Of a stretch of 64,000 nucleotides of DNA, positions 1-64,000 are shown one piece after another. The notes beneath the pieces were generated by a model. It saw only the letters and a list, made by a program, of their open reading frames with translations, searched no databases and had not been told where the DNA came from. Positions within the stretch are counted from its first letter, which is position 1, and each line of letters starts with the position of its first letter. Both the position numbers and the translations under genes were made by a program. Origin of the DNA: Bacteroidales bacterium (lineage in GTDB: Bacteria > Bacteroidota > Bacteroidia > Bacteroidales > Bacteroidaceae); contig SUXS01000017.1 in NCBI GenBank assembly GCA_015060865.1, positions 1-64,000 on the forward strand, written 5' to 3'.

Positions 1-66
1 ACGGATCGCTTCGTCATAACCGGCAAGGCGATGCCGATTGACTGGCTGCCACGTGAAGTGACTTAA
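1..66 (+). CDS. 3' end of an unrecognised gene (partial)
   Basis: An open frame enters from the left edge and stops at TAA (64-66). Only 21 residues are visible, ending MPIDWLPREVT. This is too little to name a family. It is listed because it is in frame from base 1 and is followed by a weak terminator-like hairpin. Confidence 0.4.
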   Translation, partial: TDRFVITGKAMPIDWLPREVT

Positions 67-86
67 AGTGCTTTTCTTGTTCATTT

Positions 87-111
87 GTTGACTTTTTTGT
101 GTCAACTTTTT
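87..111 (+). terminator. weak terminator-like hairpin
   Basis: GTTGAC (87-92) pairs with GTCAAC (101-106) and is followed by five T. The stem is only 6 bp, so this is a weak candidate terminator for the partial gene at 1-66. Confidence 0.3.
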
Positions 112-157
112 CTAGGACAAGACAGGCGTCGACCTTCGGTTCAATTTTCAATTAGTT

Positions 158-376
158 TTACGGCTCGCCAAGATATTCAAATATCAGCCTCACCTGATAG
201 CGGGTGAAGTGGCGTGAGCCACGCGTGTAGCCCGTGCGCTGCAGCGCTTCGAGCAGTCCGTCGGTAGCGTGCAGGTACTTGTTGAGCAGCCGCAGGGCCG
301 AGGCACGCGAGGCACCGGGACTGTAGAGTTGCGCCAGCTCGGCCTTGCCGTAGGCGCGGAGGGTTTTGTATTCCAT
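158..376 (-). CDS. DUF4248 family small protein
   Basis: A 72-residue protein starting MEYKTLRAYGKAELAQLY, which matches my recollection of the DUF4248 family. These are short, basic, probably DNA-associated proteins found in Bacteroides accessory regions beside VirE-like ATPases, HU-like proteins and cell-wall amidases. The middle (ASALRLLNKYL) and the basic stretch TRGSRHFTRYQVRLI could form a small helical DNA-binding fold, but no function is established. The gene lies downstream of another minus-strand gene (606-1112), across an AT-rich spacer with a 20-bp inverted repeat. A VirE-like gene and an HU-like gene, its usual companions, occur 43 kb away in this window. Confidence 0.65.
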   Translation of the reverse strand: MEYKTLRAYGKAELAQLYSPGASRASALRLLNKYLHATDGLLEALQRTGYTRGSRHFTRYQVRLIFEYLGEP

Positions 377-462
377 GTTTGTTTAGTGTTTTTCTTGTCA
401 ATAGTCAACGGTCAACAGACAACAGTTAACGTTATCGTTGATTGGCCAAGAGTGAAGAATTG

Positions 463-598
463 TTTTTACCGATTTACCGATTCATTTTCTATATCCGATA
501 TATATGAAAAATAATAATTAGAAATATTTTAAAAATAATTTAATTAATTATTTAAATATGTGTTCCATATAAGAAACCAATCGGTAAATCGGTAAAAA
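463..598. repeat. 20-bp perfect inverted repeat around an AT-rich spacer
   Basis: Arms at 463-482 and 579-598 are exact reverse complements. Each arm holds two direct copies of ACCGATT or its complement. The 96-bp spacer is almost pure A/T. It lies between the stop of the 606-1112 gene and the start of the DUF4248 gene, both on the minus strand. No flanking target duplication is visible, so a transposon end is less likely than an operator or structured leader. Confidence 0.6.
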
Positions 599-605
599 TA
601 GGATA

Positions 606-1112
606 TTATATTGGGTCGCTGTTGCGTGCTTTGAACCGTTGCTGTTCCTTGATGTCGTTGCCTGTGAGGATGATGACATTGTAGCCACGCACACCGCCTA
701 CACGGCGTTGGCGGTAACCTAATCTGTTCATCGCAAACGCCACGCGCTTGGGCGACAGCGGACACATCCGCTCATACGACTTACGGCTGATGCCATAGAC
801 CGCATCGTAGCGCCACTCCGCGAAGGGGCGCACGAACATAGTCTGCGAGATGTTTTTCAGCGAATGATAGTCGAGCGGTACGCGACATTCCGCTGTAGGA
901 AACACCTCCTCCATATAACAGCAGAAACCGCGGTAGTCTGTCCCATCGGGATAGATACCACGGTCTACCAATATGCGGAATATCGCCTGCCAGTGCACCT
1001 TGCGCGTGACGAGGTAGCGGCCTTCGGGCGTATGGTATTGTAATAGCTTACTTAGGGCCTCCGCGATGTCTGCAACCCCCTCTCCTCTTGGAGAGGGATG
1101 GGGTGAGGCCAT
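606..1112 (-). CDS. unrecognised protein of an accessory region
   Basis: A 168-residue soluble protein with no signal peptide or membrane segment, rich in aromatic and basic residues. I do not recognise a family. The first residues (MASPHPSPRGEG) are encoded by a GC-rich hairpin (ccctctcc/ggagaggg, 1078-1097) that looks like intergenic repeat DNA, so the true start may be further in, before LLQYHTPEGRYLVTRK. The C-terminal part (SPKRVAFAMNRLGYRQRRV) has a helix-turn-helix feel, but this is weak. It follows the tiny coiled-coil ORF at 1120-1212 by 7 bp and precedes the DUF4248 gene, so the three may be co-transcribed. Confidence 0.5.
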   Translation of the reverse strand: MASPHPSPRGEGVADIAEALSKLLQYHTPEGRYLVTRKVHWQAIFRILVDRGIYPDGTDYRGFCCYMEEVFPTAECRVPLDYHSLKNISQTMFVRPFAEWRYDAVYGISRKSYERMCPLSPKRVAFAMNRLGYRQRRVGGVRGYNVIILTGNDIKEQQRFKARNSDPI

Positions 1113-1119
1113 CCCTCTT

Positions 1120-1212
1120 TCATTTTTTTTCTAACTTCGCCAATCGGCTGTTAAGTTGTTCCACTTCACGTTCGAGCACGGTGATGCGTGCCAACAATTC
1201 TTTGTTGTCCAT
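1120..1212 (-). CDS. 30-residue coiled-coil peptide
   Basis: Short frame MDNKELLARITVLEREVEQ followed by LNSRLAKLEKK. Leucine, isoleucine and valine fall at heptad spacing, giving an almost complete two-stranded coiled coil. The frame continues upstream to 1317, but the ATG at 1212 fits better because the upstream residues look like translated intergenic sequence. It sits 7 bp before the next gene on the same strand. Function unknown; it may be a dimerising micro-protein or a spurious frame. Confidence 0.4.
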   Translation of the reverse strand: MDNKELLARITVLEREVEQLNSRLAKLEKK

Positions 1213-1285
1213 AAGTTTTATAATGATTAAAAAAACGATTCTAAAAATCCCCACAGCCCATAGAGCCGTGGGGAAGCCGAAGTTA

Positions 1286-1720
1286 TTACTTCTTTTTACG
1301 TAAAAACAGTTTCTCAAACAGTGTAGGGTTCTCCAGCCTCACCCGTCCCAGCACACCGTAGGTGTTGATAAACATGGGGTGCACCTTCTCGTCGGGTTCG
1401 AAACAGATCTCCACACTCTTCATCCTCATCAGCGGATCGTACTTGGGAGTGAGGTCGGCGATATACGCCTTAAACTCTCCCTGGATGTAGCGGTACAGGA
1501 TGGGCATCCCCACCTCCAGCTTCCACATGTCCTGCTCCTTGATGAAGGCCACGCCCGTGAGGCGTATGCCGAGCGAGTCGTCATACACATGCTCCATCCG
1601 CGACTCCACCCACAGGTACTTGGGGCAGCGGATGAAGCAGCTGGCGATGATGAATGCCACCAGCAGTCCGCAGACACCTGCCATAATCTTTTTATACAGT
1701 TTCATAAGCATTCTATTCAT
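1286..1720 (-). CDS. putative small lipoprotein, unknown function
   Basis: A 144-residue protein with an N-terminal hydrophobic segment ending in a lipobox-like AFIIASC, so residue 28 may be the lipidated cysteine. The start at Met1 or Met4 is uncertain. The mature part (about 115 residues) is mixed alpha/beta with a basic tail (LFLRKKK). No family recognised. Its ATG overlaps the stop of the upstream acyltransferase by 4 bp (1717-1720), which implies translational coupling and a possible shared role at the cell envelope. Confidence 0.6.
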   Translation of the reverse strand: MNRMLMKLYKKIMAGVCGLLVAFIIASCFIRCPKYLWVESRMEHVYDDSLGIRLTGVAFIKEQDMWKLEVGMPILYRYIQGEFKAYIADLTPKYDPLMRMKSVEICFEPDEKVHPMFINTYGVLGRVRLENPTLFEKLFLRKKK

Positions 1721-2739
1721 TGGTTTACAATACTATGCACCTCCCCTAGCACTAACAATCGGGAAATTCGATACCGCTTGCTCCACCATGCCAGCAAAAG
1801 ACATTCGACTGTGATGACAACTCCACCAATGAGCACTCCCCACACACCAAGCGAGGGTAGCAGATGGCACACTCTGGATATAAGGATGAATATCAACGTC
1901 TGGAAGTAGTATATACCCAGAGAGTTCCGCCCTGCATCCATTACTAATCCGACGATACGCTTGGCCGAACATACCTTATGCACTCCGTACAGCAAAGGGA
2001 GAATCCATCCCAAGGCGAAGAAGGCTATCAACTGGCGCATTGCAGTGTGCAGCACACTGCCTAACATTCCCCAACTCCACACATCGGCAAGCGGCGTACG
2101 GGCGGCATATAGTGCACCGACATACAACACCAGCATACTGGCTGATATTCCCATACGTCTCTTCCCTGCATATATCCGATTAAGGGTGTGCTTGCCCGTC
2201 ATATACCCCACAACGAGGAACGGATAGAGAAACGTGTAACGTGCCGGGATATAGCTATTGTCGGGTATAAAGTATATCAAAGCACCCGCCAACACATACA
2301 TCCACACCTTGTCGCCCATACGTCGGATGAGCAGCAGCAGCAACTGGTTGTAGAGCAATGCCCACAGGAACCAAAGATTGCCGACAATGGTACTGAGCAA
2401 TTCCTTCGCACATCCTATTATATCAAACGTTGGATGTACGGCCCACTTGATGGCGAAGGCCAGCACGCCGAAGCTCAAAATGGGGAGCCCCAACTGCCGC
2501 AAGCGCCTCTTTGCCACTTCCAGCTCCGTCCGATGGGTCAATGTCTGCTGCAGGAGGTAACCGCTGACAGCCATGAACAGCGGCATATGGAACGTGTAGA
2601 TAAACTTGAATATGGGATTGCTGAAGTATGCCCCTTGCAAGAAATACTCCGCGCCATAGCAGTATTGGATGGCATGTCCCACGAGCACCAATAGGATGGC
2701 CACTCCTTTGACGAAGTCAATATAATCATTTCTTCTCAT
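1717..2739 (-). CDS. integral membrane acyltransferase (acyltransferase 3 family)
   Basis: A 340-residue polytopic membrane protein. The N-terminus DFVKGVAILLVLVGHAIQY carries the family histidine in the first helix, and FYTFHMPLFMAVSGYL follows; both are hallmarks of the acyltransferase-3 / OatA-NodX family. About ten hydrophobic segments are visible. Family members transfer acetyl or other acyl groups onto surface polysaccharides, peptidoglycan or lipids; the substrate here cannot be read. It is the first gene of a pair with the lipoprotein at 1286-1720. Upstream lie a -7-like TAATTTTG (2849-2856) without a matching -33 box and, just beyond it, four ATTGCA motifs at 11-bp period, suggesting activator-dependent control. 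Confidence 0.85.
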   Translation of the reverse strand: MRRNDYIDFVKGVAILLVLVGHAIQYCYGAEYFLQGAYFSNPIFKFIYTFHMPLFMAVSGYLLQQTLTHRTELEVAKRRLRQLGLPILSFGVLAFAIKWAVHPTFDIIGCAKELLSTIVGNLWFLWALLYNQLLLLLIRRMGDKVWMYVLAGALIYFIPDNSYIPARYTFLYPFLVVGYMTGKHTLNRIYAGKRRMGISASMLVLYVGALYAARTPLADVWSWGMLGSVLHTAMRQLIAFFALGWILPLLYGVHKVCSAKRIVGLVMDAGRNSLGIYYFQTLIFILISRVCHLLPSLGVWGVLIGGVVITVECLLLAWWSKRYRISRLLVLGEVHSIVNQ

Positions 2740-2848
2740 AAACAGTCGAATTATTGAAACCTGAAATCATATCCCCACCCAAGCATTCGGAGTCAAACGG
2801 AAGGTCAAGAGAAACGATACGTTGTGTTTCCATTTGTGTTTTTTTCGG

Positions 2849-2856
2849 CAAAATTA
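2849..2856 (-). promoter_or_regulatory. candidate -7 promoter element of the acyltransferase gene
   Basis: On the minus strand the sequence reads TAATTTTG, a match to the Bacteroidota TAnnTTTG element. No TTTG lies 19-21 bp upstream, so the promoter appears incomplete. The ATTGCA array starts about 34 bp further upstream. Confidence 0.35.
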
Positions 2857-2889
2857 GATGTGTTTGCTGAGTGTAGGCTGTACCAGGAT

Positions 2890-2928
2890 ATTGCAATTAC
2901 ATTGCAGCGATATTGCAAATGTATTGCA
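2890..2928. promoter_or_regulatory. four ATTGCA repeats at exact 11-bp period
   Basis: ATTGCA occurs at 2890, 2901, 2912 and 2923, always 11 bp apart with 5-bp variable spacers. One helical turn of spacing puts all copies on the same DNA face, as for a protein that binds direct repeats. The array sits upstream of a -7-like box for the acyltransferase gene and next to the two hairpins at 2932-3023. Confidence 0.6.
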
Positions 2929-2931
2929 TCA

Positions 2932-2966
2932 GGGGCTGTACCGTAGAATCATTACGGTACAGCCCC
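2932..2966. terminator. 14-bp perfect hairpin
   Basis: GGGGCTGTACCGTA (2932-2945) pairs perfectly with its complement at 2953-2966 around a 7-nt loop. No T-run follows on either strand, so it is a terminator-like or REP-like hairpin downstream of the broken lipoprotein gene at 3064-3780. Confidence 0.5.
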
Positions 2967-2993
2967 ATTCATGTCAGTTGTATCTAAACAATA

Positions 2994-3023
2994 TACCCCA
3001 TTAGACTTGCGCCTAATGGGGTA
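2994..3023. terminator. 11-bp perfect hairpin
   Basis: TACCCCATTAG (2994-3004) pairs with CTAATGGGGTA (3013-3023) around 8 nt. It lies 40 bp after the stop of the broken lipoprotein gene on the minus strand. There is no clear T-run. It is a probable transcript end or repeat unit together with the hairpin at 2932-2966. Confidence 0.45.
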
Positions 3024-3063
3024 CGGTGATATGTAGGTATAGGATTATGCTTCGCTAAGTAAT

Positions 3064-3780
3064 TTATCTCATTTCAATTTCTGCAGTGTAAAGAGTGCCC
3101 TCTTCATCTTTTAGCTCTACAGTCACCATATATTCCGAGACGTCTGTTGGCAATACGGTAAATTCCAATATTCCCCAAAGATAGGCACGGTTTCCGCAAA
3201 GCATCTTTAGGTTTTCGACAGTGAGTTCGCTAACTCTTTTGTCAACAAAGTGGCATCCAGAGTAATTCCCCAAGTAGGAGAAACCGTTATGCTGTACATC
3301 GAATAATTGTGGGTATGCATCGGCTATATCTTGCCAATCAACTGTCTGAGCGTAATTACTTTGAATGTATGGATAAGGAGATTGACCATAAAGTTTAACG
3401 ATGTCGCCCAAGTCACTACCGGCAGGGTGAGTAGAATCAAAATCCACATTACTCGTGATATGTATGGCACACATGTCTTTGCTATAGGCTACTGGCCGTC
3501 CTGTAGGATAATTGAGTTCATAAAAAACCTCCTTATTGTACGAAGTGTCGCCATACTTCGCTGCCAACTGTTCGTATAGGCTATAGTCTTTATCTGACGC
3601 ACAGGCCTTTTGAAGCACATTTGTTTTGACATATACGAATTGAGCGTCTTGTTCAAGAATTATGTCTTTAATATCATAATACCTTGCAACATATCCTATC
3701 GAGAGGTAATGTCATTCTTCGCTTTTGCACGAACATCCGTACAAACTCCACATAAAGAGGCTATACAAAAATTGTTTTAT
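3064..3780 (-). pseudogene. broken lipoprotein gene with in-frame TGA and lost start
   Basis: A long intact frame (3064-3711) encodes a roughly 215-residue exported-type domain rich in Y, D and N, but its only usable internal start is a GTG at 3618. Reading upstream in the same frame gives HYLSIGYVARYYDIKDI, then a TGA stop (3712-3714), then IKQFLYSLFMWSLYGCSCKS. That last stretch is a lipoprotein signal peptide with the lipobox cysteine, headed by ATA (3778-3780) where an ATG is expected. The simplest reading is a former lipoprotein gene with one nonsense codon just after the signal and a start mutated from ATG to ATA. The body may belong to a Bacteroides lipoprotein family such as DUF5034, but I am not sure. 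A sequencing error at the TGA would also explain part of this. Confidence 0.6.
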
Positions 3781-3886
3781 CCCAGCTGTAAAGAACAGAT
3801 TGGCAATACGCCCTAGAGTCACATGCAAAGAAGTCACATGACTCAAAACAGAAATAAGTAAGTATGAAACAAAAGGCAAAATCCGC

Positions 3887-5086
3887 CTAACGCATCACCC
3901 TCACCAGCTTGTCCACGATATCCTTGGCTACCTCGGCCTTTGACTTCAGGGGGTACTCCTTGATGTCGCTTTCGCTGATGATGGTGACCTTGTTGGTGTC
4001 GTGGCGGAAGCCGGCACCGGCATCGCGCAGGGAGTTGAGCACGATGAAGTCGAGATTCTTGCGGCGCAGCTTGTCCTGTGCGTGGGCAGTCTCGTCATTG
4101 GTCTCGAGGGCAAAGCCTACGAGGTGCTGATGGGGCTGCTTCATGCGTCCCAATGCGGCAGCGATGTCGTGCGTGGGCTTCAGGCGCAATACCAGGTCGT
4201 CGCCCTCGCGCTTTATCTTGGTATCGGCAGTGGTCTCGGGAGTGAAGTCGGCCACGGCAGCGCACAGTATGGCGGCGTTGGCCTCCGTGAAGGCTGCTGT
4301 GGTGGCCTCATACATCTCGGCACACGACTCCACATCGATGCGGCGTATGGCGGGGTGCGAGGTCTTCATCTGCACGGGTCCGGCAACGAGCGTCACCTCG
4401 GCACCGCGTGCTGCACACTCCTCGGCGAGGGCAAAGCCCATCTTGCCCGATGAGTAGTTGCCGATGAAGCGCACGGGGTCAATCTTCTCGTAGGTGGGTC
4501 CGGCGGTAATCACTATCTTCTTGCCTGCCAGCTCGTCGCGCTGGGCAAAGTAGCGCTCCAGGTAGGCGACGATATTCTCGGGCTCCTCCATGCGTCCCTT
4601 GCCCACGAGATGGCTGGCCAGCTCGCCCTCGGCAGGCTCGATGATGTGGTTGCCGTAGCTGCGCAGGGTGTTGAGGTTGGCCGTGGTGGAGGGGTGGGCA
4701 AACATGTCGAGGTCCATTGCCGGAGCCACGAACACGGGAGCCTTCATGGAGAGGTAGGTGGTGATGAGCATGTTGTCGGCAATGCCGTGGGCCATCTTGC
4801 CTATCGACGAGGCGGTAGCAGGAGCCACGAGCATGGCATCGGCCCACTGTCCCAAGGCCACGTGGCTGTGCCATGAGCCGTCGCGCTGGGCAAAGAACTC
4901 ACTGATGACGGGCTTGCTCGTGAGTGCCGACAGGGTGATGGGGGTGATAAACTCTTTGCCGGCAGGGGTGATGACTACCTGCACCTCGGCACCTTTCTTT
5001 ATCAGCAGACGGATGAGCACTGCTGCCTTGTAGGCGGCAATGCTGCCGGTGATGCCTAATACGATTTTCTTACCTTGTAAGCTCAT
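3887..5086 (-). CDS. coaBC: bifunctional phosphopantothenoylcysteine decarboxylase / phosphopantothenate-cysteine ligase
   Basis: A 399-residue cytosolic enzyme catalysing two consecutive steps of coenzyme A synthesis: ligation of cysteine to 4'-phosphopantothenate, then flavin-dependent decarboxylation to 4'-phosphopantetheine. The N-terminal CoaC half starts with GITGSIAAYKA (FMN site) and carries an APAMDLDMF motif where the family usually has PAMNxxM. The C-terminal CoaB half begins near residue 190 with KKIVITAGPTYEKIDPVRFI and NYSSGKMG (nucleotide/cysteine site). Length matches the family. It follows the exonuclease gene by 71 bp on the same strand, as in other Bacteroidales. In related genomes recN usually comes next; here the broken lipoprotein gene follows. 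Confidence 0.95.
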   Translation of the reverse strand: MSLQGKKIVLGITGSIAAYKAAVLIRLLIKKGAEVQVVITPAGKEFITPITLSALTSKPVISEFFAQRDGSWHSHVALGQWADAMLVAPATASSIGKMAHGIADNMLITTYLSMKAPVFVAPAMDLDMFAHPSTTANLNTLRSYGNHIIEPAEGELASHLVGKGRMEEPENIVAYLERYFAQRDELAGKKIVITAGPTYEKIDPVRFIGNYSSGKMGFALAEECAARGAEVTLVAGPVQMKTSHPAIRRIDVESCAEMYEATTAAFTEANAAILCAAVADFTPETTADTKIKREGDDLVLRLKPTHDIAAALGRMKQPHQHLVGFALETNDETAHAQDKLRRKNLDFIVLNSLRDAGAGFRHDTNKVTIISESDIKEYPLKSKAEVAKDIVDKLVRVMR

Positions 5087-5157
5087 AGGAGAAAGTTGCG
5101 ATTTGTGAGTTCTCGCAGAACTCGGAGAGCTCGGAGAACTCTGAAAAAAACAATTGC

Positions 5158-5919
5158 TTACTTCGTGCTTAATTTAATCCGTGTGAGCACCTGCTTGGTG
5201 TTGAGCGAGAAGTCGCCCTGCATCATCCAACTATAGTAGCCGGGGTCGCGGCGCAGCACCTCCACTACGGGTATGCCTTTGTACTTGCCGAAGTTGAACA
5301 CCTCTACGCCCTTGTCGTCGTATACGATGCGGCCGGCAAAGTCCACGTTGCGGGTGTGCGAAGAGAACTCCGACAGCCAGGCGATGTCGTTCTGCAACTC
5401 ATCGTAGCGGTCGAGCTGTGCCTGCAGCACCTCATAGGTGGCGCGGGTGTCGGCATCGGCGCTGTGGGCCCCTTCGAGCTCCTTGCCGCAGTAGAACTTC
5501 ACGGCAGCCGAGAGGGTGCGTTGCTCCATCTTGTGGAAGATGACCTGCACGTCGATAAACTTACGGCGTGTCATGTCGAGGTCGACACCGGCACGGAGAA
5601 ACTCCTCGGCCAGCAGGGGCACATCGAAGCGGTTTGAGTTGAAGCCCGCAATGTCGGCACCCTCGAAGTCGTGTGCCACATCCTTGGCCACCTGTTTGAA
5701 GGTGGGGCAGTCCTTCACGTCATCGTCATAGATGCCGTGCACCTCCGATGCCTGCTCGGGGATATGCATCTCGGGGTTGATGCGCATGGTGCGCGACACT
5801 TCATTGCCGTTGGGGAACACCTTGAGGTACGAGATCTCTACGATGCGGTCGCTGGTGATATTGACTCCTGTGGTCTCGAGGTCGAAGAACACGATGGGGT
5901 TCTTTAGGCTCAGTTTCAT
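5158..5919 (-). CDS. DEDDh 3'-5' exonuclease (DnaQ-like) with DUF3820-like tail
   Basis: A 253-residue protein of the DnaQ/epsilon superfamily. Exo I is FFDLETTG (Asp13, Glu15), Exo II is GFNSNRFDVPLL (about residues 94-105), and Exo III with the histidine is HSADADTRATYEVL (about 152-165), so all DEDDh metal ligands are present. The C-terminus, VFNFGKYKGIPVVEVLRRD, resembles the DUF3820 module. In Bacteroidales this gene sits between dnaN and coaBC and is often annotated as the polymerase III epsilon-like exonuclease; a proofreading or repair role is inferred. A perfect TTTG-N19-TACCTTTG promoter lies 28 bp upstream of the ATG, inside a dispersed repeat. Confidence 0.9.
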   Translation of the reverse strand: MKLSLKNPIVFFDLETTGVNITSDRIVEISYLKVFPNGNEVSRTMRINPEMHIPEQASEVHGIYDDDVKDCPTFKQVAKDVAHDFEGADIAGFNSNRFDVPLLAEEFLRAGVDLDMTRRKFIDVQVIFHKMEQRTLSAAVKFYCGKELEGAHSADADTRATYEVLQAQLDRYDELQNDIAWLSEFSSHTRNVDFAGRIVYDDKGVEVFNFGKYKGIPVVEVLRRDPGYYSWMMQGDFSLNTKQVLTRIKLSTK

Positions 5920-5946
5920 TGCTTATACTATTTTTATTTATTGGGA

Positions 5947-5977
5947 CAAAGGTACTGCAAACCGAGAGGAGAACAAA
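5947..5977 (-). promoter_or_regulatory. Bacteroidota-type promoter of the exonuclease-coaBC operon
   Basis: Minus strand: TTTG (5974-5977), 19 bp, TACCTTTG (5947-5954), an exact match to TTTG-N19-TAnnTTTG. The expected transcript start is about 10-20 bp before the ATG at 5919. The whole promoter is part of the dispersed repeat at 5947-6055. Confidence 0.7.
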
Positions 5978-6055
5978 ATAAATTTATTTATTTTTTATCC
6001 CGAGGTGCAGCGTACCTTCTGCGGCGAAGTCGCTAAAACTAGTGCAAGCCGAGCA
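5947..6055. repeat. dispersed intergenic element carrying the promoter
   Basis: Contains GGTACTGCAAACCGAG followed by an A/T-rich core and CCCGAGGTGCAGCGTACC, which can fold back on the first part. GTGCAAGCCGAGC follows at 6043. The same pattern (GCAAGCCGAGAGCAGA, A/T core, GCCGAGGCGCAGCC) recurs near 45.27 and 45.5 kb. From memory this is an abundant Bacteroides intergenic repeat. Confidence 0.55.
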
Positions 6056-6079
6056 AAAACCAAATTTTCACAGTTCCCA

Positions 6080-6820
6080 CTAATCCCCCTCTCCATCCCC
6101 AACAGGAATTATCTCGCGGAGCAAGGCATCACGCGTGCGTCCCGAATAGACATCCACGTTGGCGCAGTGGGAGAGGTAGGGCCACATATATAGGGCCATG
6201 AACTGCTGTACTTCGGTATCTCCTTGGCGGAAGGCGGCAGGCACATCGTACTTGTCCATCCACGGCTTCAGGTGGGTATTGTTAAGCACATAGGGATAGT
6301 TTTCCCTACAATAAGGGTCGAGCAGCAGACGCATATTCTCCATGTAGGGAACCGCATGTGCGGTGTCGGCATATTGGTACAATTGTTGCAGGAAGGGGTG
6401 CTTGGCCTCGGACAGTGTGCATTGCAAATAACTGTGCGCATCGGTGCGCAAGGGCAATGTGCGGAAGAGGGCAAACTGAGCAAAGATGGAGCGCTTGTGG
6501 CGGTCCATGAGTTCCTCCTGCGGTTCCCAACGCTCGGCATCAATATAATAGTCAAACAAGGTGCCGGCATACAACGACTGGTTGATGTCGAGCAATTCAC
6601 TCTGATCCACATGCAGTATATAGGCGGCGTAGTAGCGCTTGTAGTGATGCCAGAAGGTGTCGAGCGCCAATGAGTCGCCGTAATTGTCGTAGAGCGTGGA
6701 CTTCACGAAGGTGAGCATGCGCTGCGTGTCGCCCGCTACTTGCTGCTTGTCTGGATGGACACACGCTACAAGGAGCAGTGCCACAAGCAGGGGAAACATA
6801 GGTCTAATCAATGTCTTCAT
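6080..6820 (-). CDS. putative lipoprotein, paralogue of the 6835-7521 product
   Basis: A 246-residue exported protein. The N-terminus MKTLIRPMFPLLVALLLVAC is a lipoprotein signal with Cys20. The motif FVKSTLYDNYGDSLALDTF near residue 40 is nearly repeated in the neighbouring product (FFKATLYENYGDSLAFGTF), and both end with a conserved block of the type MWPYLSHCANVDVYSGR. The two genes are 14 bp apart and clearly paralogous. Family and function are not recognised. Conserved histidine, cysteine and aromatic residues in the C-terminal block could form a binding or catalytic site, but this is speculation. Confidence 0.7.
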   Translation of the reverse strand: MKTLIRPMFPLLVALLLVACVHPDKQQVAGDTQRMLTFVKSTLYDNYGDSLALDTFWHHYKRYYAAYILHVDQSELLDINQSLYAGTLFDYYIDAERWEPQEELMDRHKRSIFAQFALFRTLPLRTDAHSYLQCTLSEAKHPFLQQLYQYADTAHAVPYMENMRLLLDPYCRENYPYVLNNTHLKPWMDKYDVPAAFRQGDTEVQQFMALYMWPYLSHCANVDVYSGRTRDALLREIIPVGDGEGD

Positions 6821-6834
6821 ATCCTATATATATA

Positions 6835-7521
6835 TTATAAAGGTGGTAGTTTGAATTCGCGCATAATGAACGTGTCGGGCACCTCTTCCTTGGGCCTGCC
6901 GCAATATACGTCTATATTGCCGCAATGGCAGAGGTAGGGCCAGAACCTAAAAGTGAGCCACAACTGGACTTCCTCATCGCCAGCGTGAAAAGCCTGAACA
7001 AGCCAATCGTGATTTATCCAGAAGTCGTTGACATGATAGCTTGGGAAAGCCCAAGCCTTTAAGGCATGGTCATATTCCATTTCGAAGTAGGGACGCTCGG
7101 ACCTTGCTATCACGCGGTGGAGATAACTGCCTTGCGTATGTGGATTGATGGATTGGGCACGTAGGCCCGGGGAATACTGCACCCAACGGACATCCCATTT
7201 GGGATTCTGCTGATACCTTGATTGACTTTCATCGTACCCACCCAGCAGATAGTTGCGCCAGGTGCGCTCATAGATTTCGGCAAACAGTACCTTCAGCTTG
7301 TCGCGGTCTACCTGCAAGATGTAGTTGTCGTCGTAGGCGCGGTAGGCATTGATGAAGGTGCCGAACGCCAGTGAGTCGCCGTAGTTCTCATAGAGGGTGG
7401 CCTTGAAGAACTGTACCATGCATCGACAATCATTGTCGATGGTAGCCGTGTCTGTCAGTTCGGCCCTAATGCCAAGAGTGCTCAGTGCACATAGTGCGAA
7501 AAGAATCGCGTATCGTTTCAT
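6835..7521 (-). CDS. exported protein, paralogue of the 6080-6820 product
   Basis: A 228-residue protein with a Sec signal peptide (MKRYAILFALCALSTLGIRA) rather than a lipobox, so probably periplasmic. It shares FFKATLYENYGDSLAFGTF and the C-terminal RFWPYLCHCGNIDVYCGR with the next gene. The middle is rich in tyrosine, tryptophan and aspartate. Function unknown. First gene of the pair; upstream (7522-7560) no exact promoter box was found. Confidence 0.7.
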   Translation of the reverse strand: MKRYAILFALCALSTLGIRAELTDTATIDNDCRCMVQFFKATLYENYGDSLAFGTFINAYRAYDDNYILQVDRDKLKVLFAEIYERTWRNYLLGGYDESQSRYQQNPKWDVRWVQYSPGLRAQSINPHTQGSYLHRVIARSERPYFEMEYDHALKAWAFPSYHVNDFWINHDWLVQAFHAGDEEVQLWLTFRFWPYLCHCGNIDVYCGRPKEEVPDTFIMREFKLPPL

Positions 7522-7622
7522 ACTTGTGTGTGTTGGTTTTACGGTCGCAAAGTTCGCCTAAGCCATCGGAAATTTCAAAAAAACAGCGTCCCAAAAGCGT
7601 TGCAAATACCTAAACCGCAGAT

Positions 7623-8402
7623 CTACTGTTCATAAAAGAAAGCACCATACATGTACTCAGGCAACTTATTGCGTAGCCGTGCCTTGCGCGAACGTAGGGT
7701 CGAGAGTGTCGTGAGCAGGCAATCGGCCATGCGGCGAGGCGACATGCGCAGCCCCGAGCAGATACAGTAGAGCGTCTCTTCGCGGTTGGTATGGGGTGCC
7801 TCTTGGCGAATGTGCTGGATGATGCCGATGAAACACGCTTCGATATCTGTGAGCAGTCGCTTGCGCTCTTCGCCCGTGAACGCCTCTTTGTCGTCAGCAG
7901 TCAGTATCAGCTGCCCCGATGCTGTTGTGGCGAATGCACGCTTCGCCTGCTCCCACTCCTCCTTGAAGGTGCTGGCGGCATCCCTCGGCGCATCGGTGCT
8001 TTTGCGATGCCGTGTATAATACCCCACCGAGCCGAAGATCAGCAGCAAAGCCATGCTGCCTACAATCCACGGCGCAGTCATATTTTGTCGCTCCTCACTC
8101 GCCAGCTCCACGTGCAGCTTCATGTACTTCGTGGCGCGGTAGGGATCTTCGTCGCGCAACTGATGCAGCCTCGAACGTAGCAGATAGACCATGCTGCGCT
8201 GTTCCTTTGTGAGTGAGGGAGCACGGTGCATCGAGTCGATACGTGCCTCGGCCTTCTGGTATTCGCCCTTGAGGAGCAGTTCCTGCACGGAAGTGTACAC
8301 CTCGGTTGTCGATGCCGTATCCGCCACGCCATCCTCCTCCTTGCTACATGCTGCAAGAGCGAGAAGCATTCCCACGAGTATGACATATACACTTCCTTTC
8401 AT
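7623..8402 (-). CDS. lipobox/transmembrane protein with HTH-like C-terminus
   Basis: A 259-residue protein. MKGSVYVILVGMLLALAACS is a lipobox signal (Cys19). Residues 35-105 look like short helical repeats of TPR type (EYQKAEARID, LLRSRLHQL), 111-129 (PWIVGSMALLLIFGSVGYY) form a membrane helix, and the last 55 residues (YCICSGLRMSPRRMADCL, TLRSRKARLRNKL) resemble a compact LuxR-type helix-turn-helix. In Bacteroidota such envelope-anchored proteins with a cytoplasmic HTH are common orphan regulators. A sensing and DNA-binding role is inferred, not shown. It lies next to the small membrane protein at 8474-8800. Confidence 0.6.
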   Translation of the reverse strand: MKGSVYVILVGMLLALAACSKEEDGVADTASTTEVYTSVQELLLKGEYQKAEARIDSMHRAPSLTKEQRSMVYLLRSRLHQLRDEDPYRATKYMKLHVELASEERQNMTAPWIVGSMALLLIFGSVGYYTRHRKSTDAPRDAASTFKEEWEQAKRAFATTASGQLILTADDKEAFTGEERKRLLTDIEACFIGIIQHIRQEAPHTNREETLYCICSGLRMSPRRMADCLLTTLSTLRSRKARLRNKLPEYMYGAFFYEQ

Positions 8403-8473
8403 CTGTCCTTTTGGAAAACACTGAGATTTTTCTCCTGTATAGAAACTAAACGAATTAAACTATTACAGATTCA

Positions 8474-8800
8474 TTATTTCATAAATCTCTTCTCGAATAT
8501 GTTCACATAGAGCACCGCTACAATCCCAAAAATCAGGAGAGGAGACACCAACATTGCCTCAAAGAGTTTCAGATTCGGCATAAACGGGGCGGCAAGCATA
8601 AATGGTATCGTAGCAAACATCATGTTGGAAATGAAACGCCCTACACGAGGAAGGTCTATCTTGGCAAGCTTGTCGCGCGACATCGTATTGTAGCCAGACA
8701 TCTTCTCGGGATGACGACGGACATAGAGGCCGCAAAAAACAATCACAACAGATACAAGCAGTGCGACAATTAGATTGACGACAACAACAGTTGGTTCCAT
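8474..8800 (-). CDS. small three-helix membrane protein, DUF3784-like
   Basis: About 108 residues from the ATG at 8800 (MEPTVVVVNLIVALLVSVV); an upstream TTG at 8818 is less likely. Three hydrophobic segments (about 3-22, 58-78 and 81-100). The loop after helix 1 contains MSGYNTMSRDKLAKID, very similar to the GYNTMSKEE motif that typifies DUF3784 proteins. Function of that family is unknown. Monocistronic by appearance. Confidence 0.65.
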   Translation of the reverse strand: MEPTVVVVNLIVALLVSVVIVFCGLYVRRHPEKMSGYNTMSRDKLAKIDLPRVGRFISNMMFATIPFMLAAPFMPNLKLFEAMLVSPLLIFGIVAVLYVNIFEKRFMK

Positions 8801-9007
8801 GAGGTTATTTTTTTGCAAAAATAAACATCTTTCTTTTCATTCGCAAATCAATCATTCACAATCCAAAGCGACATTGCTGAAGAACATAGTTCTGTTTTTC
8901 CCATCTGCAGTGCAAATAAGAATAGGGGCCTCGGGAAATTATCGGTATCCAATAGCCATTTTCTTGAAATGACACTATTGATTTATCCTTTTCACAAAGC
9001 AAATTCT

Positions 9008-9091
9008 TAAATCATAAGCACTGAATATTAAATTACAGGCTATGATTTATTATTCGTAAGCTATGAATATTAAATCAGTGCTTATGATTTA
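9008..9091. repeat. 17-bp perfect inverted repeat upstream of the ECF sigma gene
   Basis: TAAATCATAAGCACTGA (9008-9024) and its exact complement at 9075-9091 enclose 50 bp. The spacer contains two direct copies of GCTATGA, and GAATATTAAAT occurs next to both arms. The rest of the gap 8801-9261 is A/T-rich with no gene. It could be a long hairpin or a binding site for a dimeric regulator; no transposon-type flanking duplication is visible. Confidence 0.6.
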
Positions 9092-9174
9092 TCTTTTCGA
9101 AGAATGGGAGATAGTAATTTCCACCTATGATTGGGATTTGTTTATTGCCCAAACGAAAAAATAAAATTATTTTT

Positions 9175-9207
9175 GTCACAAAACTGCGGCACGACTCGTC
9201 TGTATAG
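9175..9207 (+). promoter_or_regulatory. candidate ECF-type promoter of the sigma operon
   Basis: GTCAC (9175-9179) and CGTCTGTATAG (9197-9207), 17 bp apart, resemble the GTnAC...CGTCt pattern of ECF sigma targets. They lie 55 bp before the sigma gene, so autoregulation is plausible. No TTTG/TAnnTTTG pair is seen here. Confidence 0.4.
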
Positions 9208-9261
9208 ATGAAAGTACTAAAACAGGAATCAACGACAAAAAGAAAATAACACACCGTACCT

Positions 9262-9759
9262 ATGATGCCCGCCTCCCTTTTCAAGCAACTGTTGCTACCG
9301 CTTTACCCACGGCTTCAGCGCGTGGCTTTGCGTATGCTCGGCAATGTCGAGGATGCCGAGGATATGGTGCAGGAGGTGTATATGAAGTTGTGGGGCAAGC
9401 GCGAAGAGTTGCCCGACGTGCAGAATATGGAAGCTTATTGCGTAGCACTTACAAAAAATATGTGTATAGACAGGCTTCGCCTTGCAGAGGTGGATAGGGT
9501 AGATGTAGACGATGTCCCGTTGTCGCTTGCGGCAGCCGACGATGTGGCGTGCCTGTTAGAGAGGCAAGATACCATAGAGCAAGTGATGCTAATAATAGAA
9601 ACTTTACCCGAGAAGCAACAGCAGGTGGTTACCTTGCGCGACATAAGGGACTGCACCTTCGAGGAGATAGAAGAACAAACAGGGCTGACGGCCGTAAACG
9701 TAAGAGCGCTGCTGAGCCGTGCCCGAAAGACCATACGAGAGAGATTCAAGAGAGTATAA
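9262..9759 (+). CDS. ECF-family RNA polymerase sigma factor
   Basis: A 165-residue sigma-70 family protein of the extracytoplasmic-function type. Region 2 covers roughly residues 1-75 (LYPRLQRVALRMLGNVEDAEDMVQEVYMKLW is the region 2.2-type core), and region 4 covers 105-160 (LPEKQQQVVTLRDIRDCTFEEIEEQ, a helix-turn-helix that reads the -35 box). It heads an operon with an anti-sigma-like membrane protein (22 bp downstream) and a DUF4252 protein, the usual Bacteroides arrangement. The inducing signal is unknown. Confidence 0.93.
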   Translation: MMPASLFKQLLLPLYPRLQRVALRMLGNVEDAEDMVQEVYMKLWGKREELPDVQNMEAYCVALTKNMCIDRLRLAEVDRVDVDDVPLSLAAADDVACLLERQDTIEQVMLIIETLPEKQQQVVTLRDIRDCTFEEIEEQTGLTAVNVRALLSRARKTIRERFKRV

Positions 9760-9780
9760 CAATATAAAAAGGTATACAAC

Positions 9781-10299
9781 ATGGATGCCAAGATACTGGA
9801 ACAACAGATAGAGCGGTACTTTGATGCGGCGCTCAGTGCTGATGAAGAGCGTGAGCTGGTGCGATGGCTGACGGCGAGCGAAGTGCCTGAGCATCTGGAG
9901 CACGACAAGCAGGTGATACTTGCCCTGCACGACACAGCTGCAAGCGACCACACAGAAGCTATGGAGCGATTGTCGCGCAAGATAGATGCCTGGGAAACCG
10001 AAGAGCACCGACCCATACGCCGAGCGCTCACGGTGCGCCTATGGAAGGCGGCAAGCGTAGCGGCATGTGCCGTGCTGGTTGTAGGACTGAGTCTGCAACT
10101 TCTCCGTCCGTCCACTCCACGCGACACATTCGACAATCCCGAAGATGCCTACACAGCCACATGCGAGGCGTTGCTGGCACTCTCATCGGCACTGAACAAA
10201 GGAACTGAATATGTCGGTATGGCTATGGAGACTGGCGGCAAGGTAGAGCGCAGCGTCAACCATCAACTGGAGATATTGAAAGGACTGAATAACAACTAA
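9781..10299 (+). CDS. anti-sigma-factor-like single-pass membrane protein
   Basis: A 172-residue protein. The N-terminal cytoplasmic part begins QQIERYFDAALSADEERELV, typical of Bacteroidota proteins encoded right after ECF sigma genes. One membrane helix at about 89-108 (AASVAACAVLVVGLSLQLL) is followed by about 65 periplasmic residues. By position and topology it should hold the sigma factor at the membrane. No zinc-binding HxxxCxxC motif is visible, so it is not a classic ZAS anti-sigma factor. Confidence 0.7.
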   Translation: MDAKILEQQIERYFDAALSADEERELVRWLTASEVPEHLEHDKQVILALHDTAASDHTEAMERLSRKIDAWETEEHRPIRRALTVRLWKAASVAACAVLVVGLSLQLLRPSTPRDTFDNPEDAYTATCEALLALSSALNKGTEYVGMAMETGGKVERSVNHQLEILKGLNNN

Positions 10300-10309
10300 A
10301 ATAAAGAGT

Positions 10310-10837
10310 ATGAAAAGAATGATTCTATCGGCACTAGTTGCCATCAGTGCATTGGTAGCCAATGCCCAGCACGAATACTTCCACAAGTATGCCGACATGG
10401 AGGGTGTCACCTCGGTGTATGTATCGAAAACCATGTTCCGCTTTATGAAGGGACTACCCATCGAAGTGGACGACGTGGACATGAGTACAATCATCAGCAA
10501 GCTCGATGGGTTGTATATCCTCACAACAGACAGGCCGGAGATAAAGGAGGCCTTAAGAAAAGAGACGGAATTTATCACCAAAAACGGGGATTTCGAATGT
10601 ATCAAGTCAAAGCAAAAGACCAAAGAGTCTGTTACCCGAAAAGAGGTAAACGGCTACGAGGAGATAGTGCGCATCAAGGAGGACGGACAGAAGATGGCCG
10701 TATATATGAAAGAGGAGGAAGACGCACGCACCGAATATGTGATGATAGTAGACAGCCCGGAGGACGAATATGTAATCATGATATTCACCGGGGAGCTGCA
10801 GCCACGCGATGTGCAGGGGTTGATTAGGGTTGAATAG
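10310..10837 (+). CDS. DUF4252 exported protein
   Basis: A 175-residue protein with a Sec signal peptide (MKRMILSALVAISALVANA). The mature start, HEYFHKYADMEGVTSVYVSK, and a later MIVDSPEDEYVIMIFTGEL match DUF4252, a family almost always encoded in Bacteroides ECF sigma operons. Periplasmic; function unknown. It ends the operon 11 bp after the anti-sigma-like gene and is followed by a palindromic terminator shared with dnaN. Confidence 0.85.
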   Translation: MKRMILSALVAISALVANAQHEYFHKYADMEGVTSVYVSKTMFRFMKGLPIEVDDVDMSTIISKLDGLYILTTDRPEIKEALRKETEFITKNGDFECIKSKQKTKESVTRKEVNGYEEIVRIKEDGQKMAVYMKEEEDARTEYVMIVDSPEDEYVIMIFTGELQPRDVQGLIRVE

Positions 10838-10927
10838 GAGTTTGTGTGTGTTCTAAACAGTGAGGATGATAAACTGGTAATCGTATAGAAAGCAAGTCGA
10901 AAGTTAGTCGTAATCATTAAACAAAGA

Positions 10928-10953
10928 AACAGCCCTACCGCGGTAGGGCTGTT
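10928..10953. terminator. bidirectional terminator between DUF4252 and dnaN
   Basis: A 26-bp perfect palindrome (AACAGCCCTACCG joined to its complement) lies between the convergent ends of the sigma operon and dnaN. It folds on both strands; there is no long T-run. Confidence 0.65.
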
Positions 10954-10977
10954 ATAGTATCTATTCAAAGAAGCCTC

Positions 10978-12102
10978 TTAGTCGTTGAGCATCATCGGCA
11001 TGAGGAGCATGAGGAGCTCTTCGGCCTCGCTCTGCTCGGCAGGCACGAGGACGCCGGCACGTGAGGGGTCTGACACCTCGATGACTACTTCCTGACCATT
11101 GATGTTGGAGAGGATGTCCATGAGGAAAGTGGCCTTGAAGCCGATGCTCATGGAATTGCCTTCGTAACTGCAAGCGAGTTTCTCCTCGGCAGAAGTAGAG
11201 AAGTCCATGTCCTGAGCCGAGATGAGAAGCTCATTGTTGGCCATGCGGAGCTTGATGAGGCTGCTGCTCTGTGATGAGAACACGGATACGCGGCGCAGAG
11301 CGCTGAGCATGGCTGCGCGGTCGATGGTAATCTTGAAAGGATTGTTTTGCGGAATCACCGAGTTGTAGTTGGGGTAGCGGCCCTCGATGAGGCGGCATAT
11401 CATGCGGTGATTGGGCATCTCGAAGGTGGCGTTGCGGTCGTCGAAAGAGATCTTGATTTCGCCAGCCTCCTTGGCCAAGAGGTTCTTGAGCAGTGCTGCA
11501 GGCTTCTTGGGCAGGATGAAAGCGGCCTTCTCGTCGCCCTTCACATTGTAGAGCTTGTAGCGCACGAGTTTGTGACCATCAGAAGCCACGAGGGTGACAT
11601 ACTCGGTGAAGATGTCGAAGTAGATACCGTTCATCACGGGGCGCAGCTCGTCGTCGGCAGTGGCGAAGATGGTGCGGTTGATGCCGCCGAGCAACGTGTC
11701 GGCCTCGATGGTGAAGCTCACGGCGTTCTCACCCATCAAGGCCGCCATGGGATATTCGTCGGCCGACTGACCCATCAAGCTATACTTACCATTCATGTAC
11801 TGGATGGTAATCTCCATTGTCTGTGCATTGACATCAAAGGCTATTGGTTGCTCAGGAAGTTCTTTAATGGCATCAAGCAAGGTTTTTGAAGAAACGGCAA
11901 ACTGCTGGTCGCCTTCACTCTCTACAACCTCCATAGCGGTGTCAAGGGTGGTTTCGTTGTCTGATGCAGTAATTGACAATTTGTTTCCCTCGATATTGAA
12001 TAGGAAGCAGTCTAAGATTGGAAGTGTGCTCTTGGAATTGATGACACGTCCGATAGCTTGCAGATGGCTGTAAAGCGCCGCGCTTGATACAACAAATTTC
12101 AT
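10978..12102 (-). CDS. dnaN: DNA polymerase III beta sliding clamp
   Basis: A 374-residue clamp that encircles DNA and tethers the replicative polymerase and other partners. The start at 12102 gives MKFVVSSAALYSHLQAIGRVI, the usual clamp N-terminus; the open frame extends to 12519 but that part has no clamp similarity. Internal landmarks are LPILDCFLFNI (strand after helix 1), INRTIFATADDELRPVMNGIYF (second domain) and a C-terminus ELLMLLMPMMLND equivalent to the protein-binding pocket strand (MPMRL in other clamps). A TTTG-N20-TACTTTTG promoter precedes it, back-to-back with the DUF3127 gene. Confidence 0.96.
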   Translation of the reverse strand: MKFVVSSAALYSHLQAIGRVINSKSTLPILDCFLFNIEGNKLSITASDNETTLDTAMEVVESEGDQQFAVSSKTLLDAIKELPEQPIAFDVNAQTMEITIQYMNGKYSLMGQSADEYPMAALMGENAVSFTIEADTLLGGINRTIFATADDELRPVMNGIYFDIFTEYVTLVASDGHKLVRYKLYNVKGDEKAAFILPKKPAALLKNLLAKEAGEIKISFDDRNATFEMPNHRMICRLIEGRYPNYNSVIPQNNPFKITIDRAAMLSALRRVSVFSSQSSSLIKLRMANNELLISAQDMDFSTSAEEKLACSYEGNSMSIGFKATFLMDILSNINGQEVVIEVSDPSRAGVLVPAEQSEAEELLMLLMPMMLND

Positions 12103-12140
12103 AGCAATTATATTTTTAGTTAGTATTCGATATATTTTTA

Positions 12141-12172
12141 CAAAAGTAGCACAAACCCATCGGCCTGCCAAA
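12141..12172 (-). promoter_or_regulatory. dnaN promoter
   Basis: Minus strand: TTTG (12169-12172), 20 bp, TACTTTTG (12141-12148). Exact match to the Bacteroidota consensus, 38 bp before the dnaN ATG. Confidence 0.7.
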
Positions 12173-12253
12173 AAAAACGAGGAAAAAATTAGCAATATAT
12201 TCGATAAAAATGTAACTTCGCACCATAATTTATAAAATACTGAAAAAAAGATT

Positions 12254-12652
12254 ATGGAACTGACAGGAAAGATTATAGCCGTGCTCCCCGAACGTGGTGG
12301 CATTTCTAAAGCCGGCAATGAGTGGAAAATCCAAGAGTATGTGCTCGAGACAATGGAGCAGTATCCCCGCAAGATGATGTTCAACGTGTTTGGTGCCGAC
12401 CGCATCGCGCAGTTCAACATCCAGTTGGGCGAAACACTTACCGTATCATTCGATATTGATAGCCGCGAATATAACGGACGTTGGTACAACGATATCCGCG
12501 CATGGAAGGTAGACCGCAATGCAGCTGCTCCTGCAGCAGGCGCTCCCGTGCCTCCTGTTGCAGCCGGTGCCCCTGTGCCTCCTCCCGTGGACCCATTTGG
12601 TCCAGCACCGCAAATGAATGCTTCGAACGAGGCTGACGACCTTCCTTTCTGA
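12254..12652 (+). CDS. DUF3127 protein with SSB-like acidic tip
   Basis: A 132-residue protein. Residues 1-90 form an OB-fold-like DUF3127 domain (ELTGKIIAVLPERGG, REYNGRWYNDIRAWKV). Residues 92-118 are a flexible A/P/V/G linker, and the end is EADDLPF, the acidic-hydrophobic tip that single-stranded DNA-binding proteins use to recruit repair and replication enzymes. Domain order therefore mimics SSB. It is divergent from dnaN, which strengthens a role in DNA replication or repair; this is inference. The start ATG at 12254 and a strong terminator directly after the gene define a monocistronic unit. Confidence 0.85.
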   Translation: MELTGKIIAVLPERGGISKAGNEWKIQEYVLETMEQYPRKMMFNVFGADRIAQFNIQLGETLTVSFDIDSREYNGRWYNDIRAWKVDRNAAAPAAGAPVPPVAAGAPVPPPVDPFGPAPQMNASNEADDLPF

Positions 12653-12686
12653 TACCTTTCGGACCTTCAGGATGAAGGGGTATAAA

Positions 12687-12724
12687 AAGAAGCATCAAGT
12701 GTGAACTTGATGCTTCTTTTTTTG
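12687..12724 (+). terminator. rho-independent terminator of the DUF3127 gene
   Basis: AAGAAGCATCAAGT (12687-12700), loop GTGA, complement (12705-12718), then a run of T. A 14-bp perfect stem 35 bp after the stop. Confidence 0.9.
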
Positions 12725-12725
12725 G

Positions 12726-12820
12726 GGTGCCCCTCAGGCGGCCTACCCTATATTCCCATACAGAGCATGCCTAAAATTATCATGAAACGGGGAATTCACA
12801 CTGAGGTTATGAGGGGCACC
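12726..12820. repeat. 11-bp inverted repeat with 73-bp interior
   Basis: GGTGCCCCTCA (12726-12736) and TGAGGGGCACC (12810-12820) are exact complements; CCTCAG/CTGAGG overlap them. The interior has no frame. It could be a small hairpin element or an unannotated RNA; the T-rich bases on the right would suit a plus-strand terminator. Confidence 0.4.
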
Positions 12821-12874
12821 TTTTCTTCGATTCTTCCTATTAAGGCTTATATAGAGGATTAAAAAATCATATAC

Positions 12875-13294
12875 TCATCGCGAATGAGATGGCCGATCTC
12901 CGCCACGGGTTCCTCCTTGCCGGCGACGCTCCTGCTGTACCTTCTGCCATTTCGTATATTTGGCATATTGGTCGGGCGTAAGCACCTTCTTCAACTCGGC
13001 ATCCATGGCTTCCTGACTCTTCTTCATCTCTTCTTGACGCGCTTCACGGCTCATCTGCTGCCCAGCATCTTTCTTCTCACGACGCGCCTTCATCTCCTCA
13101 CCACGCTTCAAGTAAAGATCATATATCGTTTTATACTGGGGGGCGGTAAGAGCCAATTCCTTCTTCAAGTTATCTGCCTGGCGAGCTGCCATCTCTTCAG
13201 GCCTGAATTCACGATGTCCGCCACGCTGCGTAGCCTGCGCAAACAAACTCACGGCAAATATCATAACCATTATGGTCAACAAAGTTCTTTTCAT
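12875..13294 (-). CDS. CpxP/Spy-like periplasmic protein (DUF4890-like)
   Basis: A 139-residue protein with a Sec signal (MKRTLLTIMVMIFAVSLFAQ). The mature part is highly charged and helical: RPEEMAARQADNLKKELALT, QYKTIYDLYLKRGEEMKARR, then LKKVLTPDQYAKYTKWQ. This LT-x-Q-x(n)-Y pattern repeated twice is the mark of Spy/CpxP-type periplasmic chaperones and of the Bacteroides DUF4890 group. The tail is rich in R/G (RRRQGGTRGGDR). A chaperone or envelope-stress role is inferred from the fold class only. Divergent from the GH20 gene. Confidence 0.7.
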   Translation of the reverse strand: MKRTLLTIMVMIFAVSLFAQATQRGGHREFRPEEMAARQADNLKKELALTAPQYKTIYDLYLKRGEEMKARREKKDAGQQMSREARQEEMKKSQEAMDAELKKVLTPDQYAKYTKWQKVQQERRRQGGTRGGDRPSHSR

Positions 13295-13519
13295 CTTATT
13301 ATCATTAATTAGTTAGTATAAAAATACGTAAAAACAACTCCTTCGCAAGCCACGATTTCAAGCTTTACGCAATTAAGACACCATACCCACGAAAAGGTTT
13401 AAAAAAGAACATCATTTTTTCAAAGCATACAATAACCCAGAAAGTTAGCATAAAATGGAGGACTTTCTTCCTAAAACATGACAGAAAAAGCACGAGAAAG
13501 GCCAAAAAGGAGATTCTGA

Positions 13520-13551
13520 TTTGCAAAATCAAACACTTATACGTATCTTCG
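13520..13551 (+). promoter_or_regulatory. candidate promoter of the GH20 gene
   Basis: TTTG (13520-13523), 20 bp, TATCTTCG (13544-13551), one mismatch from TAnnTTTG. It is 21 bp before the first ATG of the hexosaminidase. Confidence 0.5.
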
Positions 13552-13571
13552 CAATGATTTAGTAATTAAGC

Positions 13572-15557
13572 ATGAAAACAATACTTCTTATGAAAAACAG
13601 AATCCTCACGACCTGCCTGATGATATTGTGCATAGCAACATCCGGCAATTTGAAAGCCGAGAACGATAAGCCCTTCGTAATCCCCGAACTGCGCCAGTGG
13701 CAAGGTGCCGATGGCATGGTAGCCATCAGCCCCAGTACCAAGGTGATATATGTCAATGCCGAGCTCGCCGATGCAGCCGAGGCTATGGCCGAGGACTATG
13801 GCCTGCTCTTCGGCAAGGCAATGAAGACCAAGAACGCCAGCAAGGCTCCCAAGGGCACTATCATCATGGCCCTCACCGACGATAAGGAACTGGGCGACGA
13901 GGGTTACAGCATCAAGATTGACGACTGCATAGCCATCGAGGCCAACACCCCCACCGGAGCCTATTGGGCTACACGCACCCTGCTGCAGATCCTTGAGCAG
14001 TACGAGGGCACACACCTGCCCAAGGGTACCATCCGCGACTGGCCCGACTACGCCCTGCGCGGCCTGCTGCTCGACTGCGCCCGCAAGTTCATCCCCATGG
14101 ACTACCTCAAGACCTTCACCAAGGCCATGGCCTACTACAAGATGAACACCATCCAGGTACACCTCAACGACAACGGCTTCAAGCAATACTTCAATCACGA
14201 CTGGGACAAGACCTACGCTGCCTTCCGCCTCGAGAGCGAGTTCTTCCCCGAGCTCACCGCCAAGGACGGCAGCTACGGCAAGGACGAGTTCCGCCAGTTC
14301 CAGAAAGATGCCGCCAAGATGGGTGTGAACATCATCCCCGAGATTGACATCCCCGCCCACTCGCTCGCCTTCGCCCACTACCGCAAGGAGTTCGGCTCCG
14401 AGAAGTACGGCATGGACCACCTCGACCTCTTCAACGAAAACCTCTACCCCTTCCTCGACTCACTCTTCACCGAGTACCTCGAGGGTGAGGACCCCGTGTT
14501 TGTAGGCAAGCAGGTCAACATCGGTACCGACGAGTACTCCAATGCCGAGAAGGCCGTGGTAGAGAAGTTCCGCTACCTCACCGACCGCTACATCCGCTTC
14601 GTCGAGTCGTTCGGCAAGCAGGCGATGGTATGGGGTGCCCTCACCCACGCCAAGGGCGACACTCCCGTGAAGTCCGAGAACGTCATCATGAACTGCTGGT
14701 ACAACGGCTATGCCAACCCTGCCGACATGAAGGCCTTGGGTTACGAGCTCGTCAGCATCCCCGACGGAGCCGTCTACATCGTGCCCGCCGCAGGCTACTA
14801 CTACGACTACCTTAACCTTCCCTACCTATACAATTCATGGAGCCCCGCACAGATCGGCAACCAGAAGTTCGAGGACAAGGACCCCGTCATCCGTGGCGGC
14901 ATGTATGCCGTATGGAATGACGTGGTAGGCAACGGCATCTCTGTTGAGGACATCCACCACCGCAGCTACCCCGGCATGCAGGTCATCGCAGCCTCTACCT
15001 GGAGCCCCACCTACAAGACCGTCCCCTTCGAGGAGTTCAACCACAAGCGCACCCTGCTTGCCGAGGCTCCCGGTGTGAACGACCTGGGCACCTTCAAGGG
15101 CGAGCCTGGTAGCGTAGTGTACACCATCCCCGAGGTGAAGCCTGGCAAGCGCTATCCCCACGCCAAGGCAGGCTACGGCTACAGCGTATCGTTCAGCCTC
15201 GACGGCGCCAAGGAGCAGCCCGGCACCAAGCTCTTGAGTAACGGCATCACCGACTTCTACCTTGCCAGCCCCACCGACGGCCGCATGGCCTTCGTCCGCG
15301 ACGGCTACCTCAACACCTTCAACTACTTCGTTGAGGAGGGCAAGCAGGTCGACATCCGCATCGAGTGCACCAACACCGCCACACGCCTCTATGTAGACGG
15401 CAAGCTGAAGGACGAGCTCAAGCGTGCCAAGCGCTGGGCATCAGACAAGGTATCGTACGACTACGTACCCACCCTCTGCTTCCCCCTCGAGCAGGCAGGC
15501 AACTTCAAGAGCCGTATCACTAATCTTTGTGTAAGAAACTATTGCACGGCAGAATAA
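13572..15557 (+). CDS. GH20 family beta-N-acetylhexosaminidase
   Basis: A 661-residue exported glycoside hydrolase. The second ATG (13590) gives a cleaner signal peptide (MKNRILTTCLMILCIATSG). Residues about 35-145 form the GH20b alpha/beta domain, 150-500 the TIM barrel (DYALRGLLLDCARKFIPMD; MNTIQVHLNDN; VNIIPEIDIPAHS), and the last 120 residues a LamG/concanavalin-like sandwich (ATRLYVDGKLKDELK). The catalytic Asp-Glu pair of GH20 enzymes is in NIGTDEYSNAE near residue 320, where most members have H-x-G-G-D-E. Expected to remove terminal GlcNAc/GalNAc from glycans by substrate-assisted catalysis. Codons end mostly in C or G, as in strongly expressed genes here. Its 3' end overlaps the convergent permease gene by 19 bp. 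Confidence 0.88.
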   Translation: MKTILLMKNRILTTCLMILCIATSGNLKAENDKPFVIPELRQWQGADGMVAISPSTKVIYVNAELADAAEAMAEDYGLLFGKAMKTKNASKAPKGTIIMALTDDKELGDEGYSIKIDDCIAIEANTPTGAYWATRTLLQILEQYEGTHLPKGTIRDWPDYALRGLLLDCARKFIPMDYLKTFTKAMAYYKMNTIQVHLNDNGFKQYFNHDWDKTYAAFRLESEFFPELTAKDGSYGKDEFRQFQKDAAKMGVNIIPEIDIPAHSLAFAHYRKEFGSEKYGMDHLDLFNENLYPFLDSLFTEYLEGEDPVFVGKQVNIGTDEYSNAEKAVVEKFRYLTDRYIRFVESFGKQAMVWGALTHAKGDTPVKSENVIMNCWYNGYANPADMKALGYELVSIPDGAVYIVPAAGYYYDYLNLPYLYNSWSPAQIGNQKFEDKDPVIRGGMYAVWNDVVGNGISVEDIHHRSYPGMQVIAASTWSPTYKTVPFEEFNHKRTLLAEAPGVNDLGTFKGEPGSVVYTIPEVKPGKRYPHAKAGYGYSVSFSLDGAKEQPGTKLLSNGITDFYLASPTDGRMAFVRDGYLNTFNYFVEEGKQVDIRIECTNTATRLYVDGKLKDELKRAKRWASDKVSYDYVPTLCFPLEQAGNFKSRITNLCVRNYCTAE

Positions 15558-16750
15558 AGCTTAGGCGGAAACCGTCCATCCAGTTTCCTACGATACGTAT
15601 CTACAGCAAGGATAAAATAGACCACTACCTGTATCCACAGAACCAAGAGTTCTGTGGATACTACATTTAGTGGAGCATCCATACAGTTAAGCATCACGAA
15701 AGCCAATGTCCCAGAAGCAGCAGGAACTATATAATGAGCAATCTGCCAATACCATGGCATTAGTTCCAACGGATAGGACACCCCCGCCAAGAACAACAAC
15801 CCAATAGAAAAAAAGGCTATAAGCAGAATGGGAGCCTCGGGATCAGCATACCATCGTGACAAAAAAAGCCCTAAGAAAGAGGTTCCCAACAGGTAAGGGG
15901 TAAGCAGACAAAACAGCTCACCCCATGACGCCATATGGGGAATATCGAAGAATAGCGGAAGTATCCCAAACATAAACAACGAAAAAATACCATAAAGCAG
16001 GCAATATACAAGACTCTTCCCTACCACAATCTGAAATGCCATGCCACAAGAGGAGAGAGTATCCTTGGTATACAATACTACCGGCGGAGATTTCTTCTCT
16101 GTCCCCGCACGCATAGCTACAAGCATCATTAGGGTCTGAAATAGTATCAACATCAGCACGGAGGGGATAAGATAAATGCCATACCCCTCCAAAGGATTAT
16201 ACAGAGCATAACCGACAACCTCCACCGGTGCTTGAGTGGCTACAGCAGCCAAGCCTGACAAAGGCAGATTACCGATAAGTTGCTGGCGATACACCCCATC
16301 CATTGCCTCCATCACCTGAAGATTGGCCTTTGCCATTGCTTCATAATATAAAAAGGCCTCAGTAGACGCGTAGAACGGGAACACCGACTGTTGCCCTTCA
16401 AAAACAAGAGTCTCAAAATTTTCTGGCAAATACAATATTCCGAACACCTGAGCCGACAGCATCAAACGCTTAGCCTCAGCCATATCTGCCACGACATATT
16501 CAACCTGAACCTGTGGAGTAGCATCCATCCAACTCATATATTGACGGCTCATACTGGAATGCGAATGATCAACCACCACTATAGGCACATCATGCACTAC
16601 ATTGGGAGCATACATGTAGTTATAAAGAAACCCATAGGCAAAGATGCCGCCCAGCAGCACCAGCAATATTGAATAATCGGAGCTTATAGCCTTGAACTCC
16701 CGAACGGCAACATGCCACCACAATGAACGTTGCTTATCCAAAGGTATCAT
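15539..16750 (-). CDS. ABC-2 type exporter permease
   Basis: A 403-residue membrane protein of the YhhJ/ABC2_membrane_3 type. One N-terminal helix (SILLVLLGGIFAYGFLYNY), a large periplasmic domain (about residues 45-165), then five or six C-terminal helices (IPSVLMLILFQTLMMLVAM onwards). It overlaps its homologue at 16734-17909 by 17 bp and completes a TolC-HlyD-permease-permease operon. No ATP-binding protein gene is present in the operon. The substrate is unknown; homologues export drugs or hydrophobic molecules. Confidence 0.88.
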   Translation of the reverse strand: MIPLDKQRSLWWHVAVREFKAISSDYSILLVLLGGIFAYGFLYNYMYAPNVVHDVPIVVVDHSHSSMSRQYMSWMDATPQVQVEYVVADMAEAKRLMLSAQVFGILYLPENFETLVFEGQQSVFPFYASTEAFLYYEAMAKANLQVMEAMDGVYRQQLIGNLPLSGLAAVATQAPVEVVGYALYNPLEGYGIYLIPSVLMLILFQTLMMLVAMRAGTEKKSPPVVLYTKDTLSSCGMAFQIVVGKSLVYCLLYGIFSLFMFGILPLFFDIPHMASWGELFCLLTPYLLGTSFLGLFLSRWYADPEAPILLIAFFSIGLLFLAGVSYPLELMPWYWQIAHYIVPAASGTLAFVMLNCMDAPLNVVSTELLVLWIQVVVYFILAVDTYRRKLDGRFPPKLYSAVQ

Positions 16751-17909
16751 AACGATGAGAAAGAATTAGGCGCTTTAATCGAGGGAGCAGCAACAAAGCG
16801 ATCAAAGGATATAAAAGCAACAGCGCCAATATTGACCAACAGGAAGCCAAATATCCATTATAATATACAATCATCTGAACCAGCCGCGTAAAGTGGCGAA
16901 TGGGGAATAATGCAGCGACATAACGTACGATAGGAGACATTGCAGACAAAGGAAATGTAAGTCCTGACAAGGTTGCCCCCAACGACCCGACCATAGAGAC
17001 AACACTGATGACAAGCGAAAACGCCGGAAACAAAGAGAAAAGAACAACAGCTACACTCTGAGTAGCAATGACAAACAAGATAGAAGATAGTTGCAAAACG
17101 AACCAACTCCCCGAAAAAGGTATACGCACTATCTCGAAAAATATATAGTTGGCCAACAGGGCTTCTGCTGAAAAAAACAGGAAATAGGGCAGCAACTTTC
17201 CTAATACTGCTGCCAAGATATTGCCATTTGCAGCCTGCAACCAATTCTCACCTGTGGCATACTTCGTCTCATGCCCCATGGCATAAAGTGTAACCAGCAA
17301 CACCAATACCTGAAACATTATAAAGAAGATGGGCTGACTAAGATATGCAGCATAATTGAGCGACGGATTGTACAATGTATGGCTATCGGTTTCCATTGGA
17401 AGCAAAAAAGTTTCCATCGTATTCTCATCACCTCCCAACGCCACTGCATCAAGTACAATCGGTGCCATACGTACTGGCAACAGCCCCATTTCGAAAGCAG
17501 ACATCACTTCACCACCAACCGCCAATAGAGCATAATGATAATAGTAGCAAAGCGTAGCCCCTGCCCCACGCAGCATATCTGCCTCAAAATCGGGAGGGAT
17601 GGACAGATACCCATAGATTTCCTTACGCTCCAATGCCCTACGGGCAGCCATATCATCGGCATACCATGTCACGACATCAAAGGTAGGCACAGCTGCTATA
17701 TTACGTGCCACACTGCGTGAGGTAGCCGTGTTATCGGCATCAACAATGGCTATAGGTATCCGTTCCATCTGTCCCGTTCCAAATATAGTAGACATAAAAA
17801 ATATCAAGAACAAAGGCAACAGCACTACCGATAAAAAATAGATACGACGCGAACACATACGGCACCACTCACGCCGAAAGACTTGCAAGAAAGAACCTAC
17901 AACAGCCAT
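16734..17909 (-). CDS. ABC-2 type exporter permease
   Basis: A 391-residue paralogue of the next gene with the same topology: helix near residues 22-42 (IYFLSVVLLPLFLIFFMSTIF), periplasmic domain with VDADNTATSRSVARNI, and a C-terminal six-helix bundle with SAMSPIVRYVAALFPIRHF, a conserved feature of the family. It probably forms a heterodimer with the 15539-16750 product. It starts 3 bp after the HlyD-like gene stop, so expression is coupled. Confidence 0.88.
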   Translation of the reverse strand: MAVVGSFLQVFRREWCRMCSRRIYFLSVVLLPLFLIFFMSTIFGTGQMERIPIAIVDADNTATSRSVARNIAAVPTFDVVTWYADDMAARRALERKEIYGYLSIPPDFEADMLRGAGATLCYYYHYALLAVGGEVMSAFEMGLLPVRMAPIVLDAVALGGDENTMETFLLPMETDSHTLYNPSLNYAAYLSQPIFFIMFQVLVLLVTLYAMGHETKYATGENWLQAANGNILAAVLGKLLPYFLFFSAEALLANYIFFEIVRIPFSGSWFVLQLSSILFVIATQSVAVVLFSLFPAFSLVISVVSMVGSLGATLSGLTFPLSAMSPIVRYVAALFPIRHFTRLVQMIVYYNGYLASCWSILALLLLYPLIALLLLPRLKRLILSHRYDTFG

Positions 17910-17912
17910 CTG

Positions 17913-18908
17913 TCACCTATCCGTTACTGTCATCTCAAGCAAAACAGCCATTCCGGGCCGTAACCCTTCAACCTCTTGCGTAGGTCGCATCTTCACTGTA
18001 AAAGTACGCATATCATAGCTACCAACTTGCTTCGTCGACTTCCAGGTGGCGAAACTACCAAGCGGACTGATATAATAGACTTCAAACGGCACATCATCAC
18101 GCGCCAAAGCAGGAATGTTGGCTACAAAACGACGCCCCACACGGAAATGAGGCAGCAAATCTTCACGAATATTAAATACCGCATGACAATCTTTCAACAC
18201 CACCAAATTCATCACTGGAGCGCCAGGCGCCACCAGTTCGCCACGTTTGGGGAAGATATCGGCAATCTGTCCATCGGCCGGAGCGGTGAGCTTGGCATCC
18301 ACGAGCAAGGCTGCGACCTCTTCGACAGAGCTTTGAGCAACTTCCACCATTTTCTGTGCAGACACCTTATCTTCCTCCTGTGCTCCGTCACGCATCAAGC
18401 GATACTGCTCATAAGCTCCACGTTCAGCTGCACGAGCCGTCTCGAGAGCCGCCAGTGCTTCATCGAACCGTTGCTGAGGCACCACACTATCGTGAAAAAG
18501 GACATGCACACGGGTATAAGTTTTCTCGGCCAGTTCGGTTTGGCTCTTTGCCGCTTGCCAGAGTTGATAGGACGAAGCTATAATCTGTGTCCGAGTACCC
18601 GAATCTATCTTACGATTCTGTTCCTCCGCCACTTGACGCATAGCATCAGCCTGCCGGTAACGGGCTTGCACAAGTGGGCTATTGATTACTACCAACGTAT
18701 CCCCTCTCTTCACATCATCTCCTTCGGACACTAAAAACGAATCAATACGCCCCAACAGTTTTCCACTGACACGAATCTCCGTAGCTTCGACTTCACCTTG
18801 AAGCAGCATCGGGTCACGATGATTCAGTACCATTCCGATTACAACAATCAACAATACCAAGACAAGTACACTTGCAAAAGCCACAGATAATCCTTTATGG
18901 TTATTCAT
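17913..18908 (-). CDS. HlyD-family periplasmic adaptor (membrane fusion protein)
   Basis: A 331-residue protein from the ATG at 18908 (MNNHKGLSVAFASVLVLVLLI); this start overlaps the TolC stop by 8 bp and puts the membrane anchor at residues 8-28. The lipoyl/barrel-sandwich part is split: LLQGEVEATEIRVSGKLLGR near residue 38 and LTAPADGQIADIFPKRGELV near 210. Between them lies a long alpha hairpin coiled coil (about 85-195). The C-terminal beta-barrel ends with LRPGMAVLLEM. It should link the inner-membrane permeases to the TolC-like channel. Confidence 0.9.
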   Translation of the reverse strand: MNNHKGLSVAFASVLVLVLLIVVIGMVLNHRDPMLLQGEVEATEIRVSGKLLGRIDSFLVSEGDDVKRGDTLVVINSPLVQARYRQADAMRQVAEEQNRKIDSGTRTQIIASSYQLWQAAKSQTELAEKTYTRVHVLFHDSVVPQQRFDEALAALETARAAERGAYEQYRLMRDGAQEEDKVSAQKMVEVAQSSVEEVAALLVDAKLTAPADGQIADIFPKRGELVAPGAPVMNLVVLKDCHAVFNIREDLLPHFRVGRRFVANIPALARDDVPFEVYYISPLGSFATWKSTKQVGSYDMRTFTVKMRPTQEVEGLRPGMAVLLEMTVTDR

Positions 18909-20328
18909 ACATTCTACTATAATCGGTAAACACTTCTGGGGTACCACATAAAGCCAGCAGATTTATCAGAGCCACATCATACGCATAACAGGAGGCCAGA
19001 TGAGCCAATCGAGCATCGGCAAGCATGGTTTCTGCATCTATTAACTCGGCGGTTGTTGCCAATCCCTCCTTAAAAGCACGTGTACGTACACGAAGGAGTT
19101 CTTCGTTAACAGTCGTTACAGACCGCCATACATCAGCATCTGCACGTGCTTTTTCAAGAGTGACATACAACTCCGACAGTGTTACAGCCAGTTCTTCTTC
19201 TACCTTCTCACGCTCCAACACAAGCGATTGGCGGATTTGACGTGACTGCACTATTCGCTTTTCCCTTGCCAGTCCATCAAACAGATTCCATGTAAAGCCT
19301 ACCCCTACCATCGAACGAGGAAATAAATTGGACGGTATACCATGACTCCATATCGTATGCTTAGCAAACAGCGCGACATTTGGCAGATAATCACTCTGCG
19401 ACATGCGCAGTTGATCACCCGCAACAGCCTCCTGCAAGGCAAGCACCTTGATGGCAGGATTTCCCTTAGGTAACATTGCTGCAAACTCGGCATAAGGAGG
19501 CAATACTTCATTAACAAACAATGGCGAAACGGGGGTTATTCGGACAGTATCGTCAGAGATCCCCAATAATGTACGCAATGTCAACTGCCCTACCTGTTCG
19601 TCCATACGTGCAGCCTCCAACGCACTTCGTGCTTCTTCGTAAGCCACTTGCGCAACTAAACGAGCAGCCTTGTCTATCATTCCAACCTTTTCAAGGCGAA
19701 TGGCGTCGAAGTAATGCCGTTTCATCCCCTCCAATGCAAGACGCCTAACCTCTATCGTCTGTTGAATCAAGAAGAGACCATAATAACTTTCAACCAAGGC
19801 CACCAGTTCGGTCGCCTTTACTGCCGAACGATTTTCCTCAGCAACAGAAATCAGCCGACCGCCTATCCGCCTAGCCAGCAAACGGTCTCCTCCACTAAAA
19901 GCGACCCATTCTGCAGTCACATCCAATGTTGACAAATCGCGAGGCAGCAAGGGGAAAGAGAGTGTATAACTGCCAACCTTATCCAACATCCCACTTATCA
20001 ACACATCAGAGGGGAACAACTCGTGCACATGCTCCTTTATAGGATTGGTATACCGCGAAAGTTTCTGTTTCACCTCAACATCTTCGCTCAAGTGCACATA
20101 CATACCGGAAGTCTGAACCTGAGGATACCAAGAAGCATCAACTATACTACGCTCATCATGTGCAATCCTTACCTCCTGTTCTGCAATCTTTAACCCACGA
20201 CTAGCAGTAGACATCTGACGTAGAGCCTCATCAAAGCGAAGTTGACAAGAGGATTGCCCTGACAGCTTCCACGGGAAAACCAATCCCAGCAATACCCAAC
20301 AAATTATACGACCTGTGTACATAAGCAA
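18901..20328 (-). CDS. TolC-like outer-membrane efflux protein
   Basis: A 475-residue protein with a signal peptide (MLMYTGRIICWVLLGLVFP) and two homologous helical repeats of the outer-membrane efflux family (LRFDEALRQMSTASRGLKIAEQ at the start; a second repeat from about residue 265). The late motif RTRAFKEGLATTAELIDAETML is the characteristic TolC linker. First gene of the exporter operon. No clear promoter box was found in the 50 bp upstream, and no regulator gene adjoins it. Confidence 0.88.
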   Translation of the reverse strand: MLMYTGRIICWVLLGLVFPWKLSGQSSCQLRFDEALRQMSTASRGLKIAEQEVRIAHDERSIVDASWYPQVQTSGMYVHLSEDVEVKQKLSRYTNPIKEHVHELFPSDVLISGMLDKVGSYTLSFPLLPRDLSTLDVTAEWVAFSGGDRLLARRIGGRLISVAEENRSAVKATELVALVESYYGLFLIQQTIEVRRLALEGMKRHYFDAIRLEKVGMIDKAARLVAQVAYEEARSALEAARMDEQVGQLTLRTLLGISDDTVRITPVSPLFVNEVLPPYAEFAAMLPKGNPAIKVLALQEAVAGDQLRMSQSDYLPNVALFAKHTIWSHGIPSNLFPRSMVGVGFTWNLFDGLAREKRIVQSRQIRQSLVLEREKVEEELAVTLSELYVTLEKARADADVWRSVTTVNEELLRVRTRAFKEGLATTAELIDAETMLADARLAHLASCYAYDVALINLLALCGTPEVFTDYSRMYE

Positions 20329-20475
20329 TAGCCGGATTCAGATATTGCAACAACACAATGCCATCATCGTTTGTTCGAGTACTTCATCGCTGAGACAGAA
20401 GGTACTCTACCTATATGAATAATTTCCCATCAAAGGAAAGCGACATTCCAACTTCAACCGAGAAATTAACTGCTA

Positions 20476-20687
20476 ATGGACTAAAGTCCATCGTTTTAAT
20501 TAAAGACTAAAGTCTTGTCATCCTGAACGAAAGTAAAGGATTTCTTCGATAGTACGAGATTCTTCGCTACGCTCAGAATGACAAAAACGAGACATAAGAT
20601 TTACACAAACTAAAGTAACTGCAATGAATTGCAGGGTTTTAACCCCTAATTAGATAATAAATGTCACCATGGGGTTCCATGGTGACA
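20476..20687. repeat. cluster of short palindromes and a REP-like inverted repeat
   Basis: The 20329-20719 gap carries, in order: palindrome ATGGACTAAAGTCCAT (20476-20491); GACTAAAGTC (20505-20514); an imperfect inverted repeat of the widespread TGTCATnCTGAnCG type (20516-20583); CTGCAATGAATTGCAG (20619-20634); GGGTTTTAACCC (20634-20645); and an 11-bp hairpin TGTCACCATGG/complement (20662-20687). The last sits 33 bp after the trpB stop and may end its transcript. No gene is present. Confidence 0.6.
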
Positions 20688-20719
20688 AGAGAACAAGGGT
20701 ATACCTATCAAAGGCCGCC

Positions 20720-22087
20720 TTAATCGTGTACTATTTTATCCAATTGCTGCAAGTTGGCCGCGATCGTATCATCACTGATGCTATTGTTGATAAGGTTTCC
20801 TGCTAAATACTGGTCGTAGGCAGCCATATCAATGAGTCCATGTCCAGAGAGGCAGAAGAGTATGGTTTTCTCCTCACCCGTTTCAATACATCTCTTAGCC
20901 TCGCGTATGGTAGCTGCAATAGCATGACACGACTCTGGTGCAGGAATGATACCCTCAGCTGCTGCAAACAGCGTTCCTGCCTCAAACGATTCTATCTGCT
21001 CGACATCTACCGCCTCCATCAACTTATCCTTTAGCAACTGTGATACGACAAGACCAGCTCCGTGGTAACGAAGTCCACCTGCGTGAATATTCGCCGGACG
21101 GAAGTTATGTCCAAGCGTAAACATAGGTATCAGCGGTGTGTAACCCGATTCGTCACCAAAATCGTAATGGAACTCACCACGTGTCAGCTTCGGGCACGAT
21201 GCTGGCTCTGCAGCTACAAAACGAGTTGTTTTACCTTCCTTTATATTGTGACGCATGAAAGGGAATGCTATTCCACCAAAGTTGGAGCCTCCTCCAAAGC
21301 AAGCTATTATCACATCAGGGTATTCACCTGCCATCTCCATCTGTTTTTCGGCCTCAAGTCCGATAACTGTCTGATGCAATGTAACGTGCCCCATTACCGA
21401 CCCTAATGTATACTTACAGTTGGGTGTCATCCTTGCCAGCTCAACCGCTTCTGAGATTGCCGTTCCCAGCGAGCCTTGATGATTAGGGTATTTTGTAAGG
21501 ATATCCTTTCCTGCTCGTGTGGACATAGAGGGTGAAGGTGTCACCTGCGCGCCAAAAGTCTGCATGATGCTGCGACGATAGGGCTTTTGTTCGTATGACA
21601 CTTTTACCTGATATACAGCAGCCTCAAGTCCAAACACCTTGGCTGCATACGAAAGAGCTGCCCCCCATTGCCCCGCTCCAGTCTCCGTTGTAATATTGGT
21701 TACTCCCTCCTGTTTACAATAGTATGCTTGAGCGAGTGCAGAATTGAGCTTGTGCGAACCGATGGGACTCACACTCTCATTCTTGAAATAGATATGGGCA
21801 GGTGTGCCAAGTGCCTTCTCCAAGCCATAAGCACGCACCAAGGGAGTACTCCTATAATAGGTATACATCTCACGTACTCGTTCAGGAATATCAATCCAAG
21901 AATCTGTCATATTGAGTTCTTGGTGCGAAGCCTCACGTGAGAATAATTCATAAAGGTCCTCAGGTGTTACAGGATTACCCGTTTGGGGATGGAGCATCGG
22001 CATAGGTTTATTGGGCATATCTGCCTGAATATTGTACCATTGGGTTGGGATTTCCCGTTCCGATAAAATGAATCTTTTCTGTCTCAT
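20720..22087 (-). CDS. trpB: tryptophan synthase beta-like protein (TrpB2 type)
   Basis: A 455-residue PLP enzyme of the TrpB2 subgroup, longer than ordinary TrpB (about 395). The N-terminal extension includes MPNKPMPMLHPQTGNPV. Lys113 in SPIGSHKLNSALAQ should form the Schiff base with PLP; CFGGGSNFGG near residue 245 is the phosphate loop. It makes L-tryptophan from indole and L-serine and is encoded without trpA, as is usual for TrpB2, so it may salvage free indole. Control is visible directly: a leader peptide with three Trp codons, an antiterminator and a terminator precede the gene (22104-22306). Confidence 0.92.
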   Translation of the reverse strand: MRQKRFILSEREIPTQWYNIQADMPNKPMPMLHPQTGNPVTPEDLYELFSREASHQELNMTDSWIDIPERVREMYTYYRSTPLVRAYGLEKALGTPAHIYFKNESVSPIGSHKLNSALAQAYYCKQEGVTNITTETGAGQWGAALSYAAKVFGLEAAVYQVKVSYEQKPYRRSIMQTFGAQVTPSPSMSTRAGKDILTKYPNHQGSLGTAISEAVELARMTPNCKYTLGSVMGHVTLHQTVIGLEAEKQMEMAGEYPDVIIACFGGGSNFGGIAFPFMRHNIKEGKTTRFVAAEPASCPKLTRGEFHYDFGDESGYTPLIPMFTLGHNFRPANIHAGGLRYHGAGLVVSQLLKDKLMEAVDVEQIESFEAGTLFAAAEGIIPAPESCHAIAATIREAKRCIETGEEKTILFCLSGHGLIDMAAYDQYLAGNLINNSISDDTIAANLQQLDKIVHD

Positions 22088-22103
22088 AACGGTATTCGGT
22101 AAT

Positions 22104-22141
22104 TAAAAAAATCCGATGCTATCTTTTTCAGAGCACCGGAT
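22104..22141 (-). terminator. attenuator terminator in the trpB leader
   Basis: On the minus strand ATCCGGTGCT (22141-22132) pairs with AGCATCGGAT (22120-22111) around an 11-nt loop, followed by seven T (22110-22104). It ends only 17 bp before the trpB ATG, so it must be bypassed for expression. Its 5' arm (CCGGTGCTC, 22139-22131) can instead pair with GAGCGCGG (22196-22189) just after the leader peptide. Confidence 0.8.
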
Positions 22142-22194
22142 TCATGTTACATTACTATTTTTCCTAATTTGTATATGCACATCAGTAACCGCGC

Positions 22195-22254
22195 TCATTC
22201 ATCCATGCTGAGCCACCACCAAAATCCACAAGAGGTCACCAATGTCATTGTCAT
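22195..22254 (-). CDS. Trp-rich leader peptide of trpB (attenuation)
   Basis: A 19-codon frame, MTMTLVTSCGFWWWLSMDE, ends at TGA (22197-22195). AAGG lies 7 nt before the ATG. Three consecutive TGG codons (22221-22213) make it a tryptophan sensor: ribosome stalling there leaves GAGCGCGG (which begins inside the stop codon) free to pair with the terminator's 5' arm, while full translation covers it and lets the terminator form. GCTC in the Trp-Leu codons can pair with GAGC as the alternative 1:2 stem. It is a non-functional product in itself; its translation is the switch. Confidence 0.85.
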   Translation of the reverse strand: MTMTLVTSCGFWWWLSMDE

Positions 22255-22275
22255 ATCAAACCTTAATATTTGCAG

Positions 22276-22306
22276 CAAAGTTATCGTATTTTTATCTATT
22301 TACAAA
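22276..22306 (-). promoter_or_regulatory. promoter of the trpB leader transcript
   Basis: Minus strand: TTTG (22306-22303), 19 bp, TAACTTTG (22283-22276). Exact consensus. The transcript would start near 22270, about 15 nt before the leader peptide ATG. Confidence 0.75.
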
Positions 22307-22345
22307 CATATTGTCATAAAAGTTTACAATTCCACCAAAATAAGT

Positions 22346-22377
22346 AAAAAAAAGATGGAGGTAAGAATACCTCCATC
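22346..22377 (-). terminator. terminator of the SusCD/FAS1 operon
   Basis: GATGGAGGTA (22354-22363) pairs with TACCTCCATC (22368-22377); on the minus strand the stem is followed by eight T (22353-22346). It is 25 bp after the last susD stop. Confidence 0.85.
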
Positions 22378-22401
22378 CTTTTTATTCCACATCGTATAGA
22401 A

Positions 22402-24258
22402 TTATTTCTTGATATACCAATTATCTTGGAGCTTCAAACGGTCGAACAAGGTCTGATCCATAGGAGCATTTACCCCACCTCTCATTGCAATTTTTTCTGC
22501 CAGATATTCAGGGTCATTACGGCGAATGGCTACACGCATCAGGTCGTAGAATCGGTGCCCCTCAAAGGCTGTTTCAAGAGCCATTTCATCAATAATAAGA
22601 TCCTCTACCTGTAGAATCAAGAAATCTTTTTGAATACGTTCCACAAAACAGGTGTCTTCCGTTTCGTTCCAAACAGAATCAGTAATTACTTCCCAGCCAT
22701 ATGCATCATCGACATCCGAAACATAGTCAGTGATGTGAAGATATGTCGTATCGCTCAACGAGACGGTACTCGTTTTTATGTCCGTAACAGCATAATCGGC
22801 AAGAGTTAGTGTATAGTCATTATCCTTTTCAGAATAGCCACAACCACGACCATGAATACCCTTAAGCCTTACATTACCCTTAGTCCCTTCATAAAATACA
22901 GGAGAATAACGTTCCATAAAAGTTGCGTCTGCCCCATCATTTGGCTCTATTTGAGTGCAAACCTTTAATACATGGAAAGCCTCAGAAAATCGTCCCATTC
23001 GATTAAGCGCCTCAGCCATACGTAAATAAACCGTCCCTACACGATAAACCCAAATATGCCCGGATGAATATTTTGTATTTACCAGTTTCTCGTCGTTTAC
23101 ATCAAACTCATACCACAAATTGTCAGAGACCCCAAAATCAGGGATATAAGTATCTTCATCAATATAAGAGACAGCACCATACGTTGCATAAGGGCGTAGA
23201 TCTCCACATGAGAGTTCTTTCATCTTAGTTGCGTTGGTAGGCGACACATACTGATACATTTGTGCCTTGCCCAAATCCTGCCACAACTGAGAAGGAGACA
23301 TTTTACGTTGTCCATCATTCTCCTTAGTTGCACTAAAGATATTAGGCAAGCCGCTCTTTGCTCCATCCAACTTCGTTGTAGCCATTGGTATAAAGGCTAT
23401 AATTTCGTCATCATCCGGCATAAAATAATACCCCAAAGAGTTTATTGAGCCACGAGGAATTTCATTTTGTGAGTCCATCGCATTACCTACAACCTCTGCC
23501 ACGGTATTGGTAGTACTCATAATACTATTCTCATACAAATAAGCCGAATACATATCATAAGCCCTATTGTATTGTTGACTCCATAAGTACAAGTCACCCA
23601 AGACCAATTTTACCGGAAACAGCATTTTCGTTGACGGATAACCATAAATGGCTCCATAGACAGGTGATTTCGTATTTATATAAGGCAACAAATCGTTAAT
23701 AAAATAATCACAGACCTGTGCCAGATCATACCTCGGATAATCCTTCTCCGCCTCAGGAACAGTAAGAATAGGTTTCACCATAAAAGGTACCTCTTTGTAA
23801 GCCAAAACCAATTGCAGATAGGTCCAAGCACGAATCGCTTTTACGGCAGCTATCTCTCGCAACATTACTTGCTGGTTTGATACGATTATAGCCGTATCAA
23901 CCTTTGACAAATAATAGTTACAATTATTGATTACCTCATAGTAAGCACTATAATTAAGCATAGGGTTATCCAAGGACAAATCCTGATGCTCTATAAGCTC
24001 ACGCAAATAACTATCAGTATAAGAGTTTGCTTGCACAAGATCACCACGTAGTTCGCCCAAAAGCACATTCTGATCAGCCAACTGCTGGACCTTACTTAAA
24101 ATTCCCACCACGGAATACAACGAATCCGCCGCAGAAGACAATGCATGGCTATCTGCATCCTGAGTCATTGTAGAGCCTGTATCAAGCATATCCTCACATG
24201 AGGCCATGCCCATCAGCGCAAGGAAAGCAAATGCGTATACTATCTTATTTCTTTTCAT
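22402..24258 (-). CDS. SusD/RagB-family outer-membrane lipoprotein (second pair)
   Basis: A 618-residue lipoprotein: signal MKRNKIVYAFAFLALMGMASC with Cys21 followed by acidic residues (EDM), the pattern of surface-exported Bacteroides lipoproteins. SusD features are TPR-like helices (IRAWTYLQLVLAYKEVPFMV near 150), a late AEALNRMGRFSEAFHVL, and a C-terminal DEMALETAFEGHRFYDLMRVAIR. It should cap the SusC barrel encoded 15 bp upstream and help capture a ligand. It is longer than typical SusD (about 520-570), with an insertion around residues 470-540. Last gene of the operon. Confidence 0.9.
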   Translation of the reverse strand: MKRNKIVYAFAFLALMGMASCEDMLDTGSTMTQDADSHALSSAADSLYSVVGILSKVQQLADQNVLLGELRGDLVQANSYTDSYLRELIEHQDLSLDNPMLNYSAYYEVINNCNYYLSKVDTAIIVSNQQVMLREIAAVKAIRAWTYLQLVLAYKEVPFMVKPILTVPEAEKDYPRYDLAQVCDYFINDLLPYINTKSPVYGAIYGYPSTKMLFPVKLVLGDLYLWSQQYNRAYDMYSAYLYENSIMSTTNTVAEVVGNAMDSQNEIPRGSINSLGYYFMPDDDEIIAFIPMATTKLDGAKSGLPNIFSATKENDGQRKMSPSQLWQDLGKAQMYQYVSPTNATKMKELSCGDLRPYATYGAVSYIDEDTYIPDFGVSDNLWYEFDVNDEKLVNTKYSSGHIWVYRVGTVYLRMAEALNRMGRFSEAFHVLKVCTQIEPNDGADATFMERYSPVFYEGTKGNVRLKGIHGRGCGYSEKDNDYTLTLADYAVTDIKTSTVSLSDTTYLHITDYVSDVDDAYGWEVITDSVWNETEDTCFVERIQKDFLILQVEDLIIDEMALETAFEGHRFYDLMRVAIRRNDPEYLAEKIAMRGGVNAPMDQTLFDRLKLQDNWYIKK

Positions 24259-24273
24259 ATCTGTAATTCTTTA

Positions 24274-27200
24274 TTAGAGGTTAATCTTTATACCTAACAA
24301 GACACTACGTCCTTGTGCAGTAAGCCCACGGTCGATACCCTGATACAATACTGAATTGCCCGACCAAACTTCAGGATCACTACCCAAATAGCTCGTCAAA
24401 GTAAAGAGGTTATTAGCAGTAGCCCAGAAAGTCAGTCCTTGCAACCAGACTGAATTGACGGGAAGCGCATAACTCAACGTCACACTGCGCAAACGTAGAT
24501 ATGATCCATCCTCAATCCATCGATCAGAGAAACGGGCATTTCCCATAGGATCACCATATGTCGCTTTGGGAATATCTGTTTGCTGGCCCTCGGCAATCCA
24601 ACGACGATTAAGGGCAGTTGTCTGATTAAAGAACTGAGCTCCTCCCTCTAGTTGCGAACGCTGATAGTTGTAAATATCATTACCCCAAGAGTAATTGAAA
24701 TTCACATCCAAAGACAGACGCTTATAAGACAAGGAGGTATACATATTTCCATACAAGTCTGGATTAGGATCACCAATCACAACCATATCTTTTTCATCAA
24801 TCACACCATCCTGGCTATAATCCTTGAATTTCATGTCACCAGCTCCAAAATAAGTTTGATCCCCCGTGGCAGATTTGATACTCAAGTTAGCCTCTTTGGC
24901 CTCTTCTGCTGTAGCAAACACTCCATCCGTTTCATAACCATAGAAAACTCCTACAGGACGTCCTACCGAAGTCAACACATTTGCCCCATAAATCGAAGTT
25001 GTATAGTCACCATCGGGGAGCATTGTCACCCGATTCTGATAAGTTGCCACATTCAGCCCCATATGCCAACGCCAATCTTTACGAGCAAGAAGCTTAATTC
25101 TTGCAGCAACATCTACTCCAAAGTTTTCCAAAGCGCCACCATTAGACCAATAAACTCCTCCACCGACAATTTCCGGCAATGATTTCATGGTCAACAGATT
25201 GTTCGTATAGCTCTTATAAACATTCAACGAAAGGCCTATAACGTCATTATATTCAGTCAAGTCAACGCCCAAACGGAAACGATGAGTAGTCTCCCATTGT
25301 ATGCCAGTATTACCAATATTATTCAATACCAAGCCTATAGAGGATCCCAAGAACTTGGTTGCCGTCAAGTTGGTTCGCGCTGCAGTCAAAGCAATATCAT
25401 CATTTCCTGTGACATCATAACCTGCACTTATTTTAAGCATATTGATGCCCCATTCCTTGGCATTAAAGAAATCCTCGGAAGAAATCAACCAAGCGCCTTG
25501 CAATGATGGGAATAATCCCCAATGTACACCAGCCAGCTTAATACCATCCGTAACTTCTCGGCCGAAACGCGAAGTTGTCTCCATGGACAAACCTCCCTGC
25601 AAGAAATACTTATATTTATAATTGTAGTCAGCTTGAGCATAATAACTAAATGAGCGCCAAGTGTCATCCACTCCATCAACAGACTTAAAAGACAATGACC
25701 CAGACACATTGGGCATTTTGTCATTACCCGTGTTGTGACCTTCGTTCTGAGAAGCCTGATACTTGTCATTGGTAAAGCGGAATCCACCAATGAGATTCAA
25801 GAAATGAGCATTTTTTCTCAAAGTCCAGTCCAAACGAGTGTCACTAAATATAGACTCTTGTTTGGCATTGAAAGAAGCAGCACGGTTGCTGGACTCACCT
25901 ACCCCATCAATGTAGAATACCGGAGTGCCGGTCATGGGAACAAAGGCACGCTGATTGTTGTTTGACAACGAATAGTTGAATAATGTAGTAGCATAGAAAT
26001 TACTACTGAAATCATAACGAGGAGCCAGCGTAAGGTTAAACATACTGTATTCCAAGCGATTCTTATTTTTAGCATCTCCATATTTGTTAATCGCAACAGG
26101 ATTAGCCCATGAAGTATTCGTGCCAAAATCCTCTGCAAAGTCATCTGCTGGCGACACGAAATCGGTAAGTTCCCCATCTTCACTATAATTATAAGGATTC
26201 AAGAAAGGAGACTTTATCAACGCCAAGAAGTTTGGAGAAAGAATCGTACTGGTGGTAAAATCTTCCGGAACGCCATCCTCACGTAGATTACGAGTATTAG
26301 AATTATAAGCCACATCGAAACGGGTACTTAAATCACCAATCAACTTGATATCCGTATTAAAACGGAGATTCATACGAGTGAAGTTATTGAAGTCCAACGT
26401 GCTTTGTGAATTGACATATCCCAACGAAAGGTTGTAGTCGGCCACCTCGTCACCTCCCTGCACACTGATATTATAGTTTTGCGTCAATGCCTCACGATAC
26501 ACATAATCATCCCAATTGGTATTGTTATGATACATGTTATAATAATAATAATTGGGATCATCATTCAAGAACTTAAAGTTGGTCAGTTCTGTACCGGTAC
26601 TACCAATCAACTCCGACACATATAGTCGATGTTGGTCAGCATTCATCATTGAAGGGCGATCAGGAGTAAACTCTATACCTGCCATCACATTGGCCTCAAT
26701 ACGTGTAGCCATGCTGGTACTACGCTTGGTTTCAATGATAATCACACCATTGGATCCTTTTGTTCCATAAAGTGCTGTAGCATTCTTAAGTACGGTAACC
26801 TTTGCAATATCATTCACACTGATGGCAGAGAGCACGTTGTTATAGTGCCCATCATGGAGTGCTCCACGATTATACTGTTGGTCCATATAAACCCCATCCA
26901 CAATCACCAAAGGCTGTGCATTGGCATTCAGGGAGTTCAAGCCGCCAATAAACATGGCAGATCCCATAGCTGGGGTACCACTACGGTTGATTACACGCAT
27001 ATCACCACTCAAACGTGTGTTTACTTCCTGGTCAACCGAAAGTGCTGAGGTCAAAGAGAAATCTGAGGCTACAGCCATGTCAGTGATTTGTATATCACTT
27101 GTGTAATCACTACTAAAATTCTCTGAATACAAATGGATAATAGCTTCTTTTCCTGCAGTGGAAATCTGCACAAGGTTATAACCCGGTGCATTGACATCGA

Positions 27201-27486
27201 GCATAGTTACAAAAAGAGGAACCTCCAAACTATACTTTCCCGATTCATCGGTCATCGCAGCATAACGGGTATGCCCATGAGCCACGATGCGTGCACCTGC
27301 CAAGGGAGCACGAGTTGCAGCATCCAGTACAACACCGGTTATCATTTTCACATTCTCCTGCTGCACAATACTATCCTGTTCAATCTCATCAACAGCCCAA
27401 GCAGCAGGAATATGCATAACCATGCCAACCATAAGGCATGCAAATATTTGTAGATATTTTTTTCCTGTCTTCATAGTACAATCCAT
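24274..27486 (-). CDS. SusC/RagA-family TonB-dependent transporter (second pair)
   Basis: A 1070-residue outer-membrane importer. Either ATG 27486 (overlapping the upstream TAA as TAATG) or ATG 27474 (MKTGKKYLQIFACLMVGMV) may start it. After the signal come a carboxypeptidase-regulatory-like beta domain (MITGVVLDAATRAPLAGARI, about 50-120), the plug (AMFIGGLNSLNANAQPLVIV, about 180-260) and the 22-strand barrel ending in VLLGIKINL. The stretch between the first domain and the plug lacks the usual VVVGYG-type TonB-box/plug entry, which is unusual. Partner of the SusD at 22402-24258. Confidence 0.92.
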   Translation of the reverse strand: MDCTMKTGKKYLQIFACLMVGMVMHIPAAWAVDEIEQDSIVQQENVKMITGVVLDAATRAPLAGARIVAHGHTRYAAMTDESGKYSLEVPLFVTMLDVNAPGYNLVQISTAGKEAIIHLYSENFSSDYTSDIQITDMAVASDFSLTSALSVDQEVNTRLSGDMRVINRSGTPAMGSAMFIGGLNSLNANAQPLVIVDGVYMDQQYNRGALHDGHYNNVLSAISVNDIAKVTVLKNATALYGTKGSNGVIIIETKRSTSMATRIEANVMAGIEFTPDRPSMMNADQHRLYVSELIGSTGTELTNFKFLNDDPNYYYYNMYHNNTNWDDYVYREALTQNYNISVQGGDEVADYNLSLGYVNSQSTLDFNNFTRMNLRFNTDIKLIGDLSTRFDVAYNSNTRNLREDGVPEDFTTSTILSPNFLALIKSPFLNPYNYSEDGELTDFVSPADDFAEDFGTNTSWANPVAINKYGDAKNKNRLEYSMFNLTLAPRYDFSSNFYATTLFNYSLSNNNQRAFVPMTGTPVFYIDGVGESSNRAASFNAKQESIFSDTRLDWTLRKNAHFLNLIGGFRFTNDKYQASQNEGHNTGNDKMPNVSGSLSFKSVDGVDDTWRSFSYYAQADYNYKYKYFLQGGLSMETTSRFGREVTDGIKLAGVHWGLFPSLQGAWLISSEDFFNAKEWGINMLKISAGYDVTGNDDIALTAARTNLTATKFLGSSIGLVLNNIGNTGIQWETTHRFRLGVDLTEYNDVIGLSLNVYKSYTNNLLTMKSLPEIVGGGVYWSNGGALENFGVDVAARIKLLARKDWRWHMGLNVATYQNRVTMLPDGDYTTSIYGANVLTSVGRPVGVFYGYETDGVFATAEEAKEANLSIKSATGDQTYFGAGDMKFKDYSQDGVIDEKDMVVIGDPNPDLYGNMYTSLSYKRLSLDVNFNYSWGNDIYNYQRSQLEGGAQFFNQTTALNRRWIAEGQQTDIPKATYGDPMGNARFSDRWIEDGSYLRLRSVTLSYALPVNSVWLQGLTFWATANNLFTLTSYLGSDPEVWSGNSVLYQGIDRGLTAQGRSVLLGIKINL

Positions 27487-29129
27487 TATTCTTTAACCGG
27501 TTCCAACATAATACAATCTATCAGTAATGCCTTAGAATACACCTCGTTCTCTTTCTTAGAGGTTCCATCAGGCAAGGTCACTTTCTTGGTGCTACTAACA
27601 TCGCTCTCGATGGTTAGTGTGGTTGCTACCACATCCTCTCCATAATTACATGCAGGGAACACTACATAATCTAAGTTTTCCTTCTTATCACCATCTCCAT
27701 CAAGATCATTTTTATCCACAAAAACAAATGATATAGTATCCATCGCATAAGGATTAGTAGACGTATAATCCATTGACAATTTTTGTGAAGATCCTCTATG
27801 ATCCTTATAGTTCAGAGTTAAGGTCAATTTATTGGGTCTTACCCCATTAGCCTTATCCGTAACTCTTGTCTGCGGCAATAGAACGACTTTAAGATTATAA
27901 GCGGCTGACAAGACATTGCGCACGAAGAACGTCGCTTCTGACTGACTACGAGTATTCAATGGGTATATCTCCATATAGCCGTGACGAGACAACCTATTAT
28001 ACAGTGTATCCTCTATGGACAGATTACGATTATAAGAGCCCGTATTTGCCCCCAACTCATCTAAAGTCATCACATTCTCCGCCTCCACAACAATTTCCTG
28101 ATGCCAGGATTCCCATGGGCGATGCCGCAAAGTATCCACAACAAACACATTTCCATTGCTACATATATCTCCATCATCTATGCCCGAGAATCCTTGCAGG
28201 AGATTCTCAAACGGGAGATAAAACACATTATTAGCCGTAGAAATCAATGAATCCTCAACTGCCCCCTGCACCGTATGGCTAAACACCAAGTCATTGACTA
28301 AGGCCCTCTTAGTATACATCCGCTGTAAAGAATCAGCAAGAGTATTCTTGCTATGATAGGTATAATACTTAGCAATTGTTGTATACGACTTATTCCATGC
28401 CTCATTAGTGGGAATTATCATAGAATAGAGGCTATCTTCATTGTCCAGCTGACCTATACGATAGAACATCTCATTCAAATTAACTGTCACAGAATCCACA
28501 TACTCCTGTTTTCCATCAACAATTTGCCCTGGGACACTAGCCTCCACATCAATTACCGCAGTATCAAACGAGTGCAGATACTCACTAACTATGCTAAATG
28601 TAGAATCAGAATCCAAGAATTCCCAAATATTGGGGAAGAAAGGTACGCGAGATTCTATCACATGCAGTATACCGTTCTTGGTTATAATGTTCTTCTCTAC
28701 TAAACAGGCATTTCCAAAGACATAGTCATCGCCTTGGGCTTCAAAGGCCATAAACTTCTCATTAAGCATGGCAATACCCTTACCATCCAGTTCACTATTG
28801 GCCGATATGGAGAAGCGAGCAATATGATTTTTCACAAACTCCTTTTCAATATTCTTCTCATTCATTCCCGCTAAGTCAAGAGCACCTTTGGGGGCAAAGA
28901 CGGTAAACATCTGTTGTCCATCGAGCAACTTATCATAACCATACTTCTTCAGATACTCTTCAAAGTCATCCAAATCAGGGTGGGCAACAATCTCCTGCCA
29001 TAGCGTATTATCGGCTACTTGTTGAGTATTTTCCACATCATAATGTGCATTCCAAGCATCCGTACAACCCACCATTGCCAATGGGAGTATCAGCAGAATG
29101 CTATATACGAGCTTATTTGAATATTTCAT
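27486..29129 (-). CDS. FAS1 (fasciclin) domain surface lipoprotein, third of the operon
   Basis: A 547-residue lipoprotein: MKYSNKLVYSILLILPLAMVGC with Cys22. Two FAS1-like domains, about residues 40-180 (MFTVFAPKGALDLAGMNEKN; ITKNGILHVIESRVPF) and 185-365 (YSMIIPTNEAWNKSY; NGNVFVVDTLRH), followed by a C-terminal beta-sandwich (about 370-545) with DLDGDGDKKENLDY, a calcium-loop-like stretch. FAS1 domains bind proteins or glycans in adhesins. Encoded between FAS1-B and the second susC with a 1-bp overlap, so it probably works with the second transporter. Confidence 0.88.
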   Translation of the reverse strand: MKYSNKLVYSILLILPLAMVGCTDAWNAHYDVENTQQVADNTLWQEIVAHPDLDDFEEYLKKYGYDKLLDGQQMFTVFAPKGALDLAGMNEKNIEKEFVKNHIARFSISANSELDGKGIAMLNEKFMAFEAQGDDYVFGNACLVEKNIITKNGILHVIESRVPFFPNIWEFLDSDSTFSIVSEYLHSFDTAVIDVEASVPGQIVDGKQEYVDSVTVNLNEMFYRIGQLDNEDSLYSMIIPTNEAWNKSYTTIAKYYTYHSKNTLADSLQRMYTKRALVNDLVFSHTVQGAVEDSLISTANNVFYLPFENLLQGFSGIDDGDICSNGNVFVVDTLRHRPWESWHQEIVVEAENVMTLDELGANTGSYNRNLSIEDTLYNRLSRHGYMEIYPLNTRSQSEATFFVRNVLSAAYNLKVVLLPQTRVTDKANGVRPNKLTLTLNYKDHRGSSQKLSMDYTSTNPYAMDTISFVFVDKNDLDGDGDKKENLDYVVFPACNYGEDVVATTLTIESDVSSTKKVTLPDGTSKKENEVYSKALLIDCIMLEPVKE

Positions 29130-29152
29130 AAAATCCTCCTTATATTAAATTA

Positions 29153-31063
29153 TCAATGACGGTCCTCCTTCTGATTGGGATTATCGTATACACTCTTCGG
29201 ACACAACTCCAAGTAATCGAACATAAACTCCTTACCGGCTTCATCCACCGCACGGAATCGGATAGTATGGTCAACTCCACTCTCAAGATACTTAGTGGCC
29301 ACAATACGACGAAGATGATTGGATTGGGCACGTGCGATATTGGTCTTACCAGCGCCTTCCGTCTGAGTATCAGGGCCTTTCATATAGCCACGATTATGCA
29401 TGGCCTTTTCATTCTTGGCTTTCTCCTCCTCTGTCAGATTATCGTCACTAAACCAACCAATCTTTGAGCTTGTACCATCCTCCGTCAAGTCCACAGGAAT
29501 ACCACAAGGAATACCATCCACATATACTTGAGTCACTCCACGGTGACCCATTGGTACGTATCCATATCGTATTTCATAAGTACCCGCCGGAACAGGAGGC
29601 AACTTGATTTCAAAGTCATACGAACCCTCTGCAATAATTTCATCGGCATACCAGCACCAGAAGCCAATAGATTGGGTCTGATAGTAAACCACACCTGTTT
29701 GATGCAACTTCAGATTATCTACATAGCTATACATACCATCGGTTATCTGATAAGCTTTATTCAGTCCTTCCTGAACCGTAGCATTACCATCACCATTACG
29801 GAAGATATTGTTTGTAGCCAATTCAGGCATCAACGTAGCAGCATCAAAACGCATACGGTCATTAAGCACCTCGTTTACCACTGTTTCATCATACACCAAC
29901 GGTCGGTCAATCAGATAATATACCCCATTACTACCATCAAACATCTCTGAATGATGCACTTTTACTCCAGCCACGCGATGTACTTTTCCATGGCTGGTAC
30001 CATAACGTCTATTCAAACGGGTAGAATCCTTGGTAGCATTACCACGAGAAGCCTTCATAATCGTACCTGGGCACATGGTCTCATAAAAATCAAACGCATC
30101 GTGCTGGAAATTGGGGAAATGGATATAAGTCGTCATCTTATCGGTATATATTCTTCTATTAAGGAAGTGATAGGATACGAATCGATTCAACGAATTACGA
30201 CGATCGGTATAGTCAGTAACACCTGCATCTTCAGGGAAGACCTGATCATATACCTGCTTGGCATAGTCAATCAAGCCTTGAATAGAGGTGGTATCAATCC
30301 CTGCACGGGCGTAAACCTCATTCGTTTCAATAAAGCCAGTATAACCTATCAACCGGCTCGTCGGATAATACTTATTAAAGCCATTACGGTCAGTACCGTC
30401 ACCCATATCATTAGGACGAGGTACAAAAGTAGGGTCTATATATGCCTGAAGCGAGTCATGCATGTGGGTGAGTTCCAAAGCCTCACAAAAAAGTGAAATC
30501 GCCGGGTTCTCTTTCATCAAATCAGGCAATGAGGCAATCGAATGACTCAGCACATGATCCACCACATGCGCTACACCGTTTTCCAACTCTTGATCCTTTA
30601 CAATCACTTTCGAATGTTTATTCACGAAATAGTCACCTGTAAGAGTATCAATCGTTACCTGTATATAGCGTTCATTCATATTCGGCGTATTCACTACCCC
30701 ATTATCCATATCGGTAGTCATATAATCAAGCTTAATCACATGACCATAAGCTATGGTATCACACTCCGCATCAGAAAGTTGAGTTACATCCGTCTTTCCA
30801 CGCTCGCGCAAATAGATGTCAAAAGCATCATTGGTGGGCACAAAACAGGTATAGGTACCATAGGCCGACAGAAGGCTATTGACTCCCGTACGCTGCAAGA
30901 CGTAAGCGAATGACGAGAGTTCTTTCCGATTTTCCACAAAATCTGTAATCGTCTCACCGGTAAAGGTGTAGTAATTTTCCAACTTCAACTCCTCGACACA
31001 AGCTGTAGTAAGGCCAAGCACACTTACAAGGAGCAAGCAGATATAGATATGTTTCTTCTTCAT
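29153..31063 (-). CDS. FAS1 (fasciclin) domain surface lipoprotein, second of the operon
   Basis: A 636-residue lipoprotein: MKKKHIYICLLLVSVLGLTTAC with Cys22 followed by VEE. FAS1 domain 1 (about 35-185) has YTCFVPTNDAFDIYLRERG and ENGVAHVVDHVLSHS; a second, more divergent domain follows to about 430. The C-terminal 180 residues form a beta-sandwich that looks carbohydrate-binding-like (AGTYEIRYGYVPMGHRGVTQ; TIRFRAVDEAGKEFMFDYLE), similar in shape to CBM6-type jelly rolls; this is inference. Six bp after the first susD stop, so it belongs to the same transcript. Confidence 0.88.
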   Translation of the reverse strand: MKKKHIYICLLLVSVLGLTTACVEELKLENYYTFTGETITDFVENRKELSSFAYVLQRTGVNSLLSAYGTYTCFVPTNDAFDIYLRERGKTDVTQLSDAECDTIAYGHVIKLDYMTTDMDNGVVNTPNMNERYIQVTIDTLTGDYFVNKHSKVIVKDQELENGVAHVVDHVLSHSIASLPDLMKENPAISLFCEALELTHMHDSLQAYIDPTFVPRPNDMGDGTDRNGFNKYYPTSRLIGYTGFIETNEVYARAGIDTTSIQGLIDYAKQVYDQVFPEDAGVTDYTDRRNSLNRFVSYHFLNRRIYTDKMTTYIHFPNFQHDAFDFYETMCPGTIMKASRGNATKDSTRLNRRYGTSHGKVHRVAGVKVHHSEMFDGSNGVYYLIDRPLVYDETVVNEVLNDRMRFDAATLMPELATNNIFRNGDGNATVQEGLNKAYQITDGMYSYVDNLKLHQTGVVYYQTQSIGFWCWYADEIIAEGSYDFEIKLPPVPAGTYEIRYGYVPMGHRGVTQVYVDGIPCGIPVDLTEDGTSSKIGWFSDDNLTEEEKAKNEKAMHNRGYMKGPDTQTEGAGKTNIARAQSNHLRRIVATKYLESGVDHTIRFRAVDEAGKEFMFDYLELCPKSVYDNPNQKEDRH

Positions 31064-31069
31064 AGTATA

Positions 31070-32680
31070 TTATTTTGAGGTAATTATAGACTCATCCGTT
31101 TCGTAAGCTGGATTTTGCTTCAACATGGGGTTCACCTTCAACTCATTTTCATGAACCGGCAGGTAAAGCATATCCGTAGGCATCCACTTACTTGTAACAG
31201 AACCTGGATTCGTATATTTCTGAGTAGCCAATTCCAACATCGCATTATTTGAGCCATCACGACGTGCTTTGCGCACAAGGTCAAACCAACGCTTGCCTTC
31301 AAACATCAACTCACGTTGACGTTCAGCCAATACGTTCTCGCGCATCTGCTGTCTGGTTGGGGTTGTCTCCAAAGCCTCATAAGCCGCAAGGGGAGTAGCC
31401 AAATTGGAACGATTATATACCGAGGCATACAAATCATAGGCCACTGACAAGTCGGCAGAGTCGTTACGTTCTACCAAAGCCTCAGCCTTCATCAACATGA
31501 CATCGGTGAAACGATAAAAAATCCAATTCACATAATTCTGGTTACGCACAATATAACCTGTCCCTGCATCATCTACATTAATTGCCGTATACTTCATGAT
31601 AGGGAAGGTTGTCGTTTGATCTTTAATACTTTCAACTGCGCGTACATCAGAAGTTGCCCATACGCCGTTACCCGATTTCATGTTCTCCCCTATAAAGTTT
31701 GCAGCTTGGAAGCGTGCCATAATGTTCATAGACAAAGAGACAAAATAGCCGGATATAATATCATTGGAACGCACATCCTGAGAGAACTGCAACTCAAAGA
31801 TACTCTCAAACGAATTACCCATTCCGAAAATCTGGTTATAGGCATAGTGTTTACTGGTAGCTCCATTACTCTGATTCCCCAAAAGCGGATAGTTCCCATC
31901 ATAACGTAGGCCAGACTTCTCAGCATCCTCTATCTTTTGGGCTATTACCTTATCACAATATGCGATACACTCATCATATTGTTCCATCCACAAGTACACA
32001 TCAGCCAGCATGCTCCAAACAGCAATCTGCGTAATACGCCCTTTGGTATATTCATCCTTATAGAATTTCTTCACTGCCGTTTTCTCAGCCAACAGAAGGT
32101 CATCCAGTACCTGTTGCATGACCTCATCATGAGATGACTGAGCCACATGGAACGACTCACTATCATCGATGGTAGGCTCCACCACAAGAGGCACGTCACG
32201 GAAAGTACGCGCCAAATAGAAATAGCAAAGCGCACGAATTGTCAGCACCTCAGAGCGCAGAGCATACCATTCCGACTCATGGAAGTCGGGGTCACGGTCA
32301 AGCACTTCAGGAGCATAGTGCAACACGGTATTGCAAAGATTGATGACATTATAGAAACTTGCCCATTCACAAATATAGTATGTGGGACGAATATTCCCTT
32401 CCATCAATTTCTCCCAATCCTCACCATATATAGAACCCTGCACCACGTTGTCGGAGCGTAACTCACCCCACATCAATACACGTTCCATAAAGGCATATTC
32501 CGTCATTGCACTATAACAAGCCGCAACCATAGAGTTGACCTCATCTTCGTTCTCCCAATAATTCTCCAGAACGACCTCATTCAAAGGCATTATGTTAAGG
32601 AAGTCATCACATGATGTCATTGACATCATTGCACAGATAACTCCAATCATAAGTTTATGTCTATTAATATTCTTTTTCAT
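31070..32680 (-). CDS. SusD/RagB-family outer-membrane lipoprotein (first pair)
   Basis: A 536-residue lipoprotein: MKKNINRHKLMIGVICAMMS followed by MTSC with acidic DDF after the cysteine. SusD hallmarks: EVVLENYWENEDEVNSMVAA near residue 35, IRALCYFYLARTFRDVPLVV near 150, and the C-terminal RQRELMFEGKRWFDLVRKA. Normal family length. It starts 14 bp after the first susC stop; the pair forms a surface import unit. Confidence 0.93.
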   Translation of the reverse strand: MKKNINRHKLMIGVICAMMSMTSCDDFLNIMPLNEVVLENYWENEDEVNSMVAACYSAMTEYAFMERVLMWGELRSDNVVQGSIYGEDWEKLMEGNIRPTYYICEWASFYNVINLCNTVLHYAPEVLDRDPDFHESEWYALRSEVLTIRALCYFYLARTFRDVPLVVEPTIDDSESFHVAQSSHDEVMQQVLDDLLLAEKTAVKKFYKDEYTKGRITQIAVWSMLADVYLWMEQYDECIAYCDKVIAQKIEDAEKSGLRYDGNYPLLGNQSNGATSKHYAYNQIFGMGNSFESIFELQFSQDVRSNDIISGYFVSLSMNIMARFQAANFIGENMKSGNGVWATSDVRAVESIKDQTTTFPIMKYTAINVDDAGTGYIVRNQNYVNWIFYRFTDVMLMKAEALVERNDSADLSVAYDLYASVYNRSNLATPLAAYEALETTPTRQQMRENVLAERQRELMFEGKRWFDLVRKARRDGSNNAMLELATQKYTNPGSVTSKWMPTDMLYLPVHENELKVNPMLKQNPAYETDESIITSK

Positions 32681-32694
32681 CGTATAACTTTTAC

Positions 32695-35600
32695 TTAGAA
32701 TGTAACACTTATGTTAAAACGGAACGACTTCGGGCGAGGGGTTTTTGAATTATCTGTGCTCAAGCCCATTCCACCATAACCAACTTCTGGGTCGACACCA
32801 GAGTAGCGTGTCCAGAGAAATAGATTATTGGCATTCGCAGAAACCGATGCTCCCGTAAGATTCCAACGCTTAAGCATTTCTGACGGGAATGTATAACGAA
32901 GCTGTATATAATTAAGACGACAGAATGAGCCATCCTCCACAAAACGATCACTGCCGAGGAAATTGTATCCTTTGTTGTACAAAGCGCGAGGGATGGTAGT
33001 CACATCACCCTCGGTACGCCAACGCCAGTTAACGGCATAACTCTGATTGTCAGTACCAATCATGTTTTCGGCATTCATCTTTGCTATATTCAGCACTTTA
33101 CTACCATAACGATAGTTGAACTGCACGTTCAAATCCCAACGTTTGTAATTGAATCTCACACCAAAACCACCCGTCACCTTCGGATTACAATTACCTAAGT
33201 ACACAATATCCAATTCGTTGATATTACCATCATGATTGACATCCTCATAAATGGCATCACCACCTTGGAACACGTATGGAGTACCATCACCCCCATAGTT
33301 AAACATCATAGGAAGCGGTTTACCCTTCTCATCAGTAATCACGTTTCCGTCAGCATCACGGGCAACGGGAGCATTTTCCTGTTCGCCCTCGATGTATTCG
33401 CTATATTGATATACGCCTTTGTAACGGAAACCGTAGATAGAGCCGAATGCATTAGCCACCTGAACACGTGACAAATACGAGCCATTAGCATAGTTAAAGT
33501 CACCATTCAAACTGGCCAACACCGTCTCATCCATCTCCAATATCTGATTCACATTATTACCGAATGTAACATTGAACCCTGCAGAGAAATCACCAACCTT
33601 AAGGATCTTATTACCATGAATATTGAACTCCCATCCTTGGTTAAGCATACTTCCCACATTAGTCCATGCTATTGAGCCATAACCTGTAGTGGAGGGGATA
33701 CGCACATTCTTCATCAACAGGTCATCGGTCGTTTGCGAATATATATTGATATCCATTGTCAGCTTATCATCAAAGAAACCCAAGTCTGTACCCAAGTTCC
33801 AAGTAGTCTTGGTCTCCCACTTTAAATCAGACAGACGAATGTTGTTGGGACGCATAGCACCCATATCAATATAGGAAGCTGCCCCTCCATAGCGACTGAA
33901 ATGTAGATATTGTGCACCGGGTTGGTTACCCACTCTACCCCATCCTGGACGGATAGAGAGCATCGTCAGTTTCAAGCCCTCTTTTGCCCACTCCATCCAA
34001 GGTTCATCGCTGATATTCCAACGTCCAGAAACGGCAGGGAAGAGTCCCCAACGATTTCCTGGACCAAACTTTGTACTACCATCTAAACGTGCCGAAACAC
34101 TCAATGAATATTTAGACTTGTATGAATAGTGACCAGAATAGGTGAAATAGATACTACGCCACTGATCCTGCCCTGTCCACATATTATCCAGATACCCCTG
34201 TGCATTAGAAGAGGTAATACTACCATTAGGCAAACCATACGACACAGATCCATAGTTGCTTCCATTACCATCGGTCAACTCCATTCGAAGCATAGTTGTA
34301 AAGAAATGGTCTTGATTCTCAAAACTCGGTGTAAAGGTCAATGTGTGTTTGGTGGTAAATGCCACACTCTTACCAGCACTCTCCTCCGAACGGTTTACCA
34401 TACCGTCAGCCCACTGATAGGTAGTCAACTCACGCGGGAAAAACATATCGGTATAGTCATTGTTCACGTCCATAAACACATTACCATTGTACCTCAGTTC
34501 ATGTCCATCAATATCAGGATTCAGCAAATAGTACTGCAGTTCAAAAAGTGCATTAAGTTTATAGTTACGCACATCTCGCTTTGCCAGATTAGCTACAGCC
34601 ACAGGATTCCACATATTACGTTGATTTCCTAACGCATAAGAATTGGTAGCGGCCACATATCCCATATTTTGCAGAGTATAATAATATTCATCTGTAGGAT
34701 TCCCATTAGCATCCTCTCGATAAATTGCCATATTCGGCATTTTCGAATAGGCTATTCCCAGCAAGTTGTCATTATAATTCTTCTTATTATTGGTATAAAC
34801 CAATGAAAAGTTAGAAATAATTTTGATACGCTCTGACACGAAATAATCAAGATTAACACGTGTACTCAGACGATCCATCTTCTGACCGATAATAGAGCCC
34901 GTCTCCGTATCGTATCCACCAGACACACGGAATGTCGCTTTCTCTCCACCTCCAGAGAGAGAAAGAGAATGCATATGCAAGAAACCTGTCTGCTTCATGG
35001 CATCCACCCAATCCGTATTATTATTATAATTCTCATATTCGGAGAAGAATGGATTATAGTTCAATTCCTGTATATTAGCCGTCTGATCGCTCTGCAAGGG
35101 ATTAAAGAAAGACTCTTTCAACAGCATGGTATAATCATCACCATTGAGCATACGGATACCCTCAGGCTGATACGTCATATTCATGCCATATGAATACTGC
35201 ACACGTGTGGGGCCTCTCCTTCCACGACGAGTTTTAATCTTAATGACACCATTCGCACCCTGCGAACCATAGATGGCTGTAGCTGCCGCATCCTTTAATA
35301 CCTGAATTTCCTCAATATCATTGGGGTTCACACAAAGCAACTCGGCAAATTTCTCCTCATTAGCATTGGCATAATCAAAATTATCATTACCAGTCATCTC
35401 GAAGACATTGTCGTCTACTACAATCAGCGGTTCTGAGTTTCCATTGATAGAGGATACACCACGCAAGCGCATGGTAGTACCACTACCAAGATTACCCGAA
35501 TTCATCACGATGTCAAGACCTGCAATCTGCCCTTGCAAGGCCTCATCCACCGAAGTGAAGTTAAGTCCCTCAAACTCATCCATCTTTAACGACTGTGCAG

Positions 35601-35988
35601 CAATAGACATTTCTCGTTCAGGGATATCCAAACCGCCCGAATTTTTCTTTACCGTAGCCTGGATTACCACCTCCTCTATTTGGAGCTCATCCTTCAAGGT
35701 AATGTTAAAGACTTTACGGTCACCGATAGGAAGTGTTTGCGTGGTATATCCGATATAAGAGAATTGCAATTTATTCTTCGTATTCTTCACACGCATAGAG
35801 AAGTTTCCATTGATATCAGTAGTAGTAGCCTCGATAATACGGTTAGCATCATCTATTTCTACCACATTAACCATCATCAATGGCTCAATCTCGTCAGAGA
35901 CCGTACCGGTAACTATCACCTGAGCAAATCCTGAGATGCTAACAAAAAGCATCAGAAGTAATAAGTTTATCTTGTTTTTCATAGCCAT
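32695..35988 (-). CDS. SusC/RagA-family TonB-dependent transporter (first pair)
   Basis: A 1097-residue outer-membrane importer; signal peptide from the second ATG (35982, MKNKINLLLLMLFVSISGFA). The carboxypeptidase-regulatory-like domain (VIVTGTVSDEIEPLMMVNVV, about 23-100) is followed by the plug (FTSVDEALQGQIAGLDIVMN; AATAIYGSQGANGVIKI) and the barrel, closing with PRPKSFRFNISVTF. It starts 3 bp after the first FAS1 gene, so the FAS1 protein, SusC and SusD are made together. The substrate cannot be read from the sequence. Confidence 0.95.
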   Translation of the reverse strand: MAMKNKINLLLLMLFVSISGFAQVIVTGTVSDEIEPLMMVNVVEIDDANRIIEATTTDINGNFSMRVKNTKNKLQFSYIGYTTQTLPIGDRKVFNITLKDELQIEEVVIQATVKKNSGGLDIPEREMSIAAQSLKMDEFEGLNFTSVDEALQGQIAGLDIVMNSGNLGSGTTMRLRGVSSINGNSEPLIVVDDNVFEMTGNDNFDYANANEEKFAELLCVNPNDIEEIQVLKDAAATAIYGSQGANGVIKIKTRRGRRGPTRVQYSYGMNMTYQPEGIRMLNGDDYTMLLKESFFNPLQSDQTANIQELNYNPFFSEYENYNNNTDWVDAMKQTGFLHMHSLSLSGGGEKATFRVSGGYDTETGSIIGQKMDRLSTRVNLDYFVSERIKIISNFSLVYTNNKKNYNDNLLGIAYSKMPNMAIYREDANGNPTDEYYYTLQNMGYVAATNSYALGNQRNMWNPVAVANLAKRDVRNYKLNALFELQYYLLNPDIDGHELRYNGNVFMDVNNDYTDMFFPRELTTYQWADGMVNRSEESAGKSVAFTTKHTLTFTPSFENQDHFFTTMLRMELTDGNGSNYGSVSYGLPNGSITSSNAQGYLDNMWTGQDQWRSIYFTYSGHYSYKSKYSLSVSARLDGSTKFGPGNRWGLFPAVSGRWNISDEPWMEWAKEGLKLTMLSIRPGWGRVGNQPGAQYLHFSRYGGAASYIDMGAMRPNNIRLSDLKWETKTTWNLGTDLGFFDDKLTMDINIYSQTTDDLLMKNVRIPSTTGYGSIAWTNVGSMLNQGWEFNIHGNKILKVGDFSAGFNVTFGNNVNQILEMDETVLASLNGDFNYANGSYLSRVQVANAFGSIYGFRYKGVYQYSEYIEGEQENAPVARDADGNVITDEKGKPLPMMFNYGGDGTPYVFQGGDAIYEDVNHDGNINELDIVYLGNCNPKVTGGFGVRFNYKRWDLNVQFNYRYGSKVLNIAKMNAENMIGTDNQSYAVNWRWRTEGDVTTIPRALYNKGYNFLGSDRFVEDGSFCRLNYIQLRYTFPSEMLKRWNLTGASVSANANNLFLWTRYSGVDPEVGYGGMGLSTDNSKTPRPKSFRFNISVTF

Positions 35989-35991
35989 CTA

Positions 35992-38640
35992 TCACTTATT
36001 CTCATTAAAATCCTTAAAGTACAACGCATCGGATATCTTGTGAATAACCGCAAAAGAGGAGGTCTCTATTAGCGTTGCGTCCTCAATATCCAATCTTCCC
36101 TTACTTGGTTTAGGGCCAAACAAGTAATCACGTGCCATCATATTATACTTGCCCTCTTCCTTAACTACGGTACGTACATTACCCATCACATCTGTGACAG
36201 TCATGTTTTCGTTATCTGCACTTACATTCAAGCGGTAGAATGTATTGGTTACAGGATCCAACGAGGCCGTTTCATAATTACCTGTCACGGCACCACCACC
36301 AATGTATACCGAGTTATCCTGAATATGATAATTCACAAAATCAGTCACAATCTGCAGAACAGAGTCCTTATAGGCCTCGGCATCAAACTGCCCTTTCTTA
36401 TCCAAATAGATGGTACCATCGGCCAATAGCTGATTGATATAATCGGTATTACGTCCTTCTGCAACCCATATTTCTACAGAATCAGCAAACTCGACAGCAT
36501 CAGCATATACGGGGAGGCCATTATCATGAGCACGTTTCACAGCTTCATTATCAGGAATATATATGGTGTAATGGTAAGTATTAAACGTGGTAACGGTATT
36601 ACCAAACGATGCGTAAGTATCATCCAATCCCAACACACCTGTTATTTCCATCAGACGAACAAATTCATAGAAGTCACCTGACTCATCCTGTGCAAATTGC
36701 AAGAGCGAATTATAAACCGATTGATGAGAGGGCTGCATCAAGGCATTCTCTACAATATAAGTTTTACCATTACCCTCTTTTGTCTGGTCCTTTATCTGTT
36801 CCTCTTTTACCTGTATGATAGAGTCTTGCTCCAACTGATAACCACCAAAGAGGCTAAATCCGCTACCTTCAGCAGTAACCTTGATGGTACCATTACCTTT
36901 TGTACGATAGTAAACCTTGCCATTTCGGCTATCCTCAATATCATCCACTATAATATGATAGTCGATAAGGTCTTCCAAACGGTCTTGCACTACAGCCTGA
37001 CTTGTCTCCGTACGCTTATATCCCCCTGTCACTGCATCATAAACCTCAATCACAACCCGTTTATTTCTTGCATCGTATACAAACTCAAATCTTTCGGGTT
37101 CTCCCTTCGCCACAGAAATAGGATCGATGTAATTCTTCAACGCTTCATCCGTAGGGAGCACAAAGCTATAGTAAGAATCCATAGAGTGAAGATAGGCAGT
37201 AAATCCATAATTATTGATAGCTTCGCGCATTACAGCCATATTCTCATTCACCAAGGTAGGCGCCGATACAGCCACATAAGACACAGGGGGGAACACCCGA
37301 TTAGTGACATATACAACACCATTGTTACATAAAATAACATCCTCCACATGCGAGGTATCCACTCCCATGTCAATATGAGCGTCATTCTTTACCTGAGGGA
37401 ACTTGCTGGGCACTCCATCCGAAGTAAAGCGCTCCTTCATGTGGTTATTGACAAAATCGTCAAGCACATAGTCTGGGACATTTTCCCATGTACCGAAAGC
37501 TTCACGAAGGAAATCGCCACCGCCGCCTTCCCAATACTCTTTTAGTGCTGCATCAGACGGGACAAACATCACTCCCATATCCTCTTCCATCATCAATTCA
37601 GTAGAAGCACGATAGGTATTCCATCCTGGATCATATTTGAGCAGATTCGTCACTAAGGTATCAGCGGGAGCATAAACCACGAGTTGCCCATTCCCATCAT
37701 AGTCCATGTACCTCTGAGAAAGCCCCGTGCCATGACCACGTTTTGCAAAGTATTTTTTCACAAACACGGAATCCCCCCCCTGCAGAATCGTCTCTGATTC
37801 AGTATAATAGGGTGCACTAAAACGATCCAGAAGTTCGCTAAACTTACTCGTCTCACCATGCTGGCTAATCGTTTGAGCCATATTATCCAAAGGGAGAGCC
37901 AGTCGATTCAAGCGATGTACCACACCATTCTTACACTTTATATTGGATTCCACCACTTTAGCTCCATTGATATACACATCCCCCTTTTCATAGGAAGCAA
38001 CCCCATTCAAGAAAGCGATATCCGCAGTTGTCATTGAATTCTTTACCCGAAAATCTTCTGTAAAATTAACCATCGGAGCAGAGGTGTTATCCGTCATCAG
38101 CCATGCTGAACGACCGTCAAACGACTGCCAATAGGCATTGTGGGGCAATAGTTCCCAAGGAGTCTGTACAACCACCGAGGGAGCTGCGGTATTACGACGA
38201 ATACACATACCATCCTCAGGATTCTTATTGATGTCCGTAGACGGAATATCACCCAACATGTGAGAGTAGAACACATTATTGAGCATTTGAGAATACAAGA
38301 TCATTGTCTTCTGAAAATCATCCAACTCATCGTATGAAGAGACGTTCCAAGCATTAGGAGAATTAAAGAACGCATCAAACGTTGCATCATCCACCACAAA
38401 CAGCGTTTTACTACCCGTCTTGGAAAGGATTTCCGTATATGCCAAATCGTCAATCAACCGCACATACGTCTTATAATTACCCTCCGACTTCAAATAGTCA
38501 TAAATACTCTGCCCCAACCATTCGGGTTCTTGCTCGTCTAAAATGTAATCTTCGCGACAAGAGGTAGTCAGAAACAATGCCGTCACTATCGGCACACAAA
38601 ACCACCACTTCTTCAAGTGATTCCTTTGATCGTTTTTCAT
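35992..38640 (-). CDS. large four-domain FAS1 surface lipoprotein, first gene of the operon
   Basis: About 882 residues from the ATG at 38640 (MKNDQRNHLKKWWFCVPIV, then lipobox LTTSC followed by RED); the frame extends to 38703 but the added 21 residues spoil the signal. Four FAS1-like domains are suggested by repeated blocks at about 41-255 (KTLFVVDDATFDAFFNS; NGVVHRLNRLA), 265-440 (MGVMFVPSDAALKEYW; NNGVVYVTNRVF), 465-630 (YSFVLPTDEALKNYID) and 635-880 (YTIYIPDNEAVKRAH). It precedes the first susC by 3 bp. No exact TTTG/TAnnTTTG promoter was found in front; the nearest is TATTTTTTG about 40 bp upstream. Confidence 0.88.
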   Translation of the reverse strand: MKNDQRNHLKKWWFCVPIVTALFLTTSCREDYILDEQEPEWLGQSIYDYLKSEGNYKTYVRLIDDLAYTEILSKTGSKTLFVVDDATFDAFFNSPNAWNVSSYDELDDFQKTMILYSQMLNNVFYSHMLGDIPSTDINKNPEDGMCIRRNTAAPSVVVQTPWELLPHNAYWQSFDGRSAWLMTDNTSAPMVNFTEDFRVKNSMTTADIAFLNGVASYEKGDVYINGAKVVESNIKCKNGVVHRLNRLALPLDNMAQTISQHGETSKFSELLDRFSAPYYTESETILQGGDSVFVKKYFAKRGHGTGLSQRYMDYDGNGQLVVYAPADTLVTNLLKYDPGWNTYRASTELMMEEDMGVMFVPSDAALKEYWEGGGGDFLREAFGTWENVPDYVLDDFVNNHMKERFTSDGVPSKFPQVKNDAHIDMGVDTSHVEDVILCNNGVVYVTNRVFPPVSYVAVSAPTLVNENMAVMREAINNYGFTAYLHSMDSYYSFVLPTDEALKNYIDPISVAKGEPERFEFVYDARNKRVVIEVYDAVTGGYKRTETSQAVVQDRLEDLIDYHIIVDDIEDSRNGKVYYRTKGNGTIKVTAEGSGFSLFGGYQLEQDSIIQVKEEQIKDQTKEGNGKTYIVENALMQPSHQSVYNSLLQFAQDESGDFYEFVRLMEITGVLGLDDTYASFGNTVTTFNTYHYTIYIPDNEAVKRAHDNGLPVYADAVEFADSVEIWVAEGRNTDYINQLLADGTIYLDKKGQFDAEAYKDSVLQIVTDFVNYHIQDNSVYIGGGAVTGNYETASLDPVTNTFYRLNVSADNENMTVTDVMGNVRTVVKEEGKYNMMARDYLFGPKPSKGRLDIEDATLIETSSFAVIHKISDALYFKDFNENK

Positions 38641-38987
38641 ATCATTAGCATATATACATTTACATAAGACTGCAAAATTGCAAAAAATATTTAAGTATCG
38701 CAACTAAACGTAAAACTTTTTTCTTTTTAAGGAATGTTAAGCAGAAGAATTAAAAGTCTGCCCGAATCTCAAAGTTGACAAAAAGTCACTCTTCACCTTT
38801 TCAGCTGATGAATGAGAAAGCTTCACATAATCATCTACCCCTTTCCTTATATACTGACCCTCCATTGTCACTCCTAACCACTTTAAGTATTATAGCAGCA
38901 AAAAAAAGAAAGCCAAGCTATCGCCAGGCTTTCTCTGCATAAATGTGCAAACAATCATTGTTTCACCAAGATATTGAATTCATTTCA
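38641..38987. other. intergenic: PL11 terminator and unidentified operon promoter
   Basis: Between the FAS1-SusCD operon and the lyase gene, both on the minus strand. It holds the lyase terminator (38898-38934). The operon promoter must lie in 38641-38890, but only imperfect boxes are seen. No gene. Confidence 0.5.
38898..38934 (-). terminator. terminator of the PL11 lyase gene
   Basis: AGAAAGCC (38907-38914) pairs with GGCTTTCT (38927-38934); on the minus strand eight T follow. It separates the lyase transcript from the FAS1-SusCD operon. Confidence 0.8.
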
Positions 38988-41900
38988 TCATCTCACTATT
39001 CGTTTTTCAACCAACTGAGCTTTTGTAGAATTGATGCGCAACAGATAGATTCCGTTTGGAAGAGCTGCATCCTGCATCGCATAGTCAATATCATTGTAGC
39101 GGCATGCGAATCGCGCACATTCTACTCCATTCATGGCATAAACGACACAAGCCACATTTTCGTCTGCAGCTATCGGTTCTATCGCCGTAGGTTCCTTTAT
39201 AACACGAATAATACCATTTTTCAAATCTGATGTATCCCAAGCAAGGCCATCACCTATACTATCAAGTTCATAAACCAACGATTCAGCCAAAGTCGTTGTC
39301 TGTGAAGTCCACAACACAAGAGAATCACCAGCCTCCAATGCTATTCCATCGCGCACTTCCACCTTAAGCGTTCCTCGCAATATCAGTTTGTTAATTCCTG
39401 TCAGTTTAGTATGCATACGACGGCTCATAGCATAGAAACGAAGTGTTGCACCCGAAGAAACAGTTACATTATGATTATTAAAATTCAACGTTCCCGATGT
39501 AGAGGTCTCCTTCACGCCTGGGCGCAACAAGCCACCTTTACTAATTGTTACCGCACTATTGTTCAAGAAACCATTACCCGCAAGCATTGCTCCATTTGCC
39601 ACCGTCAGAGCGCCCGTACCCAACATTGCAGAAGAGGCCGTACTCTTGTTCAAGCAAATCGCTCCTTCCGTCACTTTCGCCGCACCCGTAAAGTCACTAT
39701 ACCCCGTAACCGTCATCACACCGGCACCAACTTTCTCAAAGATGGTACCTGAACCTTTTATCGAGCCATCAAAAGTGAAATCGGTATTCAATGAACCAAC
39801 CTTCCATGTATTAGCCCCAACACTAGCTCCATTGGAGAACGTACATCCTGCGCCAAGCGCACCCTTTCCTATAAGCTCACCTATCGTATACGTTTTACCT
39901 GTATTCTGTACGGTAATACCCGACGGGATATTCATAATTCCATTAGCCAAGCCAGCACTTGTATCAAGTGTAAAACGACCATCCGAAGCATTTGTCGCTT
40001 GCGGAATCAGCGTTCCCGTAAAACTTGCTAAATTCAATTTAAGAGGAGTACGAGTAGCCACCCAACCACTACCTGACTCCGTAGCACAGTAAACCGTAAG
40101 TTTGCCCGAGCCCGTAATCTTATTGGTATAGGTGCAACGATTGGCCGTAGTCCATGAACCCGCCTTACCTTCCGCCACATTAATCTCATTGGAAGTCGCC
40201 ACATTGTCGACCAATGAGCCTCCTTGGAACTCTACCACCTTGGCCACATTACCAGAGCCATTCTGCACGGTTCCTGCAGCAATAACCAAACGATTAAGTC
40301 CCGCCCCCGTCGCATATGTCTTGAGCCATCCACCTCCACGCTTAGTCAACAGCGTACCCGTGAATGCGCTATTCATGGCGAAATCTGCACTGTTATTTAT
40401 AACACCCCCCTCAGCACTACTCAGCAGTATAGGAGAGCCCATTTGTACAGCAGCAGTAGTCTGAAGAATACCACCATTCTCGATAATAAACTTTGAAGGA
40501 GAGGTGGTCACACCACCCAGATTGCCATAAGCCTGGTTCGCATTGGAAAGCGATGATACGCTTACTGTTCCACCACTGATACGATTACCTCCCGTATAGG
40601 TATTATCCGTAGAGATTGTCAATCGGCCTGCACCTTCCTTGAGCAGTGTTGCCTCACCTGTTATGGCACCATCACCAGCAAAAGTATACGCCTTTGCCGT
40701 AGAGTTGCTAACAAATACCGTATCACAAGGAAGATCACCTGCCAGCTGAATATAGAGTTGCTCTGCGTCATCTGTAAAATAGACTTTGTCATTTGCCACA
40801 AAATAACTTGCATCATCGCCATTCAAAAAATTCATGGCTGCAGCATAATCCCAAACAGCACTTTCACTACCTGTCCATTTCACCCATGCAGCCTCTCTGA
40901 CACCCTCAATTACAAGATTTATTTTTCCATCCTCATATTTGAGCGAGCATTTTTTTCCGCCAGTACCCTCAAGTTTTATTGCCGACAAATCTCCATCAAG
41001 CATTTGAGTCTCAGCAATCGTATAAACACCATCAGAGAGTTCCTCGCCATCGCGCAACACAAAGCGAAATACCGGAGTCAAATACTGAGGCCCATAGTCC
41101 CAACTTTTCGTTTCAATACTGATATATTTAGTCAGCAACTTATCAGAAGCCAGATTTTCATTATACAGGTCAAGTTCTACCACAGCACCGAAGTTCAAAT
41201 CTAAAGTATCTGCCGTGACATCACCCCTTCTATTTTCCCCTCCAGGTCGAAGCACGGAAGCATAATCCATCTTGACACTGCGGAATACCCCTCCATTGGA
41301 GTTAAGTTCAGCAAAGCGATTAAGCCATAAAGAAGAATTCTTCATTGTACCATCAAAGTTGACAATTCCTCCCCAAATATCAGTATTTCCAGTATGAGTC
41401 ATATCAACTTGTGGAAGATTAAGAATACCTTCTCCCTGCTTAACTAAGCGTGCCGAGCCCGTCAAGCCCGCCCCACTAACCGTTTGAGTGTATTTATGAT
41501 ATACTATATTGTTGTTATTGTTAGCACCTTGCACCCAACTAGGAACATTAAAGATTGCGACATGAGGCGACACACCTTCGGCTATAGCTACATTCATATC
41601 GTTAGTCTCGCAGACAACGACTTGTTTTCCATTTAATTCAGCCCCAATCACTCCGTTATTAGGAACTTCAATACGCCCCGTCATTGTCAATGGAGGAGGC
41701 GCTACCGTAATTCCCTCCATCTCTCCAAGGAAATAACTCAGATGCGGCGGCTGGTTATATCCAATGCTCTGCCATACCATTGCCTGGCGATACTGATGAT
41801 CATGCCATAAGGTATAAATACGGTGCGAAGTCGGAGTTGATGTGGTATAAATGCGTATAAAAGCATTGTCCCCCGTACGAAGCACCATTTCTTCACGCCA

Positions 41901-43535
41901 GTCACCTATAATATCACCCGTTGCGCCAGGATTATTCTTACTCCAGTTATTCATCTTACAGCCACTGGAGGTAAAGATACGATTAACACCGCTACCTACA
42001 ATCTTATCAATCTTTGCTTCACGTTCCGTCCCTGGGCTATTGAGTATTTCCTCACAAAGGTCACCATCCCAATAGATGCGGAAATTCAAGTCAAAGCCAG
42101 GCACACTCGTCAATACTTTATCTGCAACCGTAGAGATAACGCCACTCTGATTACTCTTTCCTACACAACCCGGATAGCTGTTCGTAAAGTTTCCACAAAG
42201 GGCACGTCCGTCATCACTTGTAGACTGCAATCGATAATAAATCTTCGAGGTCGTTGCATTGCGATAATTCATAGATGGAGAAGTTTCGTTACAAGCAAAA
42301 TGCTCCAATCCCCAACGATAGGGATCAAAATCACTTGTATGCTGAGCATCGCCATGTCCTAAGCCTGTAGTAGACAACCCCTTACCATTATCGTCAATCA
42401 CCATTGAACCAAAAACAATTTCGTCACGTCCATCTAAATCCACATCGGCAATGCCATAGTTATGATACCCTTGGCCCCACCATTGACCGCCGAGATCCCT
42501 CCAGCGCCAACGTTCTATTAGCTGATGCGTCACAGGATCAACATCATATGCCACCATACGATGACGCGTATAGGCTCCTCGAGCCAGAAAGATACTTGCC
42601 TTACGTCCATCAAGCACTGGAGCACCAAAGAAATGCTTCGTTGAGCGGTGTCCATAGCCATCCCCCCACGCAGCATTGAGATCCGTTTCCCCACTCTCCA
42701 AACGAGGTAACGGATAAGCCATCTGCACATAAGGCTCAGCCGTCTCACCATTCAGATAGAGCAAGAACTCATTACCTGTATGTGTATAGGCCATATTGGC
42801 ATCACTCTGCAACGTGTTACGGCTATCCAGACTCATATTACCTATATTCAATGTCGTACCATCAGCTTTGTGAATAATCATATTGTCAGCACCACGCAAC
42901 AACACCTCTGCCTTACCATCACAATCCCAGTCGTACCCTACAATATCGTACTGTTCATCAGGACCCGAAACCATATTGGGTCCAAGATCAATATACCACA
43001 AGCGCTTACCTTTTATGTTATAGCATTCCAAGCGGTGGAAACTATACTTATTATTTGTATAATCTAAAATACTTCCACAATTGCGTTTTACTATAAATTC
43101 GGCTATCCCATCACCATCAACATCAGCAAGTGATATATCATTAAGCGTATAATCACTGGTTACGGTCTGCCCGTTACGATTTACCACAGGCTGCACTGGA
43201 ATATCCAGATAACCATTATTCCAACGAGTTACAGGCGCGCATTTTTCTTGTTCAACGCCACGCACCACAGCAGCCACCTGATACTTACTGGCAGAAGAGC
43301 CTTTGGTGTCATTATAATTACTTACCTTCAAGGGATTCGGATTCACCTTCACTCCATCACGGTAAAGATTGTATTCCACATCATAGTATTCTTCACCCAT
43401 GATACGCCAACTCACAAAGTTGCCGCTTCCCGATGGGAGAGCCACCAAACCGCGATCCAGCACATCTGTCGTGCGTTGAGCCATTGCCACACAACTCATG
43501 GCTAAGCCCAAAAACATAAGTCCTATTTTTTTCAT
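38988..43535 (-). CDS. PL11 rhamnogalacturonan lyase fused to beta-helix repeats and a sorting-type tail
   Basis: A 1515-residue exported protein (signal MKKIGLMFLGLAMSCVAMA). Residues 20-610 are a PL11 rhamnogalacturonan lyase: VLDRGLVALPSGSGNFVSWR, the fibronectin-like start (YDVEYNLYRDGVKVN) and a beta-propeller with calcium loops SLADVDGDGIAEFIVKR, GYDWDCDGKAEVLLR and IADVDLDGRDEIVFGSM. Residues about 640-1430 are autotransporter-type beta-helix repeats (LLKEGAGRLTISTDNTYTGG; IFEKVGAGVMTVTGYSDFTG). The last 75 residues (VYAMNGVECARF; LPNGIYLLRINSTKAQLVEK) look like a type IX secretion sorting domain. Usual PL11 enzymes have about 600 residues, so more than half of this one is extra. It should cleave the rhamnose-galacturonate backbone of pectin outside the cell. 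Confidence 0.88.
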   Translation of the reverse strand: MKKIGLMFLGLAMSCVAMAQRTTDVLDRGLVALPSGSGNFVSWRIMGEEYYDVEYNLYRDGVKVNPNPLKVSNYNDTKGSSASKYQVAAVVRGVEQEKCAPVTRWNNGYLDIPVQPVVNRNGQTVTSDYTLNDISLADVDGDGIAEFIVKRNCGSILDYTNNKYSFHRLECYNIKGKRLWYIDLGPNMVSGPDEQYDIVGYDWDCDGKAEVLLRGADNMIIHKADGTTLNIGNMSLDSRNTLQSDANMAYTHTGNEFLLYLNGETAEPYVQMAYPLPRLESGETDLNAAWGDGYGHRSTKHFFGAPVLDGRKASIFLARGAYTRHRMVAYDVDPVTHQLIERWRWRDLGGQWWGQGYHNYGIADVDLDGRDEIVFGSMVIDDNGKGLSTTGLGHGDAQHTSDFDPYRWGLEHFACNETSPSMNYRNATTSKIYYRLQSTSDDGRALCGNFTNSYPGCVGKSNQSGVISTVADKVLTSVPGFDLNFRIYWDGDLCEEILNSPGTEREAKIDKIVGSGVNRIFTSSGCKMNNWSKNNPGATGDIIGDWREEMVLRTGDNAFIRIYTTSTPTSHRIYTLWHDHQYRQAMVWQSIGYNQPPHLSYFLGEMEGITVAPPPLTMTGRIEVPNNGVIGAELNGKQVVVCETNDMNVAIAEGVSPHVAIFNVPSWVQGANNNNNIVYHKYTQTVSGAGLTGSARLVKQGEGILNLPQVDMTHTGNTDIWGGIVNFDGTMKNSSLWLNRFAELNSNGGVFRSVKMDYASVLRPGGENRRGDVTADTLDLNFGAVVELDLYNENLASDKLLTKYISIETKSWDYGPQYLTPVFRFVLRDGEELSDGVYTIAETQMLDGDLSAIKLEGTGGKKCSLKYEDGKINLVIEGVREAAWVKWTGSESAVWDYAAAMNFLNGDDASYFVANDKVYFTDDAEQLYIQLAGDLPCDTVFVSNSTAKAYTFAGDGAITGEATLLKEGAGRLTISTDNTYTGGNRISGGTVSVSSLSNANQAYGNLGGVTTSPSKFIIENGGILQTTAAVQMGSPILLSSAEGGVINNSADFAMNSAFTGTLLTKRGGGWLKTYATGAGLNRLVIAAGTVQNGSGNVAKVVEFQGGSLVDNVATSNEINVAEGKAGSWTTANRCTYTNKITGSGKLTVYCATESGSGWVATRTPLKLNLASFTGTLIPQATNASDGRFTLDTSAGLANGIMNIPSGITVQNTGKTYTIGELIGKGALGAGCTFSNGASVGANTWKVGSLNTDFTFDGSIKGSGTIFEKVGAGVMTVTGYSDFTGAAKVTEGAICLNKSTASSAMLGTGALTVANGAMLAGNGFLNNSAVTISKGGLLRPGVKETSTSGTLNFNNHNVTVSSGATLRFYAMSRRMHTKLTGINKLILRGTLKVEVRDGIALEAGDSLVLWTSQTTTLAESLVYELDSIGDGLAWDTSDLKNGIIRVIKEPTAIEPIAADENVACVVYAMNGVECARFACRYNDIDYAMQDAALPNGIYLLRINSTKAQLVEKRIVR

Positions 43536-43595
43536 TATTATGATGATATTAGTATTTTCTCATTCAAGCCATTATCACTTTTCACCTTAAGGCAG

Positions 43596-43626
43596 CAAAG
43601 CTAATATTACAAAGCCCCTTTACAGA
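43596..43626 (-). promoter_or_regulatory. candidate promoter of the PL11 gene
   Basis: Minus strand TAGCTTTG (43603-43596) matches TAnnTTTG; 19 bp upstream is TCTG instead of TTTG. It is 61 bp before the lyase ATG. Confidence 0.45.
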
Positions 43627-43743
43627 AAGCAAACCATACCTTTTACATTGCAAATGTATAAAAAAGAATCCTATTTCCAACTATTTATAGAAAAAAAACG
43701 CAAAAGTTCACCTATATGCCGAAAGTTCATAAATCGGTTGGCC

Positions 43744-43767
43744 TTGGCAGCGCGGATGCGCTGCCAA
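43744..43767. terminator. 10-bp perfect GC-rich hairpin
   Basis: TTGGCAGCGC (43744-43753), loop GGAT, exact complement (43758-43767). It lies 92 bp downstream of the VirE-like gene stop on the minus strand and could end its transcript, although no T-run follows. Confidence 0.45.
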
Positions 43768-43858
43768 CGATAACGGAGCTGTGCTTAATTATGAATTATG
43801 AGTTATGAGTTAGCATCAGGATGGTAGTTATCGTTAACGTTAACGTCATCGTTCAAAA

Positions 43859-45217
43859 TTAAGCCGCCTCGCGCAACGCCACCCCAAAGAGGCGACGGTT
43901 GCGGATGCGCACCTGAGGTGCACCCAGCTGCTTGAGGTAGTAGCCGAAGTTGTGACGGTCAATACCCTCCATAGCCGTGGGAGACAGCTCGTGCAGGTAG
44001 TCGTACACCTCGGCGGCCGACCATAGGGCTGCGGACTTCTCGTCGGGCGCTTCGGGTACTTCGCACACCTCGAAGTGCTGGCGCAGCAGGTCCCATACGC
44101 CGCAACGGGCCGAGTAGGTGGCATTGTGGGCTTCGAGCTGGCGCGTCTCCTCCTCGTCGAACCAGCAGCGCTCACCCTCGGCAATGGCCGCCATGGCCTC
44201 GGCATAGAGCTGTTCGTAGTCGAGCGGCGTGTCCACATCAATGGCATGGGCCAGCTCCACACAGATAAAACGGCGGCTGCCCGTCTCGTCGTTGAGGAGG
44301 TAGCGGCGGTTGCTGGTGGCAATGAACGAGGCCATGCGCTCCTTCTCCTCCATCTGCGAGTGGTAGGCACGCTTCATCGACACGGCCGATAGCTGCACCA
44401 GGTTCTTGAAGATGGGCATGCGGCGACCGGCAAAGCGGTCTACCTCATCCACATTGATGAGCATGTAAGCTGTCATGCGACGTAGGCAGGCATCCTCCTG
44501 TGCGAGATTGAAGGTATCAGAGAAGAACATGCGCAGCTGAGGAGGCACCAGCATCTTGGCAAACTGGCTCTTGCCCCAGCCCTGCTGGCGGCTGATGAGG
44601 ATGGGGCATACGCTGTTGCCATACGTCCCCATACGCCCCATCACCTGTGCCACCATAGCGATAAACCACTTGCGCAGCCAGCCGATCAGCAGTTCATCGT
44701 CGGTGACGCGGCGGAAGAGCGCCTCGATGTGTGGCGTGCCGTCCCACTCGGGCAGACTCTCCAGGTAATCATTTACGGGGTGGTACCTCTTCACCAGCTC
44801 CCCACCCTGCACCACGGCACGCACCAGATAGGGCTTGGTGATACAGATGCCGGCATGGTTCATCTCCATCATCAGGCGATAGATGGCCTCCTCATCGAGC
44901 TTCACCCAATCGTTCATCCCCAAGGGACTGAGTTCATAGTGCTGCGAGAGGCGGTTGAGCCGCACATCGTAATGTTCGCCTACATACTCCTCCATACGGA
45001 CAAGTAGAGAGTTGCTTTCCCCTTCGGCCAGCGAACTTCGTTTGAGAGATATACGAGCCTCCTTGACAGGTAAGTCAACGTCATCGTTAACGTTAACGTC
45101 AACGTATACGCTCTGCGTGTCCTTAGCTTCTTCCCTTTTCACTCTTCCCTCTTCACCCATCATGATTGTTACTATGCTTCGCAACCATGTGCCTACTTTT
45201 ACAAAAATCTTTTTCAT
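43859..45217 (-). CDS. VirE/VapE-like P-loop ATPase (DUF3874-like)
   Basis: A 452-residue protein of the VirE/virulence-associated E group often found in Bacteroides accessory regions. Residues about 100-170 contain HPVNDYLESLPEWDGTPHIE; the Walker A-like loop is QQGWGKSQFAKML near 215, Walker B MLINVDEVDRF near 250, a sensor-like ASFIATSNRRYLLND near 300, and a C-terminal DUF3874-like winged helix (VYDYLHELSP to the end). Such proteins resemble the helicase half of primase-helicases of phages and islands. The start is uncertain (Met1, Met19 or Met20): the first 55 residues are low quality and include VDVNVNDDVDLP, encoded by a GTTAAC-rich repeat. GC content is higher than in the neighbouring glycan genes. 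Confidence 0.75.
   Translation of the reverse strand: MKKIFVKVGTWLRSIVTIMMGEEGRVKREEAKDTQSVYVDVNVNDDVDLPVKEARISLKRSSLAEGESNSLLVRMEEYVGEHYDVRLNRLSQHYELSPLGMNDWVKLDEEAIYRLMMEMNHAGICITKPYLVRAVVQGGELVKRYHPVNDYLESLPEWDGTPHIEALFRRVTDDELLIGWLRKWFIAMVAQVMGRMGTYGNSVCPILISRQQGWGKSQFAKMLVPPQLRMFFSDTFNLAQEDACLRRMTAYMLINVDEVDRFAGRRMPIFKNLVQLSAVSMKRAYHSQMEEKERMASFIATSNRRYLLNDETGSRRFICVELAHAIDVDTPLDYEQLYAEAMAAIAEGERCWFDEEETRQLEAHNATYSARCGVWDLLRQHFEVCEVPEAPDEKSAALWSAAEVYDYLHELSPTAMEGIDRHNFGYYLKQLGAPQVRIRNRRLFGVALREAA
45068..45108. repeat. GTTAAC-rich repeat inside the VirE-like gene
   Basis: GTCATCGTTAACGTTAACG and flanking GTCAACG units. Closely similar strings occur at 428-440 and 43828-43852. Here the repeat is translated as VDVNVNDDVD near residue 40-50. 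Confidence 0.55.
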
Positions 45218-45262
45218 ATACCTATATTATATATTACTGTCATTCATTCCATTCTTTTGACA

Positions 45263-45409
45263 ACATCGCGATTCAGCGAGAGCAGAGACAAGCTTGTTTG
45301 TCTATGCCGAGCGTTAGCGATGTCGCGGAAGAAAGAATATCCTGGGATATTCCGAGTTCTTACCAAAGAACTCAAGAGGGCTTTAGCACTCATTTCTTCC
45401 GCAAAGTTA
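45263..45409. repeat. composite palindromic element, copy 1
   Basis: Part A (45263-45324) is CAGCGAGAGCAGA, an AAGCTT core and GCCGAGCG, closed by ACATCGC/GCGATGT. Part B has an outer stem GCGGAAGAAA (45325-45334)/TTTCTTCCGC (45393-45402) enclosing GAATATCCTGGGATATTC (45335-45352), GAGTTCTT/AAGAACTC (45354-45373) and a weak third hairpin. A minus-strand -7 box TAACTTTG (45409-45402) abuts it. Copy 2 has the same order. Confidence 0.6.
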
Positions 45410-45493
45410 CGATAGCGCCACAACCGTTTATTCTGAATTTGATACGCTACAGAAAAAAGTTATCGTCATCATTGAAAAAAGTTGTTTTCTTCG

Positions 45494-45644
45494 GCAAGTA
45501 GCGTGCAAGCCGAGAGCAGAATAAGTTTACTTAATTATGCCGAGGCGCAGCCGATACTCACAACGGAATGAATATCATATGATATTCCGAGGTCTTCGTA
45601 GAAAAACTCGAAAGGGTATTCACCCTTAATTCCGTTGCAAATTT
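45494..45644. repeat. composite palindromic element, copy 2
   Basis: Part A (45494-45553) is GCAAGCCGAGAGCAGA, an A/T core and GCCGAGGCGCAGCC. Part B has an outer stem AACGGAAT (45562-45569)/ATTCCGTT (45629-45636) enclosing the 18-bp palindrome GAATATCATATGATATTC (45570-45587) and AAGGGT/ACCCTT (45612-45627). TAAATTTG (minus strand, 45644-45637) abuts it. The stems are kept although the bases differ from copy 1. Confidence 0.6.
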
Positions 45645-45710
45645 ACAACATCAAAAAGCCGAAGTCAATACCTCGGACAGGGTGAAAACAGGATATTTTT
45701 ACGCACTACC

Positions 45711-45742
45711 ATTGTGTAAATCAGAACCTTTGATTATCTTTG
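45711..45742 (+). promoter_or_regulatory. candidate promoter reading toward the HU-like gene
   Basis: ATTG (45711-45714), 20 bp, TATCTTTG (45735-45742); one mismatch in the upstream box. Transcription would start near 45749, just before the four palindromes, leaving a leader of about 400 nt ahead of the HU-like gene. Confidence 0.5.
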
Positions 45743-45766
45743 TAGAACAAAGAGAAAAGCGCACGC

Positions 45767-45842
45767 CACCGCGGTGGCGTTTTGCTGTCACCGCGGTGGC
45801 GTAATAGTATCACCGCGGTGAAAGATTGGCGCCACCGCGGTG
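45767..45842. promoter_or_regulatory. four CACCGCGGTG palindromes at exact 22-bp period
   Basis: The 10-bp palindrome CACCGCGGTG starts at 45767, 45789, 45811 and 45833. The spacing is 22 bp each time (two helical turns), with different 12-bp spacers. Some copies extend to 14-16 bp (CGCCACCGCGGTGGCG). This is the expected geometry for a cooperatively bound operator or iteron array. Confidence 0.75.
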
Positions 45843-45867
45843 ACGTGAGCATAAGTAACAAACCATT

Positions 45868-46105
45868 CAGGGAAAACGCATTATAATTTCTTCCCATTGA
45901 AATATCCTGTTTATATCCTCTATTTGACATGATTATCTCACGCGAATCTCGCAAATCTCGCAAAATCATACATCGCTATCGCTCGTATGTAGCCGTCCGG
46001 ATGGCAAACGCGAGTGAAATGATGCGTTTTCGCGTGATTTGCGAGATTCGCGTGAGACAAAAAAGCTGCGTGAAACGGGAATATTTTTATAATGCGTTTT
46101 CCCTG
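45868..46105. mobile_element. MITE-like element with 19-bp TIRs and 10-bp target duplications
   Basis: Terminal inverted repeats CAGGGAAAACGCATTATAA (45868-45886) and its complement (46087-46105) bound a 238-bp element with no transposase. The 10-bp direct repeat ACAAACCATT touches both ends (45858-45867 and 46106-46115), as a target-site duplication would. Inside is a second, 22-bp perfect inverted repeat (45936-45957 and 46036-46057). It interrupts the leader of the HU-like gene about 40 bp before the ATG. Confidence 0.75.
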
Positions 46106-46157
46106 ACAAACCATTAGTACACAGCAATATAGAGAAACATAAAAAAAGAAGGCAATT

Positions 46158-46781
46158 ATGGCAAAAAAGAAGAAAGAAGGAGGCATCCGCTGCCTCGCAC
46201 ACCGCACCTACCTGCGCAGTGGCAGCAGCAAGACAAGCGTACAGGGCATACGCGTAGACATCATGGGTAGCCAAAAGACCGAGCTGAGCGACATGGCCGA
46301 GAGCATAGGCTACGCCAACACCGCCACGCCAGCCGACGTGCTGGCCGTATGGGGCGCCATGGAGCACGAGATCATGCGAGCTCTGGAGAACGGACGCCGT
46401 GTATCGCTGGGCCGCCTCGGCACACTACGCCTCGAGGTAGGCACCAAGCCAGGCAAGAGCACCGCACGCAGCATCACCAGCAAGGACATCGAAGCCAAGG
46501 GCATCACTTTTACCCCCTCAAAGCAGCTGGTCCAGAAGCTCAAGGAGCTGACCTTCGAGTGCGACGGCATAGCGAGTCACCCGCTCAGCGCACTGCACAC
46601 CGAGGAGGCCCTGACAGAATACTTCACCACACACCAACACATCAGCGCACGCAACTACGCTACCCTATGCCACTGCAGCGAGAGCACCGCACGCCGCCGC
46701 ATCGCCCAGATGGTAAGCGAAGGCAAGTTGGTGCCGAGCGGCATCGCAAAGGGACTCTACAAGTTGAAAGTTGAAAATTGA
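46158..46781 (+). CDS. HU/IHF-like DNA-binding protein with C-terminal winged helix
   Basis: A 207-residue basic protein. Residues about 1-125 form an HU-like fold of the Bacteroides accessory type (YANTATPADVLAVWGAMEHE; GRRVSLGRLGTLRLEVGT), starting with the lysine-rich MAKKKKEGG. Residues 130-205 form a helix-turn-helix (SARNYATLCHCSESTARRRI, QMVSEGKLVPSG). It may shape DNA or repress its own region. The C-terminus (KLKVEN) runs into a GTTGAAAGTTGAAA-type repeat. Divergent from the VirE-like gene, sharing the 0.9-kb repeat-filled spacer, whose palindromes are natural binding-site candidates for it (inference). Confidence 0.8.
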   Translation: MAKKKKEGGIRCLAHRTYLRSGSSKTSVQGIRVDIMGSQKTELSDMAESIGYANTATPADVLAVWGAMEHEIMRALENGRRVSLGRLGTLRLEVGTKPGKSTARSITSKDIEAKGITFTPSKQLVQKLKELTFECDGIASHPLSALHTEEALTEYFTTHQHISARNYATLCHCSESTARRRIAQMVSEGKLVPSGIAKGLYKLKVEN

Positions 46782-47156
46782 AAGATACATTGCCAATGCC
46801 AACCAATTTATAAACTTTCACCAATAGGAAAAGGCAAATCGCGCGATATCGAACTCCGTTAAGATAGTTTTTCAACTAGCTTAGGGGAACTATCAAATCA
46901 CAACAACGGGGCACGCCAAAAGAATATTATTCACACATGGCATACGTTTTTCCACAATAACGCGAACAAAAAAGAGACGCCCAACATTACGTATTAACAA
47001 AACGATAATTTGTATAAAGTTTAACCAGCATCACGAAGAAAAGACAAACTTTCAAAAAGTTTTACACTAAATTTCGCGGTAAAATGAATAAATTGTTGTA
47101 CCTTTGTCGCCCGATTGGCTACATCCACTCGGATGCGACCAAAAAATGGAAACAAA
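46782..47156. other. intergenic gap before the DUF177 gene
   Basis: No gene is visible in 375 bp. Present are a 7-bp hairpin GATAGTT (46863-46869)/AACTATC (46888-46894) and a -7-like TACCTTTG (47099-47106) for the downstream operon, without a matching TTTG 19-21 bp upstream. Confidence 0.5.
47099..47106 (+). promoter_or_regulatory. -7 element of the DUF177-rpmF operon
   Basis: TACCTTTG matches TAnnTTTG and lies 51 bp before the DUF177 ATG. The -33 box is not recognisable. Confidence 0.45.
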
Positions 47157-47720
47157 ATGGGCAAATTTGACAGCTATAAGATAGACCTTAGAGGTATGAG
47201 AGAGGTGAACGCCTCTTACGACTGGAATATCGATAACGAGTTCTTCGCCCATATTGACGGCCCCGAAGTGCAGAAGGGCAAGGTGCAGGTATCGCTCGAC
47301 GTGCATCGCTCGGTAGATACCTATGAGATGAGCTTCGTGCTCGATGGCGTGGTGGTGGTCACCTGTGACCGCTGTCTCGACGAGATGGACCTTGACATAC
47401 ACACTACGGGTCAGTTGCAGGTAAAGCTGGGTGCCGACTACGGCGACGAGGGCGATGTGGTGATAATCCCCGAGGCTGAGGGAGTCATCAACGTGGCCTG
47501 GTACATATACGAGTTTGTGGCACTGGCAATCCCGATGAAGCATGTACATGCTCCGGGCAAATGCAACAAAGAGATGTCCGGCAAGCTGAGCAAGCACTTG
47601 CTGCGCTCCTCTGACGATGAGGACCTGGGCGAGGCAATCACGTTCGGCGACGAGGCAGACGAAGCGGAGGCCCCTGTGGATCCGCGTTGGGAAGGTTTAA
47701 AGAAAATAATTAATAATTAA
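47157..47720 (+). CDS. DUF177 / YceD family protein
   Basis: About 187 residues from the ATG at 47157 (MGKFDSYKIDLRGMREV). The family CxxC motif is VTCDRCLDEMDLDI near residue 70, and the acidic end (DDEDLGEAITFGDEADEAE) with PRWEGLKKI is typical. YceD proteins sit next to rpmF in many bacteria and are linked to 23S rRNA processing or 50S assembly. Here rpmF follows by 11 bp, which supports the assignment. Confidence 0.9.
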   Translation: MGKFDSYKIDLRGMREVNASYDWNIDNEFFAHIDGPEVQKGKVQVSLDVHRSVDTYEMSFVLDGVVVVTCDRCLDEMDLDIHTTGQLQVKLGADYGDEGDVVIIPEAEGVINVAWYIYEFVALAIPMKHVHAPGKCNKEMSGKLSKHLLRSSDDEDLGEAITFGDEADEAEAPVDPRWEGLKKIINN

Positions 47721-47731
47721 AACTAAAAGAA

Positions 47732-47917
47732 ATGGCACATCCTAAAAGAAGACAATCGAAGACCAGAACTGCCAAGAGAAGAACTCACGACAAGGCAGTA
47801 GCTCCTACATTGGCCATCTGCCCTAACTGTGGCGAGTGGCATGTATTCCACACTGTATGCGGCGCTTGCGGCTACTATCGTGGAAAGTTGGCTATCGAGA
47901 AAGAGGCTGCAGTATAA
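47732..47917 (+). CDS. rpmF: 50S ribosomal protein L32
   Basis: A 61-residue ribosomal protein: MAHPKRRQSKTRTAKRRTHD is the standard N-terminus. A zinc ribbon follows, CPNCGEWHVFHTVCGACG (C-x2-C ... C-x2-C). Part of the large subunit near the peptidyl-transferase exit. Cotranscribed with DUF177. Confidence 0.97.
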   Translation: MAHPKRRQSKTRTAKRRTHDKAVAPTLAICPNCGEWHVFHTVCGACGYYRGKLAIEKEAAV

Positions 47918-47935
47918 ATTGCAGCACATTCGATT

Positions 47936-48070
47936 TAGTTAGGAGTTAGGAATTAGGAGTTAGGAGTTACATGCTCCGTTAAAGCCTAAATTCCTAACTC
48001 CTAACTTTATTTTAATTCCTGGGTAATAGTTAAGGACAACTCCTAACTCCTAATTCCTAACTCCTAATTA
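47936..48070. repeat. low-complexity TTAGGAGT direct and inverted repeats
   Basis: Several TTAGGAGTTAGG-type units followed by their complements (CTAACTCCTAA) fill the rpmF-era gap. They can fold into long imperfect hairpins. Confidence 0.6.
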
Positions 48071-48078
48071 TTAAACAC

Positions 48079-48960
48079 GTGCACAAAGCAGGATTCGTAA
48101 ATATCGTAGGTAACCCCAATGTGGGCAAGTCGACGCTGATGAACAAGCTCGTGGGCGAGCGCATCTCCATCGCTACCTTCAAGGCGCAGACTACGCGCCA
48201 CCGTATCATGGGCATACTCAACACGGAGGACATGCAGATCGTGTTTTCCGACACGCCCGGTGTGCTCAAGCCCAACTATAAGCTGCAGGAGTCGATGCTG
48301 CAGTTCTCAGAGTCGGCACTGCAGGATGCCGATGTGCTCATCTACGTCACCGATGTGGTGGAGAAGGCCGACAAGAACCAGGAGTTCCTGCAGAAGGTGC
48401 AGCGCATGGACGTACCCATCCTGCTGCTCATCAACAAGATTGACCTGAGCAACCAGAACGACCTCACCGCGCTTGTGGAGGAGTGGCACGAGACATTGCC
48501 CAAGGCAGAGATCATCCCCATATCGGCATCGAACAACTTCAACGTGGACGTGGTGCTGCGCCGCATCAAGGAGCTGCTGCCCGATAGCCCGCCCTACTTC
48601 GGCAAGGACCAGCTCACCGACAAGCCCGCCCGCTTCTTCGTCACCGAGATCATACGCGAGAAGATACTCCTCTACTACGACAAGGAGATACCCTACGCCT
48701 GCGAGGTGAGCGTTGAGCAGTTCAAGGAGACCGAGAAGAGCATCCACATCAATGCCGTCATCTATGTGGAGCGCGAGTCGCAGAAGGGCATCATCATCGG
48801 CAACCAGGGCAAGGCCCTGAAGAAAGTGGGCATCGAGGCACGCCGCACGCTGGAGCAGTTCTTCGGCAAGCGCATCTTCCTCGAGACCTTTGTGAAAGTA
48901 GATAAGGACTGGCGCAACTCTGACAAGGAGCTGCGTAGCTTTGGATATAACCTTGAATAA
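48079..48960 (+). CDS. era: GTPase Era
   Basis: A 293-residue GTPase with a GTG start (48079). G1 is GNPNVGKST (residues 11-19), G3 DTPG near 58, G4 NKID near 120 and G5 SAS near 150; the C-terminal KH domain holds VIYVERESQKGIIIGNQGKA, which binds the 3' end of 16S rRNA. Required for 30S maturation. It is followed by der after 100 bp of repeat DNA. Confidence 0.97.
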   Translation: MHKAGFVNIVGNPNVGKSTLMNKLVGERISIATFKAQTTRHRIMGILNTEDMQIVFSDTPGVLKPNYKLQESMLQFSESALQDADVLIYVTDVVEKADKNQEFLQKVQRMDVPILLLINKIDLSNQNDLTALVEEWHETLPKAEIIPISASNNFNVDVVLRRIKELLPDSPPYFGKDQLTDKPARFFVTEIIREKILLYYDKEIPYACEVSVEQFKETEKSIHINAVIYVERESQKGIIIGNQGKALKKVGIEARRTLEQFFGKRIFLETFVKVDKDWRNSDKELRSFGYNLE

Positions 48961-49055
48961 AATTAGGAGTTAGGAATTAGAAATTAGGAGTTGAAACTCC
49001 ACGAAGCCCACCGGGGCAATAAAATTCCTAATTCCTAATTCCTAATTCCTAACTT
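48961..49055. repeat. low-complexity TTAGGAGT repeats, second block
   Basis: AATTAGGAGTTAGGAATTAG and, 40 bp later, repeated CCTAATT units. Same family as the block before era; fills the era-der gap. Confidence 0.6.
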
Positions 49056-49063
49056 AGTAAGAC

Positions 49064-50377
49064 ATGGGAAACTTAGTAGCTATCGTAGGACGCCCCAATG
49101 TGGGTAAGTCAACACTCTTTAACCGCCTCACACAGACGCGCCACGCCATCGTGGCCGACGAGGCCGGTACCACCCGCGACCGCCAGTACGGCAAGTGTGA
49201 ATGGACGGGACGCGAGTTCTCAATCGTAGACACCGGCGGATGGGTAGTCAATTCTGACGACGTGTTCGAGGAGGAGATACGCAAGCAGGTGCTCATCGCC
49301 GTGGAGGAGGCCGATGTGGTACTCTTCCTGGTAGATGTGCAGAATGGTGTCACCGATCTCGATGAGCAGGTGGCCGCTATCCTGCGCCGTGCCAAGACAC
49401 CTGTCATCCTCGTCTCCAACAAGACCGACAACTACGATCTGCAGTACAGCGCTGCCGAGTTCTATTCGCTCGGCCTGGGCGACCCCTTCTGCATCTCTTC
49501 GCTCACCGGTAGCGGCACGGGCGACCTGCTCGATATGGTGGTGGAGAAGCTGCCTGCACCCACGCCCGAGGTAGAGGAGGAGGAGATACCGCGCTTTGCC
49601 GTGGTGGGCCGTCCCAATGTGGGCAAGAGCTCCATCGTGAATGCCTTCATCGGCGAGGACCGCAACATCGTGACCGACATAGCCGGCACCACCCGCGACT
49701 CCATCTATACCCGCTACACCAAGTTTGGCTTCGACTTCTACCTCGTGGATACTGCCGGTATACGCAAGAAGGGCAAGGTGAACGAGGACCTCGAGTTCTA
49801 CTCCGTGATGCGCTCTATCCGCTCCATCGAGAACTCCGATGTGTGTATCCTCATGCTCGACGCCACCCGCGGGCTCGAGAGTCAGGACCTCAACATCTAC
49901 TCCCTGGTGCAGCGCAACCAGAAGGGCCTCGTGGTAGTGATCAACAAGTGGGACCTCGTGGAAGACAAGAGCACCAAGGCGATGAAGTACTTCGAAGATA
50001 CCATCCGCGAGCGCTTTGCCCCCTTCACCGACTTCCCCATCGTGTTTGCTTCGGCACTCACCAAGCAGCGTATCTTCAAGGTGCTCGAGCTGGCCAAGCA
50101 GACCTACCTCAACCGCACCACCAAGGTGCCTACGGCCCGCCTCAACGAGGAGATGCTGCCCATCATCGAGGCCACGCCGCCCCCATCAAACAAGGGCAAG
50201 TATATCAAGATCAAGTATTGCATGCAGCTGCCCGGCACACGAGTGCCCTCATTCGTGTTCTTCGCCAACCTGCCGCAGTATGTGAAGGAACCCTACAAAC
50301 GCTTCCTCGAAAACAAGATACGCGAGCGCTGGAACTTTACGGGTACTCCCATCAATATCTATATACGCCAGAAGTAA
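49064..50377 (+). CDS. der: tandem-domain ribosome assembly GTPase Der (EngA)
   Basis: A 437-residue protein with two G domains: [15 protein letters not shown] at residue 8 and [15 protein letters not shown] near 182, each with DTGG/DTAG and NKTD/NKWD motifs, then a KH-like C-terminal domain (about 355-437). It acts in 50S subunit biogenesis. A perfect terminator follows at once. Confidence 0.97.
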
Positions 50378-50386
50378 CTCAACCTT

Positions 50387-50424
50387 AAGTAAAAGGGGCG
50401 GCATTAAAGCCGCCCCTTTTACTT
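50387..50424. terminator. bidirectional terminator between der and trkH
   Basis: AAGTAAAAGGGGCGGC (50387-50402) pairs perfectly with its complement (50409-50424); A and T runs at the base of the 16-bp stem serve both strands. Confidence 0.9.
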
Positions 50425-50497
50425 AGGAATAACCCCACCTATAAGCCTAAATACATCTTATTACATAGTCACCGTAATTGCAATTACAGTTTTATCC

Positions 50498-51952
50498 CTA
50501 GCGTCTTCTCCAAAAAGATGTGGTAAACATTAACAAAATAGTAAACAACTCCAAACGTCCCACGAGCATAAGAAAGGATGCAAGCCATTTGGCCGAGGCG
50601 GGCAGGGCACTCCAAGAGTAGGCCGGGCCTAAGGTGCCGAGGGCAGGACCGATGTTGCCTACGCAGCTTACCGAGATGCTGTATCCCTCCACGAAATCGA
50701 GGCCCATGACCATAAAGGCAAACCACCCGATGAAGATGAGCAGGAAGTAGAGGCAGGTGAAGGTGAGCACCGTGGCTCGTGTGTCGCCACTGATGACATT
50801 GCCGTCCATGCGCACGGGGATGACGGCATTGGGGTGAAGGATGCGGTTGAACTCACCGCGTATGCTCTTGGCCAGGATGGCAACGCGGCCACACTTCATG
50901 GCACCGGTGGACGAACCGCCACAGGCTCCGAAGAACATGACGAAGCTGAGCAGCATCCACAGATAAGGGGGCCACTGCATGTAGTCGGCTGTGGCAAAGC
51001 CCGTGGTGGTCTGCAACGACACTACTTGGAAGAGGGATATGCGGAACGCCTTCTCTATACCAATATCGCCCTGTGCCAGCAGGCCCAGTGTGATGACGAG
51101 CGTGAAGCCCAGCACGGTGAACAGGTATACGCGAAACTCGGTGTTGCGGTACAGTTCGCGCAGCTTGCCCTTGAACAGCAGCAGGAACAGCAGAGTGTAG
51201 TTGATGCCGCTGAGGAACATGAACAGGGTAATCACGTAATCGATCTGCACCGAGTCGAAAGCGCCGATGCTACCTTGCCGCGTAGAGAATCCGCTCGTGG
51301 CAATGGTGGTGAGTCCGTGGTTGACGGCATCGAACCATCCCATGCCACATACCCGGAGCGATACAGCGCAGGCTACTGTGAGCATGATGTAGATGGCGAA
51401 GATCCAGCGCGAACCTACCGACACGCGGGAGTGTATCTTTCGGTGGCTTACACCCGTGGACTCGGCAGCAAAGAGTTGCACCTTGTCGATGCCGAACATG
51501 GGCAGAATAGCTACGGTGAAGAACACGATACCCAGACCGCCCAGCCATTGCGTAAGGCTGCGCCAGAGGAGCAACGCGTGGGGTTGGCTCTCTATGTTGT
51601 CGAGGATGGAGGCTCCCGTGGTGGTGAAGCCCGACATGGATTCAAAGAAGGCATCGGTGAAGCTCGGGATGTGTCCGCCCAGCCAGTAAGGTAGGCTGCC
51701 GAAGAGGGCAAAGGCTATCCAGCAGACCGTGATGGTGATGTAGCTGTCGCGGCGCGAGAACTCTCCCTTGCTGCCCTTACCGATGATAAGGCACCATAGT
51801 CCGGTAAGGGTGGTGGCCAGTGCCGATACGAGGAAGCCGAACAGGTCGTTGCCCTCGAGGAACGGCGAGGCGATGCCGAACAGTAGGAATATGCCTGCCA
51901 ACAGAATCAGCAGGGTGCCTATGATGCGGGATATGGTCTTGAGGTGTATCAA
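50498..51952 (-). CDS. trkH: Trk-type potassium channel subunit
   Basis: A 484-residue membrane protein of the TrkH/KtrB family with four pore repeats; visible selectivity-filter-like loops are MSGFTTTGASILDN (near 110), LTTIATSGFSTRQGS (near 225), TTTGFATADYMQWP (near 315) and SVSCVGNIGPALGT (near 430). It moves K+ across the inner membrane under control of TrkA. Its ATG overlaps the trkA stop by 4 bp. Confidence 0.93.
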   Translation of the reverse strand: MIHLKTISRIIGTLLILLAGIFLLFGIASPFLEGNDLFGFLVSALATTLTGLWCLIIGKGSKGEFSRRDSYITITVCWIAFALFGSLPYWLGGHIPSFTDAFFESMSGFTTTGASILDNIESQPHALLLWRSLTQWLGGLGIVFFTVAILPMFGIDKVQLFAAESTGVSHRKIHSRVSVGSRWIFAIYIMLTVACAVSLRVCGMGWFDAVNHGLTTIATSGFSTRQGSIGAFDSVQIDYVITLFMFLSGINYTLLFLLLFKGKLRELYRNTEFRVYLFTVLGFTLVITLGLLAQGDIGIEKAFRISLFQVVSLQTTTGFATADYMQWPPYLWMLLSFVMFFGACGGSSTGAMKCGRVAILAKSIRGEFNRILHPNAVIPVRMDGNVISGDTRATVLTFTCLYFLLIFIGWFAFMVMGLDFVEGYSISVSCVGNIGPALGTLGPAYSWSALPASAKWLASFLMLVGRLELFTILLMFTTSFWRRR

Positions 51953-53286
51953 TTGAAATATTTCTCTATACGTTTAATCATGGATGCAAGGCAGAAGGCC
52001 ACTACGTGGTCGCCTGGCTGTATCTGTGTAGAGCCGGTGACGAGGATACCTTCGCCGTCGCGCACGAGTCCGCCGATGGTGACTCCCTTGGGCAGGCTGA
52101 TGTCTTTGACCTGCGAGCGGGTGATGCGTGCGCCCTCCTTGACGATAAACTCGGCCACGTCGGCATTGGCAAAGGTGAGGCACTTGACGTTCGACACGTC
52201 GGCATCGAGCAGCAGCTGGTATATGTAGCTGGCGGCAATCTTTTTCTTGTTGATGACGGAGCCTATGTCGAGGCTCTCGGCCATGCTGATGTAGTCGATA
52301 TTCTCCACCTCGGCAATGGTCTTGAACACTCCCATACGCTTGGCCGAAAGGCAGGCGAGGATATTGGTCTCGGCGCTGTCGGTGAGTGCCACGAAGGCAT
52401 CCACATTGTCGATACCCTCTTCGGAGAGTAGCTCGTGGTCGCGACCGTCGCCATTGATGACCATGACGTTGTCGCTCACCATTTCGGTGAGCCAGCGGCA
52501 GCGGGCGAGGTCGCTCTCGATAATCTTGAGGCTCATGTCCTCGCTGATGAGCTGGGCACTGCGCACGGCTATGCGGCTGCCTCCCATAATCATGACGTTG
52601 TGGATAGACTCGTACTCGTCCTTGCCAGTGATGTGGCGTATGTAGGTGAGCGAGCGCTTGGTAGTCATGAAGTATACGAGGTCGCCTGCCTGCAGCATGT
52701 CGTCACCGCCGGGGATGATGGTCTCGCCCATACGCTTGATGGCTACGATATGGTAGGGTTGTTCCTTCTTTATTTGGAAGATGGGCGTATTGAGTATCAG
52801 GGCATTGTCGCGCAACTTCACACCGAGCATCACGAGGGCTCCTCCGCTGAACTCCCACCACTGGCGTATCCAGCTCAGGTGGAGGCCATCGGCAATCTCC
52901 TTGGCAGCCAGCATCTCGGGGTAGATGAGCGAGTCGATGCCGAGATTATTGAAGAACTCCTTGTTCTTGGGCTGCAGGTATTCGTAGTTGTCGATGCGTG
53001 CAACGGTCTTCTTGGCTCCCAATGAGTGGGCGAGCATGCAGGCGGTGATGTTGGTGCTCTCCTCAGGGGTTACGGCTACGAAGAGGTCGGCATCGGCGAC
53101 ACCCGCGTCCTTCAGACTACTGATGGAAGTGGGACTGGCGGCGATGGTCATGAGGTCGAAGTTAGAGTCGAGGTTGGCCATACGCTCTTCGTTGGCATCC
53201 ATGAGCACGATGTCGTGTTGCTCGTCGGAGAGCATCTTGGCAAGGTGTGTACCTACGGCTCCTGCGCCGGCGATGATGATTCTCAT
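51949..53286 (-). CDS. trkA: Trk system NAD-binding regulator
   Basis: A 445-residue cytosolic protein with two RCK modules: MRIIIAGAGAVGTHLAKMLS (Rossmann GxGxxG) at residue 1 and NVMIMGGSRIAVRSAQLISE near 230, each followed by a TrkA-C domain. It gates TrkH in response to nucleotides. Genes dxs, trkA and trkH run in one direction with gaps of 71 and -4 bp. Confidence 0.95.
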   Translation of the reverse strand: MRIIIAGAGAVGTHLAKMLSDEQHDIVLMDANEERMANLDSNFDLMTIAASPTSISSLKDAGVADADLFVAVTPEESTNITACMLAHSLGAKKTVARIDNYEYLQPKNKEFFNNLGIDSLIYPEMLAAKEIADGLHLSWIRQWWEFSGGALVMLGVKLRDNALILNTPIFQIKKEQPYHIVAIKRMGETIIPGGDDMLQAGDLVYFMTTKRSLTYIRHITGKDEYESIHNVMIMGGSRIAVRSAQLISEDMSLKIIESDLARCRWLTEMVSDNVMVINGDGRDHELLSEEGIDNVDAFVALTDSAETNILACLSAKRMGVFKTIAEVENIDYISMAESLDIGSVINKKKIAASYIYQLLLDADVSNVKCLTFANADVAEFIVKEGARITRSQVKDISLPKGVTIGGLVRDGEGILVTGSTQIQPGDHVVAFCLASMIKRIEKYFN

Positions 53287-53357
53287 TGTATGGTAGTCTT
53301 TTTTATTGTATTACGATTCTCGGGGCACTCAGAGCACTCGGAGAACCTCTTCATTCA

Positions 53358-55265
53358 TCATTCTACATTCACCCTCTTCTCCATCTCCTTCGCGATGCTC
53401 TCGGCATCGATTCCGCACTGACGGCACAGCTCGGGCACGGAGCCGTGCTCGATGAACTCGTCGGGGATGCCCATGCGGCGTATGTCGGGATGGTATCCGT
53501 GGTCGGCCATGAACTCCAGTACGGCACTTCCGAGGCCTCCCTTGATGGTACCGTTCTCGAGGGTGATGACATGCTTGAACTTACGGCCCACCTCGTGGAG
53601 TATCTCTTCGTCGATGGGCTTGAGGAAACGCATGTCGTAGTGGGCGGCGCTGATGCCCTTGGCGGCTACGCGTTCCACGGCTTCGGCAGCGAGGTTGCCT
53701 ATGGAGCCGATGCTGAGTATGGCGATGTCGTCACCATCGTGCAGCTTGCGTCCCTTGCCTATGGGCAGCTCCTCGAAGGGGCAGTGCCAGTCGACCAGCT
53801 TGCCGCGTCCGCGGGGATAGCGTATGGCGAAGGGACCCTTGTCGGGGAGTTGGGCCGTATACATCAGGTTGCGCAGCTCATGCTCGTCGTAGGGCGCCGC
53901 GATGGTGAGGTTCGGTATGGGACGCAGGAAGGCGAGGTCGAAGGCACCATGGTGTGTGGGACCATCTTCGCCTACCAGTCCGCCGCGGTCGATGCAGAGC
54001 ACCACGTTGAGGCGGCTGATGGCCACGTCGTGTATGACATTGTCGTAGGCACGCTGCAGGAACGACGAGTAGATGTTGCAGAAGGGTACGAGCCCATCCT
54101 TGGCCATACCTCCCGAGAAGGTCACTGCGTGGCCCTCGGCAATGCCTACATCGAAGCAGCGGCAGGGGAGTTTCTCCATCATGATGTTGAGCGAGCAGCC
54201 TGTGGGCATGGCGGGGGTTACGCCCACGATGCGCTTGTTCTGCTTGGCCAGTTCGAGCAGCGTATGTCCGAACACATCCTGGAAACGGGGCGGCTTGCCC
54301 TCGTCGTGAGTCTCGAAGCGTTCGCCCGTCTCGGCGTCGAACAGTCCGGGAGCATGCCATTGGGTGGGGTCCTCCTCGGCCGAGGCGAAACCTCTGCCCT
54401 TGATGGTATGTATGTGGAGCATCTTGGGACCGTGCATGTCCTTGATGGTGCGCAGCACGCGCACCAAGGCGATGACGTCGTGCCCGTCCACGGGGCCGAA
54501 GTAGCGGATGTTCATTCCCTCAAACACGTTCTGCTGCTTGGTGAGGAGCGACTTCACGCTGTTGTTGAATCGGATGAGGCGCTCGCGCCCGCCATCCTTC
54601 ATCATACCCAGTTTGTGGAGCACCTTCGCAAAGCGGTAGCGCCACTTGTTGTAGCTGGGTGTGGTGGTGAGTCCCAGGAGGTATCGCTTGAATCCGCCCA
54701 CCGAGCGGTCGATGGACATCTTGTTATCATTGAGCACGATGAGCATGTCGTTGTCGCTCTCCGACACATTGTTTAGACCCTCGAAGGCGAGTCCTCCGCT
54801 CATGGCTCCGTCGCCGATGATGGCCACCACGCGACGTTTGTCCTCGCTCAGTTTCTTGGCCGCCACGGCCATGCCGAGGGCGGCAGATATGGAGTTCGAT
54901 GCGTGTCCGCAGGTGAAGGTGTCGTATTCGCTCTCTTCGGGCGAGGGAAACGGCTTCAGTCCCTTGTATTTACGGTTGGTGTGGAACTGCTCGCGTCGTC
55001 CGGTGAGTATCTTGTGAGCATACGCCTGATGCCCCACATCCCATACCAGCCGGTCGTTGGGTGTGTTGTACACGTAGTGCAGGGCTACGGTCAGCTCTAT
55101 CACGCCGAGTGTAGACCCGAAATGTCCGGGATTGTGGGATAGTTCGTCGATAATGAATTGGCGCAGCTCTTCGCACACCCGGGGCAGTTGGTTCAGCTTC
55201 AAACGCCGCAGATCCTCAGGATATTGTATCGAATTTAGAATATTTTTACTCGCTTCCTTACTCAT
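53358..55265 (-). CDS. dxs: 1-deoxy-D-xylulose-5-phosphate synthase
   Basis: A 635-residue thiamine-diphosphate enzyme that joins pyruvate and glyceraldehyde-3-phosphate, the first step of the MEP isoprenoid pathway. The start at 55265 gives [20 protein letters not shown]. Motifs: [15 protein letters not shown] near 75, [15 protein letters not shown] (ThDP-binding GDG) near 150, the transketolase C-terminal domain [20 protein letters not shown] near 435. An exact TTTG-N20-TATCTTTG promoter lies upstream. Confidence 0.97.
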
Positions 55266-55285
55266 TTCATAGAGGATTATCGTAG

Positions 55286-55317
55286 CAAAGATAGTACAAG
55301 ACAAACGAAATCCCAAA
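55286..55317 (-). promoter_or_regulatory. promoter of the dxs-trkA-trkH operon
   Basis: Minus strand: TTTG (55317-55314), 20 bp, TATCTTTG (55293-55286). Exact consensus, 20 bp before the dxs ATG. Confidence 0.75.
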
Positions 55318-55460
55318 TCTCTGCGAACTAAAATGGAAAAACTATAATTTTATCTATAAAACAAGGCTTATAAAAACGACTATAGCACAAGAAAAGACCA
55401 TCCCACTTGATTAATCACACCACTAAGATTCTTCACGCAGAATGAATATCGTACCCAATA

Positions 55461-56147
55461 TTATAGCCTCCCCTCATCTGCATAACTATAATAGCCGCTA
55501 TCTGTAAAGACAACGTGGTCGAGCAGGCTGATGTTCAGCAGGCGTGCGGCCTCCTGTACCTGGCGTGTGAGGCGGTCGTCGTGCGTGCTGGGGCGTAGGC
55601 TTCCCGACGGGTGATTATGGCAGAGGATGATGGAGGTGGCCCGCTTGAGTAGCGCTTCGCGCAGGATGAGGCGCACGTCGACTACCGTCTCGGTGAGTCC
55701 GCCCATGCCGATGCGCACCGAGTCGATGACCGAGGATGATTGGTTGAGCAGGAGCACGTGGCACTCTTCTACGGCAAGGTCGCGCAGGAGAGGGTAGAAG
55801 TACTCGTATACCTGTGCTGCCGAACGCACTTGCCGGCGCTCGGGCTGCTCTACGGCACGCCGACGGCCCAGTTCGCAGGCTGCGATGATGGCCACGGCCT
55901 TGGCGGGGCCTATGCCCTTGAAGCGGCACAGCTCGTCTACACTGAGGCGCCCCACCTGGTCGATGCTGTTGTTATATGCCGCCAGCACCTTCTGCATGAG
56001 CCCTACGGCCGAGTCCTCATCGTTCCCCGATCCTATAAGAATGGCCAGCAGTTCGGCATTGGTCAATGCCTGAGCGCCCTTGCTCATCAACTTCTCACGT
56101 GGACGGTCCTCCTCAGCCCAGCGGTTTATGGCTAACTTGTCTGTCAT
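55461..56147 (-). CDS. radC: RadC family JAB-domain protein
   Basis: About 228 residues from the ATG at 56147 (MTDKLAINRWAEEDRPREKL); the frame runs to 56210 but the added residues are atypical. A helix-hairpin-helix region (LSVDELCRFKGIGPAKAVAI) precedes the MPN/JAB metalloprotease-like domain, with metal ligands in HNHPSGSLRPSTHDD near residue 180. Named a DNA repair protein by tradition; its activity is not settled. Efp lies 107 bp upstream. Confidence 0.93.
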   Translation of the reverse strand: MTDKLAINRWAEEDRPREKLMSKGAQALTNAELLAILIGSGNDEDSAVGLMQKVLAAYNNSIDQVGRLSVDELCRFKGIGPAKAVAIIAACELGRRRAVEQPERRQVRSAAQVYEYFYPLLRDLAVEECHVLLLNQSSSVIDSVRIGMGGLTETVVDVRLILREALLKRATSIILCHNHPSGSLRPSTHDDRLTRQVQEAARLLNISLLDHVVFTDSGYYSYADEGRL

Positions 56148-56254
56148 AGCGGTTTTGAATAAAAAAGAATGGACAACCGACTTGGGCATTTCCTTCTCCC
56201 ATTCGTCCATTGTCCATTTAGCTTTTAATATAGCAGAGCACGCTCTGCGTTGTA

Positions 56255-56821
56255 TTACATCTTCACACGACCTACGTATGAGCCATCGCGAGTGTCAACC
56301 TCAACGAACTCACCTTCTGTGATGAAGAGGGGCACGCGGATCTCAGCGCCAGTCTCCAGTGTGGCAGGCTTGAGAGTGTTGGTGGCGGTGTCGCCCTTGA
56401 GGCCGGGCTCGGTGTAGCTGATCTGGAGCACCACCTTGGTGGGGAGCTCTGCATAGAGTACAGTGTCGGAAGAAGCGTCAGATACCACCTCTACGGTCAT
56501 ACCCTCCTTCAAGAAGGCAACGCCTGTGATGAGTTCCTTGGCAATGGGAGCCTGGTCGAAGGTCTCGTTGTTCATGAAGATGAAGTCCTCACCCTCCTGA
56601 TAGAGATACTGGTAGGGACGACGCTCTACGCGTACATCCTCGAGCTTCTCACCGATGTTGAAGCGGCGCTCCAGCACGTAGCCGTCAACCACGTCCTTGA
56701 GTGTAGTACGCATGAAAGTGTTACCCTTACCGGGCTTTACATGAAGGAAATCGATACAGAAGTACAGCTTTCCGTCCATGCGGATGCAGGTACCTTTCTT
56801 GATGTCTTGTGCATTAATCAT
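56255..56821 (-). CDS. efp: translation elongation factor P
   Basis: A 188-residue, three-domain (KOW, OB, OB) factor that rescues ribosomes stalled at proline runs. The exposed loop [12 protein letters not shown] carries Lys32, the residue modified in many bacteria. The C-terminal [12 protein letters not shown] is typical. A full promoter lies upstream. Confidence 0.97.
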
Positions 56822-56878
56822 AACTTTGTCTCGTCTTTATTTATACTTATTTATTACTTTTCTGCTGTTTTCCGAGTG

Positions 56879-56910
56879 CAAAATTACAAGAAAACGGCAA
56901 AATGCCCAAA
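56879..56910 (-). promoter_or_regulatory. efp promoter
   Basis: Minus strand: TTTG (56910-56907), 20 bp, TAATTTTG (56886-56879). Exact consensus; it runs back-to-back with the rpmH promoter. Confidence 0.7.
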
Positions 56911-56935
56911 TCTTTCGTATAAAAACAGCACATTT

Positions 56936-56967
56936 TTTGGTGATTTCAAAAAAAGTCCCTACTTTTG
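56936..56967 (+). promoter_or_regulatory. rpmH promoter
   Basis: TTTG (56936-56939), 20 bp, TACTTTTG (56960-56967). Exact consensus; about 79 bp before the rpmH ATG. Confidence 0.75.
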
Positions 56968-57045
56968 CAACCCGATTACGCAGCCTAACGACGAAAAAGG
57001 GCGCTAAGACAAAGAAAAGAAAGAACAATAAAATAGTACAGAGCA

Positions 57046-57207
57046 ATGAAAAGAACATTTCAACCTTCTCTGAGAAAGAGAAAGAACAAACATGGTTTCC
57101 GTGAGAGAATGGCTACCGCTAATGGTCGTCGTGTGTTGGCTGCCCGTCGTGCAAAGGGTCGCAAGAAATTGACAATTTCTGACGAGTTCAATGGTTTGAA
57201 GAAGTAA
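57046..57207 (+). CDS. rpmH: 50S ribosomal protein L34
   Basis: A 53-residue basic protein: [20 protein letters not shown] and the motif [17 protein letters not shown] are diagnostic of L34; the C-terminal SDEFNGLKK extension is common in Bacteroidota. Monocistronic, with its own promoter and terminator. Confidence 0.97.
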
Positions 57208-57230
57208 TTCTCTCCGCAAGAAGAATAATA

Positions 57231-57268
57231 AAATGAGGGTGACGATATATCGTCACCCTCATTTATTA
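57231..57268 (+). terminator. rpmH terminator
   Basis: A perfect 34-bp palindrome (AAATGAGGGTGACGATA and complement, 57231-57264) 24 bp after the L34 stop, followed by an A/T stretch. Confidence 0.85.
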
Positions 57269-57470
57269 TTAGTACTTTTGCCAATCAGCACTTGCAAGAC
57301 TATAAAGCACGCAACATAAAAGGTTTTCATGAAAGGAAAGCGAGCCGCTAACCCATCCTTAGATGCACACAACATCCCCGAAAGAGTCTTTTGCTGGGGA
57401 GCCTTGAAACAAAAGCAAAAAAACACGCCAACAGAGATAGGCGAAGATGCACATCTCCCTACAAGCATTT

Positions 57471-58097
57471 TTATCGCATATCAATCACTTCATTCGCCGG
57501 ATATTCCTTCTCCCTATAAGTAAAGGTATGCTGCGAGAAAGTTAGCCCATTACGAAAGGCTCGAATTTCAATTCTATATTCCCTATTCTCAGCCAAAACA
57601 AGATCCACAATCTTCGGTTCACCAGAAGCAGTAAGATAAAGCACCATTTTGGACAGGTCTTGCTGAGAAGTCTTGGGTACAAGGCTGATTACATGCAGCC
57701 ATTCGTCACCTACGTTCCTATCACCCTCATCTACCGGCAAAAAGTATTCATCAAAAGTCTGCAGCAACATATAGGGATTAATGCTCTGCAACTCTTCATC
57801 AGTAGGATTACTAATATACAGCTCACTGTAGGAGATATCATTTTGCAGAGTCCACAGAGTAGTCCCATCAAACCAGATTCTCATATCATCGGTATCAAAG
57901 CAGAATTTCTCACCTTCCATCAGGAATCTACCATTTGTGCGAACCCCTTCTTCATTTAGACGGAACCGAAGTTCCACCCCCTTATTCTGAAATAAGGCAG
58001 CCGTCTTGCCGAGCCACACCTCTGCTACATTCTGCGCTCCCACCCAAACAGGAGCAAAGGCCAACACTATCATTACTATAAAAGTCCAACTCCTCAT
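57471..58097 (-). CDS. LolA-like outer-membrane lipoprotein carrier protein
   Basis: About 208 residues from the ATG at 58097 (MRSWTFIVMIVLAFAPVWVG, a clean Sec signal); upstream ATGs at 58133 and 58118 are possible. The mature protein has the open-barrel pattern of LolA: GRFLMEGEKFCFDTDDMRIWFDG-like strands near 70-90, and YLTASGEPKIVDLVL later. LolA carries lipoproteins through the periplasm. It directly follows ftsK, as in other Bacteroidales. Low sequence conservation keeps the gene symbol open. Confidence 0.78.
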   Translation of the reverse strand: MRSWTFIVMIVLAFAPVWVGAQNVAEVWLGKTAALFQNKGVELRFRLNEEGVRTNGRFLMEGEKFCFDTDDMRIWFDGTTLWTLQNDISYSELYISNPTDEELQSINPYMLLQTFDEYFLPVDEGDRNVGDEWLHVISLVPKTSQQDLSKMVLYLTASGEPKIVDLVLAENREYRIEIRAFRNGLTFSQHTFTYREKEYPANEVIDMR

Positions 58098-58190
58098 TCT
58101 ATATACACAATTCTCCATATGCGGGTTCACCATCTGTTAATTCTTAAAACTAAGACAACTAAAATTTACACATTATAGGCACATGTACTT

Positions 58191-60635
58191 TTAAACATTA
58201 TTCAAGCCTTCAAGTTTCATCTCCAAATCCATCTCATCGGCACAGAGCACCTGACGAGGCTTGCTGCCGTCGACGGGACCTACGATGCCGGCCTTCTCGA
58301 GCTGGTCCATGATGCGACCTGCGCGGTTGTAGCCGATGGAGAACTTGCGCTGGATGAGCGATGTAGAACCCGACTGGTGCACTACGACCAGGCGTGCTGC
58401 ATCCTCGAACATGGGGTCGAGGCGCTTTAAGTCTACATCGTCGAGGTTGCTGCCTTCGCCAGCATTCTCGTCCACATACTCGGGCAGGTAGAACGCCGTG
58501 GGATAGCCCTGCTGCTCGCTGATGTACTTACCGATGCGCTCCACCTCGGGAGTGTCGACAAAGGCACACTGCACACGCACGGGGTCGCTGCCCTGAAGGA
58601 AGAGCATGTCGCCCTTACCAATGAGCTGGTTGGCTCCGGGGCGGTCGAGGATGGTGCGCGAGTCAATCATGGCCGATACGCGGAAGGCGATACGGGCAGG
58701 GAAGTTGGCCTTGATGGTACCAGTAATGATGTTCGTCGTGGGGCGCTGGGTAGCGATAATCATATGTATACCTACGGCACGGGCCAACTGGGCGATGCGG
58801 GCAATGGGGAGCTCTACCTCCTTGCCGGCAGTCATGATAAGGTCGCCAAACTCGTCGATGATGACCACGATGTAGGGCATATACTTGTGGCCCTTCTCGG
58901 GGTTGAGCTGGCGGTTGATGAACTTCTCGTTATACTCGCGCAGGTTGCGCACACCAGCTGCCTTGAGCAGGTCGTAGCGGGTGTCCATCTCCACGCAGAG
59001 CGACTTGAGGGTCTGCACCACCTTGGTGACATCGGTGATGATGGCATCTTCGCCGTCGGGGAGCTTGGCCAGGAAGTGTTTCTCGATGGAGGAGTAGATG
59101 CTGAGCTCCACCTTCTTGGGGTCGACCATCACGAGCTTCAGCTCGGCGGGGTGCTTCTTGTAGAGGAGCGAGGTGATGATGGCGTTCAGACCTACGGACT
59201 TACCCTGACCGGTGGCACCAGCCACGAGGAGGTGGGGCATCTTGCAGAGGTCGAACATGAGTATCTCATTCGTGATAGTCTTACCGATGGCTACAGGCAG
59301 TTCATAGGTAGACTCTTGGAATTTGCGACTGTTGATGACCGAGTACATCGACACCACTTGGGGATTGGCATTGGGAATTTCTATACCGATGGTGCCCTTG
59401 CCGGGTATGGGGGCGATGATACGGGTACTGAAGGCGGCAAGCGTCAGGGCGATGTCGTCTTCGAGGTTCTTGATCTTCGAGATGCGCACACCTGGGGCAG
59501 GGGTAATCTCGTAGAGCGTGATAGTGGGGCCCACGGTGGCCTTGATAGAGGATATCTCGATGCCGAAGTTGCGCAGCGCCTGGATGATGCTATCTTTCTT
59601 GGTATTCTGCTCGTCGCGGTCGACAAGGAAAGCATCATCGTTGCCCTTGTTGAGCAGGTCGATGGTGGGGTATTTGTAGCGTGAGAGGTCGAGCTTGGGG
59701 TTGTAGGGTTCGACAATCTTCTCGGCTACCTCCTCTTCGTTGACCTCGATGGTGAATTCAGCCTCTTCCTCCTGCTTCTCGGCTGGGTTTTGCTCTGCCT
59801 CGTCAGCGGGGACATCGACAATCTCCAGTTCCATATTCTCCGGCTCTTCCATCTTTTCAGACTCTTGCTCCACCGTGTTCCATTCAATCTCTGTAGGTTG
59901 CTCCGTAATGGAAAAGTCCACATCATCGTGTTGACTAGAGATTTCTTCTTCAGCAGGTTCTACCATCTCATCCTCATCTTTACCCGGCAACAAAGACTTT
60001 GGATGGAGCAGTTTCCTTACAAACTCTATCGTATTATTCGTAAGATACATGCAAAAGAGTATTGCCGTTACAATCAGAATTATCGCAATACCAGGCAAGC
60101 CAAATTGGACACTGAGCCATTCCGCAACATTGTGTCCATGATAGCCACCCCAATAAATTCCCGACTCTACGAACCAACGGTCTATAGTAACGCTCAAAAA
60201 AAGAGACCCCCAAACCAACATTACAGCGCAACAGATTCCCCAATGTTTAAGATTGAACTTGTAAGTCCGCATAAGATTGAGGCCCAGCACTAACAAGAAT
60301 GCTGCTACGCTATAGGCTGATATTCCAAAGCATCCATTGATAAGTGTTTGAGCTATATGTGCCCCACTGCGCCCTGTAGCGTTTTCCACATCATCAGCCG
60401 CCACATTAAGTTCTGTAACATCTTGATGTTCCAGTGCACTCTGATCAGCACCGCCATTAAGTATAAAAGAGGTAAATGCCAACATCAAATACAATGACAC
60501 CATCACACAAAGTAGCCCAACAACAAACTGAGCGGTTTCGTTTTTTATTGCCGAACGAATATCCTTTATCCATTTAATCTCCCTCTTCTCTTTATGCGCC
60601 TTTTCCTTTTTTGGTGCTTTCTGTTGTGTTGCCAT
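58191..60635 (-). CDS. ftsK: FtsK/SpoIIIE DNA translocase
   Basis: An 814-residue septal DNA pump. Four N-terminal membrane helices (about 35-60, 100-125, 135-150, 175-200) are followed by an acidic linker (EPENMELEIVDVPADEAEQN-type, about 225-330) and the motor: Walker A GATGQGKSVGL near 475, Walker B IVVIIDEFGDL near 595. The C-terminal gamma winged helix (STSLIQRKFSIGYNRAGRIM) reads polar DNA motifs. It resolves chromosome dimers with XerCD. The LolA-like gene follows in the same direction. Confidence 0.96.
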   Translation of the reverse strand: MATQQKAPKKEKAHKEKREIKWIKDIRSAIKNETAQFVVGLLCVMVSLYLMLAFTSFILNGGADQSALEHQDVTELNVAADDVENATGRSGAHIAQTLINGCFGISAYSVAAFLLVLGLNLMRTYKFNLKHWGICCAVMLVWGSLFLSVTIDRWFVESGIYWGGYHGHNVAEWLSVQFGLPGIAIILIVTAILFCMYLTNNTIEFVRKLLHPKSLLPGKDEDEMVEPAEEEISSQHDDVDFSITEQPTEIEWNTVEQESEKMEEPENMELEIVDVPADEAEQNPAEKQEEEAEFTIEVNEEEVAEKIVEPYNPKLDLSRYKYPTIDLLNKGNDDAFLVDRDEQNTKKDSIIQALRNFGIEISSIKATVGPTITLYEITPAPGVRISKIKNLEDDIALTLAAFSTRIIAPIPGKGTIGIEIPNANPQVVSMYSVINSRKFQESTYELPVAIGKTITNEILMFDLCKMPHLLVAGATGQGKSVGLNAIITSLLYKKHPAELKLVMVDPKKVELSIYSSIEKHFLAKLPDGEDAIITDVTKVVQTLKSLCVEMDTRYDLLKAAGVRNLREYNEKFINRQLNPEKGHKYMPYIVVIIDEFGDLIMTAGKEVELPIARIAQLARAVGIHMIIATQRPTTNIITGTIKANFPARIAFRVSAMIDSRTILDRPGANQLIGKGDMLFLQGSDPVRVQCAFVDTPEVERIGKYISEQQGYPTAFYLPEYVDENAGEGSNLDDVDLKRLDPMFEDAARLVVVHQSGSTSLIQRKFSIGYNRAGRIMDQLEKAGIVGPVDGSKPRQVLCADEMDLEMKLEGLNNV

Positions 60636-60677
60636 ATACTTATATTCCTCCTATCCTGCTTTTGAATTCAATTTTTG

Positions 60678-60685
60678 CAAAGTTA
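60678..60685 (-). promoter_or_regulatory. -7 element of the ftsK promoter
   Basis: Minus strand TAACTTTG, 42 bp before the ftsK ATG; 20 bp upstream is ATTG, one mismatch from TTTG. Confidence 0.5.
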
Positions 60686-60829
60686 TGAATTGTTTCGCTT
60701 TTCCACAATATTTTACCATATTTTAGCTAAAATGGATTTCAATTACGCATTAACATAAACAAACATCCGCGCTTTCATTTTTACTATAGAAAACACGTCT
60801 TCTTATTTCAGGACTTAACGTTACAGAGT

Positions 60830-61762
60830 TCAACACCCCTCACGATACTTATTTTCCTCCTTGTCGTCGAGCATGCTGAGGTAGGAGGCATAGCGTGACT
60901 GGCTGATGCGGCACTCCTCTACGGCTTGGCGCACGGCACAGTGGGGCTCATGGGTGTGGGTGCAGTTGCCATAGCGGCAGTGGGCCGACTCGGCAAATAT
61001 CTCGCGGAAGTAATGGCTGATCTCCTCCTCTTCCATGTCGAAGGTTCCGAAGCCCTTGACACCGGGGGTGTCGATGAGCCAACCACCATCGCCGAAGGGA
61101 AACATCTCGGAGAAGGTGGTGGTGTGCATGCCCTTGTTGTGGTACTCGGAAATCTCGGCGGTACGCAGATGGAGGTCGGGGAGCAGGGCGTTGATGAGGG
61201 TGCTCTTGCCTACACCGGAGTTGCCGGAGAGTAGGGTGGTCTTGCCTGTGAGAGAGGCACGCACCTTGTCGAGTCCGTCGCCATTGAGAGCCGAAACGCA
61301 GGAGCACTCGTAGCCAATGGTATTATAAAGGTGTACGATGGCATCGAGATAGCGGCGTTCGTCCTCATTGTAGCGGTCCACCTTGTTGAACACGATATGT
61401 ACGGGGATGCGGTAGGCTTCGGCAGTGGCGAGGAAGCGGTCGATGAAAACGGTAGAGGTCTCGGGGTAGTTGATGGTGACGATGAGCAGGCACATATCGA
61501 CATTGGCGGCAAGGATGTGCGACTGCTTCGAGAGGTTCGAGGCACGACGTATGATGTAGTTGCGCCGTTCTTGGATGTCGGTAATATAAGATATGCCGTC
61601 GACGGGTGAGGTAATGGTCACCCGATCGCCGACGGCCACAGGATTGGTACTGCGGATGCCCTTGAGTCGGAAGTTGCCTTTGATACGGCAGTCGACGAGG
61701 CTTCCCTCATCGGTCTTCACGATGTATTGGCTTCCGGTGTTCTTGATTACGAGTCCAAGCAT
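60830..61762 (-). CDS. rsgA: small-ribosomal-subunit-dependent GTPase A
   Basis: A 310-residue circularly permuted GTPase: OB domain (1-75), then G4 FNKVD near 125 before G1 [16 protein letters not shown] near 180 and G3 DTPGVKGF near 228, and a zinc finger [14 protein letters not shown] near 265-280. Checks late 30S assembly. Frr lies 107 bp upstream, after a low-complexity spacer. Confidence 0.96.
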
Positions 61763-61769
61763 GATAAAA

Positions 61770-61866
61770 GTTGAAAGTGTATAGATGAAAGATGAAAGTC
61801 ACATCGTTATAGATGGATATACTCGCAAACAGAAATTTTCATCTTTCATCTTTCGACTTTCATCTC
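61770..61866. repeat. AAAGATGAAAG inverted low-complexity repeat
   Basis: GTTGAAAGTG/GATGAAAGATGAAAGT units are matched by TTTCATCTTTCATC units 45 bp on. The spacer between frr and rsgA can fold into a long A/T-rich hairpin. Confidence 0.55.
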
Positions 61867-61869
61867 GTT

Positions 61870-62421
61870 TTACACGGTCATGATCTCCTTCTCCTTGTCT
61901 GCATAGAGCCCATCCACCTTCTTAATGTACTTGTCGTGCAGCTTCTGGAGCTTTTCTTCGCCGTCTTTCTGTACGTCTTCGGGCATGCCGTCCTTAACGG
62001 CCTTCTTTAATGCGTCAATGCAGTCGCGGCGAGCGTTGCGGATGCTAATCTTGGCATTTTCGGCTACCTCCTTACATTGCTTGGCGAGTTGCTTACGGCG
62101 TTCCTCGGTGAGGGGAGGTATGCCGAGACGGATGATTTCACCATTGTTCTCGGGAGTGATGCCTACGGGAGAGTCGATAATGGCTTTCTCGATGACGCGG
62201 AACATGTTCTTGTCCCAAGGCTTGATGGCGATGGTGCGTGCATCGGGGGTAGTGATAGAGGCTACACCTGTCAAGGGTACCATAGTACCGTATGAGTCTA
62301 CACGGATACCGTCAAGGATACGGGTGTTGGCTTTGCCGGCACGGATGCGGGCGAGTTCGTCTTCAACGTGGAGGATGGCCATCTCCATCATCTCCTGTGC
62401 TTCGTTCAAATATTCCTGCAT
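61870..62421 (-). CDS. frr: ribosome recycling factor
   Basis: A 183-residue factor that, with EF-G, splits post-termination ribosomes. It has the three-helix bundle plus beta domain of the family: [20 protein letters not shown] near 22, [19 protein letters not shown] near 48, and a basic C-terminal helix ([20 protein letters not shown]). Length is normal. Confidence 0.96.
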
Positions 62422-62429
62422 ATTGTTTT

Positions 62430-62540
62430 AAGTTTTTAAGTTTTGTAAGTTCTTAAGTTGATTGGCTCTGGGGCTATTTCGGTTTGTAGTGTTTTTAAGG
62501 TACAAACTTATAAACTCAAAAACTTACAAACTCAAATAGT
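62430..62540. repeat. TTTTAAGT / ACTTAAAA inverted low-complexity repeat
   Basis: TTTTAAGTTTTTAAGTTTTG and later AAACTTATAAACTCAAAAAC face each other in the frr-VTC gap. Same class as the repeats near era and rsgA. Confidence 0.5.
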
Positions 62541-62658
62541 AAAGCCAAAGGTAGTCGGTTTTTTCGTTTTTTGCAACAGTTTTTTTGCATATGTATATAA
62601 ATATGGTTGTTTTTCTTGTTTTTTTCGACTTTTTGTTTCAGAGTTTGGGATAAGTTAC

Positions 62659-62666
62659 TATATTTG
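62659..62666 (+). promoter_or_regulatory. -7 element of the VTC-domain gene
   Basis: TATATTTG matches TAnnTTTG; 19 bp upstream is TTTC, one mismatch from TTTG. It is 29 bp before the ATG. Confidence 0.5.
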
Positions 62667-62695
62667 CACAAATTCGTATCGTACGGCTATATACT

Positions 62696-63457
62696 ATGGA
62701 ACAACAGATATTGCAACTGCTCGACAAGCTGCCACCCATCTCGCTTTCCGAGATGAAGGATATAAAGCTGATGAACCGTATAGACAAGAAATATCTTGCT
62801 ACGATTGACCAGTTGCAGCAATTGCTCGCCATGGCGCAGGGCAAGTATATGGTGCAGCAGATAGAGGGCAAGCGTTACAACCGTTATCATACTATCTATC
62901 TGGACACTCCCGATGAGGAGATGTATACGATGCACCATAACGGCCGTATCGTGAGACAGAAGGTGAGGGTGCGTACTTATATGGACTCGGGCGATACCTT
63001 CCTCGAAGTGAAAAACAAGAACAACCACGGGCGCACCAAGAAGAAGCGTATGACCGTGGGCAGCATACATTCGCTGCACGAAGATGGGGGCGACACCCTA
63101 CTGGCCAAGCATGCCAACTATTTGCTCGATGACCTCGTGCCCAAAGTGGAGAATCACTTTGAGCGCATCACACTGGTCAACATGGCCAAAACTGAGCGTC
63201 TCACCATCGACTGCCATGTAAAGTTCCACCATTGGGAAACCGATATTGAAGATACCTTTGACCGATTGGTCATCATCGAACTCAAGCGCGACGGTAATGT
63301 GTACTCGCCTGTAAAGAGCATGTTGCGCGAGTTGCGCATCAAGCCCTCGGGATTCAGCAAATACTGCATAGGGTCGGCACTGACCAAGCCTACACTTAAG
63401 CAGGGCAATTTCAAACCGAGATTTGTAAGAATAAATAAACTATTAAATAATCATTGA
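62696..63457 (+). CDS. VTC-domain (polyphosphate polymerase-like) protein
   Basis: A 253-residue protein of the VTC tunnel fold. Conserved charged strands line the tunnel: LMNRIDKKYLATIDQL near 25, YHTIYLDTPDEEMYTMHHNG near 62, RQKVRVRTYMDSGDTFLEVK near 83, and the late VIIELKRDG near 195. In eukaryotes this fold makes polyphosphate from ATP; bacterial members are little studied. The DUF4956 membrane protein follows by 7 bp; this pair, often with a CotH protein, recurs in bacteria. Confidence 0.85.
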   Translation: MEQQILQLLDKLPPISLSEMKDIKLMNRIDKKYLATIDQLQQLLAMAQGKYMVQQIEGKRYNRYHTIYLDTPDEEMYTMHHNGRIVRQKVRVRTYMDSGDTFLEVKNKNNHGRTKKKRMTVGSIHSLHEDGGDTLLAKHANYLLDDLVPKVENHFERITLVNMAKTERLTIDCHVKFHHWETDIEDTFDRLVIIELKRDGNVYSPVKSMLRELRIKPSGFSKYCIGSALTKPTLKQGNFKPRFVRINKLLNNH

Positions 63458-63464
63458 CAGTATT

Positions 63465-64000
63465 ATGGGAAACCTTTTGAACCTTATTGCCGGAGGGACC
63501 AACGCCCTTGCCATGGCAGCTGAAGAGATGGATATGGATGTACAACCGTTGGCTGATGCGCTGATGACCTCCATGTGGGCCGACTGGGGTGCTTTGACCG
63601 AGTTGCTTATCCGCTTCGTGCTCAACACGGCAGTTATTGCGCTCATCGTGCGTGTATTCTACTACCCCAAGAGCAAGCGTCGCGACTATTTCTTTACCTT
63701 CATCCTGATTTCGATCAGCGTATTCCTGCTCATCTTCCTGATGGGTGGTGTGAAGTTGAAGATTGGCTTCGCTCTCGGTCTGTTTGCCATCTTTGGTATC
63801 ATCCGCTACCGTACCGAATCGGTGCCCATTCGCGAGATGACTTACCTCTTCTTGATTATCGCCGTGAGCGCCATCAATGGCCTGGCTACCAGCATCAGCT
63901 ATATAGAGTTGTTGGCTACCAACCTGCTCTTTATCCTCTCTATATGGATATGTGAGAGCAACCGTTACGTGAAGCATGTGGCCAGCAAGTTGGTGTTGTA
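63465..64000 (+). CDS. DUF4956 membrane protein (partial, cut by window end)
   Basis: 178 codons are visible from the ATG at 63465. After a soluble N-terminus (MGNLLNLIAGGTNALAMAAE) come a helix (LLIRFVLNTAVIALIVRVFY), a basic loop with KSKRRDYFF, and at least three more helices (ILISISVFLLIFLMGGV; IGFALGLFAIFGIIRYRTES; YLFLIIAVSAINGLATS). GLFAIFGIIRYRTE is typical of DUF4956. It is paired with the VTC-domain gene; a role in polyphosphate handling is inferred from this pairing only. Confidence 0.85.
   Translation, partial: MGNLLNLIAGGTNALAMAAEEMDMDVQPLADALMTSMWADWGALTELLIRFVLNTAVIALIVRVFYYPKSKRRDYFFTFILISISVFLLIFLMGGVKLKIGFALGLFAIFGIIRYRTESVPIREMTYLFLIIAVSAINGLATSISYIELLATNLLFILSIWICESNRYVKHVASKLVL

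Follow-up and report, generated by a model that had tools for sequence, protein, structure and literature searches.

Introduction

How does a bacterium control a tryptophan synthase gene that stands alone, and what would such a gene be for? The question arises in a Bacteroidales bacterium (assembly GCA_015060865.1, contig SUXS01000017.1), in which a trpB2 gene on the minus strand lies directly behind what resembles a complete Trp attenuator; "the window" hereafter means the whole stretch of 64,000 nucleotides that was analysed. Genome surveys score a missing pathway in a gut species as Trp auxotrophy, and in the pathway table of one of them (PMC9026213) indole precursors substitute only where TrpA is kept together with TrpB. 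Finding a Trp attenuator in front of a lone trpB2 suggests that the cell treats this gene as its own source of Trp. The reading that we favour, with a probability of roughly 0.84, is a ribosome-mediated transcription attenuator, which would induce trpB2 upon Trp starvation for the synthesis of Trp from indole.

Results

The trpB2 gene and its neighbours

The trpB2 gene (20720..22087, minus strand) encodes a TrpB-like PLP enzyme of 455 aa, which is assigned to TrpB2 by two NCBIfam models, scoring 689.4 bits against NF009057 (cut-off 366) and 584.1 bits against TIGR01415 (cut-off 518.85). Its closest solved chains are 6hul, 4qys and 6hte, with alignments that span nearly the whole protein, and the stretches KNESVSPIGSHK and TETGAGQWG align with their counterparts in these chains. 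Two of them, 4qys and 6hte (beta chain 2), presumably come from an archaeon, and one of the two, as we understand it, uses O-phosphoserine. In one genome of the genus (locus L084), trpB2 contains an in-frame stop, which is perhaps an assembly error.

The SusD-like gene upstream has a terminator-like hairpin of its own, found by the terminator scan at 22348..22383 (minus strand), and trpB2 thus probably begins its own transcription unit. Low-scoring L20_leader matches fall on this hairpin and were set aside. Beyond the 3' end of trpB2, in the region 15539-20328, genes for an outer membrane efflux protein of TolC type and for an HlyD-like adaptor are joined by two more ORFs on the minus strand; together they probably form an efflux operon that has nothing to do with Trp. 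At two other loci, L071 and L073, another gene lies closely 3' of trpB2, the start of which we take to resemble cysteine synthase.

Parts of a Trp attenuator in the window

The preliminary description had proposed a full set of attenuator parts, and reading the sequence confirmed each of them on the minus strand, to which all of the following coordinates refer. A promoter-like site, TTTG-N19-TAACTTTG, occupies 22276..22306, with TTTG at 22306-22303 and TAACTTTG at 22283-22276; we take the form TTTG-N19-TAnnTTTG to be the Bacteroidota promoter consensus. A sigma-70 promoter scan yielded nothing beyond chance in the region, using a pattern that does not cover this promoter type. Downstream follow an SD-like AAGG (22264-22261), which is not obvious in several relatives, and an ORF with the predicted leader peptide MTMTLVTSCGFWWWLSMDE of 19 residues plus stop (22195..22254; ATG at 22254, TGA at 22197-22195). 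Three consecutive Trp codons, TGGTGGTGG (22213..22221), would serve as the sensor. Segment 1, GTGGCTC (22210..22216), lies over the Trp-Leu codons and is a possible, weakly supported partner of segment 2. Segment 2, GAGCGCGG (22189..22196), starts within the leader stop codon and pairs with segment 3, CCGGTGCTC (22131..22139), which belongs to the 5' arm and loop of an intrinsic terminator, GAATCCGGTG / CATCGGATTT plus T-run (22105..22143). Segment 3 thus has two mutually exclusive partners. Between the end of the terminator hairpin and the start of trpB2 lie 17 nt; the hairpin was not listed by the terminator scan, in which the loop limit was 8.

Conservation of the leader within the genus

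Thirteen loci of the genus were aligned, including L071 and L073, whose form is shared by four genus genomes and which were therefore counted as genus. Every locus keeps the three Trp codons, and the distance from the first of them to the stop codon is always 24 nt, with five varying residues in between; the residues preceding the Trp codons differ in the window. A TTTG-N19/20-TAnnTTTG site lies upstream of the leader at all 13 loci (12 with N19, one with N20), and the distance from leader stop to trpB2 is 99-166 nt in the 12 genus loci scored.

Allowing one bulged base, 98.1% of the cells of the segment 2:segment 3 pairing are paired across the 13 sequences, compared with 26.0-56.9% for a slid partner. 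These pairs hardly vary, so there is no covariation within the genus and every shuffle equals the observed value. In a poor test, the antiterminator energy was set against that of 200 shuffled versions of the segment, with a weak outcome that in part speaks against this reading: no more than 10 shuffles were as good in four of 12 genus loci, and 85 were in the window. In the terminator, 97.7% of cells are paired and three pairs have changed on both sides, with A-U to G-C among the changes; since all six two-sided cells stand in L071 and L073, a single lineage, they represent one evolutionary step or few. The T-rich tail is present at 12 of the 13 loci, the exception being L002 without a proper T-run. 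Loss of the Trp codons and stems in close relatives had been named beforehand as evidence against an attenuator; what the alignment gives is conservation of Trp codons, spacing, antiterminator and terminator throughout. The proposed 1:2 stem fared less clearly: 97.4% of its cells can pair, but all changes are one-sided, and the GCTC:GAGC core appears in the full-leader fold at only five of the 13 loci, the window not among them.

A covariance model of the element matched 15 of the 19 genomes of the genus, each time directly before trpB2. The four genus genomes without the element (G030, G204, G190 and G231) comprise two without a trpB2 match and two with weaker matches only. At the other 12 loci, the 1.5 kb on either side contain no match to the window's neighbours TolC and SusD; leader and trpB2 therefore stay linked while their neighbourhood changes.

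Folding of the leader

When the Trp codons are covered and the RNA ends at segment 3, folding predicts the antiterminator core at all 13 loci. Once the complete terminator has been made, the terminator is the predicted fold at all 13 and outcompetes the antiterminator at equilibrium. The switch must therefore be kinetic, as it is in the trp attenuator of E. coli. Segment 2 begins at every locus in the stop codon, 24 nt past the first Trp codon, so that a ribosome at the stop codon would cover it and one at the Trp codons would leave it free.

Controls for chance occurrence

The wider comparison comprised 111 rows, namely 80 loci of named records, 30 further loci including the window's own and the unrelated L111. 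Two rows had too little upstream sequence to be counted. Among the remaining 109, which include L111 and seven duplicate contigs, a short ORF (6-60 codons) with three consecutive Trp codons lies in the 320 nt upstream of trpB2 in 19; three of these are duplicates, leaving 16 distinct cases. The same search found no such ORF on the reverse strand (0/109) or far downstream (0/111). In 1000 shuffles of the window's own 320 nt, ORFs with three Trp codons arose once and with two 52 times. Across the window's own genome there are 73 TGGTGGTGG sites versus 79 for the reversed control pattern, and 22 of the 73 yield a short in-frame ORF. For only three of these 22 (trpB2, L271 and L313) is there a terminator-like hairpin no more than 110 nt away, and among the three, judged by eye, only trpB2 has a stop region able to pair with the hairpin.

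Tryptophan and indole genes of the genus

No genome of the genus has trpA (PF00290) over cut-off (0/19, with two fragment-like matches near E 1e-3) or an IGPS match (PF00218; 0/19), and both searches were positive in all 14 control genomes. In the window's own genome no canonical trpB exceeds the cut-off of 392.45 bits, the only match being TrpB2 itself at 133.1 bits. The genus genomes are 62-93% complete (the window's own 92%), and our reading of pathway loss covers trpA, IGPS and trpB. That the only TrpB found stands behind a Trp attenuator fits best with indole salvage under the control of Trp starvation, a role that the preliminary description had suggested and that these absences strengthen.

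An internal source of indole is conceivable. The window's own genome has one gene of the tryptophanase subfamily (L319, G000:C32:61407-62750, minus strand), which scores 569.9 bits against NF009709 (cut-off 285) but does not reach the cut-off of either of two tryptophanase equivalog models or that of tyrosine phenol-lyase. Its product could make indole inside the cell. TIGR02617 has matches in 11 of the 19 genus genomes, none of them over its cut-off.

Leaders and loss of trpA in the family

Leaders with tandem Trp codons also precede trpB2 in seven other genera of the family, with different stop-region and terminator sequences. Many of them show a complementary stop region, one such pair being TCGTGAG and CTCACGA; a scripted terminator search gave none for G046, G096 and the genus locus L002. 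Upstream of trpB2 at L057, L081 and L331 (the last in G278) lies a leader of another type, in which Trp codons are distributed as far as its end; FWWQSEWCTVRWRGVA and FWWWQSQTVRWRGVA are examples. At L057 and L081 the sequence CCACGC in the terminator loop can be matched to its complement GCGTGG inside the leader. On the TrpB2 tree of 101 rows (seven duplicates, L030, L084 and L111 left out), the leader requires at least four gains or losses.

Among 134 family genomes, a set drawn non-randomly from the trpB2 matches listed and favouring genes like the window's, a leader with tandem Trp codons stands at trpB2 in 32 of 54 without trpA and in three of 80 with trpA (Fisher 3e-13). Without the window's genus the counts are 17/39 versus 3/80 (2e-7), and without genus g21 as well 7/27 versus 3/80 (0.002). 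When the test is stratified by genus, significance is lost (observed 5, expected 3.4, chi-square 0.87); the signal thus comes mainly from differences between genera, and the p-values make it look stronger than it is. The trpA-negative calls rest on assemblies of varying completeness; two of the leaders counted (G123 and G085) are doubtful, with 19-20 residues after the Trp codons, and an ORF of L012 with two Trp codons, located over 280 nt upstream, was left out of the count. In the genomes of 50 named records, which overlap with the 134 in species, the leader occurs in eight of 20 without trpA and in one of 30 with it.

The covariance model R1 reaches leaders before trpB-like genes in other genera, at best with 48.3 bits (G026). 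Of 15 matches outside the genus that were read, six have a leader with three Trp codons before a trpB-like gene and nine do not, and the shared part seems to consist mainly of the Trp codons. We therefore do not claim that the trpB2 leader descends from the leader of a trp operon.

Discussion

Proposed control of trpB2

The attenuator is conserved and probably working, and its mechanism is well supported, as far as sequence goes, by anatomy and conservation. Transcription would start a few bases past 22276, and a ribosome would initiate the leader peptide. With ample charged tRNA-Trp, this ribosome would pass the three Trp codons, reach the stop codon and cover segment 2; segment 3 would then be free to form the terminator, and transcription would end before trpB2. 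Under a shortage of charged tRNA-Trp, the ribosome would instead stall on the Trp codons, 24 nt before the stop, and leave segment 2 exposed. Segment 2 could then pair with segment 3 as soon as the latter is made, the terminator would come too late and trpB2 would be transcribed. The TrpB2 protein may then make Trp from serine and indole, the indole being supplied by other microbes or by the cell's own breakdown of Trp. This role in indole salvage is our best inference from the genomes.

Alternative explanations

A chance short ORF with Trp codons in front of an ordinary terminator is next to negligible as an explanation. ORFs with two Trp codons are not rare in the shuffles, and two other short ORFs with three Trp codons in the same genome precede a terminator-like hairpin; nonetheless, triple Trp codons came up in a single shuffle and in neither control region, and they are kept at all 13 loci. 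The leader might otherwise act on translation, with the hairpin or the translation of the leader governing ribosome access to trpB2. The 17 nt between hairpin and trpB2 start in the window and the missing T-run of L002 would suit such a mechanism, which we nevertheless consider very improbable given that the distance from leader stop to trpB2 ranges over 99-166 nt in 12 genus loci and that the T-run is kept in 12 of 13.

Two further alternatives accept the attenuator and concern the enzyme. TrpB2 could work on another substrate or catalyse another reaction, with O-phosphoserine or in another beta-replacement, so that the gene would be Trp-responsive and its function not plain indole salvage. 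The beta chain 2 structures 4qys and 6hte among its closest solved chains speak for this possibility; the control by Trp codons and the lack of any other TrpB over cut-off point to Trp as the product, and KNESVSPIGSHK and TETGAGQWG align with the solved chains, which makes another substrate or reaction unlikely. Alternatively, de novo Trp genes might lie in unassembled parts of the genomes and TrpB2 might belong to a normal pathway. Incomplete assemblies leave some room for this, but the consistent absence of trpA and IGPS over cut-off from 19 genomes, against 14 positive controls in both searches, renders it even slightly less probable than an action on translation. Attenuation of trpB2 in the service of indole salvage consequently remains the reading that we prefer.

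Wider meaning

A broader idea, to which we would give a little less than even odds, is that the Trp attenuator of Bacteroidales follows whichever TrpB makes Trp, standing before the whole operon or, after pathway loss, before an orphan trpB1 or trpB2. It would have been recruited or rebuilt several times with unrelated antiterminators, and many listed Trp auxotrophs might be regulated indole salvagers. If the lone trpB2 is indeed the cell's source of Trp, the indole of neighbouring microbes would be a nutrient, indole cross-feeding would become directly testable, and the attenuator would have survived at, or been recruited again to, the final step of a pathway otherwise lost.

Comparison with known systems

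In the trp operon attenuator of E. coli, tandem Trp codons act in the leader peptide and 2:3 pairing blocks the 3:4 terminator. The leader in the window follows the same logic, but controls one stand-alone gene and not a biosynthetic operon. The corresponding Rfam family, Trp_leader (RF00513, cut-off 41 bits), has no match in the window, and two trpB2 leaders from a different genus stay below this cut-off at 25.9 and 25.8 bits. No Rfam family, the T-box riboswitch included, exceeds its gathering score in the window, and no T-box match is listed at 22050-22400.

Indole salvage by related enzymes has precedents. The trpRBA operon of Chlamydia trachomatis makes Trp from indole and is regulated by Trp supply (PMC9378776, PMC7755916); unlike the leader studied here, it is described there with TrpR and the trans-acting repressor YtgR, and with TrpA beside TrpB. 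For Thermococcus kodakarensis, TrpB2 is linked to the conversion of indole to Trp by Hiyama 2014, as cited in PMC11085991. This resembles the indole salvage proposed here, but in an archaeon and beside a TrpB1 (PMC11085991). Among the literature matches listed, whose titles and abstract openings were considered, none describes a Trp attenuator before trpB2 in Bacteroidota.

The preliminary description had regarded leaders of this kind as best known from Proteobacteria and Actinobacteria, which needs correction: Trp leader peptides are already known in Bacteroidota as Bacteroid-trp, the Bacteroidete tryptophan peptide leader RNA (RF01692; Weinberg et al. 2010, PMC2864571). Table 1 of PMC2864571 lists it under Bacteroidetes with a lower-case y for RNA and for cis-reg. 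Among 301 family genomes, 52 carry RF01692 over its cut-off of 49 bits. At E <=0.001 it has 71 places: 55 precede a trpA of the same strand by no more than 12 kb, four lie elsewhere and 12 have no trpA among the matches listed.

Eleven stretches around RF01692 places were read. In five genomes (G009, G137, G058, G207 and G186) a trpB-like gene is followed by no evident trp gene within the stretch read; the one from G186, the only one of the five scanned, is a canonical trpB. By profile search, trpA is found elsewhere in G009 and in none of the other four. In L321, L325 and L328 (G009, G137 and G058), the trpB-like gene with a leader of three Trp codons stands apart from trp genes as far as read, and the start of the next gene (LLIYTGGTIGM) resembles that of an asparaginase. 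Locus L330 (G202) has two near-identical leader peptides with three Trp codons, NTYWWWRNSRPEKS, about 5 kb apart and both upstream of trpA.

Some RF01692 elements do stand before trpB2. In G267 the family scores 49.2 bits, over its cut-off, before a TrpB2 gene, in G078 it reaches 46 bits directly before trpB2, and five of 17 trpB2 leaders from outside the genus have scores between 33 and 46 bits. There is no RF01692 match up to E 10 at 22050-22400 in the window, and the family is found over cut-off in 0 of the 19 genus genomes; a sub-threshold match of 28.8 bits elsewhere in the window's own genome was taken as chance, with no trp gene in its surroundings.

RF01692 and the leader in the window share their occurrence in Bacteroidota, a leader peptide with two or three consecutive Trp codons, a stop region that can pair with the terminator hairpin and a position before trp genes. 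They differ in the sequences of stop region and terminator and in the geometry of the pairing: segment 2 of the window pairs with the 5' arm and loop of the terminator (CCGRTGCTC), whereas the RF01692 loci, by inspection, use the loop and 3' arm. Trp attenuation in Bacteroidota is thus already known and trpB2 is already a target at the edge of the RF01692 family, and the leader in the window, which lacks an RF01692 match, represents a divergent version, in this genus, of a known kind of Bacteroidota leader.
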